Assembly (NCBI GenBank): GCA_020249775.1
Contig: JADCFA010000023.1
Location: 124,001-188,000 of the forward strand
Direction of reading: 5' to 3'
Length of the DNA stretch: 64,000 nucleotides
Source: Roseomonas sp.
GTDB taxonomy: Bacteria; Pseudomonadota; Alphaproteobacteria; Acetobacterales; Acetobacteraceae
The notes beneath the pieces were generated by a model. It did not search any database and had not been told where the DNA came from. It worked only from the letters and a program-made list of their open reading frames with translations. A program made the position numbers and the translations under genes. Below, one piece after another: positions 1 through 64,000 of this stretch (position 1 is its first letter; each line of letters begins with the position of its first letter).

Positions 1-1
1 G

Positions 2-538
2 CTGCTGAAAGCGAATCCCGGCAAATACTCCTTCGGCTCTGCCGGTTCCGGCACCACGCTCCATCTCTCAGGTGAGATGTTCAAGCAATTGGCGGGTGTG
101 AATATGGAACACGTGCCCTATCGCGGCGCGGCGCCGGGGCTTGTGGATCTGATGGCCGGGCGCATTCACATGATGTTCGATAATATGCCATCCATCCTTG
201 CGCTATCGCGTCAGGGCAAGGTGCGGGCCTTGGCGGTGACCAGTGAAAAGCGTAGCCCGATTGAACCTGACTTGCCGGCGATTGCGGAATTTCTGCCAGG
301 GTTTGATGTGATTTCCTGGACCTGTGTTTGCGCCCCCGCCGGGTTGCCCAAGGATGTGACGGATAGGATGTCCCATTTCAGCAAGCAGGCTTTGGAGCAT
401 CCCGATCTGGTGAAATCCTTCCGCGACCAGGGGGCGATGGCTTGGTACACAAGCGTTGCGGAAATCACCGCCTTTCGTGCAGCGCAGCAGGCGAAGCTTG
501 CGCCGGTGATCCGTGCATCGGGGGCCAAGGTGGATTGA
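2..538 (+). CDS. Tripartite tricarboxylate transporter substrate-binding protein (TctC/Bug family), 5' partial
   Basis: The reading frame is open from base 2, so the N-terminus and signal peptide lie outside the window. The visible part carries Bug/TctC hallmarks: a KYSFGSAGSGTTLHLSGE-like stretch, then VPYRGAAPGLVDLMAGRIHMMFDN, and a C-terminal half with the usual LPAIAEFLPGFDVISWTCVCAP pattern split over two lobes. The family are periplasmic binding proteins that capture carboxylates such as tricarboxylates or aromatic acids, often as orphans without a TctAB membrane pair. No TctA or TctB gene is visible here. The substrate cannot be read from sequence. Confidence 0.9.
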   Translation: MLKANPGKYSFGSAGSGTTLHLSGEMFKQLAGVNMEHVPYRGAAPGLVDLMAGRIHMMFDNMPSILALSRQGKVRALAVTSEKRSPIEPDLPAIAEFLPGFDVISWTCVCAPAGLPKDVTDRMSHFSKQALEHPDLVKSFRDQGAMAWYTSVAEITAFRAAQQAKLAPVIRASGAKVD

Positions 539-607
539 AGCACGGTCCTTGCCGGCGGCGCGGCTGATCTGCGACAAGGTCTCAGGATACCTTTTGTCGG
601 AAACCAC

Positions 608-1630
608 ATGACTAGCGCGCTATGCGAATTTGCTGATGCGCCCAAGGGGGCAGAGCGGCTTGACCATTTCATGGCGCGCGCCGCGGCGGCCTATTACGCC
701 GCGCGTGATCCGTTTCGGGATTTCGCGACTTCGCCCGAAATATCTCAGGCTTTTGGCGAGTGTCTGGGGCTTTGGGCGGCAGTCACCTGGCAGGCCATGG
801 GGCGGCCTGATCCGGTGTTGTTGGTGGAATGCGGGCCTGGGCGTGGTAGCCTGATGGCGGATGCGCTACGCGCCATCGCCGAAATGATGCCGGATTTTCG
901 TGCGGCCTTGCGTGCGCATCTGGTGGAAACATCACCGCGTTTGCGCGAAGCACAGGCGGCGAAATTGGGTGATGCTGTGGCTGGCTGGCATGAGGATATC
1001 GGCGCATTGCCGGAAGCACCAATGATCCTTTTGGCCAATGAATTTCTGGATGCGCTGCCCATTCGCCAATTCATCCGCCGAGGCGCCGCTTGGCATGAAC
1101 GCTTCGTATTGAATGGCGCATTCATTGAACAACCAAGCGATCTGACCCTGCCGAAAGACGCGCCCGAAGCCAGTGTACGGGAGGTGAATGAGGCTGCGTT
1201 ACGTTTTGCGCGCTGGCTCGGCGCACGGCTTGCCCGCCATGGCGGCGTGGCATTGTTGATTGATTACGGTCCAGCCGAAAGCGGCTTTGGCGATAGCCTG
1301 CAAGCGATGCACGCGGGCCAGCCGGTTGATCCGCTCAGCGCGCCTGGTCAGGTGGATATCACCGCTCATGTGGATTTCGCGGCCTTCGCCGCCGCTGCGC
1401 GAACGGCTGGCGCCGTGGCGCATGGCCCCTTGCCGCAAGGCGTTTTCCTGCAGCGCCTCGGTTTCATCACACGCGCAGCAATGCTTGCCCGGCTTGATCC
1501 TGCGCGTGCCCAGGCGCAGCTCGCGGCAGCGCATCGGCTGACAGCGCCGGAAGCGATGGGGCGGCTTTTCAAGGCCCTGGCTGTATGCGATTCAAGCCTG
1601 CCGATACCTGCCGGATTCGAAAACGCATGA
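608..1630 (+). CDS. Class I SAM-dependent methyltransferase, MidA/NDUFAF7 family
   Basis: A 340-residue protein with the MidA signature: an N-terminal YYAARDPFRDFATSPEISQ region (TSPEISQ at residues 41-47), a SAM-binding ECGPGRGSL loop at 74-82 and the NEFLDALP motif at 144-151. MidA homologues methylate an arginine of the NDUFS2 subunit during complex I assembly in mitochondria; the bacterial role is less clear. The N-terminus is about 15-20 residues shorter than typical members, which often begin with an extra helix before the YY motif. The stop overlaps the next start (ATGA at 1627), so it is probably co-translated with pgeF. Confidence 0.88.
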   Translation: MTSALCEFADAPKGAERLDHFMARAAAAYYAARDPFRDFATSPEISQAFGECLGLWAAVTWQAMGRPDPVLLVECGPGRGSLMADALRAIAEMMPDFRAALRAHLVETSPRLREAQAAKLGDAVAGWHEDIGALPEAPMILLANEFLDALPIRQFIRRGAAWHERFVLNGAFIEQPSDLTLPKDAPEASVREVNEAALRFARWLGARLARHGGVALLIDYGPAESGFGDSLQAMHAGQPVDPLSAPGQVDITAHVDFAAFAAAARTAGAVAHGPLPQGVFLQRLGFITRAAMLARLDPARAQAQLAAAHRLTAPEAMGRLFKALAVCDSSLPIPAGFENA

Positions 1631-2400
1631 GCGCTGAATTCCTTACCGCCGATCCTTTGCGGCACCCGCGCCTGAAGCACGGGTTTTTTACGCGCAATGG
1701 CGGCGTTTCAAAGGGGGCTTTCGCGTCACTGAATTGCTCGCTTTCCGGCAAGGATGATGCTTCGGCGGTGCGGGAAAATCGCACGCGCGCGGCGGCGGCG
1801 CTTGGCCTGCCGCATCAAGCGCTTTGTGGCCTCACGCAAGTGCATGGCAAGCGCGTAGTGGTGGCGGAAGATGCTTGGCCGCAAGATCAACGCCCTGAAG
1901 CGGATGGCGTGGTGACACGTCGCGCTGGCCTGGCACTTGGCATCATCACCGGCGATTGCGCACCGGTCCTTTTCGCCGATCGCTCTGCTGGCGTGATTGG
2001 TGGCGCCCATGCCGGTTGGCGCGGTGCGGTACTCGGCGTTTTGGAAGAAACGGTTTTTGCAATGGAAGGCCTTGGCGCGGCGCGGCGCGATATTGTCGCC
2101 GTGGTTGGCCCCTGCATTCATCAGCCATCCTATGAAGTAGCTGCCGATTTGCGTGATGCGGTGCTGGCGCGTGATCCTGCCGATGCGTGTTTTTTCGCAA
2201 CCGGCAAGCGCGATGGGCGTTGGCAATTTGACCTGCCCGGCTATTGCGCCGCACGGCTTGCGGCGCTTGGTGTTGCGGTGAGTATCCTGGCGCAGGATAC
2301 GCTGGCTGATGAGGCGCGGTTTTTCAGCCATCGGCGCAATACGCTGGCAGGTGGCGGGCCTATTGGCCATCAGCTTTCGGCGATTGCCTTGACGGGCTGA
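1627..2400 (+). CDS. pgeF: Peptidoglycan editing factor PgeF (YfiH, DUF152, polyphenol oxidase family)
   Basis: A 257-residue protein of the DUF152/YfiH fold. The likely zinc ligands are visible: His73 in LTQVHGKR, Cys111 in TGDCAPVL and His128 in GGAHAGWRG, followed by VGPCIHQPSYEV and a C-terminal FFSHRR motif. In E. coli the family removes wrongly incorporated L-Ser from UDP-MurNAc-linked peptides; older annotations call it laccase or polyphenol oxidase. The start at 1627 was chosen over an upstream in-frame ATG at 1585 because it forms an ATGA overlap with the methyltransferase stop and matches family length. Confidence 0.9.
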   Translation: MSAEFLTADPLRHPRLKHGFFTRNGGVSKGAFASLNCSLSGKDDASAVRENRTRAAAALGLPHQALCGLTQVHGKRVVVAEDAWPQDQRPEADGVVTRRAGLALGIITGDCAPVLFADRSAGVIGGAHAGWRGAVLGVLEETVFAMEGLGAARRDIVAVVGPCIHQPSYEVAADLRDAVLARDPADACFFATGKRDGRWQFDLPGYCAARLAALGVAVSILAQDTLADEARFFSHRRNTLAGGGPIGHQLSAIALTG

Positions 2401-2437
2401 GGGCGCAAGACTGCGCCGAGCTTTCCGGAGGAAGCCC

Positions 2438-3580
2438 ATGGATCAAGCCTTCATCCCCGCCATTTTCATGCGCGGCGGTTCCAGCAAGGGCGTTTTCTTT
2501 CACGCCCGCGATTTGCCTGCCGATCGCGCGAAGCAGGATGCGATTTTCCTTGCGGTGCTCGGCAGCCCGGATCCCTATGGGCGGCAATTGGATGGCATGG
2601 GTGGCGGCATTTCCTCGCTCTCCAAGGCTGTGATCATCGGCCCGCCAACACACCCCGATGCGGATGTGGATTATCTTTTCGCGCAAGTCGCAGTGGATAA
2701 GCCCGTGGTGGATTGGTCCAGCAATTGCGGCAATCTTTCCTCGGCTGTCGGTCCCTTCGCTGTGGATGAGGGGCTGGTGCGCGTGGCCGATGGTGAGACG
2801 CTGGTACGTATCCATCAGGTCAACACCAAACGCATCATCCATGCGCGCTTTCCAGTGCGCGGCGGCAAGGCGGTCACCGCCGGCGATTTCACCATGGCGG
2901 GCGTTGCAGGTTCTGGCGCGCGCATCCGGCTCGATTTTCTGGTACCTGGTGGCGGTGCAACCGGGCGCCTGCTGCCGACCGGCAATGCGCAAGATGTGCT
3001 GCATCATGAAGGGCGCGCTTATGCGGTTAGCCTGATTGATGCCGCCAATGCTTGTGCTTTCTTAGATGCACGCGATTTGGGCCTGACCGGCACGGAAAGC
3101 CCTGATGCGATTGAGGCAGACCCCGCGCGCATGGCGCTGTTGGATGCACTGCGCCGCAAGGCGGGCGTGATGATGGGGCTGGCGGCAGCGCCCGAAGCTG
3201 TTGGCCTTGCCTTGCCAAAAATTGCCGTGGTGGCACCGCCGGCGGCTTATCGTGCGCTTGATGGTGCGGTCTTCGCCACAGATACCCATGATATCGCCGT
3301 GCGCATGATTTCCATGGAACGCGCCCATCGCGCCGTGCCGCTGACCGGTGCGATGTGTCTTGGCGTTGCCAGCCGCATCACGGGCAGCGTGCCGCACCGC
3401 CTGGCTGGGCCGCCAGTACGCGCGGATGAAACGCGCATCGCCAATCCTTCCGGCATTCTTTCCGTGGGCGCTGAAATGCGCCAAGGCAGCGCCGGCTGGC
3501 ACGCGGAAAGTGCCGTGGTTTATCGCAGCGCACGGCGGCTGATGCAGGGCGCGGTTGCCGTGCCGGCAGCGCTGGTTTGA
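2438..3580 (+). CDS. PrpF-fold isomerase, possibly 4-oxalomesaconate tautomerase (LigU/GalD-like)
   Basis: A 380-residue PrpF/DUF453 protein. It has the RGGSSKG loop at residues 12-18, GMGGGISSLSK near 53-63 and SSNCGNLSSAVGPF with Cys97, the family's active-site region. Characterised members are methylaconitate isomerase PrpF, aconitate isomerase, and the 4-oxalomesaconate isomerases LigU and GalD. No prpC, prpB or acnD gene is nearby, whereas the next gene is a LigI-type lactonase, so I favour the oxalomesaconate branch of protocatechuate or gallate breakdown. That choice is inference from context. A GGAGG lies a few bases ahead of the ATG. Confidence 0.85.
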   Translation: MDQAFIPAIFMRGGSSKGVFFHARDLPADRAKQDAIFLAVLGSPDPYGRQLDGMGGGISSLSKAVIIGPPTHPDADVDYLFAQVAVDKPVVDWSSNCGNLSSAVGPFAVDEGLVRVADGETLVRIHQVNTKRIIHARFPVRGGKAVTAGDFTMAGVAGSGARIRLDFLVPGGGATGRLLPTGNAQDVLHHEGRAYAVSLIDAANACAFLDARDLGLTGTESPDAIEADPARMALLDALRRKAGVMMGLAAAPEAVGLALPKIAVVAPPAAYRALDGAVFATDTHDIAVRMISMERAHRAVPLTGAMCLGVASRITGSVPHRLAGPPVRADETRIANPSGILSVGAEMRQGSAGWHAESAVVYRSARRLMQGAVAVPAALV

Positions 3581-3633
3581 CCTTCGCCCCTGCTGTGCAA
3601 TGCTCGCTTGAAGCCGCCTGAGGAAAAGGCCGA

Positions 3634-4479
3634 ATGACCATGGGGACGATGCGCAAACCTGCCTTTCTTCTGCCGCGCGGTGCTTGCGATACGCATGTGC
3701 ATATATGGGGGCCTTTTGATCGTTTCCCTTTGGCCAAGGGCGCGCCTTATACGCCGCCCGAACGCAGCAGCGATGACCTGCTGGCCTTGCATGCAAGGCT
3801 TGGCGTAGAGCGTGCGGTGATTGTGCAGACCACCGTCTATAAATCCGATAATCGTGCCATGCTTGATGGTATTGCGCGGAGCAATGGGCGCTGGCGCGGC
3901 GTGGCGCTGATTGATGAAAGCTTCGATGATGCCGCGTTCCGTGCCCTGCATGAAGGCGGCGTGCGCGGGGTGCGCTTTGGCTTTGTGAAGCATTTGGGCG
4001 GCGTGCCGGATTTGGCTTTGGTACGGCGTACCGCGGCGCGCATCGCGCCCATGGGCTGGCATTTGGTGCTGCATCTGGATGCCGGGAATATCCCGGAATT
4101 TCTCGATTTCTTCGGCGAATTCTCGCTACCGGTCGTGGTAGATCATATGGGGCGCGTACCGGTGCGCGATGGTTTGGACCAAACCCCGTTCCGCCTTTTA
4201 CTGGAATTGCTGAAACGCCCGAATTGGTGGGTGAAGGTATCTGGCGCGGAGCGTATTTCCGAAAACGGCCCGCCTTTCGCGGATGCAATCCCCTTCGCGC
4301 AGCGCCTGATGGCAGCGGCACCGGATCGCGTATTGTGGGGCACGGATTGGCCCCACCCCAATGTACGCTGGGAACCGGATGAGGCTGACCTGGTGGATTT
4401 GCTGCCGCGCTTTGCGGATGCCGCCACGCTGCAGCAGGTTCTGGTGGATAACCCTGCCCGGCTTTATGGCTTTCCATGA
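3634..4479 (+). CDS. Amidohydrolase 2 family, 2-pyrone-4,6-dicarboxylate lactonase (LigI)-like
   Basis: A 281-residue TIM-barrel hydrolase. It opens with CDTHVHIWGPFDRFPL (His21, His23), has a central VVVDHMGRVP segment and ends with GTDWPHPN containing the catalytic Asp238. This arrangement and length match LigI, which opens the lactone of 2-pyrone-4,6-dicarboxylate to 4-oxalomesaconate, and related lactonases. The neighbouring PrpF-fold isomerase would act on exactly that product. The stop overlaps the next gene by 4 bases (ATGA at 4476), pointing to one transcript. Related amidohydrolases act on other lactones, so the substrate is not certain. Confidence 0.8.
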   Translation: MTMGTMRKPAFLLPRGACDTHVHIWGPFDRFPLAKGAPYTPPERSSDDLLALHARLGVERAVIVQTTVYKSDNRAMLDGIARSNGRWRGVALIDESFDDAAFRALHEGGVRGVRFGFVKHLGGVPDLALVRRTAARIAPMGWHLVLHLDAGNIPEFLDFFGEFSLPVVVDHMGRVPVRDGLDQTPFRLLLELLKRPNWWVKVSGAERISENGPPFADAIPFAQRLMAAAPDRVLWGTDWPHPNVRWEPDEADLVDLLPRFADAATLQQVLVDNPARLYGFP

Positions 4480-5705
4480 CTGGGACAAAGACAGTGCAAG
4501 ATCAGATGGGCGGACCACTCGCCGGTATTCGCGTGCTTGATCTTTCCTCGGTCGTGGTGGGACCTGTCTGCACTGGCGTATTGGCTGAACATGGTGCCGA
4601 GGTGATCAAGCTTGAAAGCCCAGGCGGTGATTTGCTGCGCCAGCTTGCCGGCAAGGGGCGTTCGCCCGGCATGAATGGCAAATTCCTCAATTTCAATCGC
4701 GGCAAGAAATCTATCGCGCTTGATTTGAAAGCACCGGCGGGGCTTGCCGCGTTGAAGCGCCTGGCGGCGACGGTGGATGTCTTTGTCAGTAATATCCGCC
4801 CCGATGCGCAGGCGCGGCTTGGTGTGGATGCCGCAAGCCTGCACGCCATCGCCCCCCGCCTGATCCATTGCGCCATCACGGGTTTTGGCTCAGGCGGGCC
4901 TTATGCCGGCAGGCCGGCCTATGACACGGTGATCCAAGGGGCGGCAGGCGTGGCCGGCTGTTTTGAAGCCTCCACCGGGGAACCGCGCTATGTGCCGATG
5001 CTGGTGGCGGATCATACGGTTGGGCTGATCGCCGCGCAGATGATTGGCTTTGCACTTTATCGCCGCGAGAAAACCGGTGTGGGTGAGGCGATTGAAGTGC
5101 CGATGTTCGAAAACATGGCGGCCTATGTGATGATGGAACATCTTGGCGCCATGTCCTTCCGCCCTGCGCTTGGCCCGCCTGGTGATCACCGAGTGCTGAG
5201 CCCCGATGCGCGGCCCTTGCCGACTTCCGATGGCTATATCTGCATTTCCGCCAATACAGACGCACAGGCGCATGCGTTTTTTGATGCGATTGGCCGGCCC
5301 GAATTGAAGACCGATCCGCGCTTCGCCACCATCGCCGGGCGCACCGCCAATACGCGGGATTATTTCGCCATCCGCGCCGGCGGGCTGAAGGGCAAGACCT
5401 CTGCCGAATGGCTGGAGATTTTTGACAGGCTTGATGTGCCGGCCTCTCCCTATAACACTATCGCGGGCTTGCTGGATGATCCGCATTTGCGCGCCGTTGG
5501 CATGGTGCAGGAAGAAGAACACCCGACTGAAGGTGCAACCTATGCCATTGGTAAGCCCAATCGCTTTTCCGGTGGCAATGCGCCACCTGGACGACCAGCG
5601 CCACGGCTTGGGCAGGATGGTGCTGCGTTGCTCGCCGCAGCCGGCATGACCGAGGCGGAAATCGCCGCACTGAAACGCGATGGCGTGCTGCTGGAAGCGA
5701 CATGA
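4476..5705 (+). CDS. CaiB/BaiF family (class III) CoA-transferase
   Basis: A 409-residue class III CoA-transferase with the N-terminal LAGIRVLDLSSVVVGPVC, AEVIKLESPGGDLLR and the GSGGPYAGRPAYDTVIQ motif; Asp150 is the expected nucleophile that forms the aspartyl-CoA anhydride. These enzymes move CoA between organic acids, here presumably to activate a carboxylic acid for catabolism. It is translationally coupled to the LigI-like gene upstream and lies 21 bases before a second paralogue. Donor and acceptor acids cannot be read from sequence. Confidence 0.92.
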   Translation: MTGTKTVQDQMGGPLAGIRVLDLSSVVVGPVCTGVLAEHGAEVIKLESPGGDLLRQLAGKGRSPGMNGKFLNFNRGKKSIALDLKAPAGLAALKRLAATVDVFVSNIRPDAQARLGVDAASLHAIAPRLIHCAITGFGSGGPYAGRPAYDTVIQGAAGVAGCFEASTGEPRYVPMLVADHTVGLIAAQMIGFALYRREKTGVGEAIEVPMFENMAAYVMMEHLGAMSFRPALGPPGDHRVLSPDARPLPTSDGYICISANTDAQAHAFFDAIGRPELKTDPRFATIAGRTANTRDYFAIRAGGLKGKTSAEWLEIFDRLDVPASPYNTIAGLLDDPHLRAVGMVQEEEHPTEGATYAIGKPNRFSGGNAPPGRPAPRLGQDGAALLAAAGMTEAEIAALKRDGVLLEAT

Positions 5706-5726
5706 TAAAAATATGAGGATACAAAA

Positions 5727-6914
5727 ATGACCCGTCCTTTTGAAGGCATTCGCATCATTGATGCGACGCATGTTCTGGCCGGCCCCTTCGCGGCCTATCA
5801 ACTCGGCCTGCTGGGCGCGGATGTGATCAAGATCGAACACCCTGAAGACCCCGATCAAAGCCGCGTCAGTGGCGGTGATTGGGATCTCAATCGTGCGGGC
5901 ATGGGCAGTTATTACCTGACCCAAGGCTCCAACAAGCGCAGCATGACGCTTGATCTGAAGCAGGAAGCCGCGCGGGAGATTTTTCGCAAACTGATTGCGG
6001 GCGCTGATGTGCTGGTGGAGAATTTTCGTCCTGGCGCCTTCGCGGCTCTGGGCCTTGCTTATGAGGATTTGCTGAAGATCAATCCGCGGCTGATCTATTG
6101 CTCGATCTCGGCCTTCGGTCATGGCGGGCCGCGCGGTGAACAGACTGCCTATGATCACGTCATCCAGGCAACATCGGGCATCATGGCCTGCACTGGCACG
6201 CCTGAGGTCAACCCGATCAAATTCGGCGCGCCGGCAATTGATTACGCGACCGGCACGATGGGCGCCTTTGCCTTGTCAGCGGCCCTGTTCCAGCGTGAGA
6301 AAACCGGACGCGGCCAGCATATTGATCTTGCCATGCTGGATGTCGCGATGATGATGATGGCAAGCCATGTCACATCCTATGCGCGCAGCGGCAAGCCCGC
6401 GCGTCCGCGCGGCAATGACCATGAATATGCAACGAATAGCTGCTATGAAACCGCCGATGGTCTGGTGATGATTGGCGCGAGCAATCTTCGCCAACAAAGG
6501 CGACTGTGGCATGCGCTTGGCCGACCCGATATGGCGAAGGACAGCAACGAAGCGCGCCATGCCGATCGCGCCAATGAAGCGGCGACGCTGGCAGCGCTGT
6601 TGAAGGCCAAGACGGCTGCCGAATGGGAAAGCTATTTGCAGGCGCGCCATGTGCCGGCGGCGCGGGTGCGCAATCTGGCGGAAGCTCTGGCTGATCCTCA
6701 GATCAAGGGGCGCGGCGTGGTGCATCACTTCGAAGGCGCACCGGGTGTGACAGGGCCATTTTCAGTTCCCGTCGCCGCCTTTGGCTTTGCGCATGGCGGC
6801 CCGCGCGTGGATACGCCGCCGCCAAGGCTTGGTCGCGATAATGATGCCATTTTGGCCGAGCTTGGTTATGATGCGGCTGCACGCGAGAAGTTGCGCGCCG
6901 CTGGCGCGATTTGA
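5727..6914 (+). CDS. CaiB/BaiF family (class III) CoA-transferase, second copy
   Basis: A 395-residue class III CoA-transferase. It carries GIRIIDATHVLAGPFAAYQL, ADVIKIEHPE, a LVENFRPG stretch and GHGGPRGEQTAYDHVIQ with predicted nucleophile Asp143. It is clearly paralogous to the gene just upstream but diverged well beyond a recent duplication. Paired CaiB genes can form heterodimers (as in some succinyl-CoA transferases) or be two separate enzymes; the sequence does not settle which. A gap of 21 bases and a GAGGAT before the start support operon membership. Confidence 0.92.
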   Translation: MTRPFEGIRIIDATHVLAGPFAAYQLGLLGADVIKIEHPEDPDQSRVSGGDWDLNRAGMGSYYLTQGSNKRSMTLDLKQEAAREIFRKLIAGADVLVENFRPGAFAALGLAYEDLLKINPRLIYCSISAFGHGGPRGEQTAYDHVIQATSGIMACTGTPEVNPIKFGAPAIDYATGTMGAFALSAALFQREKTGRGQHIDLAMLDVAMMMMASHVTSYARSGKPARPRGNDHEYATNSCYETADGLVMIGASNLRQQRRLWHALGRPDMAKDSNEARHADRANEAATLAALLKAKTAAEWESYLQARHVPAARVRNLAEALADPQIKGRGVVHHFEGAPGVTGPFSVPVAAFGFAHGGPRVDTPPPRLGRDNDAILAELGYDAAAREKLRAAGAI

Positions 6915-6928
6915 AACAGGGGGAAAGC

Positions 6929-7312
6929 ATGGCCCAATTCACCTTCGACCATATTCATCTGCGCAGCCCCGATCCGGAAGCAACGGCAGTTTTTTATGAA
7001 CGCATGTTCGGCGCCGAGGTTTTGCGCTCCACCCAACAGGGCGAACCGCGCGTGGATATCCGGCTTGGCGGGCAGATCATTTTCATCGCGCCGGTCAAGG
7101 GTGACAATACTGCGCCACCCCCCAGCATGCCCTATCGCGGCTTGGAACATATTGGCCTTGCGGTGACCGGGCTGGATGAGGTGGTGGCGGAATTAAAGGC
7201 CAAGGGCGCCGAATTCACCATGGAACCCACCGCCATCCGCCCCGGTATTCGCATCTGTTTTCTGCGCGGGCCGGAGAATGTCGCGATTGAATTACTGGAA
7301 CGCAGCGCCTGA
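6929..7312 (+). CDS. VOC family protein (glyoxalase/bleomycin-resistance fold)
   Basis: A 127-residue single-module VOC protein. FDHIHLRSPDPEATAVFYERMFGAEV opens the first beta-alpha-beta unit and YRGLEHIGLAVTGLDE the second, ending in FLRGPENVAIELLE, with metal-ligand candidates His8/His10, the second-unit His and the C-terminal Glu. The ATG at 6929 is preferred to an in-frame TTG at 6911 because an AGGGGGA site sits just upstream and the TTG would overlap the CoA-transferase stop. Members are lyases, dioxygenases or epimerases; the position at the end of the catabolic run suggests a metabolic role. Confidence 0.85.
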   Translation: MAQFTFDHIHLRSPDPEATAVFYERMFGAEVLRSTQQGEPRVDIRLGGQIIFIAPVKGDNTAPPPSMPYRGLEHIGLAVTGLDEVVAELKAKGAEFTMEPTAIRPGIRICFLRGPENVAIELLERSA

Positions 7313-7317
7313 GTATT

Positions 7318-8502
7318 TTGGTTATCGGCGCTGGCCCCGCCGGCCTGATGGCGGCGGAAGCCGCGGCGCAATCAGGTGCGGCGGTGATGGTGGCCGATCA
7401 CATGCCATCGCCTGCGCGCAAGCTGCTGATTGCCGGGCGCGGCGGGCTTAATCTGACGCATTCGGAAGCGCTGCCGCATTTCCTGAAGCATTATGGCGCG
7501 GCGGAAGCGCAACTTGCGCCGCATATCCGCGCCTTCCCGCCTGAGGCGCTGATCGCCTGGGCTGAAGGGCTGGGTCAGCCCTGTTTCACAGGCTCCTCCG
7601 GACGCGTATTTCCGCGCGCCATGAAAGCATCGCCGCTGCTGCGTGCCTGGATGGCGCGGCTTGATGCGCTTGGCCTTCGCTTGCTTGCACGCCATCGCTG
7701 GCTTGGCTTCGCGCCCGATGGCGCCGCGCGTTTCGCGACACCGGCTGGCGAAACGCACATCAAGGCTTCTGCCACTATTCTTGCACTTGGTGGCGCTTCC
7801 TGGCCACGGCTTGGATCGGATGGCGCCTGGCCTGCGCTATTGCCCGGCATCACCACGCGCCCATTCGCGCCATCCAATATGGGCTTTTCCATTACTTTGT
7901 CGGAACATTTGCGGCAGCGTTTTGCCGGCACGCCGCTCAAGCGCATCGCGCTAACCTTCGGCAGCATCACGCAACGTGGTGAGGCAATGATCACCGAAGC
8001 CGGCATTGAGGGCGGCGCGGTATATGCGCTGAGTGCCGCCATCCGCGATGCGCTGGCAGGGCAGCGCAGCGCCACGCTGCATCTTGATCTTCGGCCTGAT
8101 CTCAGCCTGGCCGAACTTGCCGCAAGGCTTCTGGGCCGGCGCGGCAGCCTTTCGCTCTCCAACCATTTGCGGCGCAATGCGGGCCTGGCGCCGGTTGGGA
8201 TTGCCCTGGTGCAGGAAGCGTTGAAATCCGGCACCGCAACGCCTGATCTTGCCGGGCTGATCAAAGCCTTGCCGCTACAGGTGACGGGCTCTTTCCCGAT
8301 CGCGCGCGCCATATCCTCAGCCGGCGGGCTTGCCTGGTCTGAGGTGGATGAAAACCTGATGCTGCGCCGCTTGCCGGGCGTTTTCGCCTGTGGCGAAATG
8401 CTGGATTGGGAAGCGCCAACGGGCGGCTATTTGCTGCAAGCCTGTTTCAGCACAGGCCATGCGGCGGGCCTGGCGGCGGCGCGGTATGATGCAAGGGCTT
8501 GA
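7318..8502 (+). CDS. TIGR03862-type flavoprotein, BaiN/HI0933-like NAD(P)/FAD-dependent oxidoreductase
   Basis: About 394 residues. The FAD-binding VIGAGPAGLMAAEAAAQSGA lies at the extreme N-terminus, then a GRGGLNLTHSE motif and a C-terminal CGEMLDWEAPTGGYLLQACFSTG that is diagnostic for the HI0933/TIGR03862 group. The group are flavoproteins; BaiN acts in bile-acid reduction in Clostridium, but proteobacterial members have no settled function. No ATG exists near the Rossmann motif. The candidates are TTG at 7318, ATT at 7315, or CTG at 7309, which would overlap the upstream stop as CTGA. Confidence 0.85.
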   Translation: MVIGAGPAGLMAAEAAAQSGAAVMVADHMPSPARKLLIAGRGGLNLTHSEALPHFLKHYGAAEAQLAPHIRAFPPEALIAWAEGLGQPCFTGSSGRVFPRAMKASPLLRAWMARLDALGLRLLARHRWLGFAPDGAARFATPAGETHIKASATILALGGASWPRLGSDGAWPALLPGITTRPFAPSNMGFSITLSEHLRQRFAGTPLKRIALTFGSITQRGEAMITEAGIEGGAVYALSAAIRDALAGQRSATLHLDLRPDLSLAELAARLLGRRGSLSLSNHLRRNAGLAPVGIALVQEALKSGTATPDLAGLIKALPLQVTGSFPIARAISSAGGLAWSEVDENLMLRRLPGVFACGEMLDWEAPTGGYLLQACFSTGHAAGLAAARYDARA

Positions 8503-8560
8503 CGCAACCGGCCCTCTATAGCCTGCTTCTTGCCTGCGGCGTTTCGACAAGGGGTTGACC

Positions 8561-10048
8561 ATGGCTGAATTCGATCTGGTGGTACGTGGCGGAGAGGTTG
8601 CGACCGGTTTCGGCACAACGCGATGCGATATCGGCGTGAAGGATGGGCGTATTGTCGCCCTTGGTGAAAAGCTCGCCGATGGTGCGCGCGTGGTGGATGC
8701 TGCCGGCACGCTGGTGCTGCCCGGCGGTGTGGATAGCCATTGCCATATCGAAGAACCCTCACGCGGCGGCTATGCCAGCACGGGTGCGGCGGAACCGCCC
8801 ATTACGGTGAATGAGGAAAGCTTCGCCACAGCCTCCAGCGCTGCTTTTGCGGGCGGCACAACCTCTGTTGTGTGCTTCATTCCGCAATGGAAGGGCTATG
8901 GCGTTTGGGAACGCTATACGGATTACCGCGCCCGTGCCGCGCGCGGCATGATTGACCATTCCTTCCATCAGATCATCAGCGACCCGACCGATACAGTGAT
9001 GGATCAGGAAGTGCCGCGCCTGGTTGCCGAAGGGGTGCGCAGCCTGAAGGTCTTTCTCACCTACGAACCGCTGCATTTGAGCGATGCGCAATATCTGCGC
9101 GTCCTCACCAAGGCGCGGACCCTTGGCTGTTTGGTCACAGTGCATTGCGAGAATTATGAGGCGATCAATTGGCGCACCCATGAATTGCTGAAGCATGGCA
9201 TGACCGCGCCGAAATACCATGCCTGGGCGCGCCCGCCAGTGGTGGAACGTGAAGCGACGCATCGCGCCATTGCGCTGGCGGAATTGGTGGATCAGCCGAT
9301 CCAGATTTTCCATGTCTCCTGCGAAGAAGCCGCTGAGGAAATTGCCCGCGCCCAGGCACGTGGCGTGAAGGTATGGGGTGAAACCTGCCCGCAATATGTC
9401 AGCCTGACTGCCGCCGATATGGATCGCCCAGGTTTTGAGGGCGCCAAATTCATGTGCAGCCCAGCACCGCGTAGCCGCGCGGAACATGAACGCGTGTGGG
9501 AAATGATCCGGCGCGGCACCTTGGATGTGATTTCATCCGATCACTGCGCTTTTTCCTTCGAAGGTGATCGCGGCAAACGCCAGAATGGTTCGGATGCGGT
9601 GTTTCGCGATATCCCGAACGGCATTCCAGGCTTCACGGTGCGCCTGCCGATCATTTTCAGCGAGGGTGTTTCCAAGGGCCGCATCAGCCTGGATGAATTC
9701 GTGCGCCTGACCAGCACCAACCCCGCGCGCCTGATGGGCCTTGCACCCCGCAAGGGCGCCATTGCGGTTGGCGCGGATGCGGATTTGGCGCTGTGGGATC
9801 CGAAGAAGAAAGTCACCATCACCAATGCGCTGATGCAGCATGCGATTGACTATACCCCTTATGAGGGGATGGAGGTCACCGGCTGGCCAGTGATGACCAT
9901 TCGGCGCGGTGAGGTGGTGATGCGTGATGGCAAGGTGCAGGCGGAACCTGGCACTGGGCGTTTCCTGCCGCGTGGGCCTTACGCCATGATCAAGCCGCGC
10001 GGCATTACGCCCGATGGGTTTGATCCGGCGCCGCCGCCGGCAGCCTGA
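8561..10048 (+). CDS. Dihydropyrimidinase / D-hydantoinase
   Basis: A 495-residue cyclic amidohydrolase. Binuclear metal ligands are all present: His60 and His62 in VDSHCHIEEP, the carboxylated Lys163 in RSLKVFLTYE, His195 in VTVHCEN, His251 in IFHVSCEEA and Asp327 in ISSDHCAF. The enzyme opens dihydropyrimidine or hydantoin rings in pyrimidine breakdown. The Glu-rich HIEEPS replaces the more usual HxH-xxP/T context, so a related cyclic imide is possible. The ATG at 8561 follows AAGGGG and is preferred to an in-frame TTG six bases earlier. No dihydropyrimidine dehydrogenase or beta-ureidopropionase is adjacent. Confidence 0.88.
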   Translation: MAEFDLVVRGGEVATGFGTTRCDIGVKDGRIVALGEKLADGARVVDAAGTLVLPGGVDSHCHIEEPSRGGYASTGAAEPPITVNEESFATASSAAFAGGTTSVVCFIPQWKGYGVWERYTDYRARAARGMIDHSFHQIISDPTDTVMDQEVPRLVAEGVRSLKVFLTYEPLHLSDAQYLRVLTKARTLGCLVTVHCENYEAINWRTHELLKHGMTAPKYHAWARPPVVEREATHRAIALAELVDQPIQIFHVSCEEAAEEIARAQARGVKVWGETCPQYVSLTAADMDRPGFEGAKFMCSPAPRSRAEHERVWEMIRRGTLDVISSDHCAFSFEGDRGKRQNGSDAVFRDIPNGIPGFTVRLPIIFSEGVSKGRISLDEFVRLTSTNPARLMGLAPRKGAIAVGADADLALWDPKKKVTITNALMQHAIDYTPYEGMEVTGWPVMTIRRGEVVMRDGKVQAEPGTGRFLPRGPYAMIKPRGITPDGFDPAPPPAA

Positions 10049-10087
10049 GGCGCGCGCCTTGCGCCCGCACTGCGCACCGCCCATCTG

Positions 10088-10981
10088 ATGCGCATGGCTG
10101 AAACGCTCATCATCCGCCCCGATCCTGCCGATCCGCGCCTCACACGCCGTGTTACCGGGCGCGACCATACGGGTGCCGCGATTGAAGCCAGCGTCACCGT
10201 CGAACGCCCGCTCACGCTTTTCCTGAATGGTCAGGAAATCGTCACCATGATGACAATCGGCGACCGGCCAGAGGATTTGGCGCTCGGCTATCTGCTCAAT
10301 CAGGGCATGCTGCTTGCCGATGATGAAGTCATCGGCGTTGATTATGATGATGATCTGGCTGTCGTGATTGTGCGCACCGCGCGGCGGACGGATTATGAGG
10401 AAAAGCTGCGCAAGAAAACACTCACCTCAGGCTGCGCCCAGGGCACGGCCTTTGGCGATTTGATGGAAGGTTTTGCGGAAGCGAAATTGCCGCGCGCGGA
10501 ACTGCGCACGTCTTGGCTTTATCGCCTGCTGCATCGGATCAATTCCTTGCCGACACTTTATCTGGAAGCCGGCGCCATTCATGGCTGCGCGCTGTGCCGG
10601 CAGGATGAACCGCTGGTTTATATGGAAGATGTTGGGCGCCATAATGCGGTGGATAAGATCGCGGGCTGGATGTTCCGCAACAAGGAAGCGCCTGGCGACA
10701 AGATTTTCTATACCACCGGGCGCCTGACATCCGAGATGGTGATCAAGACCGTGCGCATGGGCATCCCCATCCTGGTCTCGCGTTCCGGCTTTACCGCCTG
10801 GGGGGTGGAGCTCGCGCGCGAAGCCGGCGTGATGCTGATCGGGCGCTGCAAGGGCAAGCGTTTTGTCGCACTCGCGGGCGAGGATCGCATCATTTTCGAT
10901 GCTGATCTCCGTTACGTTGAAGAAGAAAGCGCCAAGCATTGGCGGAAGAACAGTGCTGAGGCGGAACGCGATGGCGCCTGA
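10088..10981 (+). CDS. fdhD: Formate dehydrogenase accessory sulfurtransferase FdhD
   Basis: A 297-residue FdhD. FdhD carries sulfur from a cysteine desulfurase to the Mo-bis-MGD cofactor and hands it to formate dehydrogenase. The family's [16 protein letters not shown] segment, the loop TSGCAQGT with Cys116, the [25 protein letters not shown] motif and a STEMVIK-like TSEMVIKT segment are all present. E. coli FdhD has two loop cysteines (CxxC); here the second is Gly119, leaving only Cys116. The start could also be the ATG two codons later. It is followed by mobA, which overlaps its last 11 bases. Confidence 0.93.
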
Positions 10982-11603
10982 AACGCTGGGGCTTGTGCTG
11001 GCGGGTGGACTCGCGCGGCGCATGGGGGGCGGGGATAAGCCGCTGCGGCTGCTGGGTGGGCGGCCTTTGCTGGATCATGTGCTGGCGCGCATCGCGCCGC
11101 AGGTCGCGGCGGCGGTGTTGAATGCCAATGGTGATCCCGCGCGTTTTGCGGCTTTTGGCCTGCCGGTGGTGGCGGACCCTTTGCCGGATCATCCGGGGCC
11201 GCTTGCGGGCATTCTGGCCGGGCTCGATTGGGCGGCAGAGCATCGGCCTGATCTGGCCTGGGTGGCCTCGGTCCCCGGGGATTGCCCCTTCATCCCGGTG
11301 GATTTCGTGGCGCGTTTGCATGCGGCGCGGGAAGCGGCGGGGGTTCCCATGGCCGCGGCATCCTCGGGCGAGCAAAGCCACCCGCCGGCGGCCCTTTGGC
11401 CTGTCGCCTTGCGCGGCGAATTGCGTGCCGCGCTCTTGGGTGGGGAGCGCAAGATAGACCGTTGGACTGCGCGTTTCGGCTGCGCCGAGACCGCCTGGCC
11501 CGCCACCCCCTATGACCCGTTTTTCAACGCCAACGCGCCCGAGGATTTGGCAGAGGCCGAGGGAATCTTGCAAATCAGCCTATCCCAAGGCATACACCAC
11601 TAA
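10971..11603 (+). CDS. mobA: Molybdenum cofactor guanylyltransferase MobA
   Basis: A 210-residue nucleotidyltransferase of the MobA family with the GTP-binding [16 protein letters not shown] at residues 10-25, a [17 protein letters not shown] stretch, and VPGDCPFIP carrying the metal-binding Asp. MobA joins GMP to molybdopterin to make the MGD that DMSO-reductase family enzymes such as formate dehydrogenase need. The start at 10971 overlaps the end of fdhD by 11 bases; an in-frame upstream ATG at 10863 would lie deep inside fdhD and was not chosen. Confidence 0.93.
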
Positions 11604-11628
11604 AGGCTAAGTTCCGGGGAGAACCGCA

Positions 11629-11754
11629 ATGAACGGCATTATCAGCGGCGTGTGTATCGCCATCGTCATCGCCATTGGCGCGGCGATTTATTTGGACCGC
11701 AATGTCCAGCAAACTGCCGATGTCGCCTTCGCCACCACTGGCGTTCGGCTGTGA
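11629..11754 (+). CDS. Small single-TM protein of 41 residues
   Basis: A 41-codon frame opening MNGIISGVCIAIVIAIGAAIY, a clear single membrane helix near residues 4-21, followed by a short polar tail LDRNVQQTADVAFATTGVRL. A GGGGAGA ribosome-binding site sits 7 bases before the ATG. It lies 25 bases after mobA, and its TGA overlaps the GTG start of the lipoprotein gene (GTGA), so the three are probably one transcript. I do not recognise a named family. A role with formate dehydrogenase is suggested only by position. Confidence 0.65.
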   Translation: MNGIISGVCIAIVIAIGAAIYLDRNVQQTADVAFATTGVRL

Positions 11755-12059
11755 TTAACCGGCGCGGGGCTGTCCTTGCGCTTTTTGTGCTGGCCGCTTG
11801 CGCCGAAACGCCGCCCGCTGCGCCCGGTACGCCCGCGCCGCGCGCCGCGTCAGCCCCCGCGCCAGCGCCATCCAACCTGCCCGTGACTGGTCAGGCGGGT
11901 ACTGAGCGCGCCATATCCACGCTGCAACAGGATTTGGACCGCGACCGCGCTGACGAAAGGCTGCGCAGCTATGACCCGCATGCGCAGCATCAGGACCTCT
12001 CCCCGCCGCGCACCCCTTACGAAATCGGAGCCAATACGCGGCTGCCGACGCGGCGTTAG
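11751..12059 (+). CDS. Small putative lipoprotein
   Basis: About 102 residues from a GTG start that overlaps the upstream stop. The N-terminus INRRGAVLALFVLAACAE is a typical lipoprotein signal with lipobox LAAC, so the mature protein would be anchored at its Cys. The rest is proline- and alanine-rich, then a charged segment (RAISTLQQDLDRDRADERLRSYDPH), suggesting a disordered linker and a short helix. Function unknown. It converges with the ferredoxin-like gene on the minus strand, sharing 4 bases at their ends. Confidence 0.65.
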   Translation: MINRRGAVLALFVLAACAETPPAAPGTPAPRAASAPAPAPSNLPVTGQAGTERAISTLQQDLDRDRADERLRSYDPHAQHQDLSPPRTPYEIGANTRLPTRR

Positions 12060-14110
12060 GTTTTGGTATCGCCCCGCTTCGCCCTTTCCGCCTCCCGCAA
12101 ATAATCCTCAGTCGTTTTCGTCACTGGCCTGGGCGCGCCGGCGTAGGGATCAATCCCGCCATTGGTTGCTTCCAGCACGCGGCAATCCTCGCATAATTCC
12201 AGCAAAGCCTGTCGCGCCGGGTCAGCGAACATCCAATGCGCGGCAAGCTTCGCCTTTACCCGCGCGATGGAAGCCTTCGTGCCAAACAGCTTGTTGCAGC
12301 GCGGGCAGGCAGCGGGTTCTTCGGCCTTCACCACCTGGGCCTGTGCGGCTTCGGGCGCGAAATTCAGCCGCGGTTCCAGCGTGATCACCTTCTCCGGGCA
12401 GGTCGCGGCGCATAGCCCGCATTGCACGCAGGCATCTTCCAATAAGCGCAATTCCGGCCGGTCAGGATTGGCGGTAAAGGCGCTGGTCGGGCAAACACTT
12501 GTGCAGGCAAGGCAAAGCGTGCAGCCAGCCTGATCCACAAGCGCCAGCCCAAAGGGCGCCTTTTCCGGCAGGGCAACCATCGCAACGCGCACCCCGGCGG
12601 CTTCGCGCAAGGCGCGGAAGCCTTGCTGTGCCATCTCGCGCGGGCTGCCCAAAGCCTCAAACCGAGCCGGCGCGAAGCCAGGCGCCATGCGGGGCAGGGC
12701 GGCCAAAGCCTCACCCAATGAGAACGGATCATCGGTTTCCAAAAGCGCAGCACGCGGCGCGGGGCCGCCAAGCCCAAGCCCCTCCAGCACCGAAGCCGTG
12801 TAATCAATGTTGCGCAGCACGCCTTCCACGCCATGCCCGCGCTTGCCCGGCGCCAGCAGCCGCACCGCCGCCGCGCCCCAGGCAAAGGCGCCGGCGAAAA
12901 CCGCCAAATCCAGCGATGAAACCTCATTGACGCGCAGCGGCAGCACGCGCGCTGGCAAGCCATCGCCATGCCGGGCGAGCGCATCAATCAACCCCTCCCC
13001 ATGGGCCTCGTCATGGAACAGCACCACCGGCGCTTCACCACCCGCATCGGCATAGGCCAGCAGCAAACGCCTGAGCCGCCGCAACAGCGCCTGGGTCGGC
13101 GGCAGCGCATAGGTCGCCGCCCCCGTTGGGCACACGGCGGCACAGGCGCCGCAGCCCGCGCAAATCTCCGCACTGATCACCACCTGGTCCTTGAGCGGAC
13201 CGACGCCCGGCGTAATCGCGCCAGTCGGGCAAAGATCCAGGCAGCGCCGGCAGCCTTCGCGCTTGTTGCGCGCATGGGCGCAAAGCTTGCCATCGAAGCT
13301 CACGAAACGCGGCTTGTCGAAACTGCCGACCAGCTCACCCGCCGCGACAATCGCGCGCTCCATTGCGGCGCCATCGGTGGGATCGGCGCGCAAATATCCC
13401 TGCCGCATCTCATGCGCCGGAAATAGCGGCGCGGCGCCGGTCAAATCCAGGATGATATCCGCGCGGCTGATCGCGCCATCCTTACCCTTGCCCCAGGCAT
13501 AGGCGGCGCGTGATGAGGCGCTCGGCGCTGCCGCGCCATCCACCGTCACCTCAAAAGCGCCGAGATAACCGCTGGCGGAGCGCGCCCGCCCGCGCATCAC
13601 CGGAAATGCCGCCTGACGCGCCGGTGCAACTGGCACATCGCCGGTCAGCAGCACCGTGATATCCAACTTTTCCTGCAAGCGGGCAGCGGCGGTGATGGCC
13701 ACCTCATCGCGGCCCAGCACCAGGGCGATGCCGTTGCTTTGCAGGCTGACGAGGGGGATTTCCGGCATTGGCTCGGCCGCGGCGGCGATCAGCGCGGCCA
13801 TTTTCGGCCCGGCCTGCTTTCCCTCAGCCGACCAACCGGCGGTCTCCCGGATATTGACGAAAAGCGGGGTGGCGGCGCCGGCGGCCTCGGCCTCCTGCGT
13901 GAAAAGCGGCGCTTGGGCGGTGCAGGCGATGGTGAGTGGCCGGCCGGTGGCAAGCGCGGCTTCAAAGCGATCAAGCTGGGCCAGGCAAAGCTGCTCGGCG
14001 CCACGGATTTCAACGCCAGCGCCGCAGCCGCGCGCCAAGGCTTTGCCATCCAGCAGCATGGTGTCTTCGCAACTGCACACCAGGGCGATCCGCCCCTTTT
14101 CCTCAGCCAT
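12056..14110 (-). CDS. Multi-cluster 4Fe-4S ferredoxin-like protein of the formate dehydrogenase locus
   Basis: A 684-residue soluble protein with at least four 4Fe-4S motifs: Cys277/287/290/294, Cys317/320/323/327, Cys530/533/536/540 and Cys561/564/567/571, each ending in CP. The C-terminal part adds CPRC (602, 605) and CEDC (640, 643), which look like a zinc ribbon. No flavin or Mo-pterin domain is evident. This architecture is common next to alphaproteobacterial fdh genes and suggests electron transfer during formate oxidation or cofactor delivery, but I know of no defined reaction. It is transcribed away from the downstream DUF block, so 14111-14198 is a divergent control region. Confidence 0.85.
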   Translation of the reverse strand: MAEEKGRIALVCSCEDTMLLDGKALARGCGAGVEIRGAEQLCLAQLDRFEAALATGRPLTIACTAQAPLFTQEAEAAGAATPLFVNIRETAGWSAEGKQAGPKMAALIAAAAEPMPEIPLVSLQSNGIALVLGRDEVAITAAARLQEKLDITVLLTGDVPVAPARQAAFPVMRGRARSASGYLGAFEVTVDGAAAPSASSRAAYAWGKGKDGAISRADIILDLTGAAPLFPAHEMRQGYLRADPTDGAAMERAIVAAGELVGSFDKPRFVSFDGKLCAHARNKREGCRRCLDLCPTGAITPGVGPLKDQVVISAEICAGCGACAAVCPTGAATYALPPTQALLRRLRRLLLAYADAGGEAPVVLFHDEAHGEGLIDALARHGDGLPARVLPLRVNEVSSLDLAVFAGAFAWGAAAVRLLAPGKRGHGVEGVLRNIDYTASVLEGLGLGGPAPRAALLETDDPFSLGEALAALPRMAPGFAPARFEALGSPREMAQQGFRALREAAGVRVAMVALPEKAPFGLALVDQAGCTLCLACTSVCPTSAFTANPDRPELRLLEDACVQCGLCAATCPEKVITLEPRLNFAPEAAQAQVVKAEEPAACPRCNKLFGTKASIARVKAKLAAHWMFADPARQALLELCEDCRVLEATNGGIDPYAGAPRPVTKTTEDYLREAERAKRGDTKT

Positions 14111-14198
14111 GATATTCTAACCTACCCCCCCGCTGTGAAGACCACCGCGTGCGGCATATATGACGCGCGAGACAGGCTGACGAGGGATAAGACCAGGG

Positions 14199-14891
14199 GT
14201 GGTTGAGGATTTACCCGCATTGCCAAGCGTTTTCACGCCGATCATCGCGCTGCGCGAGGGTGGCGATGCGCTGGCGCATGCCTGCGCCCTGGCCCCGGAA
14301 AAGGGCGCCGGCACGCTGGTGTGGGTGCGGTCCTGGGCGCGGGCGGAAGCCGCGATTGTGCTGGAACCGGAAGAAAGCCTGCCCGCCGCAAGGCTCGCTC
14401 TGCATGCCGCGAGCATCGCTTTGGCTGATGCGCTTGGCGCCTATGGCCCGCCCGATATTCCGCTGATCTTCGATTGGCCGCGCACGCTGCGCCTCAATGG
14501 CGCCATGGTCGGGCAGACCCGGCTTGGCCTGCCCCCTGGCCTGGCATCGGATGCCACGCCGCCCTGGCTCGTGGTCGGGATGGAACTGCGCTTCGCCGAA
14601 TATGCCGATGGCGAGCCCGGCGAAAGCCCGGACCGGACCTCCCTGCTGGCTGAAGGCTATGATGATCTGACCCCCGCGCTTCTGGTCGCTGCCTGGGCGC
14701 GGCATTTCATGGCGACGGTCGCGGATTGGCAATCGCGCGGGGTGAAGACGCTCGCTGAACGCTACCTCGCGCGGCTCGACCCCAAGCTTGGCGCCGGGGC
14801 ACGGCGCGGCATTGTGCCCGCCAGTGGCGATCTGGTGCTGGAAGGCGGGGCAGGGCGCGAAACCCTTTCCCTGGCAGAGGCCTTGGCATGA
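14199..14891 (+). CDS. Biotin/lipoate ligase-like protein with DUF4444
   Basis: A 230-residue protein from a GTG start. It contains a core resembling the biotin/lipoate A/B protein ligase fold (IFDWPRTLRLNGAMVGQTRLGLP, VVGMELRF) and a C-terminal DUF4444-type domain (GVKTLAERYLARLDPKLG, DLVLEGGAGRETLSL). The classical biotin-ligase GRGRxG ATP loop is not seen, so ligase activity is doubtful. It is the first of five genes with 4-base overlaps leading to the formate dehydrogenase operon. Such proteins recur beside alphaproteobacterial fdh genes; a maturation role is inference. Confidence 0.75.
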   Translation: MVEDLPALPSVFTPIIALREGGDALAHACALAPEKGAGTLVWVRSWARAEAAIVLEPEESLPAARLALHAASIALADALGAYGPPDIPLIFDWPRTLRLNGAMVGQTRLGLPPGLASDATPPWLVVGMELRFAEYADGEPGESPDRTSLLAEGYDDLTPALLVAAWARHFMATVADWQSRGVKTLAERYLARLDPKLGAGARRGIVPASGDLVLEGGAGRETLSLAEALA

Positions 14892-15442
14892 CCCGGCTGC
14901 CCCGCACCATCCGGCTTGATGCCTCGGACACCGTCATCTTCGATCAGGCGGCCGAGCCCGGTGAATGGGCCGTGCCGGGTGGGTTTTCCTTTTGGGATGA
15001 AGACACAGCGCAAATGTCCGGCAAGCGCCGGCAAGCCTTTCGCGGCGGCTTTCTTGGCCTTGGCAGCTTTGGCTGGGCGACCCTTGTGGAAGTGGCAGAA
15101 GCCAGCGCCGCTGACCGTGAAGCTGCGCTTACCGCCCTTGCCGCGCATATCCATCTGGTCCATGGCGCGCCGGATGAGGCAGCGGCGCGCGCCGCGGCTG
15201 AGGAGGAATTGGCCTTTGCCGAACAGCTTTGTGATCACCCGCCTGGCACGGTGCTCGCCTTGACCCGCAGCATTGAAGGCGGCGAACAGCGCGAGCGTTT
15301 CCGCACGCTGCATCTGCGCGCCGAACAGCATCGCAGTTTTGAAAGCCTGCCGGTTTTCGCCAGTGTCGAAACCCATGGCGAGGAGGAGGATGAACCCATC
15401 CTCCGCCCTGATCTGACCAAGATCGGCAAGCGCGAAGCATGA
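14888..15442 (+). CDS. DUF6505 family protein
   Basis: A 184-residue protein matching DUF6505 in order and composition: TIRLDASDTVIFDQAAEPGEW, GGFSFWDEDT, then KRRQAFRGGFLGLGSFGWATLVEV. No signal peptide or membrane helix. Four-base overlaps on both sides (ATGA at 14888 and 15439) fix its start and indicate translational coupling. The family has no known biochemical function and is found mainly beside formate dehydrogenase genes in alphaproteobacteria. Confidence 0.75.
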   Translation: MTRLPRTIRLDASDTVIFDQAAEPGEWAVPGGFSFWDEDTAQMSGKRRQAFRGGFLGLGSFGWATLVEVAEASAADREAALTALAAHIHLVHGAPDEAAARAAAEEELAFAEQLCDHPPGTVLALTRSIEGGEQRERFRTLHLRAEQHRSFESLPVFASVETHGEEEDEPILRPDLTKIGKREA

Positions 15443-16479
15443 GTGCCATGCTCTCCCCCGGCGATTTCTGGGTCGCTTCCGGACATCATCTGTGTGAGGC
15501 CGCGCCGCATGGCCGGCTGCGCGCCACGGCGGATTTGTGGCGCGCCTTCCTCGCCCGGCCGGAATTGGTGCCCCCCGACGAAGCCTGCGCGGCGGAAGTT
15601 GCCTTGCATGCCGCGCTTTTGGCGGAACCCGAACAGGCGGTGGATGCCGCGCGGATTGCCTCGCTTGCCGATGCTGACGCGCAGGAAAATTGGCGGCATT
15701 TCCTGGGCTTTCGGGATCGCGTTACTGCCGCGCCCAGCCTGGAAGAAGCCTGGCTGGCGCTGTATCGCGGCGATGTCGGCGGCATCCCGCCGATCTTTCT
15801 GCAAATGCTGACGCATCTGGTCGCCCGCGCCGCGATGGAGGGGGAGGGCGATCCCTTCGCACTCCGTGCTGCTGAGCTTTTCTATCGCCCGCAACGTGCG
15901 GCCATCAATCAGGGCTCGCTATTGCTGGCGGATGAGGAAGTGCTGGACATGCGCGGCCGCGATGGTGGCTTTGGCGCGCTTGGCCAATTGCTGGTCGAAG
16001 CCGGCGCGCCGCCACGAGAAGTTGAGATTGATGTGCTGTCCGACATCAATGCCCATCTCTATCATGGGCGATCCGATGCGCATGATTTCGCGCTGGATAT
16101 TGCCGAAGGCCGCCCCGGCCAGCAGGGGCTGGCGCGCGCGATGGCGCGTTTCATCCGGCATTTATTTGGTGAGGAAGTGACAATCCGCGCCGTGCCCACC
16201 ATCGAAGATCGCGATTGGCGCTGGCATATCGGGCTGGATACGGAAGCCACATCCATCACCAATGATCTCTGGCAGGGCAAGAAGGTGGCGCAGGCGCGGC
16301 TGGCGCGCATTCTCTGGCTCGGCGTTTTGGAATTCGCCAATCCTGCGCGTGTGCTGCCGCGCGTGGCGGGCAAGCCGATTTATCTGGCACTCGCCATGGA
16401 TGCCGCCAATCGGCTGCGCATGAAGCCGCAAAACCTGGTGGCCGGCCTGCCGCTATTGACCGCGGAGAAGGGCGCATGA
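15439..16479 (+). CDS. DUF6352 family protein
   Basis: A 346-residue soluble protein with the family's opening (SPGDFWVASGHHLCEAAPHGRLRATADLWRAF, given here as successive segments), a central DVLSDINAHLYHGRSDAHDFALDI segment, and DRDWRWHIGLDTEATSITNDLW near residues 256-278. No catalytic pattern I can name. The HLYHGRSDAHDF region is rich in His and Asp and might bind metal, which is a guess. It is fourth-base coupled to its neighbours on both sides. Function unknown; context points to formate dehydrogenase biogenesis. Confidence 0.75.
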   Translation: MSAMLSPGDFWVASGHHLCEAAPHGRLRATADLWRAFLARPELVPPDEACAAEVALHAALLAEPEQAVDAARIASLADADAQENWRHFLGFRDRVTAAPSLEEAWLALYRGDVGGIPPIFLQMLTHLVARAAMEGEGDPFALRAAELFYRPQRAAINQGSLLLADEEVLDMRGRDGGFGALGQLLVEAGAPPREVEIDVLSDINAHLYHGRSDAHDFALDIAEGRPGQQGLARAMARFIRHLFGEEVTIRAVPTIEDRDWRWHIGLDTEATSITNDLWQGKKVAQARLARILWLGVLEFANPARVLPRVAGKPIYLALAMDAANRLRMKPQNLVAGLPLLTAEKGA

Positions 16480-16988
16480 GCCTGATCATCCCCGGCACCG
16501 TCACCATCCCGGTTGGCGTCTTGGTGGAACGCCGCCCCGGTGTCACGCCATGGGCGGATTACGCCTGGCGCGCGGTGGAAGTTTTGGAAGATGCGCCCGC
16601 TTTGCCCGCCTGGACGCTGATGCGTGAAGAAGCCGGGCGCAGCCTGTTCTTTGCCGGCAATGCCGAAGTGGCTTTGCACCCGACCGATACGGACAATTAC
16701 AAACACAATCTGGAAAGCTCCCACCCCAGCATCTGGGTGGTGCTGCGCCCGGTTGAGGCCACGCCCGGCTTCGCCCTGCAGCGCGTGACGGTGGATGCCG
16801 GAGAGGCGCATCTTTATGCCGATTCGGGCTCAGACCTGATGGAAGCCGTGCCGCTGCCGCCTGGCATCCGCGCCGCGCTGGAGGCTTTTGTGGCGGAACA
16901 TCACCGCGACCGCGGCTTTCATAAGCGCAAGCGCGACAAGGCAGAGCTTGATGGGCTTGGCCGGCGCGGCCGGGTGGATGGCCCATGA
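16476..16988 (+). CDS. DUF3305 domain protein
   Basis: A 170-residue protein with the DUF3305 layout: IPVGVLVERRPGVTPWADYAWRAVEVL at the start, a central FFAGNAEVALHPTDTDNYKHNLESS and a C-terminal basic tail HHRDRGFHKRKRDKAEL. DUF3305 and DUF3306 genes are regular neighbours in alpha- and betaproteobacterial formate dehydrogenase loci; neither has an established activity. Starts and stops overlap adjacent genes by 4 bases. Confidence 0.82.
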   Translation: MSLIIPGTVTIPVGVLVERRPGVTPWADYAWRAVEVLEDAPALPAWTLMREEAGRSLFFAGNAEVALHPTDTDNYKHNLESSHPSIWVVLRPVEATPGFALQRVTVDAGEAHLYADSGSDLMEAVPLPPGIRAALEAFVAEHHRDRGFHKRKRDKAELDGLGRRGRVDGP

Positions 16989-17572
16989 ACGAAGAAAATG
17001 AGGGCTTTCTTTCGCGCTGGTCGCGCCGCAAGCGCGCCTTGGTGGAAGGCCGCGCGCCTGAGGAACCCTCGCCGACCACGCCCCTCGAAGCGAAGCCCGA
17101 GGCACCGCCTACCGAGCCCGAGGATGAATTCGACCCGGCCAGCCTGCCGCCGATTGAAAGCCTGACAATCGAGAGTGACTTCAAGGCCTTCCTGCATCGC
17201 AAGGTGCCGCTGGAACTCCGCACCGCCGCGCTTCGCCGTGCCTGGAGCCTTGATCCAGCAATCAGGGATTTCATCGGCCCGGCGGATTACGCCTGGGATT
17301 TCAACGCGCCGGATGGTGTGCCGGGCTTTGCGCTGGAATTGGGCGGGGATGCGATGAAGCTGCTCTCCCATGCTTTGGGGCTTGATGCACCGCCCCCGGC
17401 GCCTGAGGGGGATCAGGCCCCGGAAGCCCCCGCCATGGCCGAGCTTGCTGCGCCTGAGGCAGCGACAGAAGCCCCGGGTTTGGCCATTGCCGAGGCCTTG
17501 CCGGAGACGGAAGCAGCGCCCGAGTCCCCGGCTGAGCGCCCCCGGCGCCACGGCAGCGCGCTTCCAGTGTAA
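16985..17572 (+). CDS. DUF3306 domain protein
   Basis: A 195-residue acidic protein. It begins FLSRWSRRKRALVEGR, the usual DUF3306 opening, has the core SLTIESDFKAFLHRKVPLELRTAALRRAWSLDPAIRDF (cited as successive segments) and ends in a long Ala/Pro/Glu-rich low-complexity tail. It closes the run of five overlapping genes; 193 bases then separate it from the torD-like gene. Function unknown; the co-occurrence with DUF3305 and fdh genes suggests a paired accessory role. Confidence 0.82.
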   Translation: MNEENEGFLSRWSRRKRALVEGRAPEEPSPTTPLEAKPEAPPTEPEDEFDPASLPPIESLTIESDFKAFLHRKVPLELRTAALRRAWSLDPAIRDFIGPADYAWDFNAPDGVPGFALELGGDAMKLLSHALGLDAPPPAPEGDQAPEAPAMAELAAPEAATEAPGLAIAEALPETEAAPESPAERPRRHGSALPV

Positions 17573-17611
17573 ACAATTCTAGACATTTTCTATGTCAATA
17601 TTGCGCCCGGG

Positions 17612-17622
17612 CACTTAAAGTG
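17612..17622. promoter_or_regulatory. Palindrome upstream of the formate dehydrogenase operon
   Basis: CACTT-A-AAGTG is a perfect palindrome around a central base, inside an AT-richer 193-base gap (17573-17765) that precedes torD and fdhA. It is a plausible operator for a dimeric regulator. I could not assign a regulator or a convincing -35/-10 pair in the gap. Confidence 0.3.
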
Positions 17623-17765
17623 GGTATGAAGTTTCGAAGTTCTGGTTGGACTTGTTGTTTTGCTTTGCTGAAGTGGGATCGGTCCATTACCGAATTTTCA
17701 TTTTAGCCAGTCGGCGGCAGGACCATAACGGTTCATTATTAAGAAATGAGGAGGCGGCGGCCCTA

Positions 17766-18368
17766 ATGCGGCCCCTGATGCAGAATCGATTGGCTCCCGA
17801 CGCAGTGGCGACTGAAAGGGCGCGGCTTTTCGCGCTGCTCGGCCGTTTGCTGGTCGCCGCGCCCGATTCGCATCTGCTGGCCGCCCTTGCCGCCCTGCCG
17901 GGTGATGCCTCGCCGCTTGGCAAATGCTACCGCGCGCTGGCCGAGGCCGCCGCCGCGACGGATGCCCTGCGTGTTGAGCGCGAATATCACGATCTGTTTA
18001 TCGGGCTTGGGCGTGGCGAATTGCTGCCTTTCGCTTCCTATTACATCACGGGCTTCCTCCATGAACGCCCGCTGGCCGATCTGCGCGGGGACCTCGCGCG
18101 GCTTGGCATTGAACGCGCCGAGGGCGTGGCCGAGCCCGAGGATCACATCGCATCCGAATGCGAAAGCTTTGCCGGGCTGCTTTCTGGCGTGTTTCCGGGA
18201 GGTGTCGCGGCGGCTGAGGCGTTTTTCGCCCGCCATCTCCGCCCCTGGGCGGGGCGCTTCTTCGCGGATTTGGAAGCGGCGGAAGCTGCGACGTTTTACC
18301 GCGCCGTCGGCGCGCTGGGCCGCATGGCCATTGAGGTTGAATTGGCGGCGCAGGAATTGCCCGTCTGA
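17766..18368 (+). CDS. TorD/DmsD-family molecular chaperone for formate dehydrogenase
   Basis: A 200-residue all-helical TorD-type protein: ERARLFALLGRLLVAAPD, VEREYHDLFIGLGRGELLPFASYYITGFLHERPLADLRGDL (successive segments, including the conserved YxxLFxG and PFxSxYLTG-like motifs) and an AEPEDHIASECE motif. These chaperones hold Mo-enzymes and their Tat signals until cofactor is inserted. ATG 17766 follows a perfect AGGAGG at 17749-17754; the frame is open further upstream to 17646 but without a good site. Its TGA overlaps an in-frame ATG of the next gene. Confidence 0.88.
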   Translation: MRPLMQNRLAPDAVATERARLFALLGRLLVAAPDSHLLAALAALPGDASPLGKCYRALAEAAAATDALRVEREYHDLFIGLGRGELLPFASYYITGFLHERPLADLRGDLARLGIERAEGVAEPEDHIASECESFAGLLSGVFPGGVAAAEAFFARHLRPWAGRFFADLEAAEAATFYRAVGALGRMAIEVELAAQELPV

Positions 18369-18391
18369 TGTTTTTGCTGGGAGGTATGGAT

Positions 18392-18631
18392 ATGAGTGCT
18401 GATGACAAACAAGTGGCACAACGCCGCGGCTTTCTGAAGACCCTGGGGCTTGCTGGCGGTGCCGCGGTGGCGGCAACGGCTGCGGAAGCCTCAGCCCCGC
18501 TGCGTGCCGATGCCGTGCCGGCGGGCACTGCGCGGAAGGAAAACCAGGCGGATCGGCTGAAGGCCCGCTACCAGGCCAATAGCGCGCATGTGCAGGCCTT
18601 CTACCGCACCAATCGTTCCAGCGACACATAA
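18392..18631 (+). CDS. Small Tat-signal formate dehydrogenase-region protein
   Basis: A 79-residue protein, mostly a twin-arginine signal: QRRGFLKTLGLAGGAAVAAT, with RR followed by FLK. This matches the short formate-dehydrogenase-region Tat-target family (TIGR02811-like). The mature part is only about 45 polar residues. ATG 18392 is favoured because GGGAGG at 18379-18384 lies 7 bases upstream; ATGs at 18368 and 18386 are in frame but badly spaced. It lies between the chaperone and fdhA and is probably exported with the enzyme or acts as a small subunit. Confidence 0.8.
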   Translation: MSADDKQVAQRRGFLKTLGLAGGAAVAATAAEASAPLRADAVPAGTARKENQADRLKARYQANSAHVQAFYRTNRSSDT

Positions 18632-18645
18632 GAAGGGAAGCAGCC

Positions 18646-21573
18646 ATGCTGATCAAACGCACTGACGGCAAGGCCGCCAAACAGCGCCTTGCTTCCGCCT
18701 ATCAGGGGCTTTCCGCTGGTGGGCTCGATCGCCGCGCCTTTTTGCGCCAGGCCGGGCTTGGCGGGGCAGGGCTGGCGGCACTTGGCGCCATTCCGCTTTC
18801 CACCATGCGTCCTGCCGAAGCGGGGCCAATGGATCATTCAAAGCCCGTCCAGCGCGTGAAGAATATCTGCACGCATTGTTCGGTCGGCTGCACCGTGATT
18901 GCGGAAGTGCAGAATGGCGTTTGGGTTGGCCAGGAACCCGCTTGGGAATCGCCGATCAATCGCGGCACGCATTGCGCCAAGGGCGCTTCGGTGCGCGAAT
19001 TGGTCCATGGCGACCGGCGCATCAAATACCCGATGAAGCTGGTGAACGGCCAATGGCAGCGAATGTCCTGGGACAATGCGATCACCGAAATTGCTGACAA
19101 GCTGATGGAAACCCGGCAGAAAAGCGGCGCTGACGCCACTTTCTGGCTGGGCAGCGCCAAATTTTCCAATGAGGGGGCTTATCTGTTCCGCAAATTCGCC
19201 GCCTTCTGGGGCACGAATAACGTGGACCACCAGGCGCGCATCTGCCATTCGACCACGGTTGCGGGTGTGGCCAATACCTGGGGTTATGGCGCACAGACCA
19301 ATTCCTATAACGACATCCGCAATTCGAAAACCATGATCATCATGGGCGGCAATCCGGCGGAAGCGCATCCGGTCAGCCTGCAACATGTGCTGGCGGGTAA
19401 GGAACGGAACCGCGCCAATCTGATTGTAATTGACCCGCGCTTCACCCGCACGGCGGCGCATGCCAATGAATATGTGCGCATCCGCCCGGGCACCGATATC
19501 CCCATCATCTGGGGCATGTTGCACCATATCTTTGCCAATGGCTGGGAAGACAAGGAATTCATCCGCCAGCGCGTCTACGGCATAGATGAAATCCGCGCCG
19601 AGGTCGCAAAATGGAACCCGGCCGAGGTGGAACGCGTCACCGGTGTGCCGGGCGCGCAGCTGCGCAAGGTCGCGGAAATGTTCGCGACGCAAAAGCCCGC
19701 AACCCTGATCTGGTGCATGGGGGCCACGCAAAAAACTGTCGGCACCGCCAATGTGCGCGCCTTCTCCATTCTGTTGCTCGCCACCGGCAATGTCGGTTCC
19801 GATGGTACGGGGGCCAATATCTTCCGCGGCCATTGCAATGTGCAGGGGGCGACGGATTTCGGGCTCGATGTCACGACACTGCCGGCCTATTACGGCCTCG
19901 ATGAAAATGCTTGGCGGCATTGGTCGCGCGTTTGGAATGTGCCGTATGAATCCATGGTCGCGCGCTTTGACAGCCCCGCCATCATGGGCACGCCTGGCAT
20001 CCCGACCACGCGCTATTTCGATGCGGTGACGCTGCCCAGGGATCAGGTGCAGCAGCGCGATAACTTCAAGGCGATGGTAGTCTTCGGCCATGGCGGCAAT
20101 ACCGTCACGCGCATGCCGGAGGCTGTGAAGGGCCTGGAAGCGCTTGATCTGCTGGTGGTGGCGGATCCGCACCCGACAACCTTCGCCGTTCTCGCGAACC
20201 GCAAGGAAAATACCTATCTGCTGCCGATCTGCACGCAGTTTGAATGCTCGGGCAGCCGCACGGCGTCCAACCGTTCTGTCCAATGGGGCGAACAGGTGGT
20301 GAAGCCGATTTTTGAGAGCAAGAATGACTATGAGGTGATGTATCGCCTTGCCGGTGCCCTCGATAAGGCGGCTGAGAAGCGCAATATGCCGATCCGCTTC
20401 CAGGCCGACATGTTCAAGGGCATCGAGCTGCGCGGCCAGGAACCGGTGGCCGAGAGTGTGCTGCGGGAAATCAATCGCGGCGCGATCAGCACGGGCTATA
20501 CCGGCCAATCGCCGGAACGGCTGAAGGCGCATATGGCGCATCAGGACAAGTTCGATCTGGTGACTTTGCGCGCCAAGCCCGATGCGCCGGCGGAAATAAA
20601 GGGCGATTTCTATGGCCTGCCTTGGCCCTGCTGGGGCACGCCGGAAATGCGCCATCCGGGAACGCATGTCCTTTACAATACCAACCTCCATGTGAAGGAA
20701 GGCGGCGGCACCTTCCGCGCCCGCTTCGGCGTGGAACGCAATGGTGTGACGCTGCTGGCGGAAGGGTCCTATTCCAAGGGCTCGGAAATTACCGATGGCT
20801 ATCCGGAATTCACCACCGCGGTGATGCAGCGCCTTGGCTGGGACGCTGAATACACGGATGCCGAGCGTGCTTCCTTGGCGCGTCAGGGTGGCACCGCTTC
20901 CTGGGCGACCGATCTTTCCATGGGGATCATTCGCATCACCATGAATCACGGCGTGATGGCTTACGGCAATGCCAAGGCGCGTGCCGTGGCCTGGAACCTG
21001 CCCGATCCCGTGCCGGTGCATCGTGAACCCATCTACACGCCGCGCACCGATCTGATCGCGCAATATCCGACGCTGCCGGATCGGCGCGGCTTCCGCCTGC
21101 CGCATCTGGGGCAGACGGTGCAGAACCGTTCGCATCAGGTGGCGCCGAATTTCCCGATCATCCTGTCTTCCGGGCGGCTTGTGGAATATGAAGGCGGCGG
21201 GGAAGAAACGCGTTCCAACAAATGGCTCGCGGAATTGCAGCAGGATATGTTCGTGGAAATCAATCCCCGCGATGCTGCCGCGCGCAATATCCAGGATGGC
21301 GCCTGGGTATTGGTGACGGGTCCTGAAATGCCCGCTGGCAAGTCAACCCGCATGAAGGCGCTGGTGACAGAACGTGTCGGGCCCGGTGTCGCCTGGATGC
21401 CCTTCCACTTCGCTGGCTGGTTCATGCAGGAAGACCAGAGGCGCAAATACCCAACCGGCACGGACCCGATCGTGCTTGGCGAAAGCGTCAATGCAGTAAC
21501 CACCTATGGCTATGACCCGGTGACCTTCATGCAGGAAACCAAGGTCACGCTTTGTCAGATCCGCGCGGCATAA
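18646..21573 (+). CDS. fdhA: Formate dehydrogenase catalytic subunit, Mo-bis-MGD, Cys-type
   Basis: A 975-residue DMSO-reductase family subunit that oxidises formate to CO2. It has a Tat signal (DRRAFLRQAGLGGAG, residues 28-42), a 4Fe-4S motif Cys75/78/82 with Cys110, and HQARICHS placing Cys200 as the molybdenum ligand where E. coli FdnG and FdhF have selenocysteine; His201 follows as expected. NPAEAHPVSLQH and the C-terminal molydopterin-binding domain with NKWLAEL and VGPGVAWMPFHF are present. The frame has no internal TGA, so no Sec is needed. With the Tat signal, FdhB and FdhC it forms a periplasm-facing membrane complex. Confidence 0.96.
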   Translation: MLIKRTDGKAAKQRLASAYQGLSAGGLDRRAFLRQAGLGGAGLAALGAIPLSTMRPAEAGPMDHSKPVQRVKNICTHCSVGCTVIAEVQNGVWVGQEPAWESPINRGTHCAKGASVRELVHGDRRIKYPMKLVNGQWQRMSWDNAITEIADKLMETRQKSGADATFWLGSAKFSNEGAYLFRKFAAFWGTNNVDHQARICHSTTVAGVANTWGYGAQTNSYNDIRNSKTMIIMGGNPAEAHPVSLQHVLAGKERNRANLIVIDPRFTRTAAHANEYVRIRPGTDIPIIWGMLHHIFANGWEDKEFIRQRVYGIDEIRAEVAKWNPAEVERVTGVPGAQLRKVAEMFATQKPATLIWCMGATQKTVGTANVRAFSILLLATGNVGSDGTGANIFRGHCNVQGATDFGLDVTTLPAYYGLDENAWRHWSRVWNVPYESMVARFDSPAIMGTPGIPTTRYFDAVTLPRDQVQQRDNFKAMVVFGHGGNTVTRMPEAVKGLEALDLLVVADPHPTTFAVLANRKENTYLLPICTQFECSGSRTASNRSVQWGEQVVKPIFESKNDYEVMYRLAGALDKAAEKRNMPIRFQADMFKGIELRGQEPVAESVLREINRGAISTGYTGQSPERLKAHMAHQDKFDLVTLRAKPDAPAEIKGDFYGLPWPCWGTPEMRHPGTHVLYNTNLHVKEGGGTFRARFGVERNGVTLLAEGSYSKGSEITDGYPEFTTAVMQRLGWDAEYTDAERASLARQGGTASWATDLSMGIIRITMNHGVMAYGNAKARAVAWNLPDPVPVHREPIYTPRTDLIAQYPTLPDRRGFRLPHLGQTVQNRSHQVAPNFPIILSSGRLVEYEGGGEETRSNKWLAELQQDMFVEINPRDAAARNIQDGAWVLVTGPEMPAGKSTRMKALVTERVGPGVAWMPFHFAGWFMQEDQRRKYPTGTDPIVLGESVNAVTTYGYDPVTFMQETKVTLCQIRAA

Positions 21574-21588
21574 GGGAGGACCAGAAAC

Positions 21589-22185
21589 ATGGCCCGCATG
21601 AAATTCCTGTTGGACGCGGAACGCTGCATAGAATGCAATGCCTGCGTTACGGCGTGCAAAAACGAACATGAAGTGCCCTGGGGCATCAATCGCCGGCGCG
21701 TTGTCACCATCAATGACGGCAAGCCGGGTGAGCGTTCCATCTCCATGGCCTGCATGCATTGCACGGATGCGCCCTGCGCTGCCGTCTGCCCGGTTTCCTG
21801 CTTCTACACCACGGCAGATGCGGTGGTGCTGCATGACAAGGACCTTTGCATCGGCTGCGGTTATTGCTTCTACGCCTGCCCCTTCGGCGCGCCACAATAT
21901 CCGCGCCTTGGCAATTTCGGCTCTCGCGGGAAGATGGATAAGTGCACCTTCTGCGCCGGCGGCCCGCAGGCCGATAATACCCAGGCGGAATATATCCAGT
22001 ATGGGTCGAACCGCCTGGCCGAAGGCAAGCTGCCGCTTTGTGCCGAAATGTGCTCGACCAAGGCGCTGCTCGCCGGTGATGGGCAGATTATCGCTTCCAT
22101 CTATCGGGAGCGTGTGCAGCGCCGCGGCTATGGCACGGGTGCCTGGGGCTGGCGCACCGCCTATCGCGAAACGGTTGCGATCTGA
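21589..22185 (+). CDS. fdhB: Formate dehydrogenase iron-sulfur (beta) subunit
   Basis: A 198-residue FDH3-type ferredoxin subunit. Cys13/16/19/23 begin the first cluster, followed by CMHCTDAPCAAVCPVSC, DKDLCIGCGYCFYACPFGAPQ and a final CTFC...PLCAEMC set, which together can hold four 4Fe-4S clusters. Unlike E. coli FdnH it has no C-terminal membrane helix. It passes electrons from the Mo site to the cytochrome b subunit. The GGGAGGA site lies just ahead of the ATG and the gap to fdhA is 15 bases. Confidence 0.95.
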   Translation: MARMKFLLDAERCIECNACVTACKNEHEVPWGINRRRVVTINDGKPGERSISMACMHCTDAPCAAVCPVSCFYTTADAVVLHDKDLCIGCGYCFYACPFGAPQYPRLGNFGSRGKMDKCTFCAGGPQADNTQAEYIQYGSNRLAEGKLPLCAEMCSTKALLAGDGQIIASIYRERVQRRGYGTGAWGWRTAYRETVAI

Positions 22186-22199
22186 AGGGCGGACGCATC

Positions 22200-23189
22200 A
22201 TGAAACTCCGTATCCTTGCGTTGCTCGCCGCGCTCCTGATGGGCGCGGCGGCACCCGCCATGGCGCAAACCGCACCGCGCGCGCCTTCCATGGCTGAAGA
22301 AATGGAAGTGCAGGCGCTGCTGCGTGGCAACCAAATCCAGGGCCGCATCACCATTCCGGATGATCGGGCCGCGACGCTTATTCAACCCGTTGGGCGCGAA
22401 TGGCGTGACTTCCACAATTATACGCTCGCCTGGGTGGGTGGCATTGCCGTTCTTGGCATGCTTGCGATTCTGGTCGCCTTTCGCCTGACCAAGGGGCGCA
22501 TCCCGATTGAGGGTGGGCGTTCAGGGCGCACCATTCTGCGCTTCAATACCTTGGAACGCGCCAATCACTGGATGGTGGCTTCTACCTTCATCATCCTGGC
22601 GCTGTCCGGGCTGAACCTGACTTTCGGGCGGCATATCCTGCTGCCGATTGTGGGGCCTGAGGCTTTCACCGCCATCAGCCAATGGGGCAAATACGCGCAT
22701 AACTTCCTGGCCTTCCCCTTCACGCTTGGCCTTGTTGTCATGCTGCTGATCTGGGTGAAGGATAATATCCCGAATGCGCGCGACATTGCCTGGTTCAAGG
22801 CAGGTGGCGGCTTGATCGGCAACAAGCATCCGGAAGCCGGCCGCTTTAATGGCGGGCAGAAGATGGTTTTCTGGATCACGGTGCTGGGTGGCGCGGTGGT
22901 GGCGGTTTCCGGTTATTTGCTGGTTTTCCCCTTCGTCTTTACCGATGTCGCCGGGATGCAGCTCAGCCACATCATCCATAGCCTGCTATCGGTGCTGATG
23001 ATCGCTGCCTTGCTCGCGCATATCTATATTGGCTCTGTCGGTATGGATGGAGCCTTTGATGCCATGGGTTCGGGCCAGGTGGATTTGAACTGGGCCAAGC
23101 AGCATCACCCGCTTTGGGTGCAGGAAGAAATGGCGAAGGGCCGCACGGCGGAAGCGCCGCCTGGTGCAAAGGCTTCCGGGGCAGACTGA
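22200..23189 (+). CDS. fdhC: Formate dehydrogenase cytochrome b556 (gamma) subunit
   Basis: A 329-residue membrane protein. An N-terminal signal-like helix ends at AMAQ (about residue 23), then a periplasmic segment and five or so hydrophobic helices. RFNTLERANHWMVASTFIILALSGL carries the conserved His of the first heme-bearing helix, YAHNFLAFPF and LSHIIHSLLSVLMIAALLAHIYIG supply the others. It accepts electrons from FdhB through two b hemes and reduces quinone. The N-terminal extension with a cleavable signal is usual for the alphaproteobacterial form. Confidence 0.94.
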   Translation: MKLRILALLAALLMGAAAPAMAQTAPRAPSMAEEMEVQALLRGNQIQGRITIPDDRAATLIQPVGREWRDFHNYTLAWVGGIAVLGMLAILVAFRLTKGRIPIEGGRSGRTILRFNTLERANHWMVASTFIILALSGLNLTFGRHILLPIVGPEAFTAISQWGKYAHNFLAFPFTLGLVVMLLIWVKDNIPNARDIAWFKAGGGLIGNKHPEAGRFNGGQKMVFWITVLGGAVVAVSGYLLVFPFVFTDVAGMQLSHIIHSLLSVLMIAALLAHIYIGSVGMDGAFDAMGSGQVDLNWAKQHHPLWVQEEMAKGRTAEAPPGAKASGAD

Positions 23190-23194
23190 CCTTC

Positions 23195-23713
23195 ATGCGC
23201 GTGATCGGCCTCGCCGGCTGGAGCGGGGCCGGCAAAACAACCTTGATGGTGAAACTGATCCCCTGCCTGATCGGGCGGGGGATTGGCGTTTCTACGCTGA
23301 AACACGCGCATCATCGCTTTGATGTGGATGTGCCGGGCAAGGATTCCTGGCAGCACCGGCAGGCCGGCGCGAAGCAGGTGATGGTGGCATCCGGCGCGCG
23401 TTGGGCGCTGATGACGGAATTGCGCAGTGCTGCCGAACCACGCCTGCCGGAATTGCTGGCGCGCATGGACCCGGTTGATCTGGTGATTGTGGAAGGCTTC
23501 AAGCGGGATGCGCACCCCAAGCTGGAAGTGCATCGCGCCGCCAATGCCAAGCCCTGGATGCACCCGGATATGGCCGGCATTGTCGCCGTAGCATCCGACA
23601 CGCCGCCCCCTTATGATCTGCCCCGCGCTGGGCTCGATCAGGTGGAAGCTATCGCCGATCTGGTGCTGGCGCATGCACGAGAGATCAAGGACATTCCCTG
23701 GACGGAGGGGTAA
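23195..23713 (+). CDS. mobB: Molybdopterin-guanine dinucleotide biosynthesis protein MobB
   Basis: A 172-residue P-loop GTPase with Walker A GWSGAGKTT at residues 8-16, STLKHAHHRFDVDVPGKDSW and VIVEGFKRDAHPKLEVHR. MobB helps MobA attach GMP to molybdopterin, and it is placed straight after the enzyme that uses the product. The ATG at 23195 is 5 bases after the fdhC stop; the longer in-frame extension overlaps fdhC and lacks homology. Its stop overlaps the moeA start as TAATG. Confidence 0.94.
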   Translation: MRVIGLAGWSGAGKTTLMVKLIPCLIGRGIGVSTLKHAHHRFDVDVPGKDSWQHRQAGAKQVMVASGARWALMTELRSAAEPRLPELLARMDPVDLVIVEGFKRDAHPKLEVHRAANAKPWMHPDMAGIVAVASDTPPPYDLPRAGLDQVEAIADLVLAHAREIKDIPWTEG

Positions 23714-24963
23714 TGGCGCAGCTTTCGGATGATTGCTTCGCCTTTGGCGGCGCACTGATGGCGGTGGAGGAAGCCCAGGCGCTGATCCTGGAGCGTATCC
23801 CGCCCTCCACAGGCACTGAGATGGTGGCACTAGCCGCCGCGCGCGGGCGTGTGCTGGCCGCCCCCCTGCTGGCGCCCTTGCCCTTGCCGCCCTTCTTCAA
23901 CGTTGCCGTGGATGGCTGGGCCTTCCGCCATGCGGATTTGGCGCCGGGCACCGAGACCGCCCTGACCGAAGTGGGCCGCATCGCCGCCGGTGAGGCTCCG
24001 CCCCGCAGTGTGGCCCCGGGTGAAGCGATGCGTGTTTTCACCGGCGCCCCAATGCCGCCCGGCGCCGATACCGCGGTCATGCAGGAAGATGTGCGCCGCG
24101 ACGGCGCGGCGATTTTCGTCCCCCCCGGCCTTAAGCTCGGCGCCAATGCGCGCCCCGCCGGTGAGGATATCGCCGCCGGTGCGCTTGCGCTGCCTGAGGG
24201 CAAAAGGCTTGGCCCGGCCGAGATCGGCTTGGCGGCGGCTTTGGGTCAGGCGCGGCTTGCGGTGCGCCCGCGGCTCAAGGTTGGCGTGTTTTCGACCGGC
24301 GATGAATTGGCAAGCCCCGGTGACGCACTCGGCCCCGCGCAAAGCTATGACAGCAACCGCTTCACGCTGCTGGCACTTCTGGCCGCGCTGCCGGTGGAAG
24401 CGCATGATCTTGGCATCTTGCCCGATAACCGCGCCGCGACGGAAGCGGCGCTGCATGAGGCCGCCGCCGACCATGATCTGCTGCTGACGAGCGGCGGCGT
24501 TTCAACCGGTGAGGAAGATCATGTGCGCGCCGCGATTGAAGCCGGTGGGCGCTTGGTATTCTGGCGCCTGGCGGTGAAGCCGGGCCGTCCGGCCGCCATG
24601 GGCCTCGTGCGCGGCACGCCTGTGCTTGGCCTGCCGGGCAATCCCGTGGCGGCGGTAGTGACGTTTCTGCATCTGGCGCGGCCCTTGGTGCTGCGCCTTG
24701 CGGGGGCTTTGCCCGAAGCCCTGCCGCGTTTTGTGGCGGAGGCTGACTTCACCTATCGCAAAAAGGCCGGACGGCGCGAATATGTGCGCGTCAGCCTGCA
24801 CGCCACGGGCGGCCTGCCGCGCGCGAAAAAATTTGCGCGTGAAGGGGCGGGCTTGCTGACATCCCTCACGCAATCCGATGCCTTTGCGGAATTGCACGAG
24901 GAGATTACGGTGGTCAGCCCTGGGGATCGGGTGGCGGTGCTGCCCTTTGGGGCGGTGTTTTAA
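23713..24963 (+). CDS. moeA: Molybdopterin molybdotransferase MoeA
   Basis: A 416-residue MoeA that inserts molybdate into adenylylated molybdopterin. Recognisable landmarks are FFNVAVDGWAFRHADL near residue 57, VFTGAPMPPGADTAVMQED, VGVFSTGDELASPG, SYDSNRFTL, and LLTSGGVSTGEEDHV followed by VKPGRPAAMG and GLPGNPVAAVVTFL. All four domains fit the usual length. It is the last gene of the Mo/formate block. After its stop the base composition falls sharply, marking the edge of an insert. Confidence 0.95.
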   Translation: MAQLSDDCFAFGGALMAVEEAQALILERIPPSTGTEMVALAAARGRVLAAPLLAPLPLPPFFNVAVDGWAFRHADLAPGTETALTEVGRIAAGEAPPRSVAPGEAMRVFTGAPMPPGADTAVMQEDVRRDGAAIFVPPGLKLGANARPAGEDIAAGALALPEGKRLGPAEIGLAAALGQARLAVRPRLKVGVFSTGDELASPGDALGPAQSYDSNRFTLLALLAALPVEAHDLGILPDNRAATEAALHEAAADHDLLLTSGGVSTGEEDHVRAAIEAGGRLVFWRLAVKPGRPAAMGLVRGTPVLGLPGNPVAAVVTFLHLARPLVLRLAGALPEALPRFVAEADFTYRKKAGRREYVRVSLHATGGLPRAKKFAREGAGLLTSLTQSDAFAELHEEITVVSPGDRVAVLPFGAVF

Positions 24964-25028
24964 AGGGGGGTAAGTTCAAGTCAGTAAGGTCGGAGTTCGT
25001 GCGCGCAGGAATGCTTAACTAGCCTCGA

Positions 25029-25034
25029 TATAAT
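25029..25034 (+). promoter_or_regulatory. Candidate -10 element for the NTase/DUF262 gene pair
   Basis: A perfect TATAAT stands in the AT-rich gap 24964-25126, about 93 bases before the first gene of the insert. No good -35 hexamer is found 16-18 bases upstream (CAGGAA at 25006), so the call is weak. Nothing else codes in this gap. Confidence 0.3.
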
Positions 25035-25126
25035 GTACACGTATCAGTCGATGAAAAAATTATTGCGATCTAACATGATTACGTTAATATGCCATTGGAG
25101 TAGAACCCTTTTACACGCCTGGTGCA

Positions 25127-25720
25127 GTGTCTGTGTCTCGCGGTCCACAAGATAATTTCTACCTTAGAGTATCGGAGCATGAAGATGGCACGGAGAAAAT
25201 CCTACGCCTCTTCCTTGAGGAGCACCCTGAGTGCTTCAATGGAAATCTTAGAGACGCCACTAAAATTAGACACGAAATCTCGAGATTTTTCCTAATACCC
25301 TATCGGAGTATTATTTTCTGTGGGTCTGCTCAATTGGGTTTTAGTCCTTATAAAGAAACGTCTTTCACGATGGGCCGCTCTGATCTCGACGTAGCCTGTA
25401 TCAATGGAGACTTATTTCAGAAAGCTTGGATTGACGTTGTTGCGAAGTCCAGGGGCTTTACCGATTTGTCGGTGTTTCCGAGTAACAGTATCAATGAGAT
25501 TGATTATTTTAAAGAGAAAATTTATAAACGAGGAATGATTTATGTGTCCGAGATGCCTACAACTCCGTTGGTCCGTTCATGGAATGAATTTTCATTCGAT
25601 CTCTCTCGAAGATTTAATGAACTGTTTTCCAGAATAACTTTTGCAATTTATCTGAATGAATACGCCTTTTGCTGGAAGCAAAAGAGTGTTTTGAAGGGAG
25701 CCAAAGATCATGGAAAATAA
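25127..25720 (+). CDS. Putative nucleotidyltransferase-fold protein paired with DUF262
   Basis: A 197-residue protein of no family I can name. Residues 62-91 read IIFCGSAQLG...GRSDLDVAC: Gly66-Ser67 and Asp86-x-Asp88 form the GS and DxD hallmarks of the DNA polymerase beta-type nucleotidyltransferase fold, with about 18 residues between them, longer than in minimal MNT toxins. A third carboxylate is not clear, so it may be inactive. Codons are AT-rich, unlike everything around it. The start is a GTG with a weak ribosome-binding site. It overlaps the DUF262 gene by 11 bases, so the two products probably work together. Confidence 0.6.
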   Translation: MSVSRGPQDNFYLRVSEHEDGTEKILRLFLEEHPECFNGNLRDATKIRHEISRFFLIPYRSIIFCGSAQLGFSPYKETSFTMGRSDLDVACINGDLFQKAWIDVVAKSRGFTDLSVFPSNSINEIDYFKEKIYKRGMIYVSEMPTTPLVRSWNEFSFDLSRRFNELFSRITFAIYLNEYAFCWKQKSVLKGAKDHGK

Positions 25721-26873
25721 TCTTAGATATTCTGTGCGTTCGAGAGAAATTGTAGATTTGGTAAATGCAATGAAGCGAGATCAGCTAACGATTTCGCCAT
25801 TTTTTCAAAGAAATTTGGTTTGGCGAGATACCCATCGGCGGGAATTCATAGAGACCATCATTAAGGGTTTTCCTTTCCCTCAAATTTTTCTTGCAAGAGG
25901 TCCAATAAATCTGGAAGAGATGACTGCGGTTCAATGTGTTGTCGATGGTCAGCAACGACTGAACGCAATTAGAGACTTCGTTTCTGATCGACTGGAGGTT
26001 CAAGGGAAATTGTTTTCACACCTTTCCGTGAAGGCAAAGGAAGATTTTTTAAAATACGAAGTTGCTGTTATCGATTTTGATTTAGAGACAACAGATGAAC
26101 GGCTGAAGGAGATATTTCATCGTCTAAATAGAACTTACTACTCGTTATCCCTTATTGAGCGAATTGCTTCAGAATACAGTTCATCTGACTTTCTTTTGGT
26201 GGCCCGTGTTTTGTGCGGCGATTTTACTTCTAAGCCGCCTAGCGACGATTTTGGCGACGAAGCGGAAGATCAGCTTAGTTTGTCGGGGCTCGGTGGCGGC
26301 TATTTTAGCCAAGATCCGGGAATTGGTGACGATTTTAAAGAGTGGATGAGTGTCAATCAAAATAATGCTCTTGCCAAAATCATTAGGGATGGAAGTGTCT
26401 TCTCATCGCATGAATTCTCGAGAAAAGTACCATTGATGTTTGTTTTAAATTTAATGTGTACCGTTCTTTATGGTTATTTTGATCGAAATAGTATGGTTAG
26501 AAATTCTCTAGATAAATTCGCAGAGAATTTTCGCCAGCGCGACCAAATTTTTTTGGCCATAAATAACGCTGCGAAGTTCATTGAAAAGATGCGTTTACCA
26601 AAAAAATGCATTTGGTGGAACAAAGCTAATTTCTTCTCGTTGGTGTCAGAGCTCTCGCGAATGCCTTCTCTTGAGGCACTTGACGAAACGCAGGTGAAGT
26701 CACGACTTCTGAATTTCGAAAAACATATCCCAGCGGAATATGCACGCGCCGCCCGAGAGGCGGTGGGCAGGAAGCCGGAGAGGGAAATGCGGAGCGCTTA
26801 CGTTGCCAGACTTGTTAGAGGGGACGATTGCATTAACGAGGCGACGGAGGCTCAAACCTCCACCACCACATAA
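25710..26873 (+). CDS. DUF262 (GmrS/SspE N-domain, ParB-like) protein
   Basis: A 387-residue protein. FFQRNLVWRD at 31-40, FIETIIKGFPFPQIFLA and VVDGQQRLNAIRDF (DGQQR at 79-83) are the defining DUF262 motifs, and IFHRLNRTYYSLSLIE matches the conserved RLN region. In GmrSD and SspE this fold binds and hydrolyses nucleotide and senses modified DNA, while a DUF1524 HNH domain cuts. No HNH motif is present here, so the effector would be the partner or absent. AT-rich codons mark it as acquired. A GGGAG site precedes the ATG. Its last 22 bases run into the 3' end of the Rieske gene on the other strand. Confidence 0.85.
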   Translation: MENNLRYSVRSREIVDLVNAMKRDQLTISPFFQRNLVWRDTHRREFIETIIKGFPFPQIFLARGPINLEEMTAVQCVVDGQQRLNAIRDFVSDRLEVQGKLFSHLSVKAKEDFLKYEVAVIDFDLETTDERLKEIFHRLNRTYYSLSLIERIASEYSSSDFLLVARVLCGDFTSKPPSDDFGDEAEDQLSLSGLGGGYFSQDPGIGDDFKEWMSVNQNNALAKIIRDGSVFSSHEFSRKVPLMFVLNLMCTVLYGYFDRNSMVRNSLDKFAENFRQRDQIFLAINNAAKFIEKMRLPKKCIWWNKANFFSLVSELSRMPSLEALDETQVKSRLLNFEKHIPAEYARAAREAVGRKPEREMRSAYVARLVRGDDCINEATEAQTSTTT

Positions 26874-27265
26874 TCCGCCTCAACCTTCACCGGAAAAGTC
26901 TCCGCCTGATACGGCCCCTCAATCAAAGCTTGGCCCGCTTCGACATGCGCGGGAAAGGCGCGCACCTTGGTCCGCCTCGGATCGAACCAGCTTTTACCGG
27001 TGCGGATATCGAATTCCCAATTATGCCAAGGGCAGCGCAGCATTTCCCCCGCGCGGGAGAAATGATAGCGCCCCGGTTCATCGCTCAGCGTCAGGCCGCA
27101 CAGAATACCGCCGGAAAGCGCGCTGCCCTGATGCGGGCAACGATCCAGCAGCGCGAAGAACTCGCCGCCCAGATTGAACACGACAATCTTCTTGCCATCC
27201 GCTTCCACCAGCTTCCGGCCACCAGGCGGGATTTCATCCACCGCCGCAACAATATGCCGCACCAT
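26852..27265 (-). CDS. Rieske 2Fe-2S protein
   Basis: A 137-residue single-domain Rieske ferredoxin-like protein. The ligands are Cys43/His45 in RCPHQGS and Cys78/His81 in RCPWHNWEF. The size fits either a ferredoxin for a ring-hydroxylating oxygenase or an N-terminal half of one, but no oxygenase catalytic domain lies nearby. Its start overlaps the stop of the upstream amidohydrolase (TAATG), so electrons or a cofactor may be delivered to the same pathway. The gene's 3' end is the right-hand limit of the AT-rich insert. Confidence 0.88.
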   Translation of the reverse strand: MVRHIVAAVDEIPPGGRKLVEADGKKIVVFNLGGEFFALLDRCPHQGSALSGGILCGLTLSDEPGRYHFSRAGEMLRCPWHNWEFDIRTGKSWFDPRRTKVRAFPAHVEAGQALIEGPYQAETFPVKVEADYVVVEV

Positions 27266-28371
27266 TACAGCCGATAGAAGTTGCGCGCATTGCCGCCGAA
27301 AATCGCAGCGCGCTTTTCTGCCGGAATGAAGGAAGGGATCGCAATGCGCGGATCGTCAAAATCCCAATGCGGATAATCACTGGCGTAAAGAATACGATCC
27401 CAGCCGATCCATTCCATCGCATCCAGCAAATGCTCGCCCTTCGCCGGTTCTTCGATGGGTTGGGTCGAAACATAAACATGTTCACGCATATACTCAGATG
27501 GCGCGCGCTTCAGATGCGGCACCTCATCACGCAGCCGCTTCCAGTTATTGTCGAGCCGCCAGCCAAGCGATGGCATCCAGCCAAAACCGCATTCGATCAT
27601 CACGATCTTGAGGCTTGGGAAGCGTTCAAACACGCCTTCCACCACAAAAGATGCGACTTGCGCTTGCGCGCTGGTCGCGTGTTCCTGCACTTCTTCCACA
27701 TAGAAGGAAGGCCAGCCGCCATTGGTCATGGCATTGCCGGAAAAACCAAAGGCATGGATGCCAATCGGCAGGCCCACTTCCGCCGCGGCCTCATAAATCG
27801 GCCAATAGCGTTTGCGGCCAAGCGGTTCCGAAGTGCGGCTCATCAGCAGCACCTGGCAGAAGCGGCCATCACCCGCACGGCTGCGGATTTCCGCCGCTGA
27901 CGCCGCCGCATCCTCATAAGGCACCACGATGGAAGCACGCAGCCGCGCATCATGATCCACCCAATGCGCCAATTGCCATTCATTCACGGCATGGGCGAGC
28001 GCGCCTGAAAGATCATCATTCACATCGCCCTGGCCCGATGGCTGCAAGGGGTTGAGCACGCCAATATCGAGCCCATAGTGATCCAGAAATTGCTTTTGCA
28101 CAAAGCCAAGATCGGAAGCGGGCGGCTGGCCCTGCGGCCCCCAGGCATCGCGCCGGCTCGCGAGCGGTGCGGCTTTCGGGAAGGGATAGCCCTTATGGAA
28201 ACCGTGGCGTGCATGAATGCCGTAGGTGGTCAGCCGGTGCCACATGGCGTCGGTCATGAAGGGGCGATATTCGCCCAAATCGGCACAGCGCGGATGGATA
28301 TCGCAATCCACCAGGCCAAGCGTGGCAGTGGCGGGCCGACCAGGGGCGGCGATGGGGCGGATGATGTTCAT
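27265..28371 (-). CDS. Amidohydrolase 2 family protein
   Basis: A 368-residue TIM-barrel metal hydrolase or decarboxylase of the ACMSD-like group. LVDCDIHPRC near residues 21-29 gives the DxDxH-type N-terminal metal site, GIHAFGFS a mid-barrel His, and LYASDYPHWDFDDP the C-terminal Asp. Many relatives are annotated only as predicted metal-dependent hydrolases. Four-base overlap with the paralogous gene upstream (28368-28371) and one-base overlap with the Rieske gene show an operon of three. The substrate is unknown. Confidence 0.85.
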   Translation of the reverse strand: MNIIRPIAAPGRPATATLGLVDCDIHPRCADLGEYRPFMTDAMWHRLTTYGIHARHGFHKGYPFPKAAPLASRRDAWGPQGQPPASDLGFVQKQFLDHYGLDIGVLNPLQPSGQGDVNDDLSGALAHAVNEWQLAHWVDHDARLRASIVVPYEDAAASAAEIRSRAGDGRFCQVLLMSRTSEPLGRKRYWPIYEAAAEVGLPIGIHAFGFSGNAMTNGGWPSFYVEEVQEHATSAQAQVASFVVEGVFERFPSLKIVMIECGFGWMPSLGWRLDNNWKRLRDEVPHLKRAPSEYMREHVYVSTQPIEEPAKGEHLLDAMEWIGWDRILYASDYPHWDFDDPRIAIPSFIPAEKRAAIFGGNARNFYRL

Positions 28372-29429
28372 GCCGGGACTCCCTCCCTAAGCCTGTTATA
28401 GGTCGCGCGCGGATTATCCACCATGATTTTCTTGAGCAAGCCCGGATCAAGCCCCTGCGGCACGGTGGAATCCCCTTCAAAATGCGCATGCGGCCAATCG
28501 GAAGACCAGAGCAACAACTCATCCGATCCCAGATGATCCATCAGCCGAGCCATGGTATCGGCTTCTTCCGGCACATCCAGCGGGCGGATGGAAAGCCGCA
28601 CATGGTCGCGCACATATTCCGATGGCGGGCGATCCAGCCAGGGCACTTCAAAGCGCACGCCCTTCCAGGATTTCACCAACCGCCACAGGAAGGATGGCAG
28701 CCAGGATACGCCGCTTTCCAGCAGCACGACCTTGAGCTTCGGGAATTTCACAAACACGCCTTCCGTGATCAGCGACGCCAGGGATGATTGAAACCCCATC
28801 GAATTCGCCGTGTATTCCTCAAGATAATAGGAAGGCCAGCCGACCGAGGTGACCGGGTGGCGCCAATTGCTGCCGGCATGAATGGCAAGTGGCATATCGT
28901 GGCGGCTGAGTGCCTCATAGACCGGCCACCATTCGCGCCGGCCAAGCGGGATTTCCCCCATGCACAGCGTCATGGCCTGCACGAAGCGATGGTCGGGTGC
29001 CAGGCGTTCAATCTCGGTCAGAGATTCCTCAATGGCATTGGGCAGCAAAATGGCGGCACGCAGGCGCTGATCGCCATCCAGCCATTCGGCGCGGATCCAA
29101 TCATTCACAGCGCGCGCAAAAGCGGCTGAGAGGTCCCGGCTGAAGGGAAGCTGCGCCGGAAAAAGCGGGTTGAGGATGCCCGTGCCAACCTGCCAGCGAT
29201 CCAGCACCTGCGCTTGCAGGGTTTCAAGCTTGCAGGGCGCCTCACCCTTCGGGCCGCGCCAATCGGCACGCACCGTGGAAGGGGCTGCCGGCGGCCAGGA
29301 TGCGCTTTCAAGCTGCGAAACACCGCGTTCCTTCAGGCTGGTCCGCCAATGCTGATCCATATAGGGAAACAGGCTTGCCATGCTGGGCAGGCCCGGATGC
29401 AGATCGCAATCTATCGCCGCTTCAGTCAC
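28368..29429 (-). CDS. Amidohydrolase 2 family protein, paralogue
   Basis: A 353-residue paralogue of the neighbouring amidohydrolase: AIDCDLHPGLP (Asp7, Asp9, His11), LAIHAGSNWRHP, and LLWSSDWPHAHFEGDS carrying the C-terminal Asp. Both proteins share the VGWPSYYLEE / GGWPSFYVEE segment and a SxWRL region, so they come from an old tandem duplication. Two diverged copies in one operon may form a heteromer or treat successive intermediates. It is the first gene of the minus-strand operon. Confidence 0.85.
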   Translation of the reverse strand: MTEAAIDCDLHPGLPSMASLFPYMDQHWRTSLKERGVSQLESASWPPAAPSTVRADWRGPKGEAPCKLETLQAQVLDRWQVGTGILNPLFPAQLPFSRDLSAAFARAVNDWIRAEWLDGDQRLRAAILLPNAIEESLTEIERLAPDHRFVQAMTLCMGEIPLGRREWWPVYEALSRHDMPLAIHAGSNWRHPVTSVGWPSYYLEEYTANSMGFQSSLASLITEGVFVKFPKLKVVLLESGVSWLPSFLWRLVKSWKGVRFEVPWLDRPPSEYVRDHVRLSIRPLDVPEEADTMARLMDHLGSDELLLWSSDWPHAHFEGDSTVPQGLDPGLLKKIMVDNPRATYNRLREGVPA

Positions 29430-29504
29430 GCTTCCTCCGGCGTTTCATCAAGTGTAGCGCGGGCGGAGCATCCTCCCTTTTCGCATGGCAATCAATGGGC
29501 TGGT

Positions 29505-30389
29505 CTACTTGGCCAGTGCCAGGATCGCGGCGCGATAGGGCAGGGATGGCACAGCGCCCGCTTCGGTGCAGGCCAGCGCCCCTGCCGTGACGGCCTGGCG
29601 CAGCAGCCTTTCGGGTGCCAGCCCCTCGGCGCTGAAGGCGGCGAAGGCGCCCAGAAAGGCATCGCCCGCGCCGGTGGTATCGGTGATAGCGACGCGCGGC
29701 GGCGCGGCATCAATCACCACGCCATCAGGCCGCGCCCAAAAGGCACCAAGGGCGCCAGCGGTGACGATCACTTCGCGCATTGTCTCGGCGGCAAGCGCAA
29801 GCGCCAGGTCAGCGGGCGCGGCTTCGCGCTGCGCCAGAATGGCGGCTTCGGTTTCATTCAGCACCAGCATATCCGTGGCGGCCAGAAGCTCTGGCAAAAT
29901 GGGCGCTGCGGGGGCAACATTCAGCATGCACCGCGCCTTGGGCAAAGCGCGAAACAGCGCCGCTGTGGCGGCTTGCGGCGTTTCAAGCTGCCCGAGCACC
30001 ACCGCGATATCGTCAGGCGGGGGGAAGCCGATGGGCAGGTTCAGTTCCGCATTGGCGCCAGGGATGATGATGATTTGATTTTCGCCGGCTGCATCCAGCA
30101 GGATGGTGGCTGCGCCGGTGGGCGCGCCGGTGATCTGCACTGCCTGCGCGGCAATGCCTTCCGCCGCCCAAAGCGCCTGCGCGGCCTCGCCCGCCTCATC
30201 TTGCCCAAGCGCCGCAATCAGCGCCACGCGCCCGCCCGCCCGCGCCGCCGCCACTGCCTGGTTGCTGCCCTTGCCACCATGGAATTGCGCCATGCCAAGC
30301 GCGGTCAGGGTTTCACCTGGCGCTGGAAAACGCGCCAGGCGGAGCACCGTATCCCGATTATAGGATCCAATGACAAGAATGCCGCCCAT
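29505..30389 (-). CDS. Ribokinase (PfkB family)
   Basis: A 294-residue sugar kinase with the ribokinase opening GSYNRDTVLRLARFPAPGET, HGGKGSNQAVAAARAGG near 37-53 and the ATP/catalytic motif DTTGAGDAFLGAF at about 237. Ribokinase phosphorylates ribose at O5; close relatives act on other nucleoside sugars. The GGKGSNQA signature supports ribokinase over fructokinase. The gene stands alone, 115 bases downstream of the amidohydrolase operon start on the same strand, and shares a divergent control region with livG. Confidence 0.88.
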   Translation of the reverse strand: MGGILVIGSYNRDTVLRLARFPAPGETLTALGMAQFHGGKGSNQAVAAARAGGRVALIAALGQDEAGEAAQALWAAEGIAAQAVQITGAPTGAATILLDAAGENQIIIIPGANAELNLPIGFPPPDDIAVVLGQLETPQAATAALFRALPKARCMLNVAPAAPILPELLAATDMLVLNETEAAILAQREAAPADLALALAAETMREVIVTAGALGAFWARPDGVVIDAAPPRVAITDTTGAGDAFLGAFAAFSAEGLAPERLLRQAVTAGALACTEAGAVPSLPYRAAILALAK

Positions 30390-30603
30390 AGGAGCAAAGC
30401 CTGGGGGGCCAGGCAGCGCGGGTCAAGCCTTGGCCTTTTCCCACTTGCTTAACCGGGCAAAACCACGGCTAGATGGTCGCATCACGACCGTAAGCGCCAG
30501 GCAATGATGCGCGCCAACGGAAAGCGGCGTGTTGGGGGGGGAGTAATGGCCTTCAAGTGCCATGCAGCGCGGCCTTTGACCGCAAGCGATCGGGCCATGC
30601 GCC
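30390..30603. promoter_or_regulatory. Divergent intergenic region between ribokinase and livG
   Basis: A 214-base gap without an ORF. It must hold promoters for both directions. It contains a run of eight or nine G residues near 30534-30542. No clear operator or riboswitch could be defined. Confidence 0.4.
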
Positions 30604-31389
30604 ATGTCGCTGCTTGAGGTGCGCGATATCGTCGTGCGTTTTGGTGGCGTCACCGCTGTTGCCGGCGTTTCCTTCGATGTGGAAGCGGGCCAGATTTGCG
30701 GCCTGATTGGCCCCAATGGTGCGGGAAAGACCACCCTGTTCAATGTCATCAGCGGCATCTACCGCCCGAATGAGGGCAGTGTGCGCTTCGATGGCCATAT
30801 CACCACCAATGAACCGCGCCACCGCATGGCGCCACTTGGCCTGGGGCGCACCTTCCAGAATCTGGCCTTGTTCAAATCCATGACGGTGCGCGAAAACATT
30901 CTGGCCGGCGCGCATTCCGCGGGGCATGCCGGGTTTTTGGCCAATGCGCTGCGCCTGCCGCGCGCGCGCGCGGAAGAAAAGGCAGCGCGGGAAGGCGCGG
31001 CGGAATTGCTGGCGCTGCTGCAATTGGAAGCGGTTGCTGATCTGCCCGTGATTGACCTGCCCTTTGGCACGCAAAAACGTGTGGAGATGGCGCGCGCCCT
31101 GATCAGCAAACCGAAATTGCTGCTGCTGGATGAACCTGCAGGCGGGCTCAATCACAGTGAGGTGGATGAATTGGCCACGCTGTTCCAGCATGTGCGCCAA
31201 AGCTTCAACCTGGCGATTTTGCTGGTTGAGCATCACATGTCCCTGGTGATGCGGGTTTCCGACAAGGTGGTTGCGCTCGATTTCGGCAAGAAGATTGCCG
31301 ATGGCACACCAGATGAGGTGCGCAGCAGCCCCGAAGTGATTCGCGCCTATCTGGGCGATGGCCATGCGGACGCCGCCCATGCTGCTTGA
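30604..31389 (+). CDS. livG: Branched-chain amino acid-type ABC transporter ATP-binding protein LivG
   Basis: A 261-residue ATPase. Walker A is GPNGAGKTT at residues 36-44, the LivG-type insert TFQNLALFKSMTVRENIL follows, the signature is the degenerate LPFGTQKRVEMARAL, and Walker B is LLLLDEPAGGLN. These features place it in the HAAT (LivG) group rather than LivF. It powers uptake with the four genes that follow; the next ATPase gene overlaps its 3' end by 11 bases. Ligand specificity is set by the binding protein and is not necessarily a branched-chain amino acid. Confidence 0.93.
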   Translation: MSLLEVRDIVVRFGGVTAVAGVSFDVEAGQICGLIGPNGAGKTTLFNVISGIYRPNEGSVRFDGHITTNEPRHRMAPLGLGRTFQNLALFKSMTVRENILAGAHSAGHAGFLANALRLPRARAEEKAAREGAAELLALLQLEAVADLPVIDLPFGTQKRVEMARALISKPKLLLLDEPAGGLNHSEVDELATLFQHVRQSFNLAILLVEHHMSLVMRVSDKVVALDFGKKIADGTPDEVRSSPEVIRAYLGDGHADAAHAA

Positions 31390-32083
31390 GGTCAAAAACC
31401 TTTGCGCCGGTTATGGCCCAACGCAGGTGCTGTTCGGGCTGGATTTCGCGGTGGCGGAAGGCGGTGTGACTGCCCTGCTGGGTGCCAATGGCGCGGGCAA
31501 AACCACCACCTTGCGCGCTGTTTGTGGCTTGATTCGCCCGGAAGGCGAAGTGCTGCTTTCCGGCCAGCGTATTGCGGGACTGATGACGGAATCCATCGCG
31601 CGGCTTGGCGTGGCCCATGTGCCCGATGGGCGCGGCACCTTCATGGAATTGACGGTGGAGGAGAATTTTCGCCTCGGCGCCTATACACGGCGTGATGGCG
31701 ATGTGGCGGCGGATTTCGCGCGCATGTGGGAATGGTTTCCCCGTCTGAAGCAGCGTTGGCGCCAGCAGGCCGGCACGCTTTCGGGCGGAGAGCAGCAAAT
31801 GCTGGCCATTGCGCGGGCACTTTTGCTGCGGCCCAAGCTGTTGTTGCTGGATGAGCCAAGCTTTGGCCTGGCGCCGCTGATTGTGCAGGATATCTTTGGT
31901 ATTCTGCGCCGCATTCGCGAAGAAAGCGGCGTTGGCATTCTGCTCGTGGAACAAAACGCCAATCTGGCGCTTGATCTCGCTGATCACGCCTATCTGCTGG
32001 AAACGGGCCGCATTGTCATGTCTGGCCCCGCTGCCGAAATCCGCCAGGATGAGGCCATTCGCCGTTCCTATCTGGGATATTGA
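31379..32083 (+). CDS. livF: ABC transporter ATP-binding protein LivF
   Basis: A 234-residue ATPase with Walker A GANGAGKTT, signature LSGGEQQMLAIARAL and Walker B LLLLDEPSFGLAP, typical of LivF. The ATG at 31379 overlaps the livG stop by 11 bases and matches the usual LivF N-terminus (MLLEVKNLCAGYG); an in-frame ATG at 31358 is less likely. It pairs with LivG under the permeases LivH and LivM. Confidence 0.93.
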   Translation: MLLEVKNLCAGYGPTQVLFGLDFAVAEGGVTALLGANGAGKTTTLRAVCGLIRPEGEVLLSGQRIAGLMTESIARLGVAHVPDGRGTFMELTVEENFRLGAYTRRDGDVAADFARMWEWFPRLKQRWRQQAGTLSGGEQQMLAIARALLLRPKLLLLDEPSFGLAPLIVQDIFGILRRIREESGVGILLVEQNANLALDLADHAYLLETGRIVMSGPAAEIRQDEAIRRSYLGY

Positions 32084-32086
32084 AGG

Positions 32087-32959
32087 ATGGAAGCCTTTCT
32101 TTTGCAGCTTACGGCCGGCATTGCGACAGGGGGCATTTATGCTTCGGTCGCGCTGGCGATTGTCATGATCTATCAGGCGACACATCATGTGAATTTCGCG
32201 CAAGGCGAAATGGCAACACTTTCCACCTTCATGGCGCTGACCATGATCCAGGCTGGCCTGCCCTATTGGGTCGCCTTTATTGGGACTTTGGTGGTTTCCT
32301 TTATCATGGGCGCGCTGGTGGAACGCCTGATCATGCGCCCGGTGCAGCATGCGCCTATCCTGACCCATGTTGGCGTTTATATCGGCATGTTGCTGATCAT
32401 CGGCAATATGACCGGTTGGGTCTTTGGTTATACGATCCAGATGTTTCCTTCACCTTTTGAAGGCGGCGGGCCGATGCTGGGCGGGCTGTTTTCATCGCAT
32501 CAGCTTGGTAGTGTTGCCGTGACACTCGCCGTGCTGATCCTGGTTTATCTGTTTTTCACCAAGACATCGCTCGGCCTTGCCATGCGCGCGGCGGCCTATA
32601 ACCCACGCTCCGCACGCTTGGTCGGCATTCGCGTGGATGTGATGCTGGCGCTGGGCTGGGGTCTGGCGGCGGCGATCGGGTCGGTTGCCGGCATGATGGT
32701 GGCACCCATTGTGTTTCTTGATCCGAATATGATGCTCGGCATTCTGCTTTATGCTTTTGCCGGCGCTTTGCTGGGCGGGATTGATAATCCGCCGGGCGCC
32801 GTGATTGGCGGCTTTCTGGTGGGTGTGCTGGAAAACCTCGCGGGCGCTTACATTGTGGGCACGGATCTGAAGCTGACAGTCGCACTGGTGATCATCATTG
32901 GCGTTCTGGTGCTGAAACCCTCGGGCCTATTCGGCCGCGTCGTGTTTTCGCGGGTCTAG
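32087..32959 (+). CDS. livH: ABC transporter permease LivH
   Basis: A 290-residue membrane permease with eight or so helices. The N-terminal LTAGIATGGIYASVALAIVMIYQATHHVNFAQGEMA (successive segments) is the LivH hallmark, and AAAYNPRSARLVGIRVDVMLALGWGLAA carries the cytoplasmic loop that contacts the ATPases. The start lies 3 bases after livF. It would form the channel with LivM. Confidence 0.93.
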   Translation: MEAFLLQLTAGIATGGIYASVALAIVMIYQATHHVNFAQGEMATLSTFMALTMIQAGLPYWVAFIGTLVVSFIMGALVERLIMRPVQHAPILTHVGVYIGMLLIIGNMTGWVFGYTIQMFPSPFEGGGPMLGGLFSSHQLGSVAVTLAVLILVYLFFTKTSLGLAMRAAAYNPRSARLVGIRVDVMLALGWGLAAAIGSVAGMMVAPIVFLDPNMMLGILLYAFAGALLGGIDNPPGAVIGGFLVGVLENLAGAYIVGTDLKLTVALVIIIGVLVLKPSGLFGRVVFSRV

Positions 32960-32963
32960 GGGC

Positions 32964-33947
32964 ATGAGGCTTTCACCCACAGGTTTTCTGCTTCTAGTGC
33001 TCGGCCTTGTGGCGGCTTTCGCGCCGCTTTGGGTCTTGGAAAGCTTTCATCTGTTCCAACTGACCATGGCGGTGATCATGTCGCTCGCCGTGCTCGGGCT
33101 CAACATCGTCACGGGCTATAATGGGCAGATATCGCTGGGCCATGGCGCGTTTTTCGCGATTGGCGCTTATGTCACTTCCATCCTGATGGTGCAGGCGGAT
33201 TGGTCCTTCTATGCAACGCTGCCTTTTGCGGCGGCGATATGCGGGCTGGTGGGCTATGCGGTCGGCCTGCCGGCGCTGCGCTTGGGTGGGCTTTATCTGG
33301 CGCTGGTGACGTTTTCGCTCGCCGTCGCGGTGCCGCAATTGCTGAAGCACAAGGCACTGGAAGCCTGGACCGGTGGCGTGCAGGGGCTGTTCCTGATGAA
33401 GCCCGATCCGCCGCGCTGGCTGACATCCCTGCTGCCCTTGAATGCCGATCAATACATGTATCTGAATGTGCTGATCGTCTCCGGCATATGTTTTCTGCTC
33501 GCCTGGAATCTGATCCGCGGGCGGATTGGCCGCGCGCTGATGGCAACGCGTGATCACCCCACAGCCGCCGAGGCGATGGGCATGGATATCGCCGCCCTTA
33601 AGACCGGCGCCTTTGCCGTGAGTGCCATGATCACCGGTATTGCGGGTGCGCTTTCCGCCGTGGCGGTTGAATTCGTGGCCCCCGATAGCTTCACCTTCCT
33701 GCTTTCCATCACGTTTTTTGTCGGCATGGTGGTGGGCGGGGTCGCTTCCATCCTGGGATCAATCTTTGGCGGATTGTTCGTGCTGTTTGTGCCGAATATC
33801 GCCGAAAGTATCAGCCGCGCCGCGCCGGGCGTGATCTATGGCATGATCCTGATCGTTTTCCTGTTTGTGCTGCCTGAAGGCTTCGCCGGTTTGGTGCGGC
33901 GCCTTTTGGCAAAGCTTTCATCACCTGGAAACCCACAACCAAAATAA
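32964..33947 (+). CDS. livM: ABC transporter permease LivM
   Basis: A 327-residue permease. LGLNIVTGYNGQISLGHGAFFAIGAYVTSIL (successive segments) is diagnostic for LivM, and ATRDHPTAAEAMGMDIAALKTGAFAVSA is the ATPase-coupling loop. About nine to ten hydrophobic helices. It starts 4 bases after livH and completes the membrane unit of the importer. Confidence 0.93.
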   Translation: MRLSPTGFLLLVLGLVAAFAPLWVLESFHLFQLTMAVIMSLAVLGLNIVTGYNGQISLGHGAFFAIGAYVTSILMVQADWSFYATLPFAAAICGLVGYAVGLPALRLGGLYLALVTFSLAVAVPQLLKHKALEAWTGGVQGLFLMKPDPPRWLTSLLPLNADQYMYLNVLIVSGICFLLAWNLIRGRIGRALMATRDHPTAAEAMGMDIAALKTGAFAVSAMITGIAGALSAVAVEFVAPDSFTFLLSITFFVGMVVGGVASILGSIFGGLFVLFVPNIAESISRAAPGVIYGMILIVFLFVLPEGFAGLVRRLLAKLSSPGNPQPK

Positions 33948-33964
33948 GCGGAGAGGAATTCACC

Positions 33965-35170
33965 ATGACCATTTCACGTCGTCTTCTTCTGGCCGGCAGC
34001 GCGGGCGCTCTGGCCACACCCAATATCGCCGCCGCGCAGGAAACGCCGGGCGTTACCGCGACCGAAATTCATATCGGCAGCACCAATGCGCTCTCCGGCC
34101 CCGTATCATCCTATTCGGTGATTTCGCGCTGCCTGGAAGCCATGTTCAAGCGCCTGAATGATGAAGGCGGCGTTGGCGGGCGCCGGGTGAAATTCACCGT
34201 CTATGATGATGCCTATCAGCCGCCGCGCACGCTGGAACAAACCCGCCGCCTGGTGGAGCGTGATCGCGTGGCCTTCCTGTTCAATCAGCTTGGCACGCCA
34301 ACCAACAGCGCGGTGCATCGCTACGTTAATCAGCGTTCCGTGCCGCATCTGTTCCTGGCAACGGGCGCCGATAAATGGGCCAATCCGCGCGAATTTCCCT
34401 GGACCATCGGCTGGCAGCCCAGCTACCGCGTTGAAGCGCAGATCTATACCAAATACGTGCTGGAACAGCGGCCCAATGCGAAAATTGCATTACTTTACCA
34501 GAATGATGATTTCGGGCGCGATTACCTGCATGGCGTGCAGGATGTGCTGAAGGATCGCTTCCGTTCCATGGTGGTCACCGCCACCAATGAAGCGACCGAT
34601 CCGACGATTGACAGCCAAATCGTGCAGCTTCAGGCCACCGGCGCTGATGTGCTGATTTGCGGTGTGGTGCCGCGCTTTGCCGCCCAGGCCATTCGCCGCG
34701 TGCATGATATTGGCTGGCGGCCCATGATGTTCATGACCAATGTGTCGGTCTCGGTCGGCGTGGTGATGCAGCCGGCCGGGGTTGAGAAGGGTGTTGGACT
34801 GATCACCTCGGATTACCGGAAGGACCAATCGGATCCTGCCTGGGCGCAGGATGCGGGCATGAATGAATGGCGTGCCTTCATGCGCCGCTATGTGCCGGAT
34901 GGCGATTTGGGTGACAACAATTATACCTATGGCTATGGCGTGGGCACCACCATGATCCAGGTGCTGCGCCAATGCGGCAATGATTTCAGTCGCGAGAATG
35001 TCATGAACCAGGCGCGCAACATCAAGCCCATGGATGTCCCAACCCTGCTGCCCGGCATCAAGGTGCAGACCCAGCCCGATAACTATAACGTTATCCGGCA
35101 AATGCAGTTGCAGCGCTGGAATGGGCAGAGCTGGGAGCGCTTTGGTAATGTGATCGAAGGCGCGGGGTAA
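33965..35170 (+). CDS. ABC transporter substrate-binding protein (LivK-like, periplasmic)
   Basis: A 401-residue periplasmic binding protein of the Peripla_BP_6 type. The signal MTISRRLLLAGSAGALATP has adjacent arginines before a leucine-rich stretch, so Tat export is possible. The mature part begins near ETPGVTATEIHIGSTNALSGPVSSYS and shows the two-lobe pattern (FTVYDDAYQPPRTLEQTRRLVE, ALLYQNDDFGRDY). The ligand is unknown; this clade binds amino acids, amides or aromatic acids. GAGAGGAA precedes the start. It ends the liv operon. Confidence 0.92.
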   Translation: MTISRRLLLAGSAGALATPNIAAAQETPGVTATEIHIGSTNALSGPVSSYSVISRCLEAMFKRLNDEGGVGGRRVKFTVYDDAYQPPRTLEQTRRLVERDRVAFLFNQLGTPTNSAVHRYVNQRSVPHLFLATGADKWANPREFPWTIGWQPSYRVEAQIYTKYVLEQRPNAKIALLYQNDDFGRDYLHGVQDVLKDRFRSMVVTATNEATDPTIDSQIVQLQATGADVLICGVVPRFAAQAIRRVHDIGWRPMMFMTNVSVSVGVVMQPAGVEKGVGLITSDYRKDQSDPAWAQDAGMNEWRAFMRRYVPDGDLGDNNYTYGYGVGTTMIQVLRQCGNDFSRENVMNQARNIKPMDVPTLLPGIKVQTQPDNYNVIRQMQLQRWNGQSWERFGNVIEGAG

Positions 35171-35242
35171 CCGCCCCGGGGGTCAGGCCCCAGGAACCGG
35201 GCCGCCTGCCAGCCTGGCGGGCAGCTCGGGCCCGAAAACCTC

Positions 35243-35270
35243 TTGACGTGAGCGCCCGCTTGGGTAGGAA
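35243..35270 (+). promoter_or_regulatory. Candidate sigma-70 promoter for rpmG
   Basis: TTGACG at 35243-35248, a 16-base spacer, and TAGGAA at 35265-35270 lie 52 bases ahead of the L33 start in a GC-rich gap. The -35 matches the consensus at five positions, the -10 at four. Confidence 0.45.
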
Positions 35271-35321
35271 GGGGGCTCGAGCGCCCGAGGCCCCCTGGCC
35301 CCGGGCTTGGAGTTTTGAGCC

Positions 35322-35489
35322 ATGGCCAAGTCGAACACGATCCTCATTCGCCTCGTCAGCAGCGCGGAGACCGGGTATTTTTATGTGACCAAGAAGAACA
35401 CCCGTAACATGACCGGGAAAATGGAAAAAAAGAAGTATGATCCCGTGGCGCGCAAGCATGTCGTCTTTCGGGAAGCGAAGATCAAGTAA
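35322..35489 (+). CDS. rpmG: 50S ribosomal protein L33
   Basis: A 55-residue protein with the complete L33 sequence: [20 protein letters not shown], then [21 protein letters not shown] and the C-terminal [14 protein letters not shown]33 is a small basic protein of the large ribosomal subunit near the E site. The zinc-binding cysteines of the C+ form are missing, as is usual for proteobacterial L33. It is a single-gene unit followed by a terminator and one copy of the structured repeat. Confidence 0.96.
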
Positions 35490-35528
35490 TTTGGCGCGCC
35501 CCGAAGGGCGCTAAGATCATCAGGGTAT

Positions 35529-35622
35529 TAGAGCGTGTTGCGTTCACATGTGCTCACGCCACCCGCTCTACCGAGTTGTTTTTCGAGCATCTTCACACGT
35601 TCAGATGATTCCATCTGAACGT
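35529..35622 (+). repeat. Structured intergenic repeat, copy A
   Basis: The first 42 bases (35529-35570) begin TAGAGCG and end CGCTCTA, framing a conserved GTTCACAT; the second part has the 11-base stem ACGTTCAGATG / CATCTGAACGT at 35597-35622 with loop ATTC. The same architecture with different stem bases occurs at 39072-39174 and, inverted, at 41209-41311. The interval from the first module to the second loop GATTCC is 36 bases in copies A and B. Probably a mobile REP-like or RNA-forming element; not coding. Confidence 0.7.
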
Positions 35623-35634
35623 TATCTTCTTTAG

Positions 35635-35656
35635 GGGCGGGTTTCCCGCCCTTTTT
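35635..35656 (+). terminator. Rho-independent terminator after rpmG
   Basis: GGGCGGG (35635-35641), loop TTT, CCCGCCC (35645-35651), then five T. Orientation fits termination of rpmG; it also lies before the 3' end of the convergent pleD gene. Confidence 0.8.
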
Positions 35657-35768
35657 GCGTTTGGCATTTTGAAAACGTCTTCGCCATGTTTTCCTGCTGG
35701 CGTAGCAAGCGTCTCGCCCCACTCAAAATCGGCCAACACGGCCCCACAAGGGGAAGCTGAGGGCGCGC

Positions 35769-37142
35769 TCAGACGGGATTCCAATCCACCTCGCTCGCGG
35801 CTTCCACGCAATTTCGCCCCGAAGCCTTGGCGCGATACATGGCCGCATCTGCCGCAGCGATCAGCGGCTCGGCTTCCGTGGTGCCGGATGATAGCGCACT
35901 TCCGATACTCACCGTGACCGGCAACCTTGCCTGGCCAAGATCAATTGGGCGATCAGCAATGGCGGCGCGCAGCCTTTCGGCGATGACTGCCGTTTCCTCC
36001 ACACCCGCGCCCGACATCACCACAAGGAATTCCTCCCCGCCATAGCGTGCGACGATATCGGAAGCGCGCACATGCTCACGCAATCGGGCAGCCACTTCAC
36101 GCAAAGCCGCATCGCCCGCAGCATGGCCGTAATAATCATTCAGCGGCTTGAAGCGGTCCACATCAATCATCAATACGCCACAAGCGGTGCCGGCACGCAG
36201 CAGGGATTCGAGATGGCGAAAGACATAACGACGATTGCGCAGCCCCGTCAGCCCATCCGTCACGGCCAATTCGAGCGAGCGATCAAATTCCGCCCGCAGA
36301 CGCAGCTGATAGCGCCGCCGCCGCACCTGGTTACGCACGCGCGCGCGCAACTCTTCCTCATTGATCGGGCGCAGCACGTGATCGGAGGCACCCAATTCAA
36401 AGGCGCGCAGCACCAATTCTCGCTGGTCTGTATCCGCGATCAGCATCAGCGGCAGATCACGCGTTTCCGCCTCTGCCCGTAGGCGAGAGGCAAGGCGCAG
36501 CGGGTCACTATCCCGCATCGGAAGTGAGGTCAGCACCAGGTCATAATGTGCCTTGGGGTCCTGCAGCTTGGCCCAGACCATTTTCTCGTCGCGGAATTGT
36601 TGCAGCGACATGCCATCGGCGGCCAATGCACTGGCTAGCGCCGCGGCCTCAGCTTCATTATCCGATAGGAGAAGAACATTCGCGCCCTCAAAATCCTCAG
36701 GCGGCGCGCTTGGGGGCTCAAAGCCCAGATCGCGCACGGTCTCAGCCCGTAGCCGCCAAGCATCCAGCACCTGCTTCACGCGCAACAGGGCGCGCAGACG
36801 GGCGAAAAGTGTCGCCTGATCCACTGGCTTGACCAGGAAATCATCCGCCCCGGCATCCAGCCCGCGAACCCTTTCGCTTTGGTCATTCAGCGAAGTTACC
36901 ATCACCACGGGGATATGCGCGGTAATCGGTTGTGCCTTCAGGCGCCGGCAGGCTTCAAAGCCATCCATCACGGGCATGAGCACGTCCAGCAGGATGATAT
37001 CGGGCGACCAACGCTGGGCTAAGGTTATGGCCTCAGCGCCAGAAGCCGCGCCGACAACCTCGAAATACTCTTCCTGCAGCCTAGCCTCCAGCAACGTCCG
37101 ATTGGGCAAGCTGTCATCCACCACCAAGACCCGCGCTGTCAT
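35769..37142 (-). CDS. pleD: PleD-type response regulator diguanylate cyclase (REC-REC-GGDEF)
   Basis: A 457-residue protein. REC1 opens VLVVDDSLPNRTLLEARL with the phosphoacceptor in IILLDVLMPVMDG and Lys in FLVKPVD. REC2 (about 150-280) lacks an obvious receiver Asp motif, as in PleD. The GGDEF domain begins near LAVTDGLTGLRNRRYV and its active site reads RYGGEEF, fully competent for c-di-GMP synthesis; an inhibitory RxxD lies just before (RASD, HVRASDIVARYGG). PleD controls surface and motility traits in alphaproteobacteria. The product may affect the PilZ-bearing receptor encoded at 42.5 kb. Confidence 0.93.
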   Translation of the reverse strand: MTARVLVVDDSLPNRTLLEARLQEEYFEVVGAASGAEAITLAQRWSPDIILLDVLMPVMDGFEACRRLKAQPITAHIPVVMVTSLNDQSERVRGLDAGADDFLVKPVDQATLFARLRALLRVKQVLDAWRLRAETVRDLGFEPPSAPPEDFEGANVLLLSDNEAEAAALASALAADGMSLQQFRDEKMVWAKLQDPKAHYDLVLTSLPMRDSDPLRLASRLRAEAETRDLPLMLIADTDQRELVLRAFELGASDHVLRPINEEELRARVRNQVRRRRYQLRLRAEFDRSLELAVTDGLTGLRNRRYVFRHLESLLRAGTACGVLMIDVDRFKPLNDYYGHAAGDAALREVAARLREHVRASDIVARYGGEEFLVVMSGAGVEETAVIAERLRAAIADRPIDLGQARLPVTVSIGSALSSGTTEAEPLIAAADAAMYRAKASGRNCVEAASEVDWNPV

Positions 37143-37188
37143 GCCAAGCTGATCCCCCGGAATAGGGCATCAGGCACGGGCAGCCTTG

Positions 37189-37215
37189 CTATTCCACTTG
37201 GCCTAAATGGAATAG
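37189..37215. promoter_or_regulatory. Inverted repeat upstream of pleD
   Basis: CTATTCCA and TGGAATAG form an 8-base inverted repeat with an 11-base gap, 47 bases before the pleD start. A further GGAATAGG direct copy stands at 37159-37166. This is a plausible operator; no regulator can be named. Confidence 0.35.
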
Positions 37216-37331
37216 GCGATAGGGCACCGGCTAGGCGATGGCGGAGGGGGTCATAAATTCTTCCCATACGGGAAATATGTCCTGAAAATACGCGGAGGGA
37301 TAGAGTGCGATTTCTTTTCTACGCGCAACTT

Positions 37332-37973
37332 TCAGGCGCTGGCAAGCACGGCTTCTCGGCCATCCCTGTGGCGCAAATGGGCAATTAGCCTTGGGTTCGG
37401 GCTTTGGCGGAGCGTGATCGCTTCCATCAGCCCCCGGGCGGCAATGGCCTGCCGCAGCGCATCCATATCCGGGTGCTGCGCTTCCAGGCCGGTAAGGCGC
37501 CAACCGGAATCAGGGATTTGTCCAGCAGCCCGGGCGCCATCCCACTGGATAAGCGGCGGGATCAGGTTGCCCATATCTTGGCGCTGCGGTGGAAAGGCCA
37601 TGCGCCAGGAAAGCGCGCCGCGGCGCATGGCGCGCACCTCACCGCCGTGGGAGACACCCAGACGCGCCACGACTGCTTCGATCGCGGGCGTCGCTGCGAC
37701 ATAGGCGATCAATTGTGGCTCTGCCTCCAGCGCCAGTTTCAGCGCCGGGTCGTCCAGATCGAAGGGGCGGGGATGGGCCGGGGTGCCCTGGGCGGGATCG
37801 GGGGCAATGATTTCGATGTATTGATCGGGGCCAAGGCCAAGCAGCATGTTATGCGTGCCAATACCAGGATGGGCGCCGCCAGCGACAGGGCGCGCCCCTA
37901 AATGGCGTTCCAGCCAGGTAGCGCCCGCTTCCAGCGTTGCGGCGCCAATCACAAGATGATCAATCTCAGCCAT
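37332..37973 (-). CDS. VOC family protein, glyoxalase-like domain (PF13468-type)
   Basis: A 213-residue protein opening AEIDHLVIGAATLEAGATWLERHLGARP, with GGAHPGIGTHNMLLGLGPDQYIEIIAPDPAQ, the layout of the long glyoxalase-like domain proteins. A second module follows (WRLTGLEAQHPDMDALRQAI). Enzyme activity is unknown. A strong 8-base hairpin lies just upstream of its ribosome-binding GGGGG. Confidence 0.85.
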   Translation of the reverse strand: MAEIDHLVIGAATLEAGATWLERHLGARPVAGGAHPGIGTHNMLLGLGPDQYIEIIAPDPAQGTPAHPRPFDLDDPALKLALEAEPQLIAYVAATPAIEAVVARLGVSHGGEVRAMRRGALSWRMAFPPQRQDMGNLIPPLIQWDGARAAGQIPDSGWRLTGLEAQHPDMDALRQAIAARGLMEAITLRQSPNPRLIAHLRHRDGREAVLASA

Positions 37974-37985
37974 TTAACCCCCAAA

Positions 37986-38006
37986 GCCGTGCTTTTTCAG
38001 CACGGC
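37986..38006 (-). other. Hairpin upstream of the VOC gene
   Basis: GCCGTGCT (37986-37993) and AGCACGGC (37999-38006) form a perfect 8-base stem with a 5-base loop. On the minus strand it falls 13 bases before the VOC start codon and abuts the GGGGG ribosome-binding site, so it might affect translation. There is no T-tract in either direction. Confidence 0.4.
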
Positions 38007-38179
38007 CAATGATGTTCCACCAAAGCCTGTTGCGGCCCCGGTATGGTGCCATCCTGAACCCCTCACGCATTGACCAGGATCAAGAAAGCCGCCCCTCTCA
38101 CCCAGCTGCATAACGGCCTCGCGCTGCTTGATCCAGTGCCGCTCTGGACCAAAGTGGCTGGGCGCGGCAGGAAGGCGCC

Positions 38180-38620
38180 ATGACGCCCATGGAAATTGCC
38201 CTGGTAGAAGCCCGCGCCGCTGCCGCCCGTGGCGAAGTGCCGGTGGGCGCCGTGGTCACCGATAAGGCCGGCCAGGTGCTGGCGCGCGCCGGCAATGAGG
38301 TGGAGGCACGCCATGACCCATCTGCCCATGCTGAAATGCTCGCCTTGCGTGCGGCGGCGCAGCGCTTGGGCCAAACCCGCCTTGGCGATTGCACCCTGAC
38401 CGTCACCCTGGAACCCTGCCCCATGTGCGCCCAGGCGGCGTCCTTTTTTCGGGTCGCCCGCGTGGTATTCGGCGCCTATGACCCCAAGGGCGGCGGGGTG
38501 GATCACGGGGCGCGGGTATTCGACGCATCCTCTTGCCATCATCGCCCGGAAGTGGTGGGGGGCGTCAGGGAAGCCGAAGCGGCGGGCCTGCTGCGCGCGT
38601 TTTTCGAGGCTCGGCGTTGA
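38180..38620 (+). CDS. tadA: Nucleoside deaminase, probable tRNA-specific adenosine deaminase TadA
   Basis: A 146-residue CDA-fold deaminase. Zinc ligands and catalytic Glu are His50 and Glu52 in AHAEM and Cys80/Cys83 in LEPCPMCAQA. TadA makes inosine at the wobble position of tRNA-Arg(ACG). Length and the RGEVPVGAVV opening fit TadA; guanine deaminases of the same fold are a less likely alternative. Confidence 0.85.
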   Translation: MTPMEIALVEARAAAARGEVPVGAVVTDKAGQVLARAGNEVEARHDPSAHAEMLALRAAAQRLGQTRLGDCTLTVTLEPCPMCAQAASFFRVARVVFGAYDPKGGGVDHGARVFDASSCHHRPEVVGGVREAEAAGLLRAFFEARR

Positions 38621-38681
38621 TGCGCGGCCCGAAGCGCCCGAATAACGCCGCGCCTGGCCTGGCCAATGGGGAAGAAGCCGC

Positions 38682-39074
38682 ATGCGCCTGCTGAAGGGAG
38701 CTGAGCTTTTGCAAGGCTCAGACCATGAATTCATCGTCACGATCTTCCGGCAGATATTGCAGCGGGGGCCGGATGAATCCGGCTATCGCCATTTCCGTGA
38801 TGCGCTGGAAGCCGAACCCGGCGCCCGGCGGCGCATTGTGGAAGATATGGTGGCAAGCCCCGAAGCCCGCCGGCTGGGTGAGGAAGTGCTGATCCTTTGG
38901 GATCAGGGCGCCTCCTTCGGTCGTGCGGTTGAGGATCTTTCGGCTGAGGCGCTGCTGGCCCTGTTCCGGCAGAAATTCGAAAAGCTCGATCGGCCAAATC
39001 GGGCGCATCTGGCGCCGGTGCTCAAGGAATGTCTTTCCCTGGCCCGCAAGCGGCGCCGCTGGTGGCCTTATTAG
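38682..39074 (+). CDS. DUF4214-type domain protein
   Basis: A 130-residue protein. Its core EFIVTIFRQILQRGPDESGYRHFRDAL matches the DUF4214 helix-turn pattern (F-x-Y-x-x-ILxRxPDxxGxxxw), usually found in repeat copies in surface or glycan-related proteins; only one copy is present here. The tail is basic (ARKRRRWWPY). A DegT aminotransferase follows, which fits surface polysaccharide work. The TAG stop is also the first three bases of repeat copy B. Confidence 0.7.
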   Translation: MRLLKGAELLQGSDHEFIVTIFRQILQRGPDESGYRHFRDALEAEPGARRRIVEDMVASPEARRLGEEVLILWDQGASFGRAVEDLSAEALLALFRQKFEKLDRPNRAHLAPVLKECLSLARKRRRWWPY

Positions 39075-39174
39075 TGCGCGTCCCGTTCACATTCCTTCAT
39101 CGGACACGCACTAAAGTTTTGTTTAGTCGCATTTCCCGAGTCGCCAAGCGATTCCGCTTGGCTCGGAAATGCTC
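39072..39174 (+). repeat. Structured intergenic repeat, copy B
   Basis: Exactly 103 bases, the same length as copy C. Module 1 (39072-39113) begins TAGTGCG and ends CGCACTA around GTTCACAT; the fourth position and its partner differ from copy A as a compensated pair (A-T to T-A). Module 2 (39129-39172) is GCATTTCC...GGAAATGC enclosing CCAAGCG-ATTC-CGCTTGG. Its first three bases serve as the stop codon of the DUF4214 gene. Confidence 0.75.
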
Positions 39175-39297
39175 CAGGCCGCCGCGCATAATTTCGCCGT
39201 GAAACAGGCGGAAACGATTATTGTTGGCCCAAGCCTTGGCAGGCGGGCGTTTGGGGTTCAGTTTCGCCCCTGATTTTTCGAAAGGGTCCTGTGCCTG

Positions 39298-40452
39298 ATG
39301 AGTGAACCTCGCCCCATTCAATTATTTGATGTCATGGCGCAGCAAAAGCTGATCCGCGCGGATCTTGATCGGCGCATTGCTGCGGTGCTCGATTCGGGTC
39401 GTTTCATCATGGGGCCGGAAGTGGCGGAGCTTGAAGCGGGCCTCGCAGCTTTCGCCGGGGCGGCCCATTGCGTGGGCGTCTCCTCCGGCACGGATGCGCT
39501 GCAAATCGCCATGATGGCGGAAGGGATTGGGCGCGGCGATGCGGTATTCCTGCCCGCCTTCACCTATACCGCGACCGCCGAAGTGCCCTTGGTGCTGGGT
39601 GCGACGCCGGTTTTCGTGGATGTGGATAAATACAGCTACAATATGGATATCGCCGATCTTGAACGGCGGGTCGCGGAGGTAAAGCGCCGCGGCTGGCTCC
39701 GCCCGCGTGCTGTAGTGGGCGTTGATCTCTTTGGTCTGCCTGCGGATTGGCCGGCGATTGAGGCGATTTGCGCGCGCGAAGACATGTTTGCGCTGGATGA
39801 CGCGGCGCAGGCTTTTGGTGCCAGCATCAATGGCAAGAAGCTTGGCCGCTGGGGCCATGCCACGGCGCTGTCCTTCTACCCCACCAAAACGCTTGGCGCT
39901 TACGGCGATGCCGGGGCGCTGATCACGGATGATCCGGCGCGGGCGGAATTGTATCGGAGCCTTCGCACCCATGGCGAAGGCAAGACGCGCTATGAGGTGG
40001 AGCGCACCGGCATGAATGGCCGGATTGACACGATCCAGGCGACGATCCTGGCGGCGAAACTGCCGCTGCTCGCGGGCGAACTTGCCATGCGCGCCAAGAT
40101 CGCCGCCATCTATAACGCGGCCTTTGGTGCCAGGGTGGGTATTCAGGCCGCCCCCGCCGGTGCGGTAAATGCCTGGGGGCTTTACACTATTCGGCTGCGC
40201 GATAGCGACCAGCGGGGCAAGGTCCAGGCCGCCCTGACCGCGGAGCGGATCGGGAGTGGCATCTATTACCCGAAGCCGCTCCATCGCCAACCGGCCTATG
40301 CCGCGCATCACGCCGCGGCCTTCTTGGGCGATGCCGCGCCGCTTGCCATCAGCGAAAGATTGGCGGGGCAGGTGCTGTCGCTGCCGATGCACGCTTATAT
40401 GTCCGAAGAAGATGCGGCGCGGGTGGCCGATGTGGTGCTGAAAAACTTGTAA
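39298..40452 (+). CDS. DegT/DnrJ/EryC1/StrS family PLP aminotransferase
   Basis: A 384-residue sugar aminotransferase-type protein. The PLP lysine is Lys197 in LSFYPTKTLGAYGDAG, with VSSGTDALQ at 61-69 and the Asp of ALDDAAQAFGA binding the pyridine nitrogen. Such enzymes aminate keto-sugar nucleotides for surface polysaccharides; relatives such as WlbE or PglE give a similar sequence. No sugar dehydratase or glycosyltransferase is adjacent, so the substrate is open. Confidence 0.9.
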   Translation: MSEPRPIQLFDVMAQQKLIRADLDRRIAAVLDSGRFIMGPEVAELEAGLAAFAGAAHCVGVSSGTDALQIAMMAEGIGRGDAVFLPAFTYTATAEVPLVLGATPVFVDVDKYSYNMDIADLERRVAEVKRRGWLRPRAVVGVDLFGLPADWPAIEAICAREDMFALDDAAQAFGASINGKKLGRWGHATALSFYPTKTLGAYGDAGALITDDPARAELYRSLRTHGEGKTRYEVERTGMNGRIDTIQATILAAKLPLLAGELAMRAKIAAIYNAAFGARVGIQAAPAGAVNAWGLYTIRLRDSDQRGKVQAALTAERIGSGIYYPKPLHRQPAYAAHHAAAFLGDAAPLAISERLAGQVLSLPMHAYMSEEDAARVADVVLKNL

Positions 40453-40503
40453 ATCAACTTCGGTTTCGCCAGCATGGGGGCCTTCCTCATGGAGGGGCGC
40501 GTC

Positions 40504-41199
40504 ATGCATCGTCGCACGCTTCTGGCCGCAACCAGCGGTGCTGTTCTTGCTGCCAGCGGCAGGGTGCGGGCGGAAGAACCCGTTGATGTCGCGCTTGTGC
40601 TTGCCGTTGATGTTTCGCGTTCGATTGATGAGGATGAGGCAAAGCTGCAACGTGAAGGCTATCGCAGCGCGGTGGCCGATCCGGCGGTGATTGCCGCCAT
40701 TCGCGGCGGCATGATTGGTGCGATTGGCTTGGTTTATATTGAATGGGCGGGCATTGAATATCAGCGGACCGTCCTGCCCTGGACGCGCATTTCCTCGGAA
40801 GCTGATGCCCATAAATGGGCGGAAGATTTGGCGCGCGCGCCACGCGCATCGCTTTCCTGGACCTCCATTTCCGGCGCCATCATGCATGCGCGGCGCGAAT
40901 TGGCGTCCTGTCCCTTTGAAGCGACGCGGCGCGTGATTGATGTCTCAGGCGATGGCATCAACAATAGTGGCCCACCGGCTGAAGTGCTGCGCGATGAGGC
41001 GGTGGCCGAGGGCATTGTCATCAATGGCCTGCCGATCATGAATGATCGCCCGACTTTCGGCCGCCCGCCGCCGCCCAATCTTGACCTTTATTTTCGTGAT
41101 CGCGTGATTGGCGGGCCGGGGGCATTTTACATTGTGGCCGAGGATTTCAACAGTTTCGGCCAGGCGGTGAAGCGCAAATTGATCCGCGAGATTGCTTGA
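40504..41199 (+). CDS. DUF1194 (von Willebrand factor A-like) secreted protein
   Basis: A 231-residue protein with an export signal, MHRRTLLAATSGAVLAASGRV, ending near RAEE, with a double arginine that could direct Tat export. The mature part is the DUF1194/vWA fold: ALVLAVDVSRSIDEDE has the DxSxS metal site and VIDVSGDGINNSG a second Asp. A GGAGGGG site 7 bases upstream selects ATG 40504 over in-frame starts at 40474 and 40489. Function unknown; probably a periplasmic adhesion or binding protein. Confidence 0.85.
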   Translation: MHRRTLLAATSGAVLAASGRVRAEEPVDVALVLAVDVSRSIDEDEAKLQREGYRSAVADPAVIAAIRGGMIGAIGLVYIEWAGIEYQRTVLPWTRISSEADAHKWAEDLARAPRASLSWTSISGAIMHARRELASCPFEATRRVIDVSGDGINNSGPPAEVLRDEAVAEGIVINGLPIMNDRPTFGRPPPPNLDLYFRDRVIGGPGAFYIVAEDFNSFGQAVKRKLIREIA

Positions 41200-41208
41200 G
41201 GATTTTTA

Positions 41209-41311
41209 GGGCATTTTCAAGCCAAGCCAAAACAATCGTCGCGTCAGATAATGCGACCAAGCAAGGGTTTCGAGCGCCCCGGGTGAATGATTGTGAACGG
41301 TACCCGCCCTA
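41209..41311 (-). repeat. Structured intergenic repeat, copy C (inverted)
   Basis: Read on the minus strand this is a 103-base relative of copy B: TAGGGCGGGTACC, the conserved GTTCACA, a TTCA in the loop, GGGCGCTC, then GTCGCATT...AAAATGC, the second module. The second part aligns with copy B over 49 bases with no gap. It lies just after the DUF1194 stop. Confidence 0.65.
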
Positions 41312-41506
41312 ATGGTCCGATCGCTGCTGTCGGTTATCGAGAGCAGAGCCCATCGGCCCACCAGATATAGGGCTAGTGGGGCGCTGGGGCCGTTTTGGTC
41401 CGGAAAAGATGAGCCTGAATCGCACCACAAGCGGCCTGTCTGAGAATGGTTTTTTGCCCTTGCTCTGCTGCTGTTTTTGTTGTTGTGCAGCCGTGTCTCC
41501 CTTTGT

Positions 41507-41760
41507 TTACGCTGTTGCCTTGTGCAGCTTGAGAAGGTTGTGGGTGGAGCAGATCATGGTCCATTCGCCTCCGACATTGTTCAGGCCAAGGACAAGGTTT
41601 TGTCGGAACCCTCCGGGCGCTTGATCTGGCCGAACACTGGCTCGACAGAATGTTTTCGCAATGCTCATAGGCTGCGCCGCCCGGCGCGTCTGGTCCTTTT
41701 GCCCATCGCCTTATGTCGAGAGGCATTTGCGCGCAGCCTGTTGCCATACACCGCAACATT
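41507..41760 (-). pseudogene. Decayed IS transposase C-terminal fragment (IS1182-like)
   Basis: On the minus strand, frames spell AALRKHSVEPVFGQIK-like sequence and then, after a one-base shift, GFRQNLVLGLNNVGGEWTMI followed by CSTHNLLKLHKATA and a stop. This is the conserved end of IS1182-type DDE transposases (VEPVFGQIK...GFR...GLxxVxGEWxxICxxHNLLKL). At least two frameshifts and an in-frame TGA separate the parts, and the N-terminal two-thirds are missing. The 41312-41506 stretch may be the element's end. Inactive remnant. Confidence 0.7.
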
Positions 41761-41982
41761 GCCGAGGTTGACCAGCCCTGCCGTCACAGCGGCCGCACTA
41801 AACCGTCCTGCAAGGCTACCAATGGCGGACATGCCTCAGAAAAAGGCAGGGGCCATCATGGTCTACGACGGATAGACAAACGGCCAGTAACGATGACGAT
41901 GCGCTCCTCTCCGATGAGGGCGGGACGGAACCGCCTCTCAGCGGTTCCTTTGTGGCTCAAAGGGTAAAAATCATAGACGAAG
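41761..41982. other. Non-coding stretch beside the IS remnant
   Basis: Between the decayed transposase and the inverted repeat before the cytochrome gene. It has AGGAACCGC/GCGGTTCCT-like GC-rich repeats (near 41930-41948: GGAACCGCC and GCGGTTCC) but no convincing gene. Probably further degraded mobile DNA. Confidence 0.4.
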
Positions 41983-42020
41983 GATTTTCATGCCAAGGGA
42001 GACGACTTGGCATGAAAATC
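41983..42020. repeat. Perfect 15-base inverted repeat at the cytochrome c 3' end
   Basis: GATTTTCATGCCAAG (41983-41997), 8-base loop, CTTGGCATGAAAATC (42006-42020). It ends 5 bases from the stop of the minus-strand cytochrome gene, so it could stop transcription from that side, although no T-run follows. It also lies at the edge of the IS remnant. Confidence 0.75.
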
Positions 42021-42025
42021 TCTTC

Positions 42026-42409
42026 TCAATCCTTCTGTTTGTCGAGATAAGCCAGCAGGTCCTTGAGCTGCTGTTCATTGCGAATTCCGGCGAAAGCCAT
42101 GGAGCCCTGCGGCACCACCGCCTTTGGATTCGTGAGATAGGCGGTCAGGTTTTCAATCGTCCAGACATGGCCGCCTTCAGCGATGGTGCGCATATTGGAT
42201 GAATAGCGGAAGCCCTCGATCGAAGCCGCCTTGCGGCCCACCACGCCCCAAAGATTGGGGCCGACGCCATTGCGCCCGCCCTTGTCAATAGTGTGGCAGG
42301 CCCGGCACTGGTTGAATACGCGCTGGCCAGCATCGGCATCCTGGGCGAAGGCTGGGGCGGTTATGGCAAAACCCGCCAGCAGGGCGGCGGAAAGGATAAG
42401 GCGACGCAT
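42026..42409 (-). CDS. Class I cytochrome c (c550/c2-like), periplasmic
   Basis: A 127-residue protein with a signal peptide ending at AFA near residue 22. The heme site is Cys35/Cys38/His39 in QCRACH and the distal ligand is Met104 in GSMAFAG. GPNLWGVVGRKAASIEGFRYS is typical of mitochondrial-type cytochromes of alphaproteobacteria. It carries electrons between periplasmic dehydrogenases or bc1 and oxidases. No linked oxidase gene appears here. Confidence 0.93.
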   Translation of the reverse strand: MRRLILSAALLAGFAITAPAFAQDADAGQRVFNQCRACHTIDKGGRNGVGPNLWGVVGRKAASIEGFRYSSNMRTIAEGGHVWTIENLTAYLTNPKAVVPQGSMAFAGIRNEQQLKDLLAYLDKQKD

Positions 42410-42517
42410 TTATCAAGGCTCCCGAAAGATGAATGGGCTGCACCCGGCTTTAGGGCGACAAGTGCGGCGGAAAACCGGCATGGCGCAAATGGTCGCGCTT
42501 GGCAAACCCGCAAGGGT

Positions 42518-44005
42518 TCAAGCCGCGCGCATTTCGGCGCTTTCACCTTGCTGCAATAGCGCGGCCACGGCAGGCCGTGCCAGGGCTGGGTTGGTAAAAG
42601 CCAGATGCAGCCGCCCCTCAGCGCGGGAGACGAGCCTGACCCCAAGCGCCGGCCCCAGCGCTTCGATGCGCAGCTCCCCGTCGGTAAAATTCTCATCCCC
42701 GCCCAGAAACAGCGCCCCGCTTGGTGAAATATCCAGCAGCACGCCCTCAACCGCGTTCAGCCGCGCCGGCACACCAAGCGGCAGCCGGTCTTCCCGGCGC
42801 CTATTCGTCGCCGGCACGCGCCCGCGCAACGCCTCCACCAGATTCTGCCGGAAGGCGGCGATGGCATCGGCCAATTCATCCGCGCCCGATTGCAGCGCCC
42901 AGGCCGCTTCACCGGTATTGCCCGAATCCTGCGTCAGCGCCTCCATCCGGTTGGCGACATCGGCGGCATTCTCCGCCGCCCCGGTAATGGCGCGGGAGAT
43001 TTCGGCGGCGGTGGCGGATTGTTCTTCAACCGCGGCGGCGACGGAAGTGGCTACCGCATCAAGTTCGGTAACAGCCAAGCCTATGCCATCCATGGCGGCC
43101 AGGGCACGGCTGGCGGCGGCCTGCATGGCAGCGATGCGCGCGGCGATTTCCTCGGTGCTTTGTGAGGTGCGTTTGGCAAGGTTCTTCACCTCCCCCGCCA
43201 CCACGGTAAAGCCCTTGCCGGCGGTGCCGGCGCGCGCCGCTTCAATGGTGGCATTCAGCGCGAGCAGATTGGTCTGACCGGCGATTTCCGCGATCAGCCT
43301 CGAAACCTGGCCGATTTCCTGCACGCTGCTGGTAAGTTCCGTGAAGATATGCCGTGCCTCATCCGTGCGCTGCATCACGCCGCGCGTGGCTTCCCCGGCG
43401 CGCGACATTTGCCGTGCAATTTCCCCCGCCGCCCCGGCGAGCTCATCCGCCCCGCGGGAGGCTTCCTGCGCACTGACCCGGCCGGATGCTGCGGCGCTGG
43501 CCGAAGCTTCCGCCGCCCGCGCGCTGCCTTCCGCCGCTTCGGTCATGGCGGCGCAGTTGCGGCGCAGTAAGGCAACACGGCGGTCCAAATCCTCAAGCGC
43601 TGCGGCGGTTTCGGCCTCAATGCTGGCCGCCAGGACGGCCAGTGATTGATCGGCGGGCGCGGCCTGCGGCGCCACCACCGGCACCGCGGCGGGAGACGGG
43701 CGCTGGCGCAGGGCTTCGGCGGCGGTCAGGATTTGCCGCCAGGGGCCATCGGCTTCAGCCGTGGCGAAAGGGGGCAGGGCCTCCCCCGCCGCAAGGCGGG
43801 AAAGCTTGCCCGCAAAGCCAACCAGCATGGCGCGTTGGCGCCACAGCGCCCAGGTGCCCAGCAATAGGCACATCAGGCACCCGAGCGCGAGGCCAAGGAA
43901 AAACCCCGCCGCCTGGCCAGAGGCCGCCGCTTCCCCGGCGGCCATGCTGGGACGGGCCAGCAGCAAGGGCACGGCAAGGGCTGGGAGGCGAAGTTCAGCT
44001 TTCAT
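42518..44005 (-). CDS. Methyl-accepting chemotaxis protein with C-terminal PilZ domain
   Basis: A 495-residue receptor. One or two N-terminal helices ([38 protein letters not shown]) anchor it with no sizeable periplasmic domain. The hairpin tip reads [32 protein letters not shown], the conserved CheW/CheA contact. The C-terminus has [13 protein letters not shown] and [14 protein letters not shown], matching PilZ RxxxR and D/NxSxxG, so it can bind c-di-GMP. MCP-PilZ fusions join chemosensory and c-di-GMP signals. Confidence 0.9.
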
Positions 44006-44120
44006 GGCGCATCCTGGAATCCATGACCTATTTTGACGGCATTTCGCTACGAGCCGGTTAAGGGCCGTGCGACTTGGCGTGATTGGGGCTAAAGAGGCCG
44101 CAGCTTTTGGGAATTGACGT

Positions 44121-45128
44121 ATGGCTCACCGCATCGCCGTCATTGGCGCGCCTTCCTTGATTGGGCGCGAAATCCTGCGCTGCCTTTCGGAAACCAGCCT
44201 GGCCGGGGCTGAGGTGGTGGCACTTGCCCAAGGGCGCGGCGCGGGCGCCGATATCTCCTGGGGCGACAAGGCCGTGCTCAAGACACGCGATGTGGCGCGG
44301 TTTGACTTTGCCGGCACGCAGCTTGCCATTTTTGCCTGTGACGCAAAGCTTGCTGCGGTGGAGGTGCCGCGTGCGACCGCGGCTGGCGCCATGGCGATTG
44401 ACCTTTCCGGGCATTTCCACCTGGAAGCGGATGTGCCGCTGGTGGTGGCCGGGCTGAATGACCATACCGTGGCGCGGGCGGCCAGAAGGCGGATCATCGC
44501 CTGCCCGCTGCCCGCCAGCCTGATCCTGGCGATGGTCTTGAAGCCCTTGCATGAAGCGGCCGGCGTGAAGCGCGTGGTGGCGGCAACCTATCAGCCGGCC
44601 TCTGGCGCGGGGAAGGAGGCGATGGATGAGCTTTGGTCCCAGACGCGCGGCATTTTCGTCAATGACACGCCAGAGGCGCAGTATTTCACGAAGCAGATCG
44701 CCTTCAACGTCATTCCGCATATTGACCGTTTCATGCCCGATGGCGCGACGCGGGAAGAATGGGCGATGGGCGTTGAAATCAGAAAGCTTCTCCACCCCGA
44801 TATTCAGGTGAGTGCCAGCTGCGTGCGCGTGCCGGTGATGCTTGGCCTTGGCATGGCGCTCAATATCGCCTTCGACCGCCCGATCACTGAACGCGATGCC
44901 CGCGAAGCGCTGCGAAAAGCGCCGGGGCTCAGCCTGCTCGATCGGCGCGATGATGGCGGCTATGCAAGCCCGGCTGAGATTGTGGGGGAAGATATGGTTT
45001 ATGTCTCTCGCATTCGGCGCGATGCGACCCTGCCGGAGGGGCTATCATTGTGGGTGGTTGGCGATGATGTGCGGCTGGGGGCGGCCTTGAATGCGGCGCG
45101 GCTTGCGGAGGCAGTGTTTAAGGCGTAG
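44121..45128 (+). CDS. Aspartate-semialdehyde dehydrogenase-like protein lacking the catalytic cysteine
   Basis: A 335-residue protein of the ASADH fold: [20 protein letters not shown] is the NADP-binding start, [17 protein letters not shown] follows, and [13 protein letters not shown] is the conserved substrate-binding region. In true Asd the sequence at 126-133 is IANPNCST-like; here it is IIACPLPAS, so the nucleophile position is Pro131 and Cys128 sits three residues early. Usg-1-type homologues likewise lack the Cys. A role in lysine/threonine synthesis is therefore unlikely without a rearranged site. The last 240 bases are duplicated at 46.1 kb. Confidence 0.85.
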
Positions 45129-45315
45129 CAGACAGGTGAAGAGAAAAATTTCCCAATTCTTTACATGGCATAGCTGAATCGCGATGGTATGAGATTACCG
45201 TCAGGTCGAAGCGGCGAAGGTCCGCAAAGGGAATTTCTATAAATTTTTAAGAAGATTCTGATGTAAAAAAAATGCTGGTGATGCGACGCGTATGGCATTC
45301 GCGTAGCAGGGCCTT
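45129..45315. other. AT-rich non-coding start of the small island
   Basis: After asd the composition turns AT-rich (A-runs near 45145 and 45265). No gene or clear hairpin is seen. The stretch is the left part of the island that ends in a second asd 3' end. Confidence 0.4.
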
Positions 45316-45489
45316 GTGCTTGTCCCTGCCAAGCCGACCGAAGAAATGCTGAGGTCTTTAGTAGATGCGGGCGGCGATAGGATCTGTAATGATGGGACAG
45401 AGCACTATTTTCGTAATGAAAACGAAGCAATTTGGTATAGCATGCAGGTTTGGGCGGCAATGACATGCATTGCTTCCACATTCAGATAA
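45316..45489 (+). CDS. Small hypothetical protein, phage- or island-type
   Basis: A 57-residue frame from GTG (internal ATG at 45349): LVPAKPTEEMLRSLVDAG, then EHYFRNENEAIWYSMQVWAAM and a C-terminal CIASTFR. Composition and the VPxKPTEEM start resemble short phage-borne proteins. It could be the remaining end of a longer gene because an in-frame TAG lies 3 codons before the GTG. It precedes the next gene by 31 bases on the same strand. Confidence 0.45.
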   Translation: MLVPAKPTEEMLRSLVDAGGDRICNDGTEHYFRNENEAIWYSMQVWAAMTCIASTFR

Positions 45490-45520
45490 TGCGTGACTTG
45501 CATCTTCGGAGGAGGAAATA

Positions 45521-46051
45521 ATGAGGCGCTTTTCCGACGCGGGACGAATGGCGATTGCGGCCCAGAATTATTACGCAGCCCTTAGCCTGGCGCTCATGAT
45601 CCCTGACATCTGCGGCTCCTTGGAAGACCCGGGAACAGGGAAGTCACAAAAGCGCTACGAGCGATGGTTCAGCAAATGGGCTGAACCAAAATTCACACAT
45701 AACGGCAGAATCTTTTTGTCATCTTCGGATTGCTTTCAACTTAGATGCAGCCTGATCCATTCTGGAAGCACCGAGATAGATGCCAAAAAACGTGACGTGC
45801 TGGAACGGATCGAATTTTTCGATGATTCAGGTCCTGCGCATTTGGCTTGGCTTGAAGGTAATACCTACAACGGGGTCAAACAGCCCTCCGTTCTTGTTTT
45901 ACGTGTCTCTAAATTTAGTGAAGATATGTATCAGGCTGCCGACGAATGGGACGCCGCTTCTGCCAAAGAACCATCTATCCAAGCAGAAAAAACGAAGCTG
46001 ACAGTCATCCGCTCAAAAGGGTTCGCAATGCAAGGTATCCAATTTGGATAA
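45521..46051 (+). CDS. Hypothetical protein with HEPN-like Rx4H motif
   Basis: A 176-residue soluble protein I cannot name. It begins AIAAQNYYAALSLALMIPDICG (helical) and has YERWFSKWAEP, then FQLRCSLIHSG where Arg75 and His80 are spaced Rx4H, as in the catalytic pair of HEPN ribonucleases. The helical N-terminus fits that fold. A GGAGGAGG site precedes the ATG. Codon use is less GC-rich than in the flanks. It is the largest gene of the island between the two asd ends, so an accessory or defence role is possible but unproved. Confidence 0.55.
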   Translation: MRRFSDAGRMAIAAQNYYAALSLALMIPDICGSLEDPGTGKSQKRYERWFSKWAEPKFTHNGRIFLSSSDCFQLRCSLIHSGSTEIDAKKRDVLERIEFFDDSGPAHLAWLEGNTYNGVKQPSVLVLRVSKFSEDMYQAADEWDAASAKEPSIQAEKTKLTVIRSKGFAMQGIQFG

Positions 46052-46104
46052 GGAAATGGATGAAATGGCGAATGACGATGTTGCGAAAGCAGTCAACAAA
46101 CATC

Positions 46105-46334
46105 GCGATGACGCACTGCGGCGCGCGCCGTGGATCAGCCTGCTCGATCGGCGCGATGATGGCGGCTATGCAAGCCCGGCTGAGATTGTCGGCGAAGATA
46201 TGGTCTATGTTTCGCGCATCCGCCGCGATGCGACGCTGGCGCAGGGATTATCGCTTTGGGCGGTGGGCGATGATGTGCGCCTTGGGGCCGCGCTGAATGC
46301 GGCGCGGCTGGCGGAGGCGGTGCTGCGCGGATAG
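46105..46334 (+). pseudogene. Second, diverged 3' end of the asd-like gene
   Basis: The frame ends [33 protein letters not shown] and [19 protein letters not shown], almost identical at protein level to the C-terminus of the asd-like gene (44890-45128). A run of 55 bases is identical (44929-44983 and 46135-46189); elsewhere most changes are silent. No upstream asd sequence is present, and the frame opens from MDEMANDDVAKAV. It is a truncated allele that marks the right edge of the island. Confidence 0.85.
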
Positions 46335-46365
46335 GGGGCCGGGGCGCCTTCACCCAGACAGCGTC

Positions 46366-47193
46366 TCACACCGCAATTTCCAGCGCTTTCAACAATCTTT
46401 TGTCAATCAACCCGGACGGCAGGCCCGCTGCCAGGCGAAAGCGCGTTATGGCGGCAATGCTGCGTGGGCCGATGTCACCATCCGCCGCGCCGATTTCCGT
46501 ATATCCCCGCGCCTGCAGGGCGCGTTGCACCGCGACAGCAAGCTCCGCCGCTGGCTGATTTTCCGGCGCGGGCGGCGTGGCCAGCACGCGGCGCACCTTA
46601 TCAAGCCACGCCTTAGGGTCCTGCAGCCCATGCAGCCCGCCACTGACACGCCGTGTGACAGCCTCAAAATCACCCGTATCACAAAGCTTGTTCAGCCCCT
46701 TCCACTCCCAAAAGGCGCAGGAGACGAGCAGCGCGTGATCAGGGCCTGCGACAAGTTCCGGCTGGTTCACCAAATCCAGCCCGGCAATCGCGCCAACTTC
46801 GGCATAGGTGATCCGGCCCGTGAGCTGGATATAGCCCCGGCCGCGAAACAACCAGCCATCGCCCGGCAGCTTATTGCCCAGATCGCGCCTTCCGCCATAG
46901 ACGCATTCCGCAAGCTTTTCCGGATTGCGCGCATAAGGCGCGGCATCGGCAAGGCTCGGAAAGCGCTTTGGCCAAATCACCAAAAGCCTTTCGGCGCGGT
47001 AGTTCAAATCTTCTTCTGTGCGCGTAAGCCCGGCGGATTCATGGCCCATTTGCGCCAGGAAAAACTGCAGGCGCGTCGCTTTGCGCGCCATGCCATAGCC
47101 TTGCAGCAGGCCATCCGCCTGGGCCTGGAAAGCCGCCAGGTGCTCTGGCGCGGCACGCGGATAAAGCGCTTTGACCTGATCTTCCGACAGCAT
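46366..47193 (-). CDS. GH19 (chitinase/endolysin-like) glycosidase with peptidoglycan-binding domain
   Basis: A 275-residue muramidase/endolysin-type protein. GHESAGLTRTEEDLNYRAERLL at 50-71 holds the catalytic Glu52 and Glu60/61 of GH19; GDGWLFRGRGYIQLTGRITYAEVG is the substrate cleft. The C-terminal 65 residues (AVAVQRALQARGYTEIGAADGDIGPRSIAAI) form a PG_binding_1-like module. No signal peptide is seen, as in endolysins released through a holin. The ATG at 47193 follows AAAGGGG; an in-frame extension to 47454 has no family match. It is divergent from the membrane protein gene. Confidence 0.85.
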   Translation of the reverse strand: MLSEDQVKALYPRAAPEHLAAFQAQADGLLQGYGMARKATRLQFFLAQMGHESAGLTRTEEDLNYRAERLLVIWPKRFPSLADAAPYARNPEKLAECVYGGRRDLGNKLPGDGWLFRGRGYIQLTGRITYAEVGAIAGLDLVNQPELVAGPDHALLVSCAFWEWKGLNKLCDTGDFEAVTRRVSGGLHGLQDPKAWLDKVRRVLATPPAPENQPAAELAVAVQRALQARGYTEIGAADGDIGPRSIAAITRFRLAAGLPSGLIDKRLLKALEIAV

Positions 47194-47452
47194 CTGATGA
47201 CCCCTTTCGGGTAATGTTGCTTGTATCTGGCAATGATTGTTTCGGAAGTGCAAGCGCCCTGTGAAGCCATGATGCGCCGCCCGCGCGGCGCGCTTCATGG
47301 GCAAGCGGGCGCGCCGGGGCGGCAGGCTGAAGCCTCGCCAGGGCGATGAGAGAAAAAATTCCTTGACAAAATAGGAATAATGTAACATAAAACCGGCCCC
47401 AGCCAAGGCCCCGCCCATGCCCCCTGCCGCCCCCACCGACCCCGGAAAGATC

Positions 47453-48970
47453 ATGGCAAGCCCCGCCGATCAGCGGCGGATCCTGGCGGAGCTGCTGCAT
47501 ATCATTCGCTTGCCGCTGCGTATTCTGCTGACCGGTGCGGCGCTGGTCGGCGTGCTGGGCGCGGCGCTGGCGCTTGGCCTGCCGGGGCCAGAGGCGCTTT
47601 TCGCGGCCTTTGCCGCCCCAGGTGCAGCCGGGCTGCCGGCCCTGATTGGTGTGATGATTTTCCTTATTGGGCTTGGCTTCGCGGGCTTCCTCTGGTGGCT
47701 CGCGGCGCGCAGCTTCGCGCTGGTGGCCAATCCCGCCATCGGGCCAGAACGGCTCGCTGGGCTGCGTGACCTGCCACTGGCCTTGCCTGAAGGCACGGTG
47801 CGCGCGCTGCTGGCGCTGATTGTTGGCGTGATTGGCCTGCCGCTCCTGTTGTTTTCCAAGACGCTTGGCCTTTCGGATGCCATTGCCGGCTATGTGAATG
47901 GCATTGTCACCGGCGTTTTCGGCTTTTATTTCGGCACCCGCAGCACCGGGGCCGATGCGCAAATCGCCCGTCGCGCAACCGAACAATTGGCCGAACGTGA
48001 ACGCACCACCGGCGCGCTTGCCGCCGAAGCGGAAGCCCTGCGGCAAAAGGCGGAAGGTGCAGCGCGAGACGCGGCGCTACCGGCCAGGATCGCGGCCACC
48101 AAAGGCAGTCTTGCGCGGCATATCGAAGTGGCTGGCTTGGTGCTGGATGAATTCGGCCCGCTTTTGCCCAAGGGCTTGATCCCGGAAGGGGCCGCCACCG
48201 CACTCTCCCACGCGCGCAGCGCCGCCGCTGCCCTGGATGGGCTGCAAAGCGGCCCGGAGGCAGAGGGCAAGCTGAAAACCGCAACCGATGCCCTGGCGGG
48301 GTTGATCGGCGCGCAACCGCTGGCGCCGCTGCTGCGCGGCGCGGCTTCCCTGCTGCCAGCCGGCACGGCGCTTGGGCCCATTGGCGCGGTTGCCACGGTG
48401 ATCGGGCTTGGCTGGCAATTGGGCGCAGCCGAATATCAGCGCTGGCGCGCGCGCGTCCTTGCCGCGCCCTTCGCGCCGCAGCTTTTCGATGCGGGGCTGA
48501 TCACGCCAAGCTCGGCCGAGCTCCGCATGGAAGCCTGCCCGATCTTCGCCCGCGCCTTCCGGGATGTGAAAACGCGCCCTGGGTTTTTCGCTGATCTGCT
48601 GGCGCTGATCAGCCATGATGATGCGGAGGCGAAGCTTTGGGTCGAGTATGGCGCTGACGCGGCGCGCTTTCCGGGTGGCCAGGCCGAACTTGAAGCGGGC
48701 TTGCAGGAATTTCGCGCTGCCTTGCTGGCTGATCTTTCGGCGCGCGATGCGACGCCCGAGAAAATCGCCGCCGCTTTGGCGCCGCTGGCACCAAGCCCCG
48801 GCGCGCTGCCGAGTGTCGCGCAGGTAAACAACCTGGTGGATGCCGCCGGCAAGGCCGGTGCCGACCAGCCGGAAGCCCGCGCCGCTTTTGAGGCGCTGGT
48901 GATGCTGACCGGGCATTTGCGGGACAGAAAGCTTGACCCGGTGAAGCTGATGGCGGAGGTGACACCATGA
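47453..48970 (+). CDS. Multi-TM protein with coiled/alanine-rich domain, lysis-cassette member
   Basis: About 505 residues. Four hydrophobic helices lie in the first 150 residues (LLTGAALVGVLGAALALGL; ALIGVMIFLIGLGFAGFLWWL; ALLALIVGVIGLPLLLF; YVNGIVTGVFGFYFGTR), then an Ala/Glu coiled stretch (QLAERERTTGALAAEAEALR) and a soluble domain. The GFYFGTRS hairpin is seen in several phage- or secretion-linked membrane proteins. No enzyme motif. ATG 47453 has GGAAAG close before it; an alternative ATG is at 47417. Its position between an endolysin and a lytic protein suggests a pore or anchor; that is inference. Confidence 0.6.
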   Translation: MASPADQRRILAELLHIIRLPLRILLTGAALVGVLGAALALGLPGPEALFAAFAAPGAAGLPALIGVMIFLIGLGFAGFLWWLAARSFALVANPAIGPERLAGLRDLPLALPEGTVRALLALIVGVIGLPLLLFSKTLGLSDAIAGYVNGIVTGVFGFYFGTRSTGADAQIARRATEQLAERERTTGALAAEAEALRQKAEGAARDAALPARIAATKGSLARHIEVAGLVLDEFGPLLPKGLIPEGAATALSHARSAAAALDGLQSGPEAEGKLKTATDALAGLIGAQPLAPLLRGAASLLPAGTALGPIGAVATVIGLGWQLGAAEYQRWRARVLAAPFAPQLFDAGLITPSSAELRMEACPIFARAFRDVKTRPGFFADLLALISHDDAEAKLWVEYGADAARFPGGQAELEAGLQEFRAALLADLSARDATPEKIAAALAPLAPSPGALPSVAQVNNLVDAAGKAGADQPEARAAFEALVMLTGHLRDRKLDPVKLMAEVTP

Positions 48971-49623
48971 ACCGCCTGATGGCCCTGCTGGTCCTTGCCC
49001 TTGCCGCGTGCAGCGTCATGGACGCGCCGGTGGCGCAGCTTGAACGTTGGCAGAAACGCCATGCGGCAGGTGAGCTTGCGGCGATTGCCGCCGAACCGGT
49101 GGTGGCGGATTGCGCGCCAGGAAAGGACGCGGCCTGCCAGCGCCTGCATCTGATGCGCGCCGATGCCTGCCTTGGCCTCGCTTTCGCTGAACGCGCCCCA
49201 GGCGCTGCCTGCCCCGGTGCCGGGGCGCGGGAGGCTGGCTTGCTTTCCTGCGCGGCCAGCGCCGCCCAGGCCGCGGAACAGGCGGCGGGTCAAATCCTGC
49301 TGCCTGCGCGAAAACTGCGTGCCCAGGCGCGGCTTTGCGCCATTGAAAACCTGCCCCCGGCCATGGCCGGCCCGGCCGCGCAGGAATTGCTGCTTGAAGC
49401 CGCGCCGCTGAATGATGCCGAAGGCGCCTTGCTGCGGGGCCGCGCCCTGCTTGCCGCCGCGCGGCCCTCGGCCGGGCCAGAAGCCACGCGCTGCATGGCG
49501 GCGCGGCAGGCGCTTGGCGAAGCGCGGCGCGGGCTTGCCTTGCAGCCCGAAAATCCGGCGCTGCAGCGCCTGGCCGATGATGCGGCGTTGCGCGGCGCGC
49601 GCATCACCGATTGTCGTCTTTGA
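48967..49623 (+). CDS. Putative lipoprotein, helical
   Basis: A 218-residue protein with a lipoprotein signal, MNRLMALLVLALAACSV (lipobox LAAC, Cys15). Cys pairs occur in the mature part (CAPGKDAACQRL, CLGL, CPGAG, CAASAA, CAIE), and the body is Ala-rich helix that could form TPR-like repeats (GLALQPENPALQRLADD at the end). It overlaps the upstream gene by 4 bases (ATGA). Function unknown; a spanin-like or outer-membrane partner role is possible. Confidence 0.6.
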   Translation: MNRLMALLVLALAACSVMDAPVAQLERWQKRHAAGELAAIAAEPVVADCAPGKDAACQRLHLMRADACLGLAFAERAPGAACPGAGAREAGLLSCAASAAQAAEQAAGQILLPARKLRAQARLCAIENLPPAMAGPAAQELLLEAAPLNDAEGALLRGRALLAAARPSAGPEATRCMAARQALGEARRGLALQPENPALQRLADDAALRGARITDCRL

Positions 49624-49640
49624 AGCAGGGGGGCTCAGCC

Positions 49641-50639
49641 ATGGCACTCGCCCGGGAACTCTCCTTCCGCCTGCCCCTGCAACGCGGTGATGATGTGCGC
49701 GCCGTGCAGCAGGCGCTGATCCGCGCCGGCATGCTGACCGGCAGCGCCGATGGCATTTTTGGCCCGGCGACGCATCGCGCCGTGCTCGATTTCCAAAGGC
49801 GCATGCAGGCGCGCCATCCAGGTTTTGCCGCGGATGGCATTATCGGGCGCCAAAGCTGGAGCGCGCTTTTCCCCGATGCCGCGCCACACCCCATGCCTGG
49901 GGCCGCAACGCCTGAAGCGGGGCTGACTGCATCGGCGGATTGGCGCGCCCTGCTGCGGCCTTACCGGCAGCGCCTGATGGCGGGCAGCGCGCCGCCAGTG
50001 GGGCAGGGGTCGCGCCGCTGGCGGCTCAGCGCCGAAGGGGTGCGCGTGGAAGGCTTTGTCGCGCCGCCGCGCAGCCCGGGCAAGCCAGAAACCGCCACGC
50101 GCTGTTGGCGAGATTTTCGCGCCGCTTTTGAAACCTGCGCTGCTGCTTATGGTGTGCCAGTGGAATTGCTGATCGCGACCGCCTGCACGGAATCCGGCGG
50201 GCGGGCCGGAGCGATCCGTGAAGAACCCGGTTTCATCAGTGATGCGGCAACCCCGCATCGCGTCTCACCGGGCTTGATGCAAACGCTGATTGCAACGGCG
50301 CGCGAAGTGCTTGCCGATAACAGCCTTGATCGCGCCCGCTTGCTTGACCCTGCAACTTCCATTCGCGCCGGGGCGGCGATGATCCGCGCCCAGGCAATGC
50401 GGCGCAAATTGCCCACGCATTTCGACCCGCCCCTGGTGGCGATTGCCTATAATGCCGGGTCGCTTCGCGCGCGCGCCGATGGCGCAGCCGATCCCTGGGG
50501 CATGGTGCAGACCATGCGCGGCGCGCAGGCCCATGCCGATGCCTTCATCGGCTTTTTCAATGATTGCTTCGCGGTATTCGCCGATGGTGATGCGCCGGCG
50601 GCATTGACGCCGAGTTTTTGGGCGCTGCTTGCAGAATGA
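49641..50639 (+). CDS. Peptidoglycan-binding, lytic transglycosylase-like protein
   Basis: A 332-residue protein. Residues 5-70 are PG_binding_1 (LQRGDDVRAVQQALIRAGML, GIFGPATHRAVLDFQ). The C-terminal half is an SLT-like domain: ELLIATACTESGGRAGAIRE carries the candidate catalytic Glu, then SPGLMQTLIATAREVL and AIAYNAGS, the usual order. It would cleave glycan strands. No signal peptide. GGGGGG precedes the ATG; an in-frame start at 49611 would overlap the lipoprotein gene. It ends the lysis-like cassette. Confidence 0.8.
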   Translation: MALARELSFRLPLQRGDDVRAVQQALIRAGMLTGSADGIFGPATHRAVLDFQRRMQARHPGFAADGIIGRQSWSALFPDAAPHPMPGAATPEAGLTASADWRALLRPYRQRLMAGSAPPVGQGSRRWRLSAEGVRVEGFVAPPRSPGKPETATRCWRDFRAAFETCAAAYGVPVELLIATACTESGGRAGAIREEPGFISDAATPHRVSPGLMQTLIATAREVLADNSLDRARLLDPATSIRAGAAMIRAQAMRRKLPTHFDPPLVAIAYNAGSLRARADGAADPWGMVQTMRGAQAHADAFIGFFNDCFAVFADGDAPAALTPSFWALLAE

Positions 50640-51056
50640 GGTTCGTGGTGCACAGCGCTTGGTGAGGGCTGGCAAGCGCCGACCAGATGGCGGGCTTGCA
50701 TGGCCGGGCAAGGCTTGGTGAGCTCGCCTCTTTCCAGGAAATGATCGAGTTGGTGGCAACGAGCAGCCGCCCGCAAATGGTTCCCGCTGATCATCAAGCA
50801 TATCGGCGCCTTTGGGACGCGGCGGCCTGCCACTCAAAGCCATCAACCCCCTCGACGCTTACGAATTTCGCGTAATGAGTGTAGGAACGTATCAGAGATC
50901 GTTCTTTGGATGAAATCTTAACTATCATCCATGAAAAAACAGAGAGTCGCCTACGGGCCGTTCGCTTATAGGCGTTTTTGTCTGGCACTCTCCGTGCGCA
51001 CCGCTATGGGAAAATCTTGTCGGATCGTCACTTTATAGGAAGAACCCCTTGGACTT
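50640..51056. other. Intergenic region before the XRE gene, no clear gene
   Basis: A 417-base gap. Frames in it are short and in mixed phases; the first 240 bases may be decayed coding sequence (HQLDHFLERGEL on the minus strand) but match nothing I can name. The last 180 bases are AT-richer and probably hold the promoter of the regulator. No tRNA, terminator or repeat copy was recognised. Confidence 0.4.
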
Positions 51057-51581
51057 GTGCAAAAGTCAATGGTGAACAGAACCATGGCTTTGAGAATACC
51101 CGACTCGGAAGTACCGGAATGGTCGCGCCGCCTGCGCAGGGCGCGGCGCGCCAAGGGGCTGTCTCAGGTGGCGCTGGGCGATTTGATCGGCGCTTCCCAA
51201 GCAACTGTTGCTGATTGGGAAACCGGTAAGACAAGGCCGCGTCATGAAACGCTGAAGCGTTTGTTGCTGGCACTTGACCTGACGCTGTTGGAATTGATGC
51301 CCGATATGCCGCGGCATGCTTCGGAAAATAACGCCTCTGCCCCGCTGGCTGCGGGAGAGATCGCTGATCAATTCGGCGCGTTGCTCGAAATCGTCTCCCG
51401 CGAATTGGACAGCATCGGCCATCCGTCCAGCCTGGCCAGCAAAGGCCGGTTCGCGTTTCAAATTTGGCGGAGCGCAGGCGGCACGATAACTGAGCCTGCC
51501 GACCCAGAGGCCGCGCGCGAGCAGGTGGCGGCGATCAGGGCCCTATTGGCCGATATGCGTAAGCTTTCGACCGAAGAATAG
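51057..51581 (+). CDS. XRE-family helix-turn-helix regulator
   Basis: A 174-residue protein with an HTH_XRE domain near residues 20-75: RRLRRARRAKGLSQVALGDL is helices 1-2 and ASQATVADWETGKTRPRHET the recognition helix and turn. The C-terminal 90 residues are helical and do not match a known sensor. The start is uncertain: GTG 51057 is the longest, ATGs at 51069 and 51084 are in frame; AGGAAG lies at 51037. It precedes a small membrane protein gene. Confidence 0.75.
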   Translation: MQKSMVNRTMALRIPDSEVPEWSRRLRRARRAKGLSQVALGDLIGASQATVADWETGKTRPRHETLKRLLLALDLTLLELMPDMPRHASENNASAPLAAGEIADQFGALLEIVSRELDSIGHPSSLASKGRFAFQIWRSAGGTITEPADPEAAREQVAAIRALLADMRKLSTEE

Positions 51582-51636
51582 GCAGACTTGACGAAATAAC
51601 GGAAAATCCGGTAAACACATCACCGGAGGTTGTTCC

Positions 51637-51876
51637 ATGTCCCTTTGCTACAATCTTGTTGTTCGAACAGGCGTGGTTGGGCTTCTGAAGCCGCCCGGAG
51701 CCTTGGTGCATGCTGCTCAGCGGCATAAGGGGGGGCTGCTTATCTCTCCGGAAGTCTCAATAGTGACCGAGCAGTCGCGGCGTTCGGCGCGCCAGATTAT
51801 GCTTTGGCTTGGTATCGGCCTGATCCTATCGGTCTTTGCGTTGATCACCTCCCTGATTTCCCTCGCCCTTTCCTAA
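51637..51876 (+). CDS. Small membrane protein of 79 residues
   Basis: A 79-residue protein with a single C-terminal helix, IMLWLGIGLILSVFALITSL, and a basic N-terminal half. GGAGG at 51625-51629 is 7 bases before the ATG. It is 55 bases after the XRE gene on the same strand. No family recognised. Confidence 0.6.
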   Translation: MSLCYNLVVRTGVVGLLKPPGALVHAAQRHKGGLLISPEVSIVTEQSRRSARQIMLWLGIGLILSVFALITSLISLALS

Positions 51877-51945
51877 TCCTCCGGGTTGCCGCGCCCGCTG
51901 GGCGGTTGCACACTGGCCCGAGCAAGGGGAAGGGGATCAGCCGTC

Positions 51946-52809
51946 ATGAGTGCCTCGGCGCGACGCGCGCGGTTTCGTGCAATACTTGCCGGGGGCGCCT
52001 GTGTGCATCCGGCTTCCGTGCATGACCCAATCGCGGCACGAATCGCAACCGATCTTGGCTTTGAAACCGCAATGTTTGCGGGTTCCATCGCCTCCATCGC
52101 CGTCTTGGGGGCGCCCGATCTGATCCTGGTGACGCTGACCGAATTCGCCGAGCAAGCCAGGCGCATCTGCCGCGCCGGGGCGCCGCCGCTGATGGTGGAT
52201 GCCGATCACGGCTATGGCAATGCGCTGAATGTGATGCGCACGGTCCAGGAACTGGAAACCGCAGGTGTGGCGGCACTCACCATTGAAGATACCGACCTGC
52301 CCCGTGCCCACGGGGCGGGCGAACCCGGTTTGCTCAGCCTGGATGCCGGGCTTGGCAAAATCCATGCGGCGCTTGCGGCGCGGGAAGACCCGTCGCTTGT
52401 GATTGTGGCGCGCACCAGCGCAGTCAATCTGGTGAACCTGGAGGAAGCCGTGGCGCGCACCCGCGCCTATGCCAAAACCGGCGCCGATGCGCTGTTCTAT
52501 ACCGGTGTCACCGATTGGGCGCAGCTTTCAGCGCTGCAAGCCGCCGCCAATGGTGTGCCCTTGATGCTGGGCGGCACGCCGCCGGCCTTGGCTGATAAGG
52601 CAAGGCTCGCGGCGCGTGGCGTGCGCATCGCCCTTCAGGGCCATGCGCCAAGCTTCGCCGCCATGGCGGCGGTGCATGCCACCCTCAAAGCCTTGCGCGA
52701 TGGCACCCCGCCCGGGAAGCTGCCCGGGCTTGCCGATGCGGCGCTGATGAAGGCAGCCTTGCGTGAGGATGATTACGCGCGCTGGACGCGCGACTTTCTG
52801 GCCGGTTGA
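51946..52809 (+). CDS. Isocitrate lyase/PEP mutase family protein, oxaloacetate decarboxylase-like
   Basis: A 287-residue PEP-mutase/isocitrate-lyase fold enzyme. GACVHPASVHDPIAARIATDLGFE, LMVDADHGYGNALNVMRTV with metal-binding Asp residues and LTIEDTDLPRAHG are family landmarks; the isocitrate lyase KKCGH loop is absent. The group includes oxaloacetate decarboxylases and methylisocitrate-type lyases. An AAGGGGA lies before ATG 51946; in-frame TTG 51886 is less likely. It lies 18 bases before an FMN-oxidase gene. Confidence 0.85.
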   Translation: MSASARRARFRAILAGGACVHPASVHDPIAARIATDLGFETAMFAGSIASIAVLGAPDLILVTLTEFAEQARRICRAGAPPLMVDADHGYGNALNVMRTVQELETAGVAALTIEDTDLPRAHGAGEPGLLSLDAGLGKIHAALAAREDPSLVIVARTSAVNLVNLEEAVARTRAYAKTGADALFYTGVTDWAQLSALQAAANGVPLMLGGTPPALADKARLAARGVRIALQGHAPSFAAMAAVHATLKALRDGTPPGKLPGLADAALMKAALREDDYARWTRDFLAG

Positions 52810-52827
52810 TCATTGAGGAAGACAGAG

Positions 52828-53922
52828 ATGTTGAGTGAAACTGAAGGCAAATTCCTGACGATGCATGAATTCGCCAAGGCGGCGAAAAATCGGCTGGATG
52901 CCAATATCTGGGATTACCTGACCGGGGCGACGGAAACCGAAACCACCATGCGCCGCAATCGCCTGGCGCTGGATACGCTGGCTTTTCGCCCGCGCGTGCT
53001 GCGCGATGTCTCCAGTATAGACACGACAGCGGAGATGTTCGGGCAAAAGCTTCGCCTGCCGGTCGCGCTCGCGCCGGTGGGCGGCTTGGAAAGCTTCGGC
53101 GCCAATGGCGCGGCGACAGCCGGGCAGGGGGCTTCGGCCTTTGGCGTGCCGCTGATTGTTTCTTCCGTGACCAAGCCTGGGCTTGAGGAAACCGCGGCCA
53201 ATACCCCTGGCCCCAAGATCTTCCAGCTTTATGTGCGCGGCGATGACAGCTTTATTGATGATTATGCGGATCGGTCGGTCGCGGCCGGCTATGATGCCTT
53301 CTGCTTCACCGTGGATACCGCGGTCTATAGCCGGCGCGAACGCGATATCGCGCGCCGCTTCGCCAAGCCCTGGCGCGCGCGGGTGCAGGGCATTGAATTT
53401 CAGGCGGCCCTTTCCTGGAAGCAGATAGATCGCTTCAAGGCCAAATACAAAATGCCCGTGATCCTGAAAGGGATTGCCACCGCCGAAGATGCCGCGCTTG
53501 CCTGCGAACACGGTGTGGATGTGGTTTATGTTTCGAACCATGGCGGGCGGCAATTGGATCACGGCCGGGGGGCAATGGATGTGCTGCCGGAAGTGGTGCA
53601 GGCAGTCGCTGGCCGCGCCAAGATTTGGATTGATGGCGGTTTTTCACGCGGGACTGATGTGGTGAAGGCGCTTTGCCTTGGTGCTGATCTCATCGGTCTT
53701 GGGCGGCTTTACTGCTATGCGCTGGCCGCTGATGGCGCGGCCGGCGTGCAGCGCATGCTGGAAATCCTTGAGACAGAAATCTACACCACCATGGGGCTGC
53801 TCGGCGCCACCAGTTATAGCGAACTCAACCCGAGCTTCATCCATGCGGGTGCATTGGCGACCAATGCACCGCATGTCTTCAGCGCCTTCCCGCTGCTGCA
53901 TCTGGGTGATTCGGGGTATTGA
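52828..53922 (+). CDS. FMN-dependent alpha-hydroxy-acid oxidising protein
   Basis: A 364-residue (S)-2-hydroxyacid oxidase/dehydrogenase-fold protein. FMN contacts read ALAPVGG near the N-terminal strand, SSVTKPGLEE, FQLYVRGDD and VYVSNHGGRQLDHGRGAMDVLPEVV, with the catalytic His in SNHGGRQLD and GFSRGTDVVKAL binding phosphate. It oxidises an L-2-hydroxy acid such as lactate, glycolate or mandelate; which is not clear. ATG 52828 has GAGGAAG upstream. Likely co-transcribed with the preceding lyase. Confidence 0.88.
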   Translation: MLSETEGKFLTMHEFAKAAKNRLDANIWDYLTGATETETTMRRNRLALDTLAFRPRVLRDVSSIDTTAEMFGQKLRLPVALAPVGGLESFGANGAATAGQGASAFGVPLIVSSVTKPGLEETAANTPGPKIFQLYVRGDDSFIDDYADRSVAAGYDAFCFTVDTAVYSRRERDIARRFAKPWRARVQGIEFQAALSWKQIDRFKAKYKMPVILKGIATAEDAALACEHGVDVVYVSNHGGRQLDHGRGAMDVLPEVVQAVAGRAKIWIDGGFSRGTDVVKALCLGADLIGLGRLYCYALAADGAAGVQRMLEILETEIYTTMGLLGATSYSELNPSFIHAGALATNAPHVFSAFPLLHLGDSGY

Positions 53923-53944
53923 AGCCATAAGGTTGCACGGCGCG

Positions 53945-55144
53945 ATGTCTGAACCCGCGCCGCTCAGGGTTCTGCTTTCCGACCGCGCCTTTCTGAAGCT
54001 TTGGGGCGCGGGCGGGCTGACCAATTCCATGCGCTGGGTGGAAATGCTGGTCAGCGGGCTTTACGCCTATGAACTGACGCGTTCCGCCTTCGCGGTATCG
54101 CTGGTGCTGATGGCGCGCGCTTTGCCCATGCTGCTGATGGGGGCGCTTTCCGGGGCTGTCGCGGAAAGCCTCAATCGCAAATATCTGCTCATGGCTGGTC
54201 AGGCTTTGACAGCGCTTGGCGCCATAGCCATCGCGATCCTTGCCGCCCTGGGCTCACTTTCGCTTTGGCATCTTTGGTTCAATGGGCTGATTGGCGGCTT
54301 GGTTTGGACCAATGAACTCGCCACACGCCGGCGCATGGTGGCGGAAACCGCGGGGCCTGAGCGCATTGTCCCCGCCATCGCCTTTGACACCACCACGGGC
54401 AGCACCACGCGCATGCTGGGGCCGATGTTAGGCGGCGTGCTTTATGAGACACTTGGCGTCACCACCGCCTATATCATCGCCTCCACGCTTTATCTGATTG
54501 CGCTGATGCTGGTCTCGACCGTGCGCTACAGCCAGCCGCGCCGCGCCTTGGTGCCGCGCCGTCTATTGGCTGAGGTGGCCGAGGCCTTGCGCATCGCGCT
54601 CGCCCATCCGGCCTTGCGGGCGGTGCTTGGCGTGACGCTGGTGATGAATATCTTTGGCTTTTCCTATAATTCCATCCTGCCCGCCTTTGGTGACCGCGCC
54701 TTTGGCGCGAGTGCCATTGAGATTGGCCTGCTGGCTGCGGCCGAGCCCTTGGGGGCCTTGATCTCGGGTCTCGCGCTGGCGCTGCGACGCGGGCCTCAGG
54801 CGGGCCGAAGATTGTTGTTGCTGGGCTCTACCGCCTTCCTGGCGGTGCTGGCGCTGGCCGCACTCGCCCCATCGCTTTGGCTTGCCGCCTTGCTGCTGAT
54901 GCTGGGCGGTTTCGGCACGGCGGCCTTTGCCAGCTTGCAAACCGGCATTGTGATGATGGAAGCGCCGGTTGAAGCGCGGTCGCGCATTCTGGGCCTAACG
55001 ACCACCTGTATCGGTACCGGGCCGCTTGGAGTCCTGGTGCTGGGGGCGCTTGCCGATGGCATCGGCCCACCCTTCGCCATTGCCGGCTTTGCGCTTTTGG
55101 GGCTGTTTTTTCTGGCCCTGGTCGCTTTTGCGACGAAGCGTTAG
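53945..55144 (+). CDS. MFS transporter
   Basis: A 399-residue permease with about twelve helices. Motifs include SGAVAESLNRKYLLMAGQAL (the loop 2-3 A-motif variant), LWFNGLIGGLVWTNELATRRR, and LGLTTTCIGTGPLGVLVLGAL. It resembles the MFS_3/enterobactin-exporter-like group. The start at 53945 was chosen because the frame upstream runs inside the oxidase gene. The substrate is unknown; efflux is more likely than uptake. Confidence 0.85.
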   Translation: MSEPAPLRVLLSDRAFLKLWGAGGLTNSMRWVEMLVSGLYAYELTRSAFAVSLVLMARALPMLLMGALSGAVAESLNRKYLLMAGQALTALGAIAIAILAALGSLSLWHLWFNGLIGGLVWTNELATRRRMVAETAGPERIVPAIAFDTTTGSTTRMLGPMLGGVLYETLGVTTAYIIASTLYLIALMLVSTVRYSQPRRALVPRRLLAEVAEALRIALAHPALRAVLGVTLVMNIFGFSYNSILPAFGDRAFGASAIEIGLLAAAEPLGALISGLALALRRGPQAGRRLLLLGSTAFLAVLALAALAPSLWLAALLLMLGGFGTAAFASLQTGIVMMEAPVEARSRILGLTTTCIGTGPLGVLVLGALADGIGPPFAIAGFALLGLFFLALVAFATKR

Positions 55145-55252
55145 GCCCCTGCCGCAATCCTGCCTTGTAACGCGCCGATAAGCCTCTTGCGGGGTCGCGC
55201 CGCAAGGTCGAAGCTTCGCTTAAGGCTCACGTTTGTACTGATCGGATTCGCG

Positions 55253-56167
55253 ATGCAGGTCTACCTGCCCATCGCTGAAATGAGTGTGGATGCCCTGCTG
55301 CTGCTTGGCATAGGGTTTGGCGTGGGCTGGCTTTCGGGCTTGTTCGGCGTGGGCGGTGGATTTCTGCTGACACCATTGCTGATGCTGATCGGCATCCCGT
55401 CCGCCGTCGCGGTCGCTTCCGGCGCCAATCAAACCTTGGGTGCATCGATCTCTGGCCTTATCGCGCAATGGCGGCGCGGCAATGTGGATTGGCGCATGGG
55501 GCTCACGCTTTTCGCGGGTGGGCTCTTGGGTTCGACGCTTGGCGTTCAGATCTTCGCGCTGCTGAAGCGCTGGGGCCAGGTGGATGTTGCGGTCTCGCTC
55601 TTCTACGTCGTCATCCTTGGCATTGTTGGCGCGCTGATGGTGCGCGAAAGCGTCACGGCACTGCTCAGGCGTCGGCGTGGTGCGGCACCGCGGCGGAAGC
55701 TCCATGAACATACCTGGCTGCATGGCCTGCCCTTCAAGCTGCGCTTTCGCGATTCCAGGCTGTATATTTCAGTAATTCCGCCTCTCGTGATCGGCTTTGG
55801 CATAGGCATGCTCTCGGCCATCATGGGGGTGGGCGGCGGCTTCATGCTGGTGCCGGCCATGATTTATATTCTTGGCATGCCGACCGCGATTGTGATTGGC
55901 ACATCGCTGTTTCAGGTGGTTTTCGTCTCGGCCAATGTCACGCTGCTGCAAGCCTGGCAGGTGGGCAGCGTTGATATTGTGCTGACCATGTTGCTGCTCG
56001 CGGGTGGTGTGGCGGGCGCGCAATTTGGCGCTGCCATGGGCACCAAGCTGCGGGGCGAGGAAACCCGCGCCTTGCTTGGGCTACTGGTGCTCTCGGTCGC
56101 TTTTGGCCTGGCCTGGAACCTGCTGCAAACGCCAAGCCGCGCCTTCACGCTTGGCCCCATTTCATGA
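55253..56167 (+). CDS. Sulfite exporter TauE/SafE family protein
   Basis: A 304-residue membrane protein of TauE/SafE type: MQVYLPIAEMSVDALLLLGI, SGLFGVGGGFLLTPLL and SAIMGVGGGFMLVPAMIYIL are the paired repeats, and a basic cytoplasmic loop (RRRRGAAPRRKLHEH) separates them. Members export sulfite or sulfoacetate or move other anions. ATG 55253 begins the canonical sequence; an earlier frame extends to 55187. It is coupled to the TIGR02186 gene by an ATGA overlap at 56164. Confidence 0.88.
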   Translation: MQVYLPIAEMSVDALLLLGIGFGVGWLSGLFGVGGGFLLTPLLMLIGIPSAVAVASGANQTLGASISGLIAQWRRGNVDWRMGLTLFAGGLLGSTLGVQIFALLKRWGQVDVAVSLFYVVILGIVGALMVRESVTALLRRRRGAAPRRKLHEHTWLHGLPFKLRFRDSRLYISVIPPLVIGFGIGMLSAIMGVGGGFMLVPAMIYILGMPTAIVIGTSLFQVVFVSANVTLLQAWQVGSVDIVLTMLLLAGGVAGAQFGAAMGTKLRGEETRALLGLLVLSVAFGLAWNLLQTPSRAFTLGPIS

Positions 56168-56910
56168 AGCTGGTTGCGCGCGCGCTGCTGGTCCTTGGCG
56201 GCCTGATGGGCCAGGCTGGCGCTTCCGCGCCGCCCATCACGGCAGAGCTTTCCACGGATAGGGTTGAGATCAGCACCGGCTTCACCGGCGCCTCTGTTTT
56301 GGTCTTCGGCGCGACGCAAAACCCCCTGGGCGGCGATCCGCCCGAGGATTTGATCGTGGTCGCCACCGGCCCGACCCAGGGCGTGGTGGTGCGGCGCAAG
56401 ATCAATGTGCTCGGCATTTGGCTGAATGGTCCTTCCACGCGCTTTCCGGATGTGCCGGGGTTTTACGCCTTGGCCGCCACGCGCCGGGTCTGGGAAATCC
56501 TGCCCGAGGAAGAAAGGCGGCAATATCGCCTGGGTTTTGACAATCTGCGCCTGCGGAGTGAGGGCAATCGCAACCCGGCCTTTCGCGCCGCATTGCTGGA
56601 ATTGAAACAATCCGATGGGCGCTGGCAGGAATATGCCGCGCCGGTTTCCCGCGCGGGAGAGCGCCTGTTCAGCGCGCGCATCGCCTTTCCCGCAACAGTG
56701 CAGACCGGCGATTATCAGATTGAAGTGCTGCTGGCGCGCGAAAACCGCGTGATTGCGCGGCAGGAATTGTCCTTGCGTGTGGAACGCGTGGGCACAGCGG
56801 CGGATATCGCCTCACTCGCCCGCGGTCAGCCGCTGCTTTACGGCGTGCTATGTATTGTCTTGGCTGCGCTGGCCGGCTGGCTCGGCAGCGTGCTGTTCAG
56901 GAGAAATTGA
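56164..56910 (+). CDS. TIGR02186 family membrane protein
   Basis: A 248-residue alphaproteobacterial protein with a cleavable signal (LVLGGLMGQAGASA), a periplasmic domain with ITAELSTDRVEISTGFTGASVLVFGAT and VRRKINVLGIWLNGPS, and one C-terminal helix (LLYGVLCIVLAALAGWLGSVLF). This is TIGR02186, regularly found between TauE and a universal stress protein as here; function unknown. Starts and stops overlap both neighbours. Confidence 0.85.
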   Translation: MKLVARALLVLGGLMGQAGASAPPITAELSTDRVEISTGFTGASVLVFGATQNPLGGDPPEDLIVVATGPTQGVVVRRKINVLGIWLNGPSTRFPDVPGFYALAATRRVWEILPEEERRQYRLGFDNLRLRSEGNRNPAFRAALLELKQSDGRWQEYAAPVSRAGERLFSARIAFPATVQTGDYQIEVLLARENRVIARQELSLRVERVGTAADIASLARGQPLLYGVLCIVLAALAGWLGSVLFRRN

Positions 56911-57416
56911 TGTCCGGTTCCGAAGAAGCCGCCGCTGCCGCCACCAAGGCCAAACGCGATCGCGTTTTCCTGGTGGTGGTGGATGACAGCGCCGAGCAGG
57001 CGGTGGCGCTGCGCTATGCGTGCCTGCGCGCGCGCAAGGGCGGCGGGCGCGTGGCCTTGCTGCGCGTGCTGGAACCGGTGGAGCTGGTGGAATGGGCCGG
57101 CGTTGGCGTGATGATGCAGGAAGAACGCCGCGCGGAGGCTGAGCGCCTACTGGCCGGGCTTGCCGCGCAGGTCAGTGAGATTACCGGCGGCATGCCGATC
57201 CTGATCATTCGCGAAGGCGAAGCGCGCGAGGAATTGCTGGCGCTGATAGAGGAAGACCCGCGCATTTCCATTCTGGTGCTGGCCATGGCGACCGGCAGCG
57301 GCGGGCCGGGGCCGTTGATTTCGGCTCTCACAGGCCGCCATGCGTCACGCCTGAAGATACCCATGGCGCTGGTGCCGGGCGGGATGACGGAACAGGAATT
57401 GGATAGGGTAACGTAG
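56910..57416 (+). CDS. Universal stress protein (UspA family)
   Basis: A 168-residue single-domain Usp. RVFLVVVDDSAEQAVALRYACLRAR opens the nucleotide-binding core and ILVLAMATGSGGPGPLISALTGR the end; the ATP-binding G-2x-G-9x-G(S/T) pattern is only partly kept. The start overlaps the upstream stop (TGATG). It probably senses or regulates activity of the anion exporter operon, but no partner is known. Confidence 0.85.
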   Translation: MSGSEEAAAAATKAKRDRVFLVVVDDSAEQAVALRYACLRARKGGGRVALLRVLEPVELVEWAGVGVMMQEERRAEAERLLAGLAAQVSEITGGMPILIIREGEAREELLALIEEDPRISILVLAMATGSGGPGPLISALTGRHASRLKIPMALVPGGMTEQELDRVT

Positions 57417-57422
57417 CAAGGT

Positions 57423-58316
57423 TCAAGGCGCCGGTATCTCGGCGGCCAGCACCTGCCCCGATTGGCTTTCGGTAATCAGCAGCGTCACGCCATCGGGCGC
57501 GAAGCAGCAATTGGTCGGCATGCGCCCAAAAGGCCGGCAATCCAGCGCGAAAAGCGGCACGCCATGCTGATCCACGCCCCAGACCATGCCATGGCCGGGA
57601 TTGGCGATGAACAGCCGATCATGCACATCCACCGCCATGCCATCCGGCCCTGATGTGCCGGCGGGTATGCGGAAGAACAGATTGGCCTTGCCGACAATGG
57701 CATCCGCGCGCAGCGCGAAGCGCCAGACCTCACAGGATCGGGTCATTGCCACATAGCAATGCGTGCCCGACTTGTTCAGCGCAATGCCATTCGGGCTGGG
57801 TCCGTTTGAGATCAGCCGATCCAGCCGCCCATCAGCGCCCAGCCGATACACCCGCCCGCGCGGGTCCTGCAGCCCCGTCTGGCCTTGATCGGTGAAGAAA
57901 ATCGCGCCTTGCGGCCCAAGCGTCACATCATTTAGGCCGAGAAACCCCTCACTGCCCACGGTTTCCAGCAAGGGCGCAATGGAACCCCGCGCCGGGTCCA
58001 AAGTCAGCAGGCCGTGGCGATAATCGGCGATCAGCAGCGCATCATCGGCGCCAAGGGCCAGGCCATTCGGCCAGCCCTCATATTCCGCCAGTACTTCCCA
58101 AGCCTCGCCGGGGCCGACCAGTAAGATGCGCCCATTGGGGATGTCAGTCACCATAAAGCGCCCTGCGCGATCAAAGCAGGGACCTTCCAGGAAACTGTCA
58201 ATCGGCGCGCCGGCGCGATTGGCATCGGCCCAGGCGGTTCGGCGCAGATTCCGCAAGCGATCCGGCAGGCGGGCAAAGGGGCGGAGCGGGAGAGCCTTGG
58301 GGGCGGGAAACCACAT
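57423..58316 (-). CDS. SMP-30/gluconolactonase-like beta-propeller protein
   Basis: About 297 residues from ATG 58316; a longer frame reaches 58361 and would overlap hdeD. Metal-site landmarks of SMP-30/LRE lactonases are FLEGPCFDRAGRFMVTDIPNGRI (Glu), FLGLNDVTLGPQGAIFFTD (Asn) and SNGPSPNGIALN with GPDGMAVDVHDRLFIANPGHG (Asp). It opens a sugar or organic lactone. Gluconolactonase is one candidate; the substrate is not settled. Confidence 0.85.
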   Translation of the reverse strand: MWFPAPKALPLRPFARLPDRLRNLRRTAWADANRAGAPIDSFLEGPCFDRAGRFMVTDIPNGRILLVGPGEAWEVLAEYEGWPNGLALGADDALLIADYRHGLLTLDPARGSIAPLLETVGSEGFLGLNDVTLGPQGAIFFTDQGQTGLQDPRGRVYRLGADGRLDRLISNGPSPNGIALNKSGTHCYVAMTRSCEVWRFALRADAIVGKANLFFRIPAGTSGPDGMAVDVHDRLFIANPGHGMVWGVDQHGVPLFALDCRPFGRMPTNCCFAPDGVTLLITESQSGQVLAAEIPAP

Positions 58317-58338
58317 GGGCTGTATCAGACGAAGCAGA

Positions 58339-58965
58339 TCAAATCTTTGTCTGCCCCGCATCCTGATGCGGGTTCTGGTGGATATGCTTCAGCCGCCAGC
58401 CAAGACCGATCATGATGGCGCCCATGGCAATCGCCTCCAGCCCCACCATCCAGATCACCGCGAGCAAGCCCGGCCCCGGGCGCATCAGCATCCAGGCGCC
58501 GATCAGGATATTGGCCGCGCCCAGCAGCCCGAGCAGCACGGAGGAAAGCCGAAAGGCCAGCATCAGCCGTGCCCCGCCCGAGAGCAGGAACCAGGCCGAA
58601 GTCACAATCAGCAGCCCAATGGCCGACACGCCCGGCGCAAGCAGCATCACCGCCGCGGCAGCGAGGGAGATAATGCCATCAATCCAAAGCCAGGTCCGGC
58701 TCCGCTCCCCGGTTGGGTGGCCACCCTTCACCGCCTGGTAGATGGACCCCATGCCATCGAACAGCATCCAGGCACCGAGAAAAGCCAGGATGAACACCAG
58801 TCCAAGCCCGGGAAATAGGAAGACCAAAACCCCGAAAATGATCGCGGCCACGCCGCGCAGCATGAAGACCCACCAGCTTCCTGCCATCTGCCGCACCAAT
58901 TGCGCACCTAGGCGTCCGGATAGCAGCATGGATTCGGGCCCTGGGGGCGTGGCATTTCCTGACAT
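58339..58965 (-). CDS. HdeD family (DUF308) membrane protein
   Basis: A 208-residue protein with six predicted helices in pairs: WWVFMLRGVAAIIFGVLVFLFPGLGLVFILAFLGAWMLFDG (successive segments) and IDGIISLAAAAVMLLAPGVSAIGLLIVTSAWFL, the DUF308 tandem repeats. HdeD in E. coli is an acid-resistance membrane protein; other members lack a clear role. It is upstream of the lactonase gene on the same strand. Confidence 0.88.
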   Translation of the reverse strand: MSGNATPPGPESMLLSGRLGAQLVRQMAGSWWVFMLRGVAAIIFGVLVFLFPGLGLVFILAFLGAWMLFDGMGSIYQAVKGGHPTGERSRTWLWIDGIISLAAAAVMLLAPGVSAIGLLIVTSAWFLLSGGARLMLAFRLSSVLLGLLGAANILIGAWMLMRPGPGLLAVIWMVGLEAIAMGAIMIGLGWRLKHIHQNPHQDAGQTKI

Positions 58966-59128
58966 GTGATCTCACCTTCCGTTTTTGTTGCATCAACCTG
59001 ACAGGATGAAGTCGCCGACGCAAATCCACCCCCGGTCACAATTCCTGCGCTTTGGACCCTTTTCCCCTTTCCATCCCGCCCCAACCTGTTGAATGATAGT
59101 CTCAACGCAAAACAAGGAGTGCTCCGCC

Positions 59129-61462
59129 ATGGCAAAATTCGGTCTCAGCCAATCCATTCGTCGTGTGGAAGACCCAAGGCTTTTGAAGGGCGATGGGCAA
59201 TATACCGCCGATATCAGCCTGCCTGGAGAGGCGCATGGCGTGGTGCTGCGCAGCCCCCATGCCCATGCCGCGATCAAGGGCATTTCCACCAGCGCGGCCA
59301 AGGCACTGCCCGGCGTGCTGGGCGTTTATACCGCAGCCGATCTGGCCGCCGAGGGGCTGGGGCCGCTGCCTTGCCTGATTCCGCTCAAGAATAGTGATGG
59401 CTCGTCGCTGTCATCTACGCCGCGCCCGGTGCTGGCAGAAGGCACGGTGCGCCATGTGGGTGACCCGGTGGCCTTTGTGGTGGCGGAAAGCGCCAAGGCC
59501 GCGCGCGATGCCGCTGAGGCGATTGAGGTGGATTATGACATCCTGCCCTCGGCCACTGATCTTGCCAGCGCGACCAAGCCCGGTCAGCCGCAAATCTGGC
59601 CGAGTGCGCCGAACAATACCTGCTTTGATTGGCATGTCGGTGACAAGGACAAGACCGATGCGCTTTTCGCCAAGGCCGCGCATGTCACGCGCCTGACGGT
59701 GGTGAATAACCGCGTTGTCGTCGCCAGCATGGAAGCCCGCGCGGCGGTCGCGGATTATGATGCCGGCAGCAACAAATGGACGCTGCATACCAATACCCAG
59801 GGGTCTTGGCTGGTGCGCAAGCTCCTCGCCGGCAGTGTTTTCAACCTGCCGGAAGATCATTTCCGCGTGGTCACGCCTGATGTCGGCGGTGGCTTTGGCA
59901 TGAAGCTGTTCTTGTATGCCGAACATGTGCTGACCTGCTTTGCCGCGCGCCGCTTGAAGCGCCCGGTGAAATGGACGTCAGAGCGCACCGAAGCCTTCCA
60001 GTCGGACACCCACGGGCGGGACAATATCACCGCCGGTGAATTGGCGCTGGATAAGGATGGCAAGTTCCTCGCGCTGCGGACGAAAAACTGGGCGAATATG
60101 GGCGCCTATCTGAACACCTTCGCCCCCTTCATCCCGACCGGCGCGGGCACCAAGGTGTTGGCGAGTGTTTATGATTTCGGCGCCATCTACGCCAATGTTG
60201 TTGGCGTCATCACCAATACCGTACCGGTGGATGCCTATCGCGGCGCTGGCCGGCCGGAGAGCAATTATCTGGTGGAGCGCCTGATTGACACGGCGGCGCA
60301 GGAAATGGGCATGGATCGTGTGGCGATCCGCAAGCGCAACATGGTGCCGTCTTCCGCCATGCCTTACGTCTCGGCCATGGGGCAGCGCTATGATTCAGGT
60401 GAATTCGCGAAGCTGATGGATACCGCGCTGGATCGGCTGAATTGGTCAGGCTTCGCGGCACGGCGGGCTGAGAGCCAGCGTCGTGGCAAAAGGCGCGGCA
60501 TTGGCTTTGCCTATTACCTGGAAGCGACCGGCGGTGACGCGACCGAAAACGCGGCGGTGCGTTTCGCTGATGATGGGTTTGTGGATGTCTATGTCGGCAC
60601 GCAAAGCACCGGGCAGGGGCATGAAACCGCCTATGCCATGCTGACCAGCCACGAACTCGGCATTCCGATTGAAAAAATCCGCGTGAAGCAGGGCGATTCC
60701 GAAAGCCTGCCCTCGGGCGGTGGCACGGGTGGCGCGCGCAGCCTTTATTCTGAAGGTCAGGCCATTCTGGTCACTGCGGCCTCGGTTGTGGAAAAGGGCA
60801 AGAAGGCAGCTTCCGAGCATTTGGAAGCCGCGGTTGCCGATATTGAATTCACCACGGCCAATGGTCGCTTTGGTGTGGTTGGCACCGATAAGGGCATTGG
60901 CATTCTGGAACTGGCCGCCGCGCAGAAGGCGCGCGCTGCCAAGGGCCAGGAAGTGACGCTGCTGGATGCGCTTGAAGTGGCGCAGATCAAATCCCACACC
61001 TTCCCCAATGGCTGCCACGCCGCGGAGGTGGAGGTGGACCCCGATACCGGCATCATCAAGGTTGCGAATTACATCGTGATTGATGATGTGGGCCATGCGC
61101 TGAACCCACTCATTGTGCGCGGCCAGGTGCATGGTGGGGTGGCGCAGGGTATTGGTCAGGCCATGCTGGAACGCACGGCGTTTGATGCGGAAAGTGGCCA
61201 ATTGCTCTCGGCTTCCTTCATGGATTACGCGCTGCCGCGCGCCGATGATCTGCCCAATATTGATGTGGATTTCATCGAAGTGCCCTGTGAGACCAATCCG
61301 CTTGGTGTGAAGGGCGCGGGGGAGGCTGGCGCAGTCGGCAGCCCGCCCGCGCTGATCAATGCCGTGGTGGATGCGCTGGCCGGTGATGGCGTAAAGCATA
61401 TTGACATGCCTGCCACGCCTGAGAGCGTGTGGAAGGCCCTGGCGACGTCCAAGGCTGCGTAA
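59129..61462 (+). CDS. Xanthine dehydrogenase/CoxL-family molybdopterin subunit, orphan
   Basis: A 777-residue large subunit of the xanthine oxidase family. FGLSQSIRRVEDPRLLKGDG is the usual CoxL-type start, VPVDAYRGAGRPESNYLVERLID lies in place of the AYxCSFR loop that marks true CO dehydrogenase, so it is a form-II-like or other hydroxylase, and GVKGAGEAGAVGSPPALINAV gives the catalytic Glu. AAGGAG precedes ATG 59129. The 2Fe-2S and FAD subunits normally encoded next door are absent; MoaB and a carboxylase flank it. Confidence 0.88.
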   Translation: MAKFGLSQSIRRVEDPRLLKGDGQYTADISLPGEAHGVVLRSPHAHAAIKGISTSAAKALPGVLGVYTAADLAAEGLGPLPCLIPLKNSDGSSLSSTPRPVLAEGTVRHVGDPVAFVVAESAKAARDAAEAIEVDYDILPSATDLASATKPGQPQIWPSAPNNTCFDWHVGDKDKTDALFAKAAHVTRLTVVNNRVVVASMEARAAVADYDAGSNKWTLHTNTQGSWLVRKLLAGSVFNLPEDHFRVVTPDVGGGFGMKLFLYAEHVLTCFAARRLKRPVKWTSERTEAFQSDTHGRDNITAGELALDKDGKFLALRTKNWANMGAYLNTFAPFIPTGAGTKVLASVYDFGAIYANVVGVITNTVPVDAYRGAGRPESNYLVERLIDTAAQEMGMDRVAIRKRNMVPSSAMPYVSAMGQRYDSGEFAKLMDTALDRLNWSGFAARRAESQRRGKRRGIGFAYYLEATGGDATENAAVRFADDGFVDVYVGTQSTGQGHETAYAMLTSHELGIPIEKIRVKQGDSESLPSGGGTGGARSLYSEGQAILVTAASVVEKGKKAASEHLEAAVADIEFTTANGRFGVVGTDKGIGILELAAAQKARAAKGQEVTLLDALEVAQIKSHTFPNGCHAAEVEVDPDTGIIKVANYIVIDDVGHALNPLIVRGQVHGGVAQGIGQAMLERTAFDAESGQLLSASFMDYALPRADDLPNIDVDFIEVPCETNPLGVKGAGEAGAVGSPPALINAVVDALAGDGVKHIDMPATPESVWKALATSKAA

Positions 61463-61498
61463 GGCATGACGCGCGGGGGTTGTGCCCTCGCGCGCCCT

Positions 61499-62038
61499 TC
61501 ACACGGGTTTCAGATGTTCCAATAGGCGCGGCATCAGCTCCACCAGATTGCAGGGGCGGTGCCGCGAATCCAATTGGAAGCGCAGAATCTCATCCCAGCC
61601 ATCCTTGCAGGCGCCGGTTGAACCAGGCAGCGCGAAAAGATAGGTGCCGCCGGCAACGCCACCCATGGCGCGCGATTGGATGGTTGACGTGCCGATCTTC
61701 TGAAAGCTGATCCAGCGGAACAATTCGCCGAAGCCTTCGATTTCCTTCTCAAGCACGCGCTTGAAGGCTTCCGGCGTCACGTCCCGGCCGGTGATGCCGG
61801 TGCCGCCGGTGGTAATCACGCAATCCACCGCAGGGTCCGCAATCCAGCGGCGCATTACGGCTTCAATCGCGTCCGGGTCATCCTTCACAATTTCGCGCGC
61901 GACGCAGTGATGCCGCGCGGCTTCGATCCTGTCTTGCAGGGTTTGGCCGGAACGGTCGCTCGCCATATCGCGCGTGTCGCTCACGGTTAGCACCGCGATA
62001 TTCACGGGCAGGAATTTCAGGCTTTCATCAATCGGCAT
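61499..62038 (-). CDS. moaB: Molybdenum cofactor biosynthesis protein MoaB
   Basis: A 179-residue MPT adenylyltransferase-like protein: AVLTVSDTRDMASDRSGQTL, DCVITTGGTGITGRDVTPEAF and MGGVAGGTYLFALPGSTGACKDGWDEIL. Members adenylylate molybdopterin before MoeA adds molybdate, although E. coli MoaB itself is inactive. ATG 62038 with GGAAGA upstream was preferred to an in-frame TTG at 62059. It is placed 3' to 3' beside an orphan molybdoenzyme subunit. Confidence 0.92.
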   Translation of the reverse strand: MPIDESLKFLPVNIAVLTVSDTRDMASDRSGQTLQDRIEAARHHCVAREIVKDDPDAIEAVMRRWIADPAVDCVITTGGTGITGRDVTPEAFKRVLEKEIEGFGELFRWISFQKIGTSTIQSRAMGGVAGGTYLFALPGSTGACKDGWDEILRFQLDSRHRPCNLVELMPRLLEHLKPV

Positions 62039-62161
62039 GGCGGCGTCTTCCTTCGGCAAGCGCCCTTATCATGGGGGTTCGGGCGGCTTGCGACAACGCC
62101 CGCTTGCGGGGCGCGGGAAGTCGCGTGACACTTACCTGGATTGCATCCAGGGAAACGCTCC

Positions 62162-63718
62162 ATGAATTGGCAACCGGAACTTGAGGAGCTGAAGCGCCGC
62201 CAAGCCATGGCCGAGGCCATGGGCGGGCCGGATAAGGTGAAGCGCCAGCATGATGGCGGACGGCTGACCGTGCGCGAACGCGTGTTGAAGCTTGTAGACA
62301 AGAACAGCTTCCATGAAGTCGGCGCCATTGCCGGGCGCGGCGAATATGACGCCAAGGGCGATTTGGTGACGCTGACACCTTCCAATTGCGTCATGGGCCG
62401 GGCCGAAATTGAAGGCCGCCCCGTGGTGGTAGTGGGTGATGATTTCACCGTGCGCGGCGGCAGCGCGGATGCGACCATTCGCGAAAAACCGATCATGGCG
62501 GAGCGCATGGCGGCTGAATTGCGCCTGCCGATTATTCGCATGATTGAAGGCTCCGGCGGTGGCGGTTCGGTGAAAACCATTGAAACCACGGGCCGCGCCA
62601 ATCTGCCGGGCGGCGTTGGCGGCACGCAGCTTTATCATCTGACCACGCAAAATCTTGGCCTGGTGCCGGTGGTGACCCTCGGCCTTGGGTCGGTTGCCGG
62701 GCTTGGCGCGGCGCGGCTTGCGGCGGCGCATTATTCAGTGATGACGAAATCCTCGGCGATGTTTGTCGCGGGGCCCCCGGTGGTCGCGCGCTTGGGCGAG
62801 AGCCTGGAAAAGCGCGACCTGGGCGGTTGGGAGATTCAATGCAAGGCCGGCGCGGTGGATGATGCGGTGGATACGGAAGAAGAAGCCTTTGCCGCCGCGC
62901 GGCGCTTCCTATCCTACCTGCCGCAATCAGTGTTTGAGGTTTCACCCCGCTTGCGGTCACGCGATGATCCCGGGCGGCGCGACGCCAAGCTGATCAGCGC
63001 CATCCCGCGCGATCCGCGCCAAGCCTATAAGATGCGCCCGATTGTCGAAACACTTTTCGACAAGGGCAGTTTTTTCGAAATGGGCCGCTGGTTTGGCCGC
63101 CCGATCATCACGGGGCTTGCGCGGCTGGATGGCTTGCCGGTCGCGGTGATGGCATCCGATCCGGTATTCTCGGGCGGGTCCTGGACGGCGGATGCCTGTG
63201 CCAAGATCATTCGCTTCGTGGATATGGCGGACACCTTCCACCTGCCTGTGGTGTATCTGATGGATTGCCCCGGCTTCGCCGTTGGGTTGGATGCCGAGAA
63301 AACCGCGACCATTCGTTGGGGCGTGCGCGCCATGGCCGCTGTCAATCAATGCCGCGCGCCGTGGTGCACCGTTATTCTGCGCAATGCCTTTGGTGTCGCG
63401 GGTGTCGTGCATCAACCGGCTGGGCGCTATTCCATCCGCTATGCTTGGCCATCCGGGCGCTGGGGGTCCTTGCCACTCGAAGGCGGAATCGAAGCGGCCT
63501 ATGCGGCAGAAGTGAATGCGGCGACAGATCGCGAAGCGAAGATCGCCGAAATAGACGAGCGTTTGCAGAAGTTGCGTTCCCCCTTTCGCACCGCCGAGGC
63601 TTTCTGGGTCGAGGAAATCATTGACCCGCGCGAAACCCGCCCGCTGCTCTGCGATTTCGCGCGCATCGCGGAACCCTTGCGCGGCACGGGCTTGGCCGCA
63701 CTCACCATGCGGCCCTGA
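62162..63718 (+). CDS. Acyl-CoA carboxylase carboxyltransferase (beta) subunit
   Basis: A 518-residue carboxyltransferase of the PccB/MccB type. MAEAMGGPDKVKRQHDGGRLTVRERVLKLVD (successive segments) opens the N-terminal crotonase-like half; RMIEGSGGGGSVKTIE and AHYSVMTKSSAMFVAGPPVV contribute the acyl-CoA and biotin sites; LMDCPGFAVGLDAEKTA opens the C-terminal half. The biotin carboxylase alpha subunit is not within view. ATG 62162 fits the family start. Acetyl-, propionyl- or methylcrotonyl-CoA cannot be separated. Confidence 0.85.
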   Translation: MNWQPELEELKRRQAMAEAMGGPDKVKRQHDGGRLTVRERVLKLVDKNSFHEVGAIAGRGEYDAKGDLVTLTPSNCVMGRAEIEGRPVVVVGDDFTVRGGSADATIREKPIMAERMAAELRLPIIRMIEGSGGGGSVKTIETTGRANLPGGVGGTQLYHLTTQNLGLVPVVTLGLGSVAGLGAARLAAAHYSVMTKSSAMFVAGPPVVARLGESLEKRDLGGWEIQCKAGAVDDAVDTEEEAFAAARRFLSYLPQSVFEVSPRLRSRDDPGRRDAKLISAIPRDPRQAYKMRPIVETLFDKGSFFEMGRWFGRPIITGLARLDGLPVAVMASDPVFSGGSWTADACAKIIRFVDMADTFHLPVVYLMDCPGFAVGLDAEKTATIRWGVRAMAAVNQCRAPWCTVILRNAFGVAGVVHQPAGRYSIRYAWPSGRWGSLPLEGGIEAAYAAEVNAATDREAKIAEIDERLQKLRSPFRTAEAFWVEEIIDPRETRPLLCDFARIAEPLRGTGLAALTMRP

Positions 63719-64000
63719 TCAGGCTTCGACGACGAGGTCCTTATAGGCATGCCAGGTGGCATGCCCGATCAGCGGCACCACAAGCGCAAGGCCAAGGAAG
63801 AAGGGCACCATCGCGAAGGCGGTGAACACCACAATCAGCCCGGCCCAGAAGATCATGGCGCCCGGATTGGTGAGCACTGCGCGGATGGAAAGCACAATCG
63901 CTTCCATGGCGGAGATATCGCGATCCACCAGCATGGGAATGGAAATCGCTGAAATTGCGAAAGCTGCCGCCGCCAGAATGGCGCCCGCGCCGGTGCCGAC
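63719..64000 (-). CDS. DUF2189 membrane protein, 5' partial
   Basis: The minus-strand frame is open to the window edge (VGTGAGAILAAAAFAISAIS upstream of MLVDRDI), so the N-terminus is outside. The visible C-terminus reads RDISAMEAIVLSIRAVLTNP, then GAMIFWAGLIVVFTAFAMVPFFLGLALVVPLIGHATWHAY, two membrane helices and the HATWHAYKDLV end of DUF2189 integral membrane proteins. Function unknown. It converges with the carboxylase gene. Confidence 0.85.
   Translation of the reverse strand, partial: VGTGAGAILAAAAFAISAISIPMLVDRDISAMEAIVLSIRAVLTNPGAMIFWAGLIVVFTAFAMVPFFLGLALVVPLIGHATWHAYKDLVVEA

What the first reader, a model, noticed from the sequence alone, without database searches (positions are those of the whole stretch)
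25127..26873. AT-rich two-gene insert: nucleotidyltransferase-fold protein plus DUF262 protein, candidate defence module
Seen: two genes overlapping by 11 bases, with much lower GC than both flanks, inserted between moeA and a Rieske gene. The first has GS at 66-67 and DxD at 86-88, the nucleotidyltransferase hallmark; the second has DUF262 motifs (FQRNLVW, DGQQR) but no DUF1524 HNH. Known: DUF262 occurs in GmrSD and SspE, which restrict modified DNA. Inference: this pair is a compact, nuclease-less variant in which a nucleotidyl transfer, for example to RNA, tRNA or a protein, replaces cleavage. I do not know it as a described system.
Basis: partly seen in the sequence, partly recalled or inferred. 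Interest (0 to 1): 0.78.

Follow-up and report, generated by a model that had tools for sequence, protein, structure and literature searches.

The report
Nucleotidyltransferase-like plus DUF262 phage-defence candidate
Two small overlapping genes that travel together between bacteria, in several cases inside prophages or plasmids, look like an undescribed anti-phage module in which an NTP-binding sensor-type protein is paired with a nucleotide-transferring enzyme instead of a DNA-cutting one.

Summary
In detail: two genes overlapping by 11 bases, 42% GC in a 62% GC window. The first (A) has GS(66-67) and DxD(86-88); the second (B) is DUF262 with QR, DGQQR and FxxxN motifs and no DUF1524. The pairing is not chance. 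Of 19 distinct A homologues found, 18 lie directly upstream of a DUF262 gene (Alpha- and Gammaproteobacteria, a Desulfovibrionales MAG, phages, plasmids); the other precedes a DUF4365 gene. A and B distances agree (17 pairs, Mantel r 0.95). Of 30 best DUF262 loci fetched from 299 genomes, A stands only beside the three already known; in 19 of the other 27 an AAA ATPase, HEPN, FRG or PLD gene is the neighbour. Two pairs sit in the P2 gpA-portal region, a published defence hotspot. NTase assignment rests on profile comparison (E 5.7e-5, as between two true NTase sets; controls 0.022 or worse) and invariant GS/SDxD; Foldseek gave no support. The likely third carboxylate is Asp in 13 of 19, Ser in the window. 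The window copy has metabolic neighbours. Best reading: a mobile defence module with DUF262 as sensor/switch and A as modifying partner; the target, the trigger and the direction of control are unknown. New variant of a known kind.

The parts
25127..25720 (+). gene A: nucleotidyltransferase-like protein, 197 aa (matches phrog_32008, unknown function)
25710..26873 (+). gene B: DUF262 (GmrSD_N) protein, 387 aa, no DUF1524 HNH domain found
25710..25720 (+). 11-base overlap of the two genes (translational coupling is an inference)
25322..25327 (+). GS motif of A (residues 66-67), invariant in 19 of 19 homologues
25382..25390 (+). DxD motif of A (residues 86-88); both D invariant in 19 of 19
25547..25552 (+). 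place of the likely third carboxylate of A: Asp in 13 of 19 homologues, Ser141 here, followed by Glu142
   Evidence: that this is the third carboxylate is inferred
25803..25823 (+). QR motif of B (FQRNLVW)
25944..25958 (+). DGQQR motif of B (NTP pocket in other DUF262 proteins)
   Evidence: motif role from passages of PMC10952713 and PMC12137116
26115..26129 (+). FxxxN motif of B (FHRLN)
24962..26849 (.). AT-rich segment (42% GC) outside the homology to the siblings' moeA and Rieske regions; approximate borders
26852..27265 (-). Rieske-type host gene (name recalled) whose 3' end overlaps the end of B

Best explanation
A compact, horizontally moving two-gene defence module. B, a DUF262 NTPase with an alpha-helical second half and no recognised nuclease domain, is the sensor and NTP-driven switch, probably for phage or modified DNA as in other DUF262 proteins. 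A, a small polymerase-beta-type nucleotidyltransferase, is its dedicated enzymatic partner, probably made by coupled translation and held in a complex. On sensing infection B releases or activates A, which transfers a nucleotide to a host or phage target (tRNA, another RNA or a protein) and stops the infection. Shown: conserved pairing, co-divergence, intact NTPase motifs in B, invariant GS/SDxD in A, phage or plasmid location of several copies. Inferred: the defence function, the complex, the enzymatic activity, the direction of control and the target.
For: 18 of 19 distinct A homologues lie directly upstream of a DUF262 gene on the same strand; gaps are -14 to +12 bases in the 16 pairs measured, with start codons chosen by me or by the record. 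Pairwise distances of A and B agree over 17 of the 18 pairs (Mantel r 0.947, 0 of 5000 permutations; the 18th, L146, was found later). On a 43-row DUF262 tree the 17 A-linked rows need 2 changes, 0 of 500 shuffles as low, and a single clade is not rejected, p-AU 0.338. All 18 A-linked B proteins keep QR, DGQQR and FxxxN. A matches minimal NTases at the GS/DxD core with E 5.7e-5, as strong as minimal NTases against GlnD-type NTases (5.3e-5); reversed and unrelated profiles give 0.022 to 0.93. Other DUF262 genes stand beside other partner genes: an AAA-type ATPase in 12 of 27 loci (by motif), HEPN in 4, FRG in 2, PLD in 1, unassigned in 8. Context: in E. coli strain 1500 and in IMG/VR contig L028 the pair lies between the replication gene gpA and the portal gene, the P2 region described as a hotspot of anti-phage systems that holds old and tin (PMC9122126, passages); other copies lie beside a phage integrase (L024), 1.6 kb after a phage endolysin gene (L010), 0.5 kb before a KAP NTPase matching PADLOC PDC-S20 (L027), directly after a NOV_C gene matching PDC-S36 (L007), and on plasmids.
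Against: No experiment and no phage-challenge data. Foldseek found no match with E<=0.001 for the A model; NTases appear only in the noise (CdnD E 4.7, pol lambda E 5.9). The window's A lacks the third Asp, and 6 of 19 homologues lack it at that column, the window included. A against GlnD-type NTases was not significant (1.9%, E 0.025). Pfam NTP_transf_2 reaches its cut-off in none of the 18 A proteins scanned, and unrelated families score at similar levels in some (for example DUF1599 0.012, APOBEC_C 0.041). The window copy has metabolic neighbours by eye; three of them gave no PADLOC match. L002, L005 and L017 also have ordinary neighbours (by eye or annotation). IMG/VR and plasmid collections return mobile DNA by construction, so those contexts are biased. 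Gene order (NTase first) also suits a toxin-antitoxin pair. In L016 A stands beside a DUF4365 gene, so DUF262 is not its only partner.
Confidence: 0.45

Rival explanations
1. Toxin-antitoxin-like control: A is an MntA-type antitoxin that nucleotidylates B and keeps it inactive; infection or loss of A frees B, which harms the cell or the phage. The pair may still act in defence.
For: Minimal NTases with a GSX10DXD motif polyadenylylate their HEPN partner through that motif (PMC7641770, passages); A has a GS...DxD core, comes first in a closely spaced or overlapping gene pair and co-diverges with B. In L016 A sits beside a DUF4365 gene whose best PADLOC profile is a REase-type one, E 1.1e-10, as an inhibitor of a nuclease might. 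Chemistry with two carboxylates would tolerate the missing third Asp (inference).
Against: B has no recognised toxic or nuclease domain; in GmrSD, BrxU and SspE, DUF262 is the NTP-hydrolysing regulatory part (PMC10952713, passages).
Confidence: 0.3
2. A is a catalytically dead NTase-fold subunit (nucleotide or nucleic-acid binding) that serves as a specificity or assembly part for B, whose own NTPase cycle blocks phage DNA.
For: The likely third carboxylate is missing in the window copy and five others; Foldseek sees no NTase.
Against: GS and both D of SDxD are invariant in 19 of 19 across deep divergence (mean A identity 28% over 17 proteins), as expected if they are used.
Confidence: 0.15
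3. CBASS-like signalling: A makes a nucleotide signal that is bound by the NTP pocket of B.
For: GSxxxG[FT]S...SDxD resembles the CD-NTase signature (recalled). Two A homologues touch PADLOC's oligonucleotide-cyclase profile weakly (L016 E 0.0054, L008 E 0.022). NTase next to its effector is the simple CBASS layout (recalled).
Against: A is about 180-220 aa, without room for the C-terminal lobe of CD-NTases (recalled). The cyclase scores are no better than chance-level ones in the same scans (JetB 0.0065 for L032, AriA 0.011 for L005). The third acid is not universal.
Confidence: 0.1

Closest known systems
GmrSD / BrxU / SspE (DUF262 + DUF1524 type IV restriction)
   Same: DUF262 with QR, DGQQR and FxxxN motifs; BrxU and SspE head the structural matches of B (E 1e-3 and weaker, low TM-scores)
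   Different: no DUF1524/HNH domain found; a separate NTase-like gene instead
Menshen (that NsnA is its DUF262 part is recalled)
   Same: B matches PADLOC NsnA at 2.4e-21 (window) and nearly full length in L028 (3.9e-38)
   Different: Menshen pairs DUF262 with a predicted OLD nuclease (PMC10952713, passages); here the partner is NTase-like and no ATPase gene is adjacent
PD-T4-2 (DUF262 and HEPN)
   Same: DUF262 system without DUF1524 (PMC10952713, passages); B matches PD-T4-2_A at 3.1e-15
   Different: partner is NTase-like; no HEPN match
HEPN-MNT (HepT/MntA) toxin-antitoxin
   Same: two-gene module with a small GS...DxD nucleotidyltransferase
   Different: partner is DUF262, not HEPN; GS-to-D spacing 18 in the window protein instead of 10; Pfam NTP_transf_2 cut-off not reached
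GrwAB / TgvAB two-gene GmrSD-like systems
   Same: two-gene operons built on DUF262
   Different: both proteins carry DUF262 and one carries DUF1524 (PMC12137116 and PMC12409362, passages)

Membership tests
GmrSD-type type IV restriction | DUF262 domain with QR, DGQQR and FxxxN motifs | tested here: met
   Pfam GmrSD_N E 1.5e-19; motifs in 18 of 18 A-linked B proteins
GmrSD-type type IV restriction | DUF1524 HNH nuclease domain | tested here: not met
   no DUF1524 match in A or B at E<=10
GmrSD-type type IV restriction | cleavage of modified DNA | not testable with these tools
   needs an assay
Menshen | NsnA-like DUF262 protein | tested here: met
   PADLOC NsnA 2.4e-21
Menshen | adjacent OLD/ATPase-type partner | tested here: not met
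   the genes beside B are A and a Rieske-type gene; among 27 other DUF262 loci an AAA-type ATPase is adjacent in 12
PD-T4-2 | HEPN partner gene | tested here: not met
   no HEPN match at E<=10 in the window's A or in 11 A proteins
polymerase-beta nucleotidyltransferases | GS and DxD core | tested here: met
   invariant in 19 of 19; hhalign to 11 minimal NTases E 5.7e-5, controls 0.022-0.93
polymerase-beta nucleotidyltransferases | Pfam NTP_transf_2 above its cut-off | tested here: not met
   window protein none at E<=10; best homologue L026 20.1 bits against 21
polymerase-beta nucleotidyltransferases | third catalytic carboxylate | tested here: not met
   Ser141 in the window protein; Asp in 13 of 19 homologues. 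The identity of this column as third carboxylate is inferred
polymerase-beta nucleotidyltransferases | NTase fold | tested here: inconclusive
   AF2 pLDDT 78.8, helix-strand order compatible by my reading; no Foldseek match with E<=0.001 in PDB or BFVD
HEPN-MNT toxin-antitoxin | HEPN toxin partner | tested here: not met
   the window's partner is DUF262, as in 18 of 19 homologues
CBASS | CD-NTase (SMODS) domain | tested here: not met
   no Pfam match in the window protein at E<=10; only weak PADLOC Cyclase scores for two homologues
anti-phage defence system | protects against phage | not testable with these tools
   context evidence only

The most novel reading that the evidence does not exclude
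A nuclease-less DUF262 system in which recognition of foreign (possibly modified) DNA switches on a minimal nucleotidyltransferase, so that infection is stopped by nucleotide transfer to RNA or protein instead of by DNA cutting: one branch of a general DUF262 design in which a common sensor is coupled to exchangeable partners (HNH, OLD/AAA, HEPN, FRG, PLD, NTase).
Probability: 0.35. Interest if true: 0.8.

Novelty: new variant of a known kind. Interest (0 to 1): 0.6.

Why it matters
DUF262 recurs in many defence systems, and those without a nuclease have no established output. A conserved, compact pair in which the partner is an NTase-like enzyme is a tractable two-gene test of what a nuclease-less DUF262 protein does. 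It would also give a role to a protein family (phrog_32008, function unknown) that no Pfam model reached at cut-off in the 18 members scanned. Two copies lie in a known P2 hotspot, so phage assays are direct.

Tried and rejected
Rejected: chance co-occurrence (18 of 19). L009 as a homologue (E 1.3e-4): no DUF262 neighbour, SapC-like by eye (recalled), dropped before the count. Repeated fetches of one record were counted once (window: L001, L006, L012, L029, L037, L085; L002: L011, L018, L034; L003: L035; L004: L033; L005: L036; L007: L013, L020, L031, L086; L008: L021, L030, L087; L014: L019; L146: L145). L037, the window's own copy, had slipped into the first tree as 'other' and was removed, with the fragment L095, before the tree reported here.

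Led nowhere: PDB sequence searches for A (no NTase); Foldseek for A in PDB and BFVD; tblastn with A proteins in the phage collection (no match) and with two A proteins in plasmids (no match); one viral scan (none); SMODS search for a comparison set (2 weak hits in 58 genomes). Terminal repeats at the segment ends: nothing beyond 7-base matches. dN/dS: synonymous sites saturated in most pairs; B of L004/L010 gives 0.053, and A of that pair differs at 0.74 of synonymous but 0.09 of nonsynonymous sites.

Literature: eight searches of the open PMC library listed no paper on this pair by title or abstract; passages of 13 papers were read by term search and none describes it. No paper was read whole, and supplements and subscription papers were not available, so an earlier description there, for example in a supplementary table of hotspot contents, is not excluded.

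Full report
Observation. The two genes are as described: A at 25127-25720 (197 aa, GTG start) and B at 25710-26873 (387 aa), overlapping by 11 bases. Their GC is 0.41 and 0.43, against 0.62 for the rest of the window. A has no Pfam, NCBIfam or PADLOC match at E<=10. It matches one PHROG of unknown function, phrog_32008, at E 5.8e-4; the five relatives of A scanned match the same PHROG at 1.1e-9 to 4.2e-13. B is GmrSD_N/DUF262 (E 1.5e-19) with no DUF1524; its best PADLOC profiles are NsnA (2.4e-21) and PD-T4-2_A (3.1e-15).

The place in the genome. Relatives of the same genus carry Rieske-type and moeA genes at up to 96% and 94% protein identity, but I found them nowhere side by side. moeA has no match in ten sibling stretches that reach 1.1 to 6.6 kb beyond the Rieske 3' end. 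The two genes are on different contigs in G748, G749, G751 and G753, and 1.4 Mb apart in the one-contig genome G756. Homology of moeA stops at its end (24947-24961, six relatives), and that of the Rieske side begins at 26847-26857 in nine of ten stretches. So the pair lies at a synteny break of about 1.9 kb, and the last codons of B run into the host Rieske gene. In G753 a transposase-like gene follows moeA (by eye). In the genus 2 of 35 genomes have A: this one and G765, whose distant copy is also paired with DUF262. The visible neighbours of the window copy are metabolic by eye, and three of them gave no PADLOC match.

Co-occurrence. Homologues of A came from genome contigs (4), whole genomes (G020, G144, G712, G765), plasmids (3), IMG/VR (6) and E. 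coli by DNA similarity to a plasmid copy (the E. coli pair is in 1 of 5426 genomes). With the window that is 19 distinct homologues, after removing duplicates and one false match (L009). In 18 of 19 the next gene, on the same strand, is DUF262, with spacings of -14 to +12 bases in the 16 measured (start codons as annotated or chosen by alignment). The exception, on an Aliarcobacter plasmid (L016), is followed by a gene annotated DUF4365, with genes nearby that match PADLOC bSEFIR (1.4e-83) and DrmC (1.1e-9). The family is rare: 3 of 398 genomes in the phylum sample and 4 of 385 in the class sample, each count including the window's own genome. The samples share genomes.

The reverse test. A profile of B finds DUF262 relatives in 70 of 299 genomes; 30 loci, among the best-scoring matches and one per genome, were fetched. 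A stands only beside the three B copies already known to be paired. In the other 27 (one a fragment, L095) I assigned a neighbour in 19: an AAA-type ATPase in 12 by motif (three of the 12 scanned with Pfam, two strongly AAA and one, L105, only at E 0.005); HEPN in 4 (L091, L096, L106, L112), FRG in 2 (L098, L113) and PLD in 1 (L089), each by Pfam. The remaining 8 have no assigned partner. The flanks read were about 1.5 kb, so a more distant A would be missed. HEPN and ATPase genes lie downstream of DUF262, whereas A, FRG and PLD lie upstream, so the partner places are not identical. On a 43-row tree the 17 A-linked DUF262 proteins fall in two groups (13 and 4 rows); one clade is not rejected (p-AU 0.338), the label needs 2 changes, and none of 500 shuffles is as low. 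Distances of A and B agree over 17 pairs (Mantel r 0.947, 0 of 5000 permutations). Shared host ancestry can add to this, but the hosts are scattered over several classes, phages and plasmids. L146, found later, is in neither test.

Is A a nucleotidyltransferase? GS, the Ser before DxD and both D are invariant in 19 of 19, with a mean pairwise A identity of 28% over 17 proteins. A profile of 18 A proteins aligns to 11 minimal NTases at GS and SD.D, probability 66%, E 5.7e-5 for this single comparison. The same tool gives 67%, E 5.3e-5 for the minimal NTases against 15 GlnD-type NTases. The controls for A give E 0.022 (reversed NTases), 0.93 (Rieske), 0.87 (moeA), 0.79 (amidohydrolase) and 0.25 (DUF262), and reversed A against the two NTase sets 0.059 and 0.68; A against the GlnD-type set is 0.025, not significant. 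Pfam NTP_transf_2 appears weakly in 4 of the 18 A proteins scanned (L026 8.2e-4, 20.1 bits against a cut-off of 21; L016 0.013; L032 0.091; L008 0.094), while unrelated families reach 0.012 to 0.23 in some. Against this, the AlphaFold model (pLDDT 78.8, pTM 0.75, 11 sequences) has a compatible order of helices and strands by my reading, but no Foldseek match at E<=0.001 in PDB or BFVD; CdnD and pol lambda stand among the noise at E 4.7 and 5.9. The column that I take for the third carboxylate (residue 141, just after the third predicted strand) is Asp in 13 of 19. The window has Ser141-Glu142, and L016, L017, L026, L027 and L028 differ too, L016 with an Asp two before and L017 with one directly after. 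The passages on MntA, which polyadenylylates its partner, describe the GSX10DXD motif as its active motif (PMC7641770), so loss of a third acid need not mean loss of activity. I rate the NTase assignment at about 0.75 and activity of the window copy at about 0.5 (inference).

B. All 18 A-linked B proteins keep the QR, DGQQR and FxxxN motifs, described for other DUF262 proteins as conserved and tied to NTP binding or hydrolysis (passages of PMC10952713, PMC12137116 and PMC8565348). The model (pLDDT 76.9, pTM 0.56) has BrxU, SspE, ParB, Noc and KorB as its first ten PDB matches, from E 1e-3 on and with low TM-scores. Its second half is alpha-helical. No nuclease is recognised.

Defence context. 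Passages of PMC9122126 describe the P2 region between gpA and gpQ as a hotspot of anti-phage systems that holds old and tin. The pair of E. coli strain 1500 lies between the replication endonuclease and the portal gene, and that of L028 between a Phage_GPA gene and a portal gene; in L026 a portal gene follows, and the other side was not tested. L024 is next to an integrase gene, L010 lies about 1.6 kb after a phage endolysin gene, and L027 is followed, 0.5 kb on, by a KAP NTPase matching PADLOC PDC-S20 at 3e-86. L007 directly follows a NOV_C gene matching PDC-S36 at 5.5e-96. L003 has a TIR-FHA gene and a PLD-SNF2 helicase within 3 kb. L015 is a 6.2-kb plasmid. L002, L005, L017 and the window have ordinary neighbours by eye or annotation; L008, L014, L025 and L146 were not assessed beyond a glance, and L004 shows only a sub-threshold MtlR match beside it. 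The viral and plasmid collections are mobile by construction; the E. coli copy, from a search of all complete genomes, is the least biased case.

Mechanism. Where studied, DUF262 is an NTPase part whose output depends on the attached domain or neighbour: HNH in GmrSD, BrxU and SspE, a predicted OLD nuclease in Menshen (PMC10952713, passages). In the pairs here the partner is NTase-like. I therefore favour sensing and switching by B and nucleotidyl transfer by A to a host or phage target (0.45); an NTase toxin that inactivates tRNA acceptor stems is known (title seen in a reference list). The main rival is that A acts on B, as MntA acts on HepT (0.3). A dead NTase fold (0.15) and a nucleotide signal (0.1) remain. 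Nothing here shows the target, the trigger or the direction of control.

Novelty. None of the eight literature searches listed a paper on the pair, and the passages read in 13 papers do not describe it. The 2015 GmrSD phylogenomics paper and a 2025 paper that grouped DUF262 proteins of 24,757 genomes have no occurrence of 'nucleotidyltransferase' in their main texts (PMC4619093, PMC12373910). PADLOC had no convincing match for the 10 A proteins scanned, best E 0.0054. The parts belong to known superfamilies and the plan (DUF262 plus partner gene) is known, so I call it a new variant of a known kind.

Noticed in passing
L016 (Aliarcobacter cryaerophilus plasmid pM830MA) 5935-8594: The one A homologue not beside DUF262 is followed by a DUF4365 gene, near genes matching PADLOC bSEFIR and DrmC: possibly a second system that uses the same NTase-like protein.
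   Followed up: partly
L147 (G187 contig C6, around 2845600) 7477-8064: A DUF262 C-terminal fragment that groups with the A-linked branch lies between two transposase-like genes, with no A in the 14 kb read: a decayed copy.
   Followed up: partly
L093, L094, L097, L099-L102, L104, L105, L107-L109: DUF262 genes next to an AAA-type ATPase gene in 12 of 27 loci read, several with start-stop overlap: a common two-gene layout, reminiscent of Menshen.
   Followed up: partly
L098 and L113: DUF262 gene directly preceded by an FRG-domain gene in two genomes; another possible partner of DUF262.
   Followed up: partly
L015 (Cronobacter dublinensis plasmid pA84-3, 6.2 kb): The pair makes up about a quarter of a small plasmid with a Rop-family gene, typed non-mobilizable.
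   Followed up: no
window 26850-26873: The 3' end of the DUF262 gene runs into the antisense end of the Rieske gene, so its last codons come from host sequence.
   Followed up: yes
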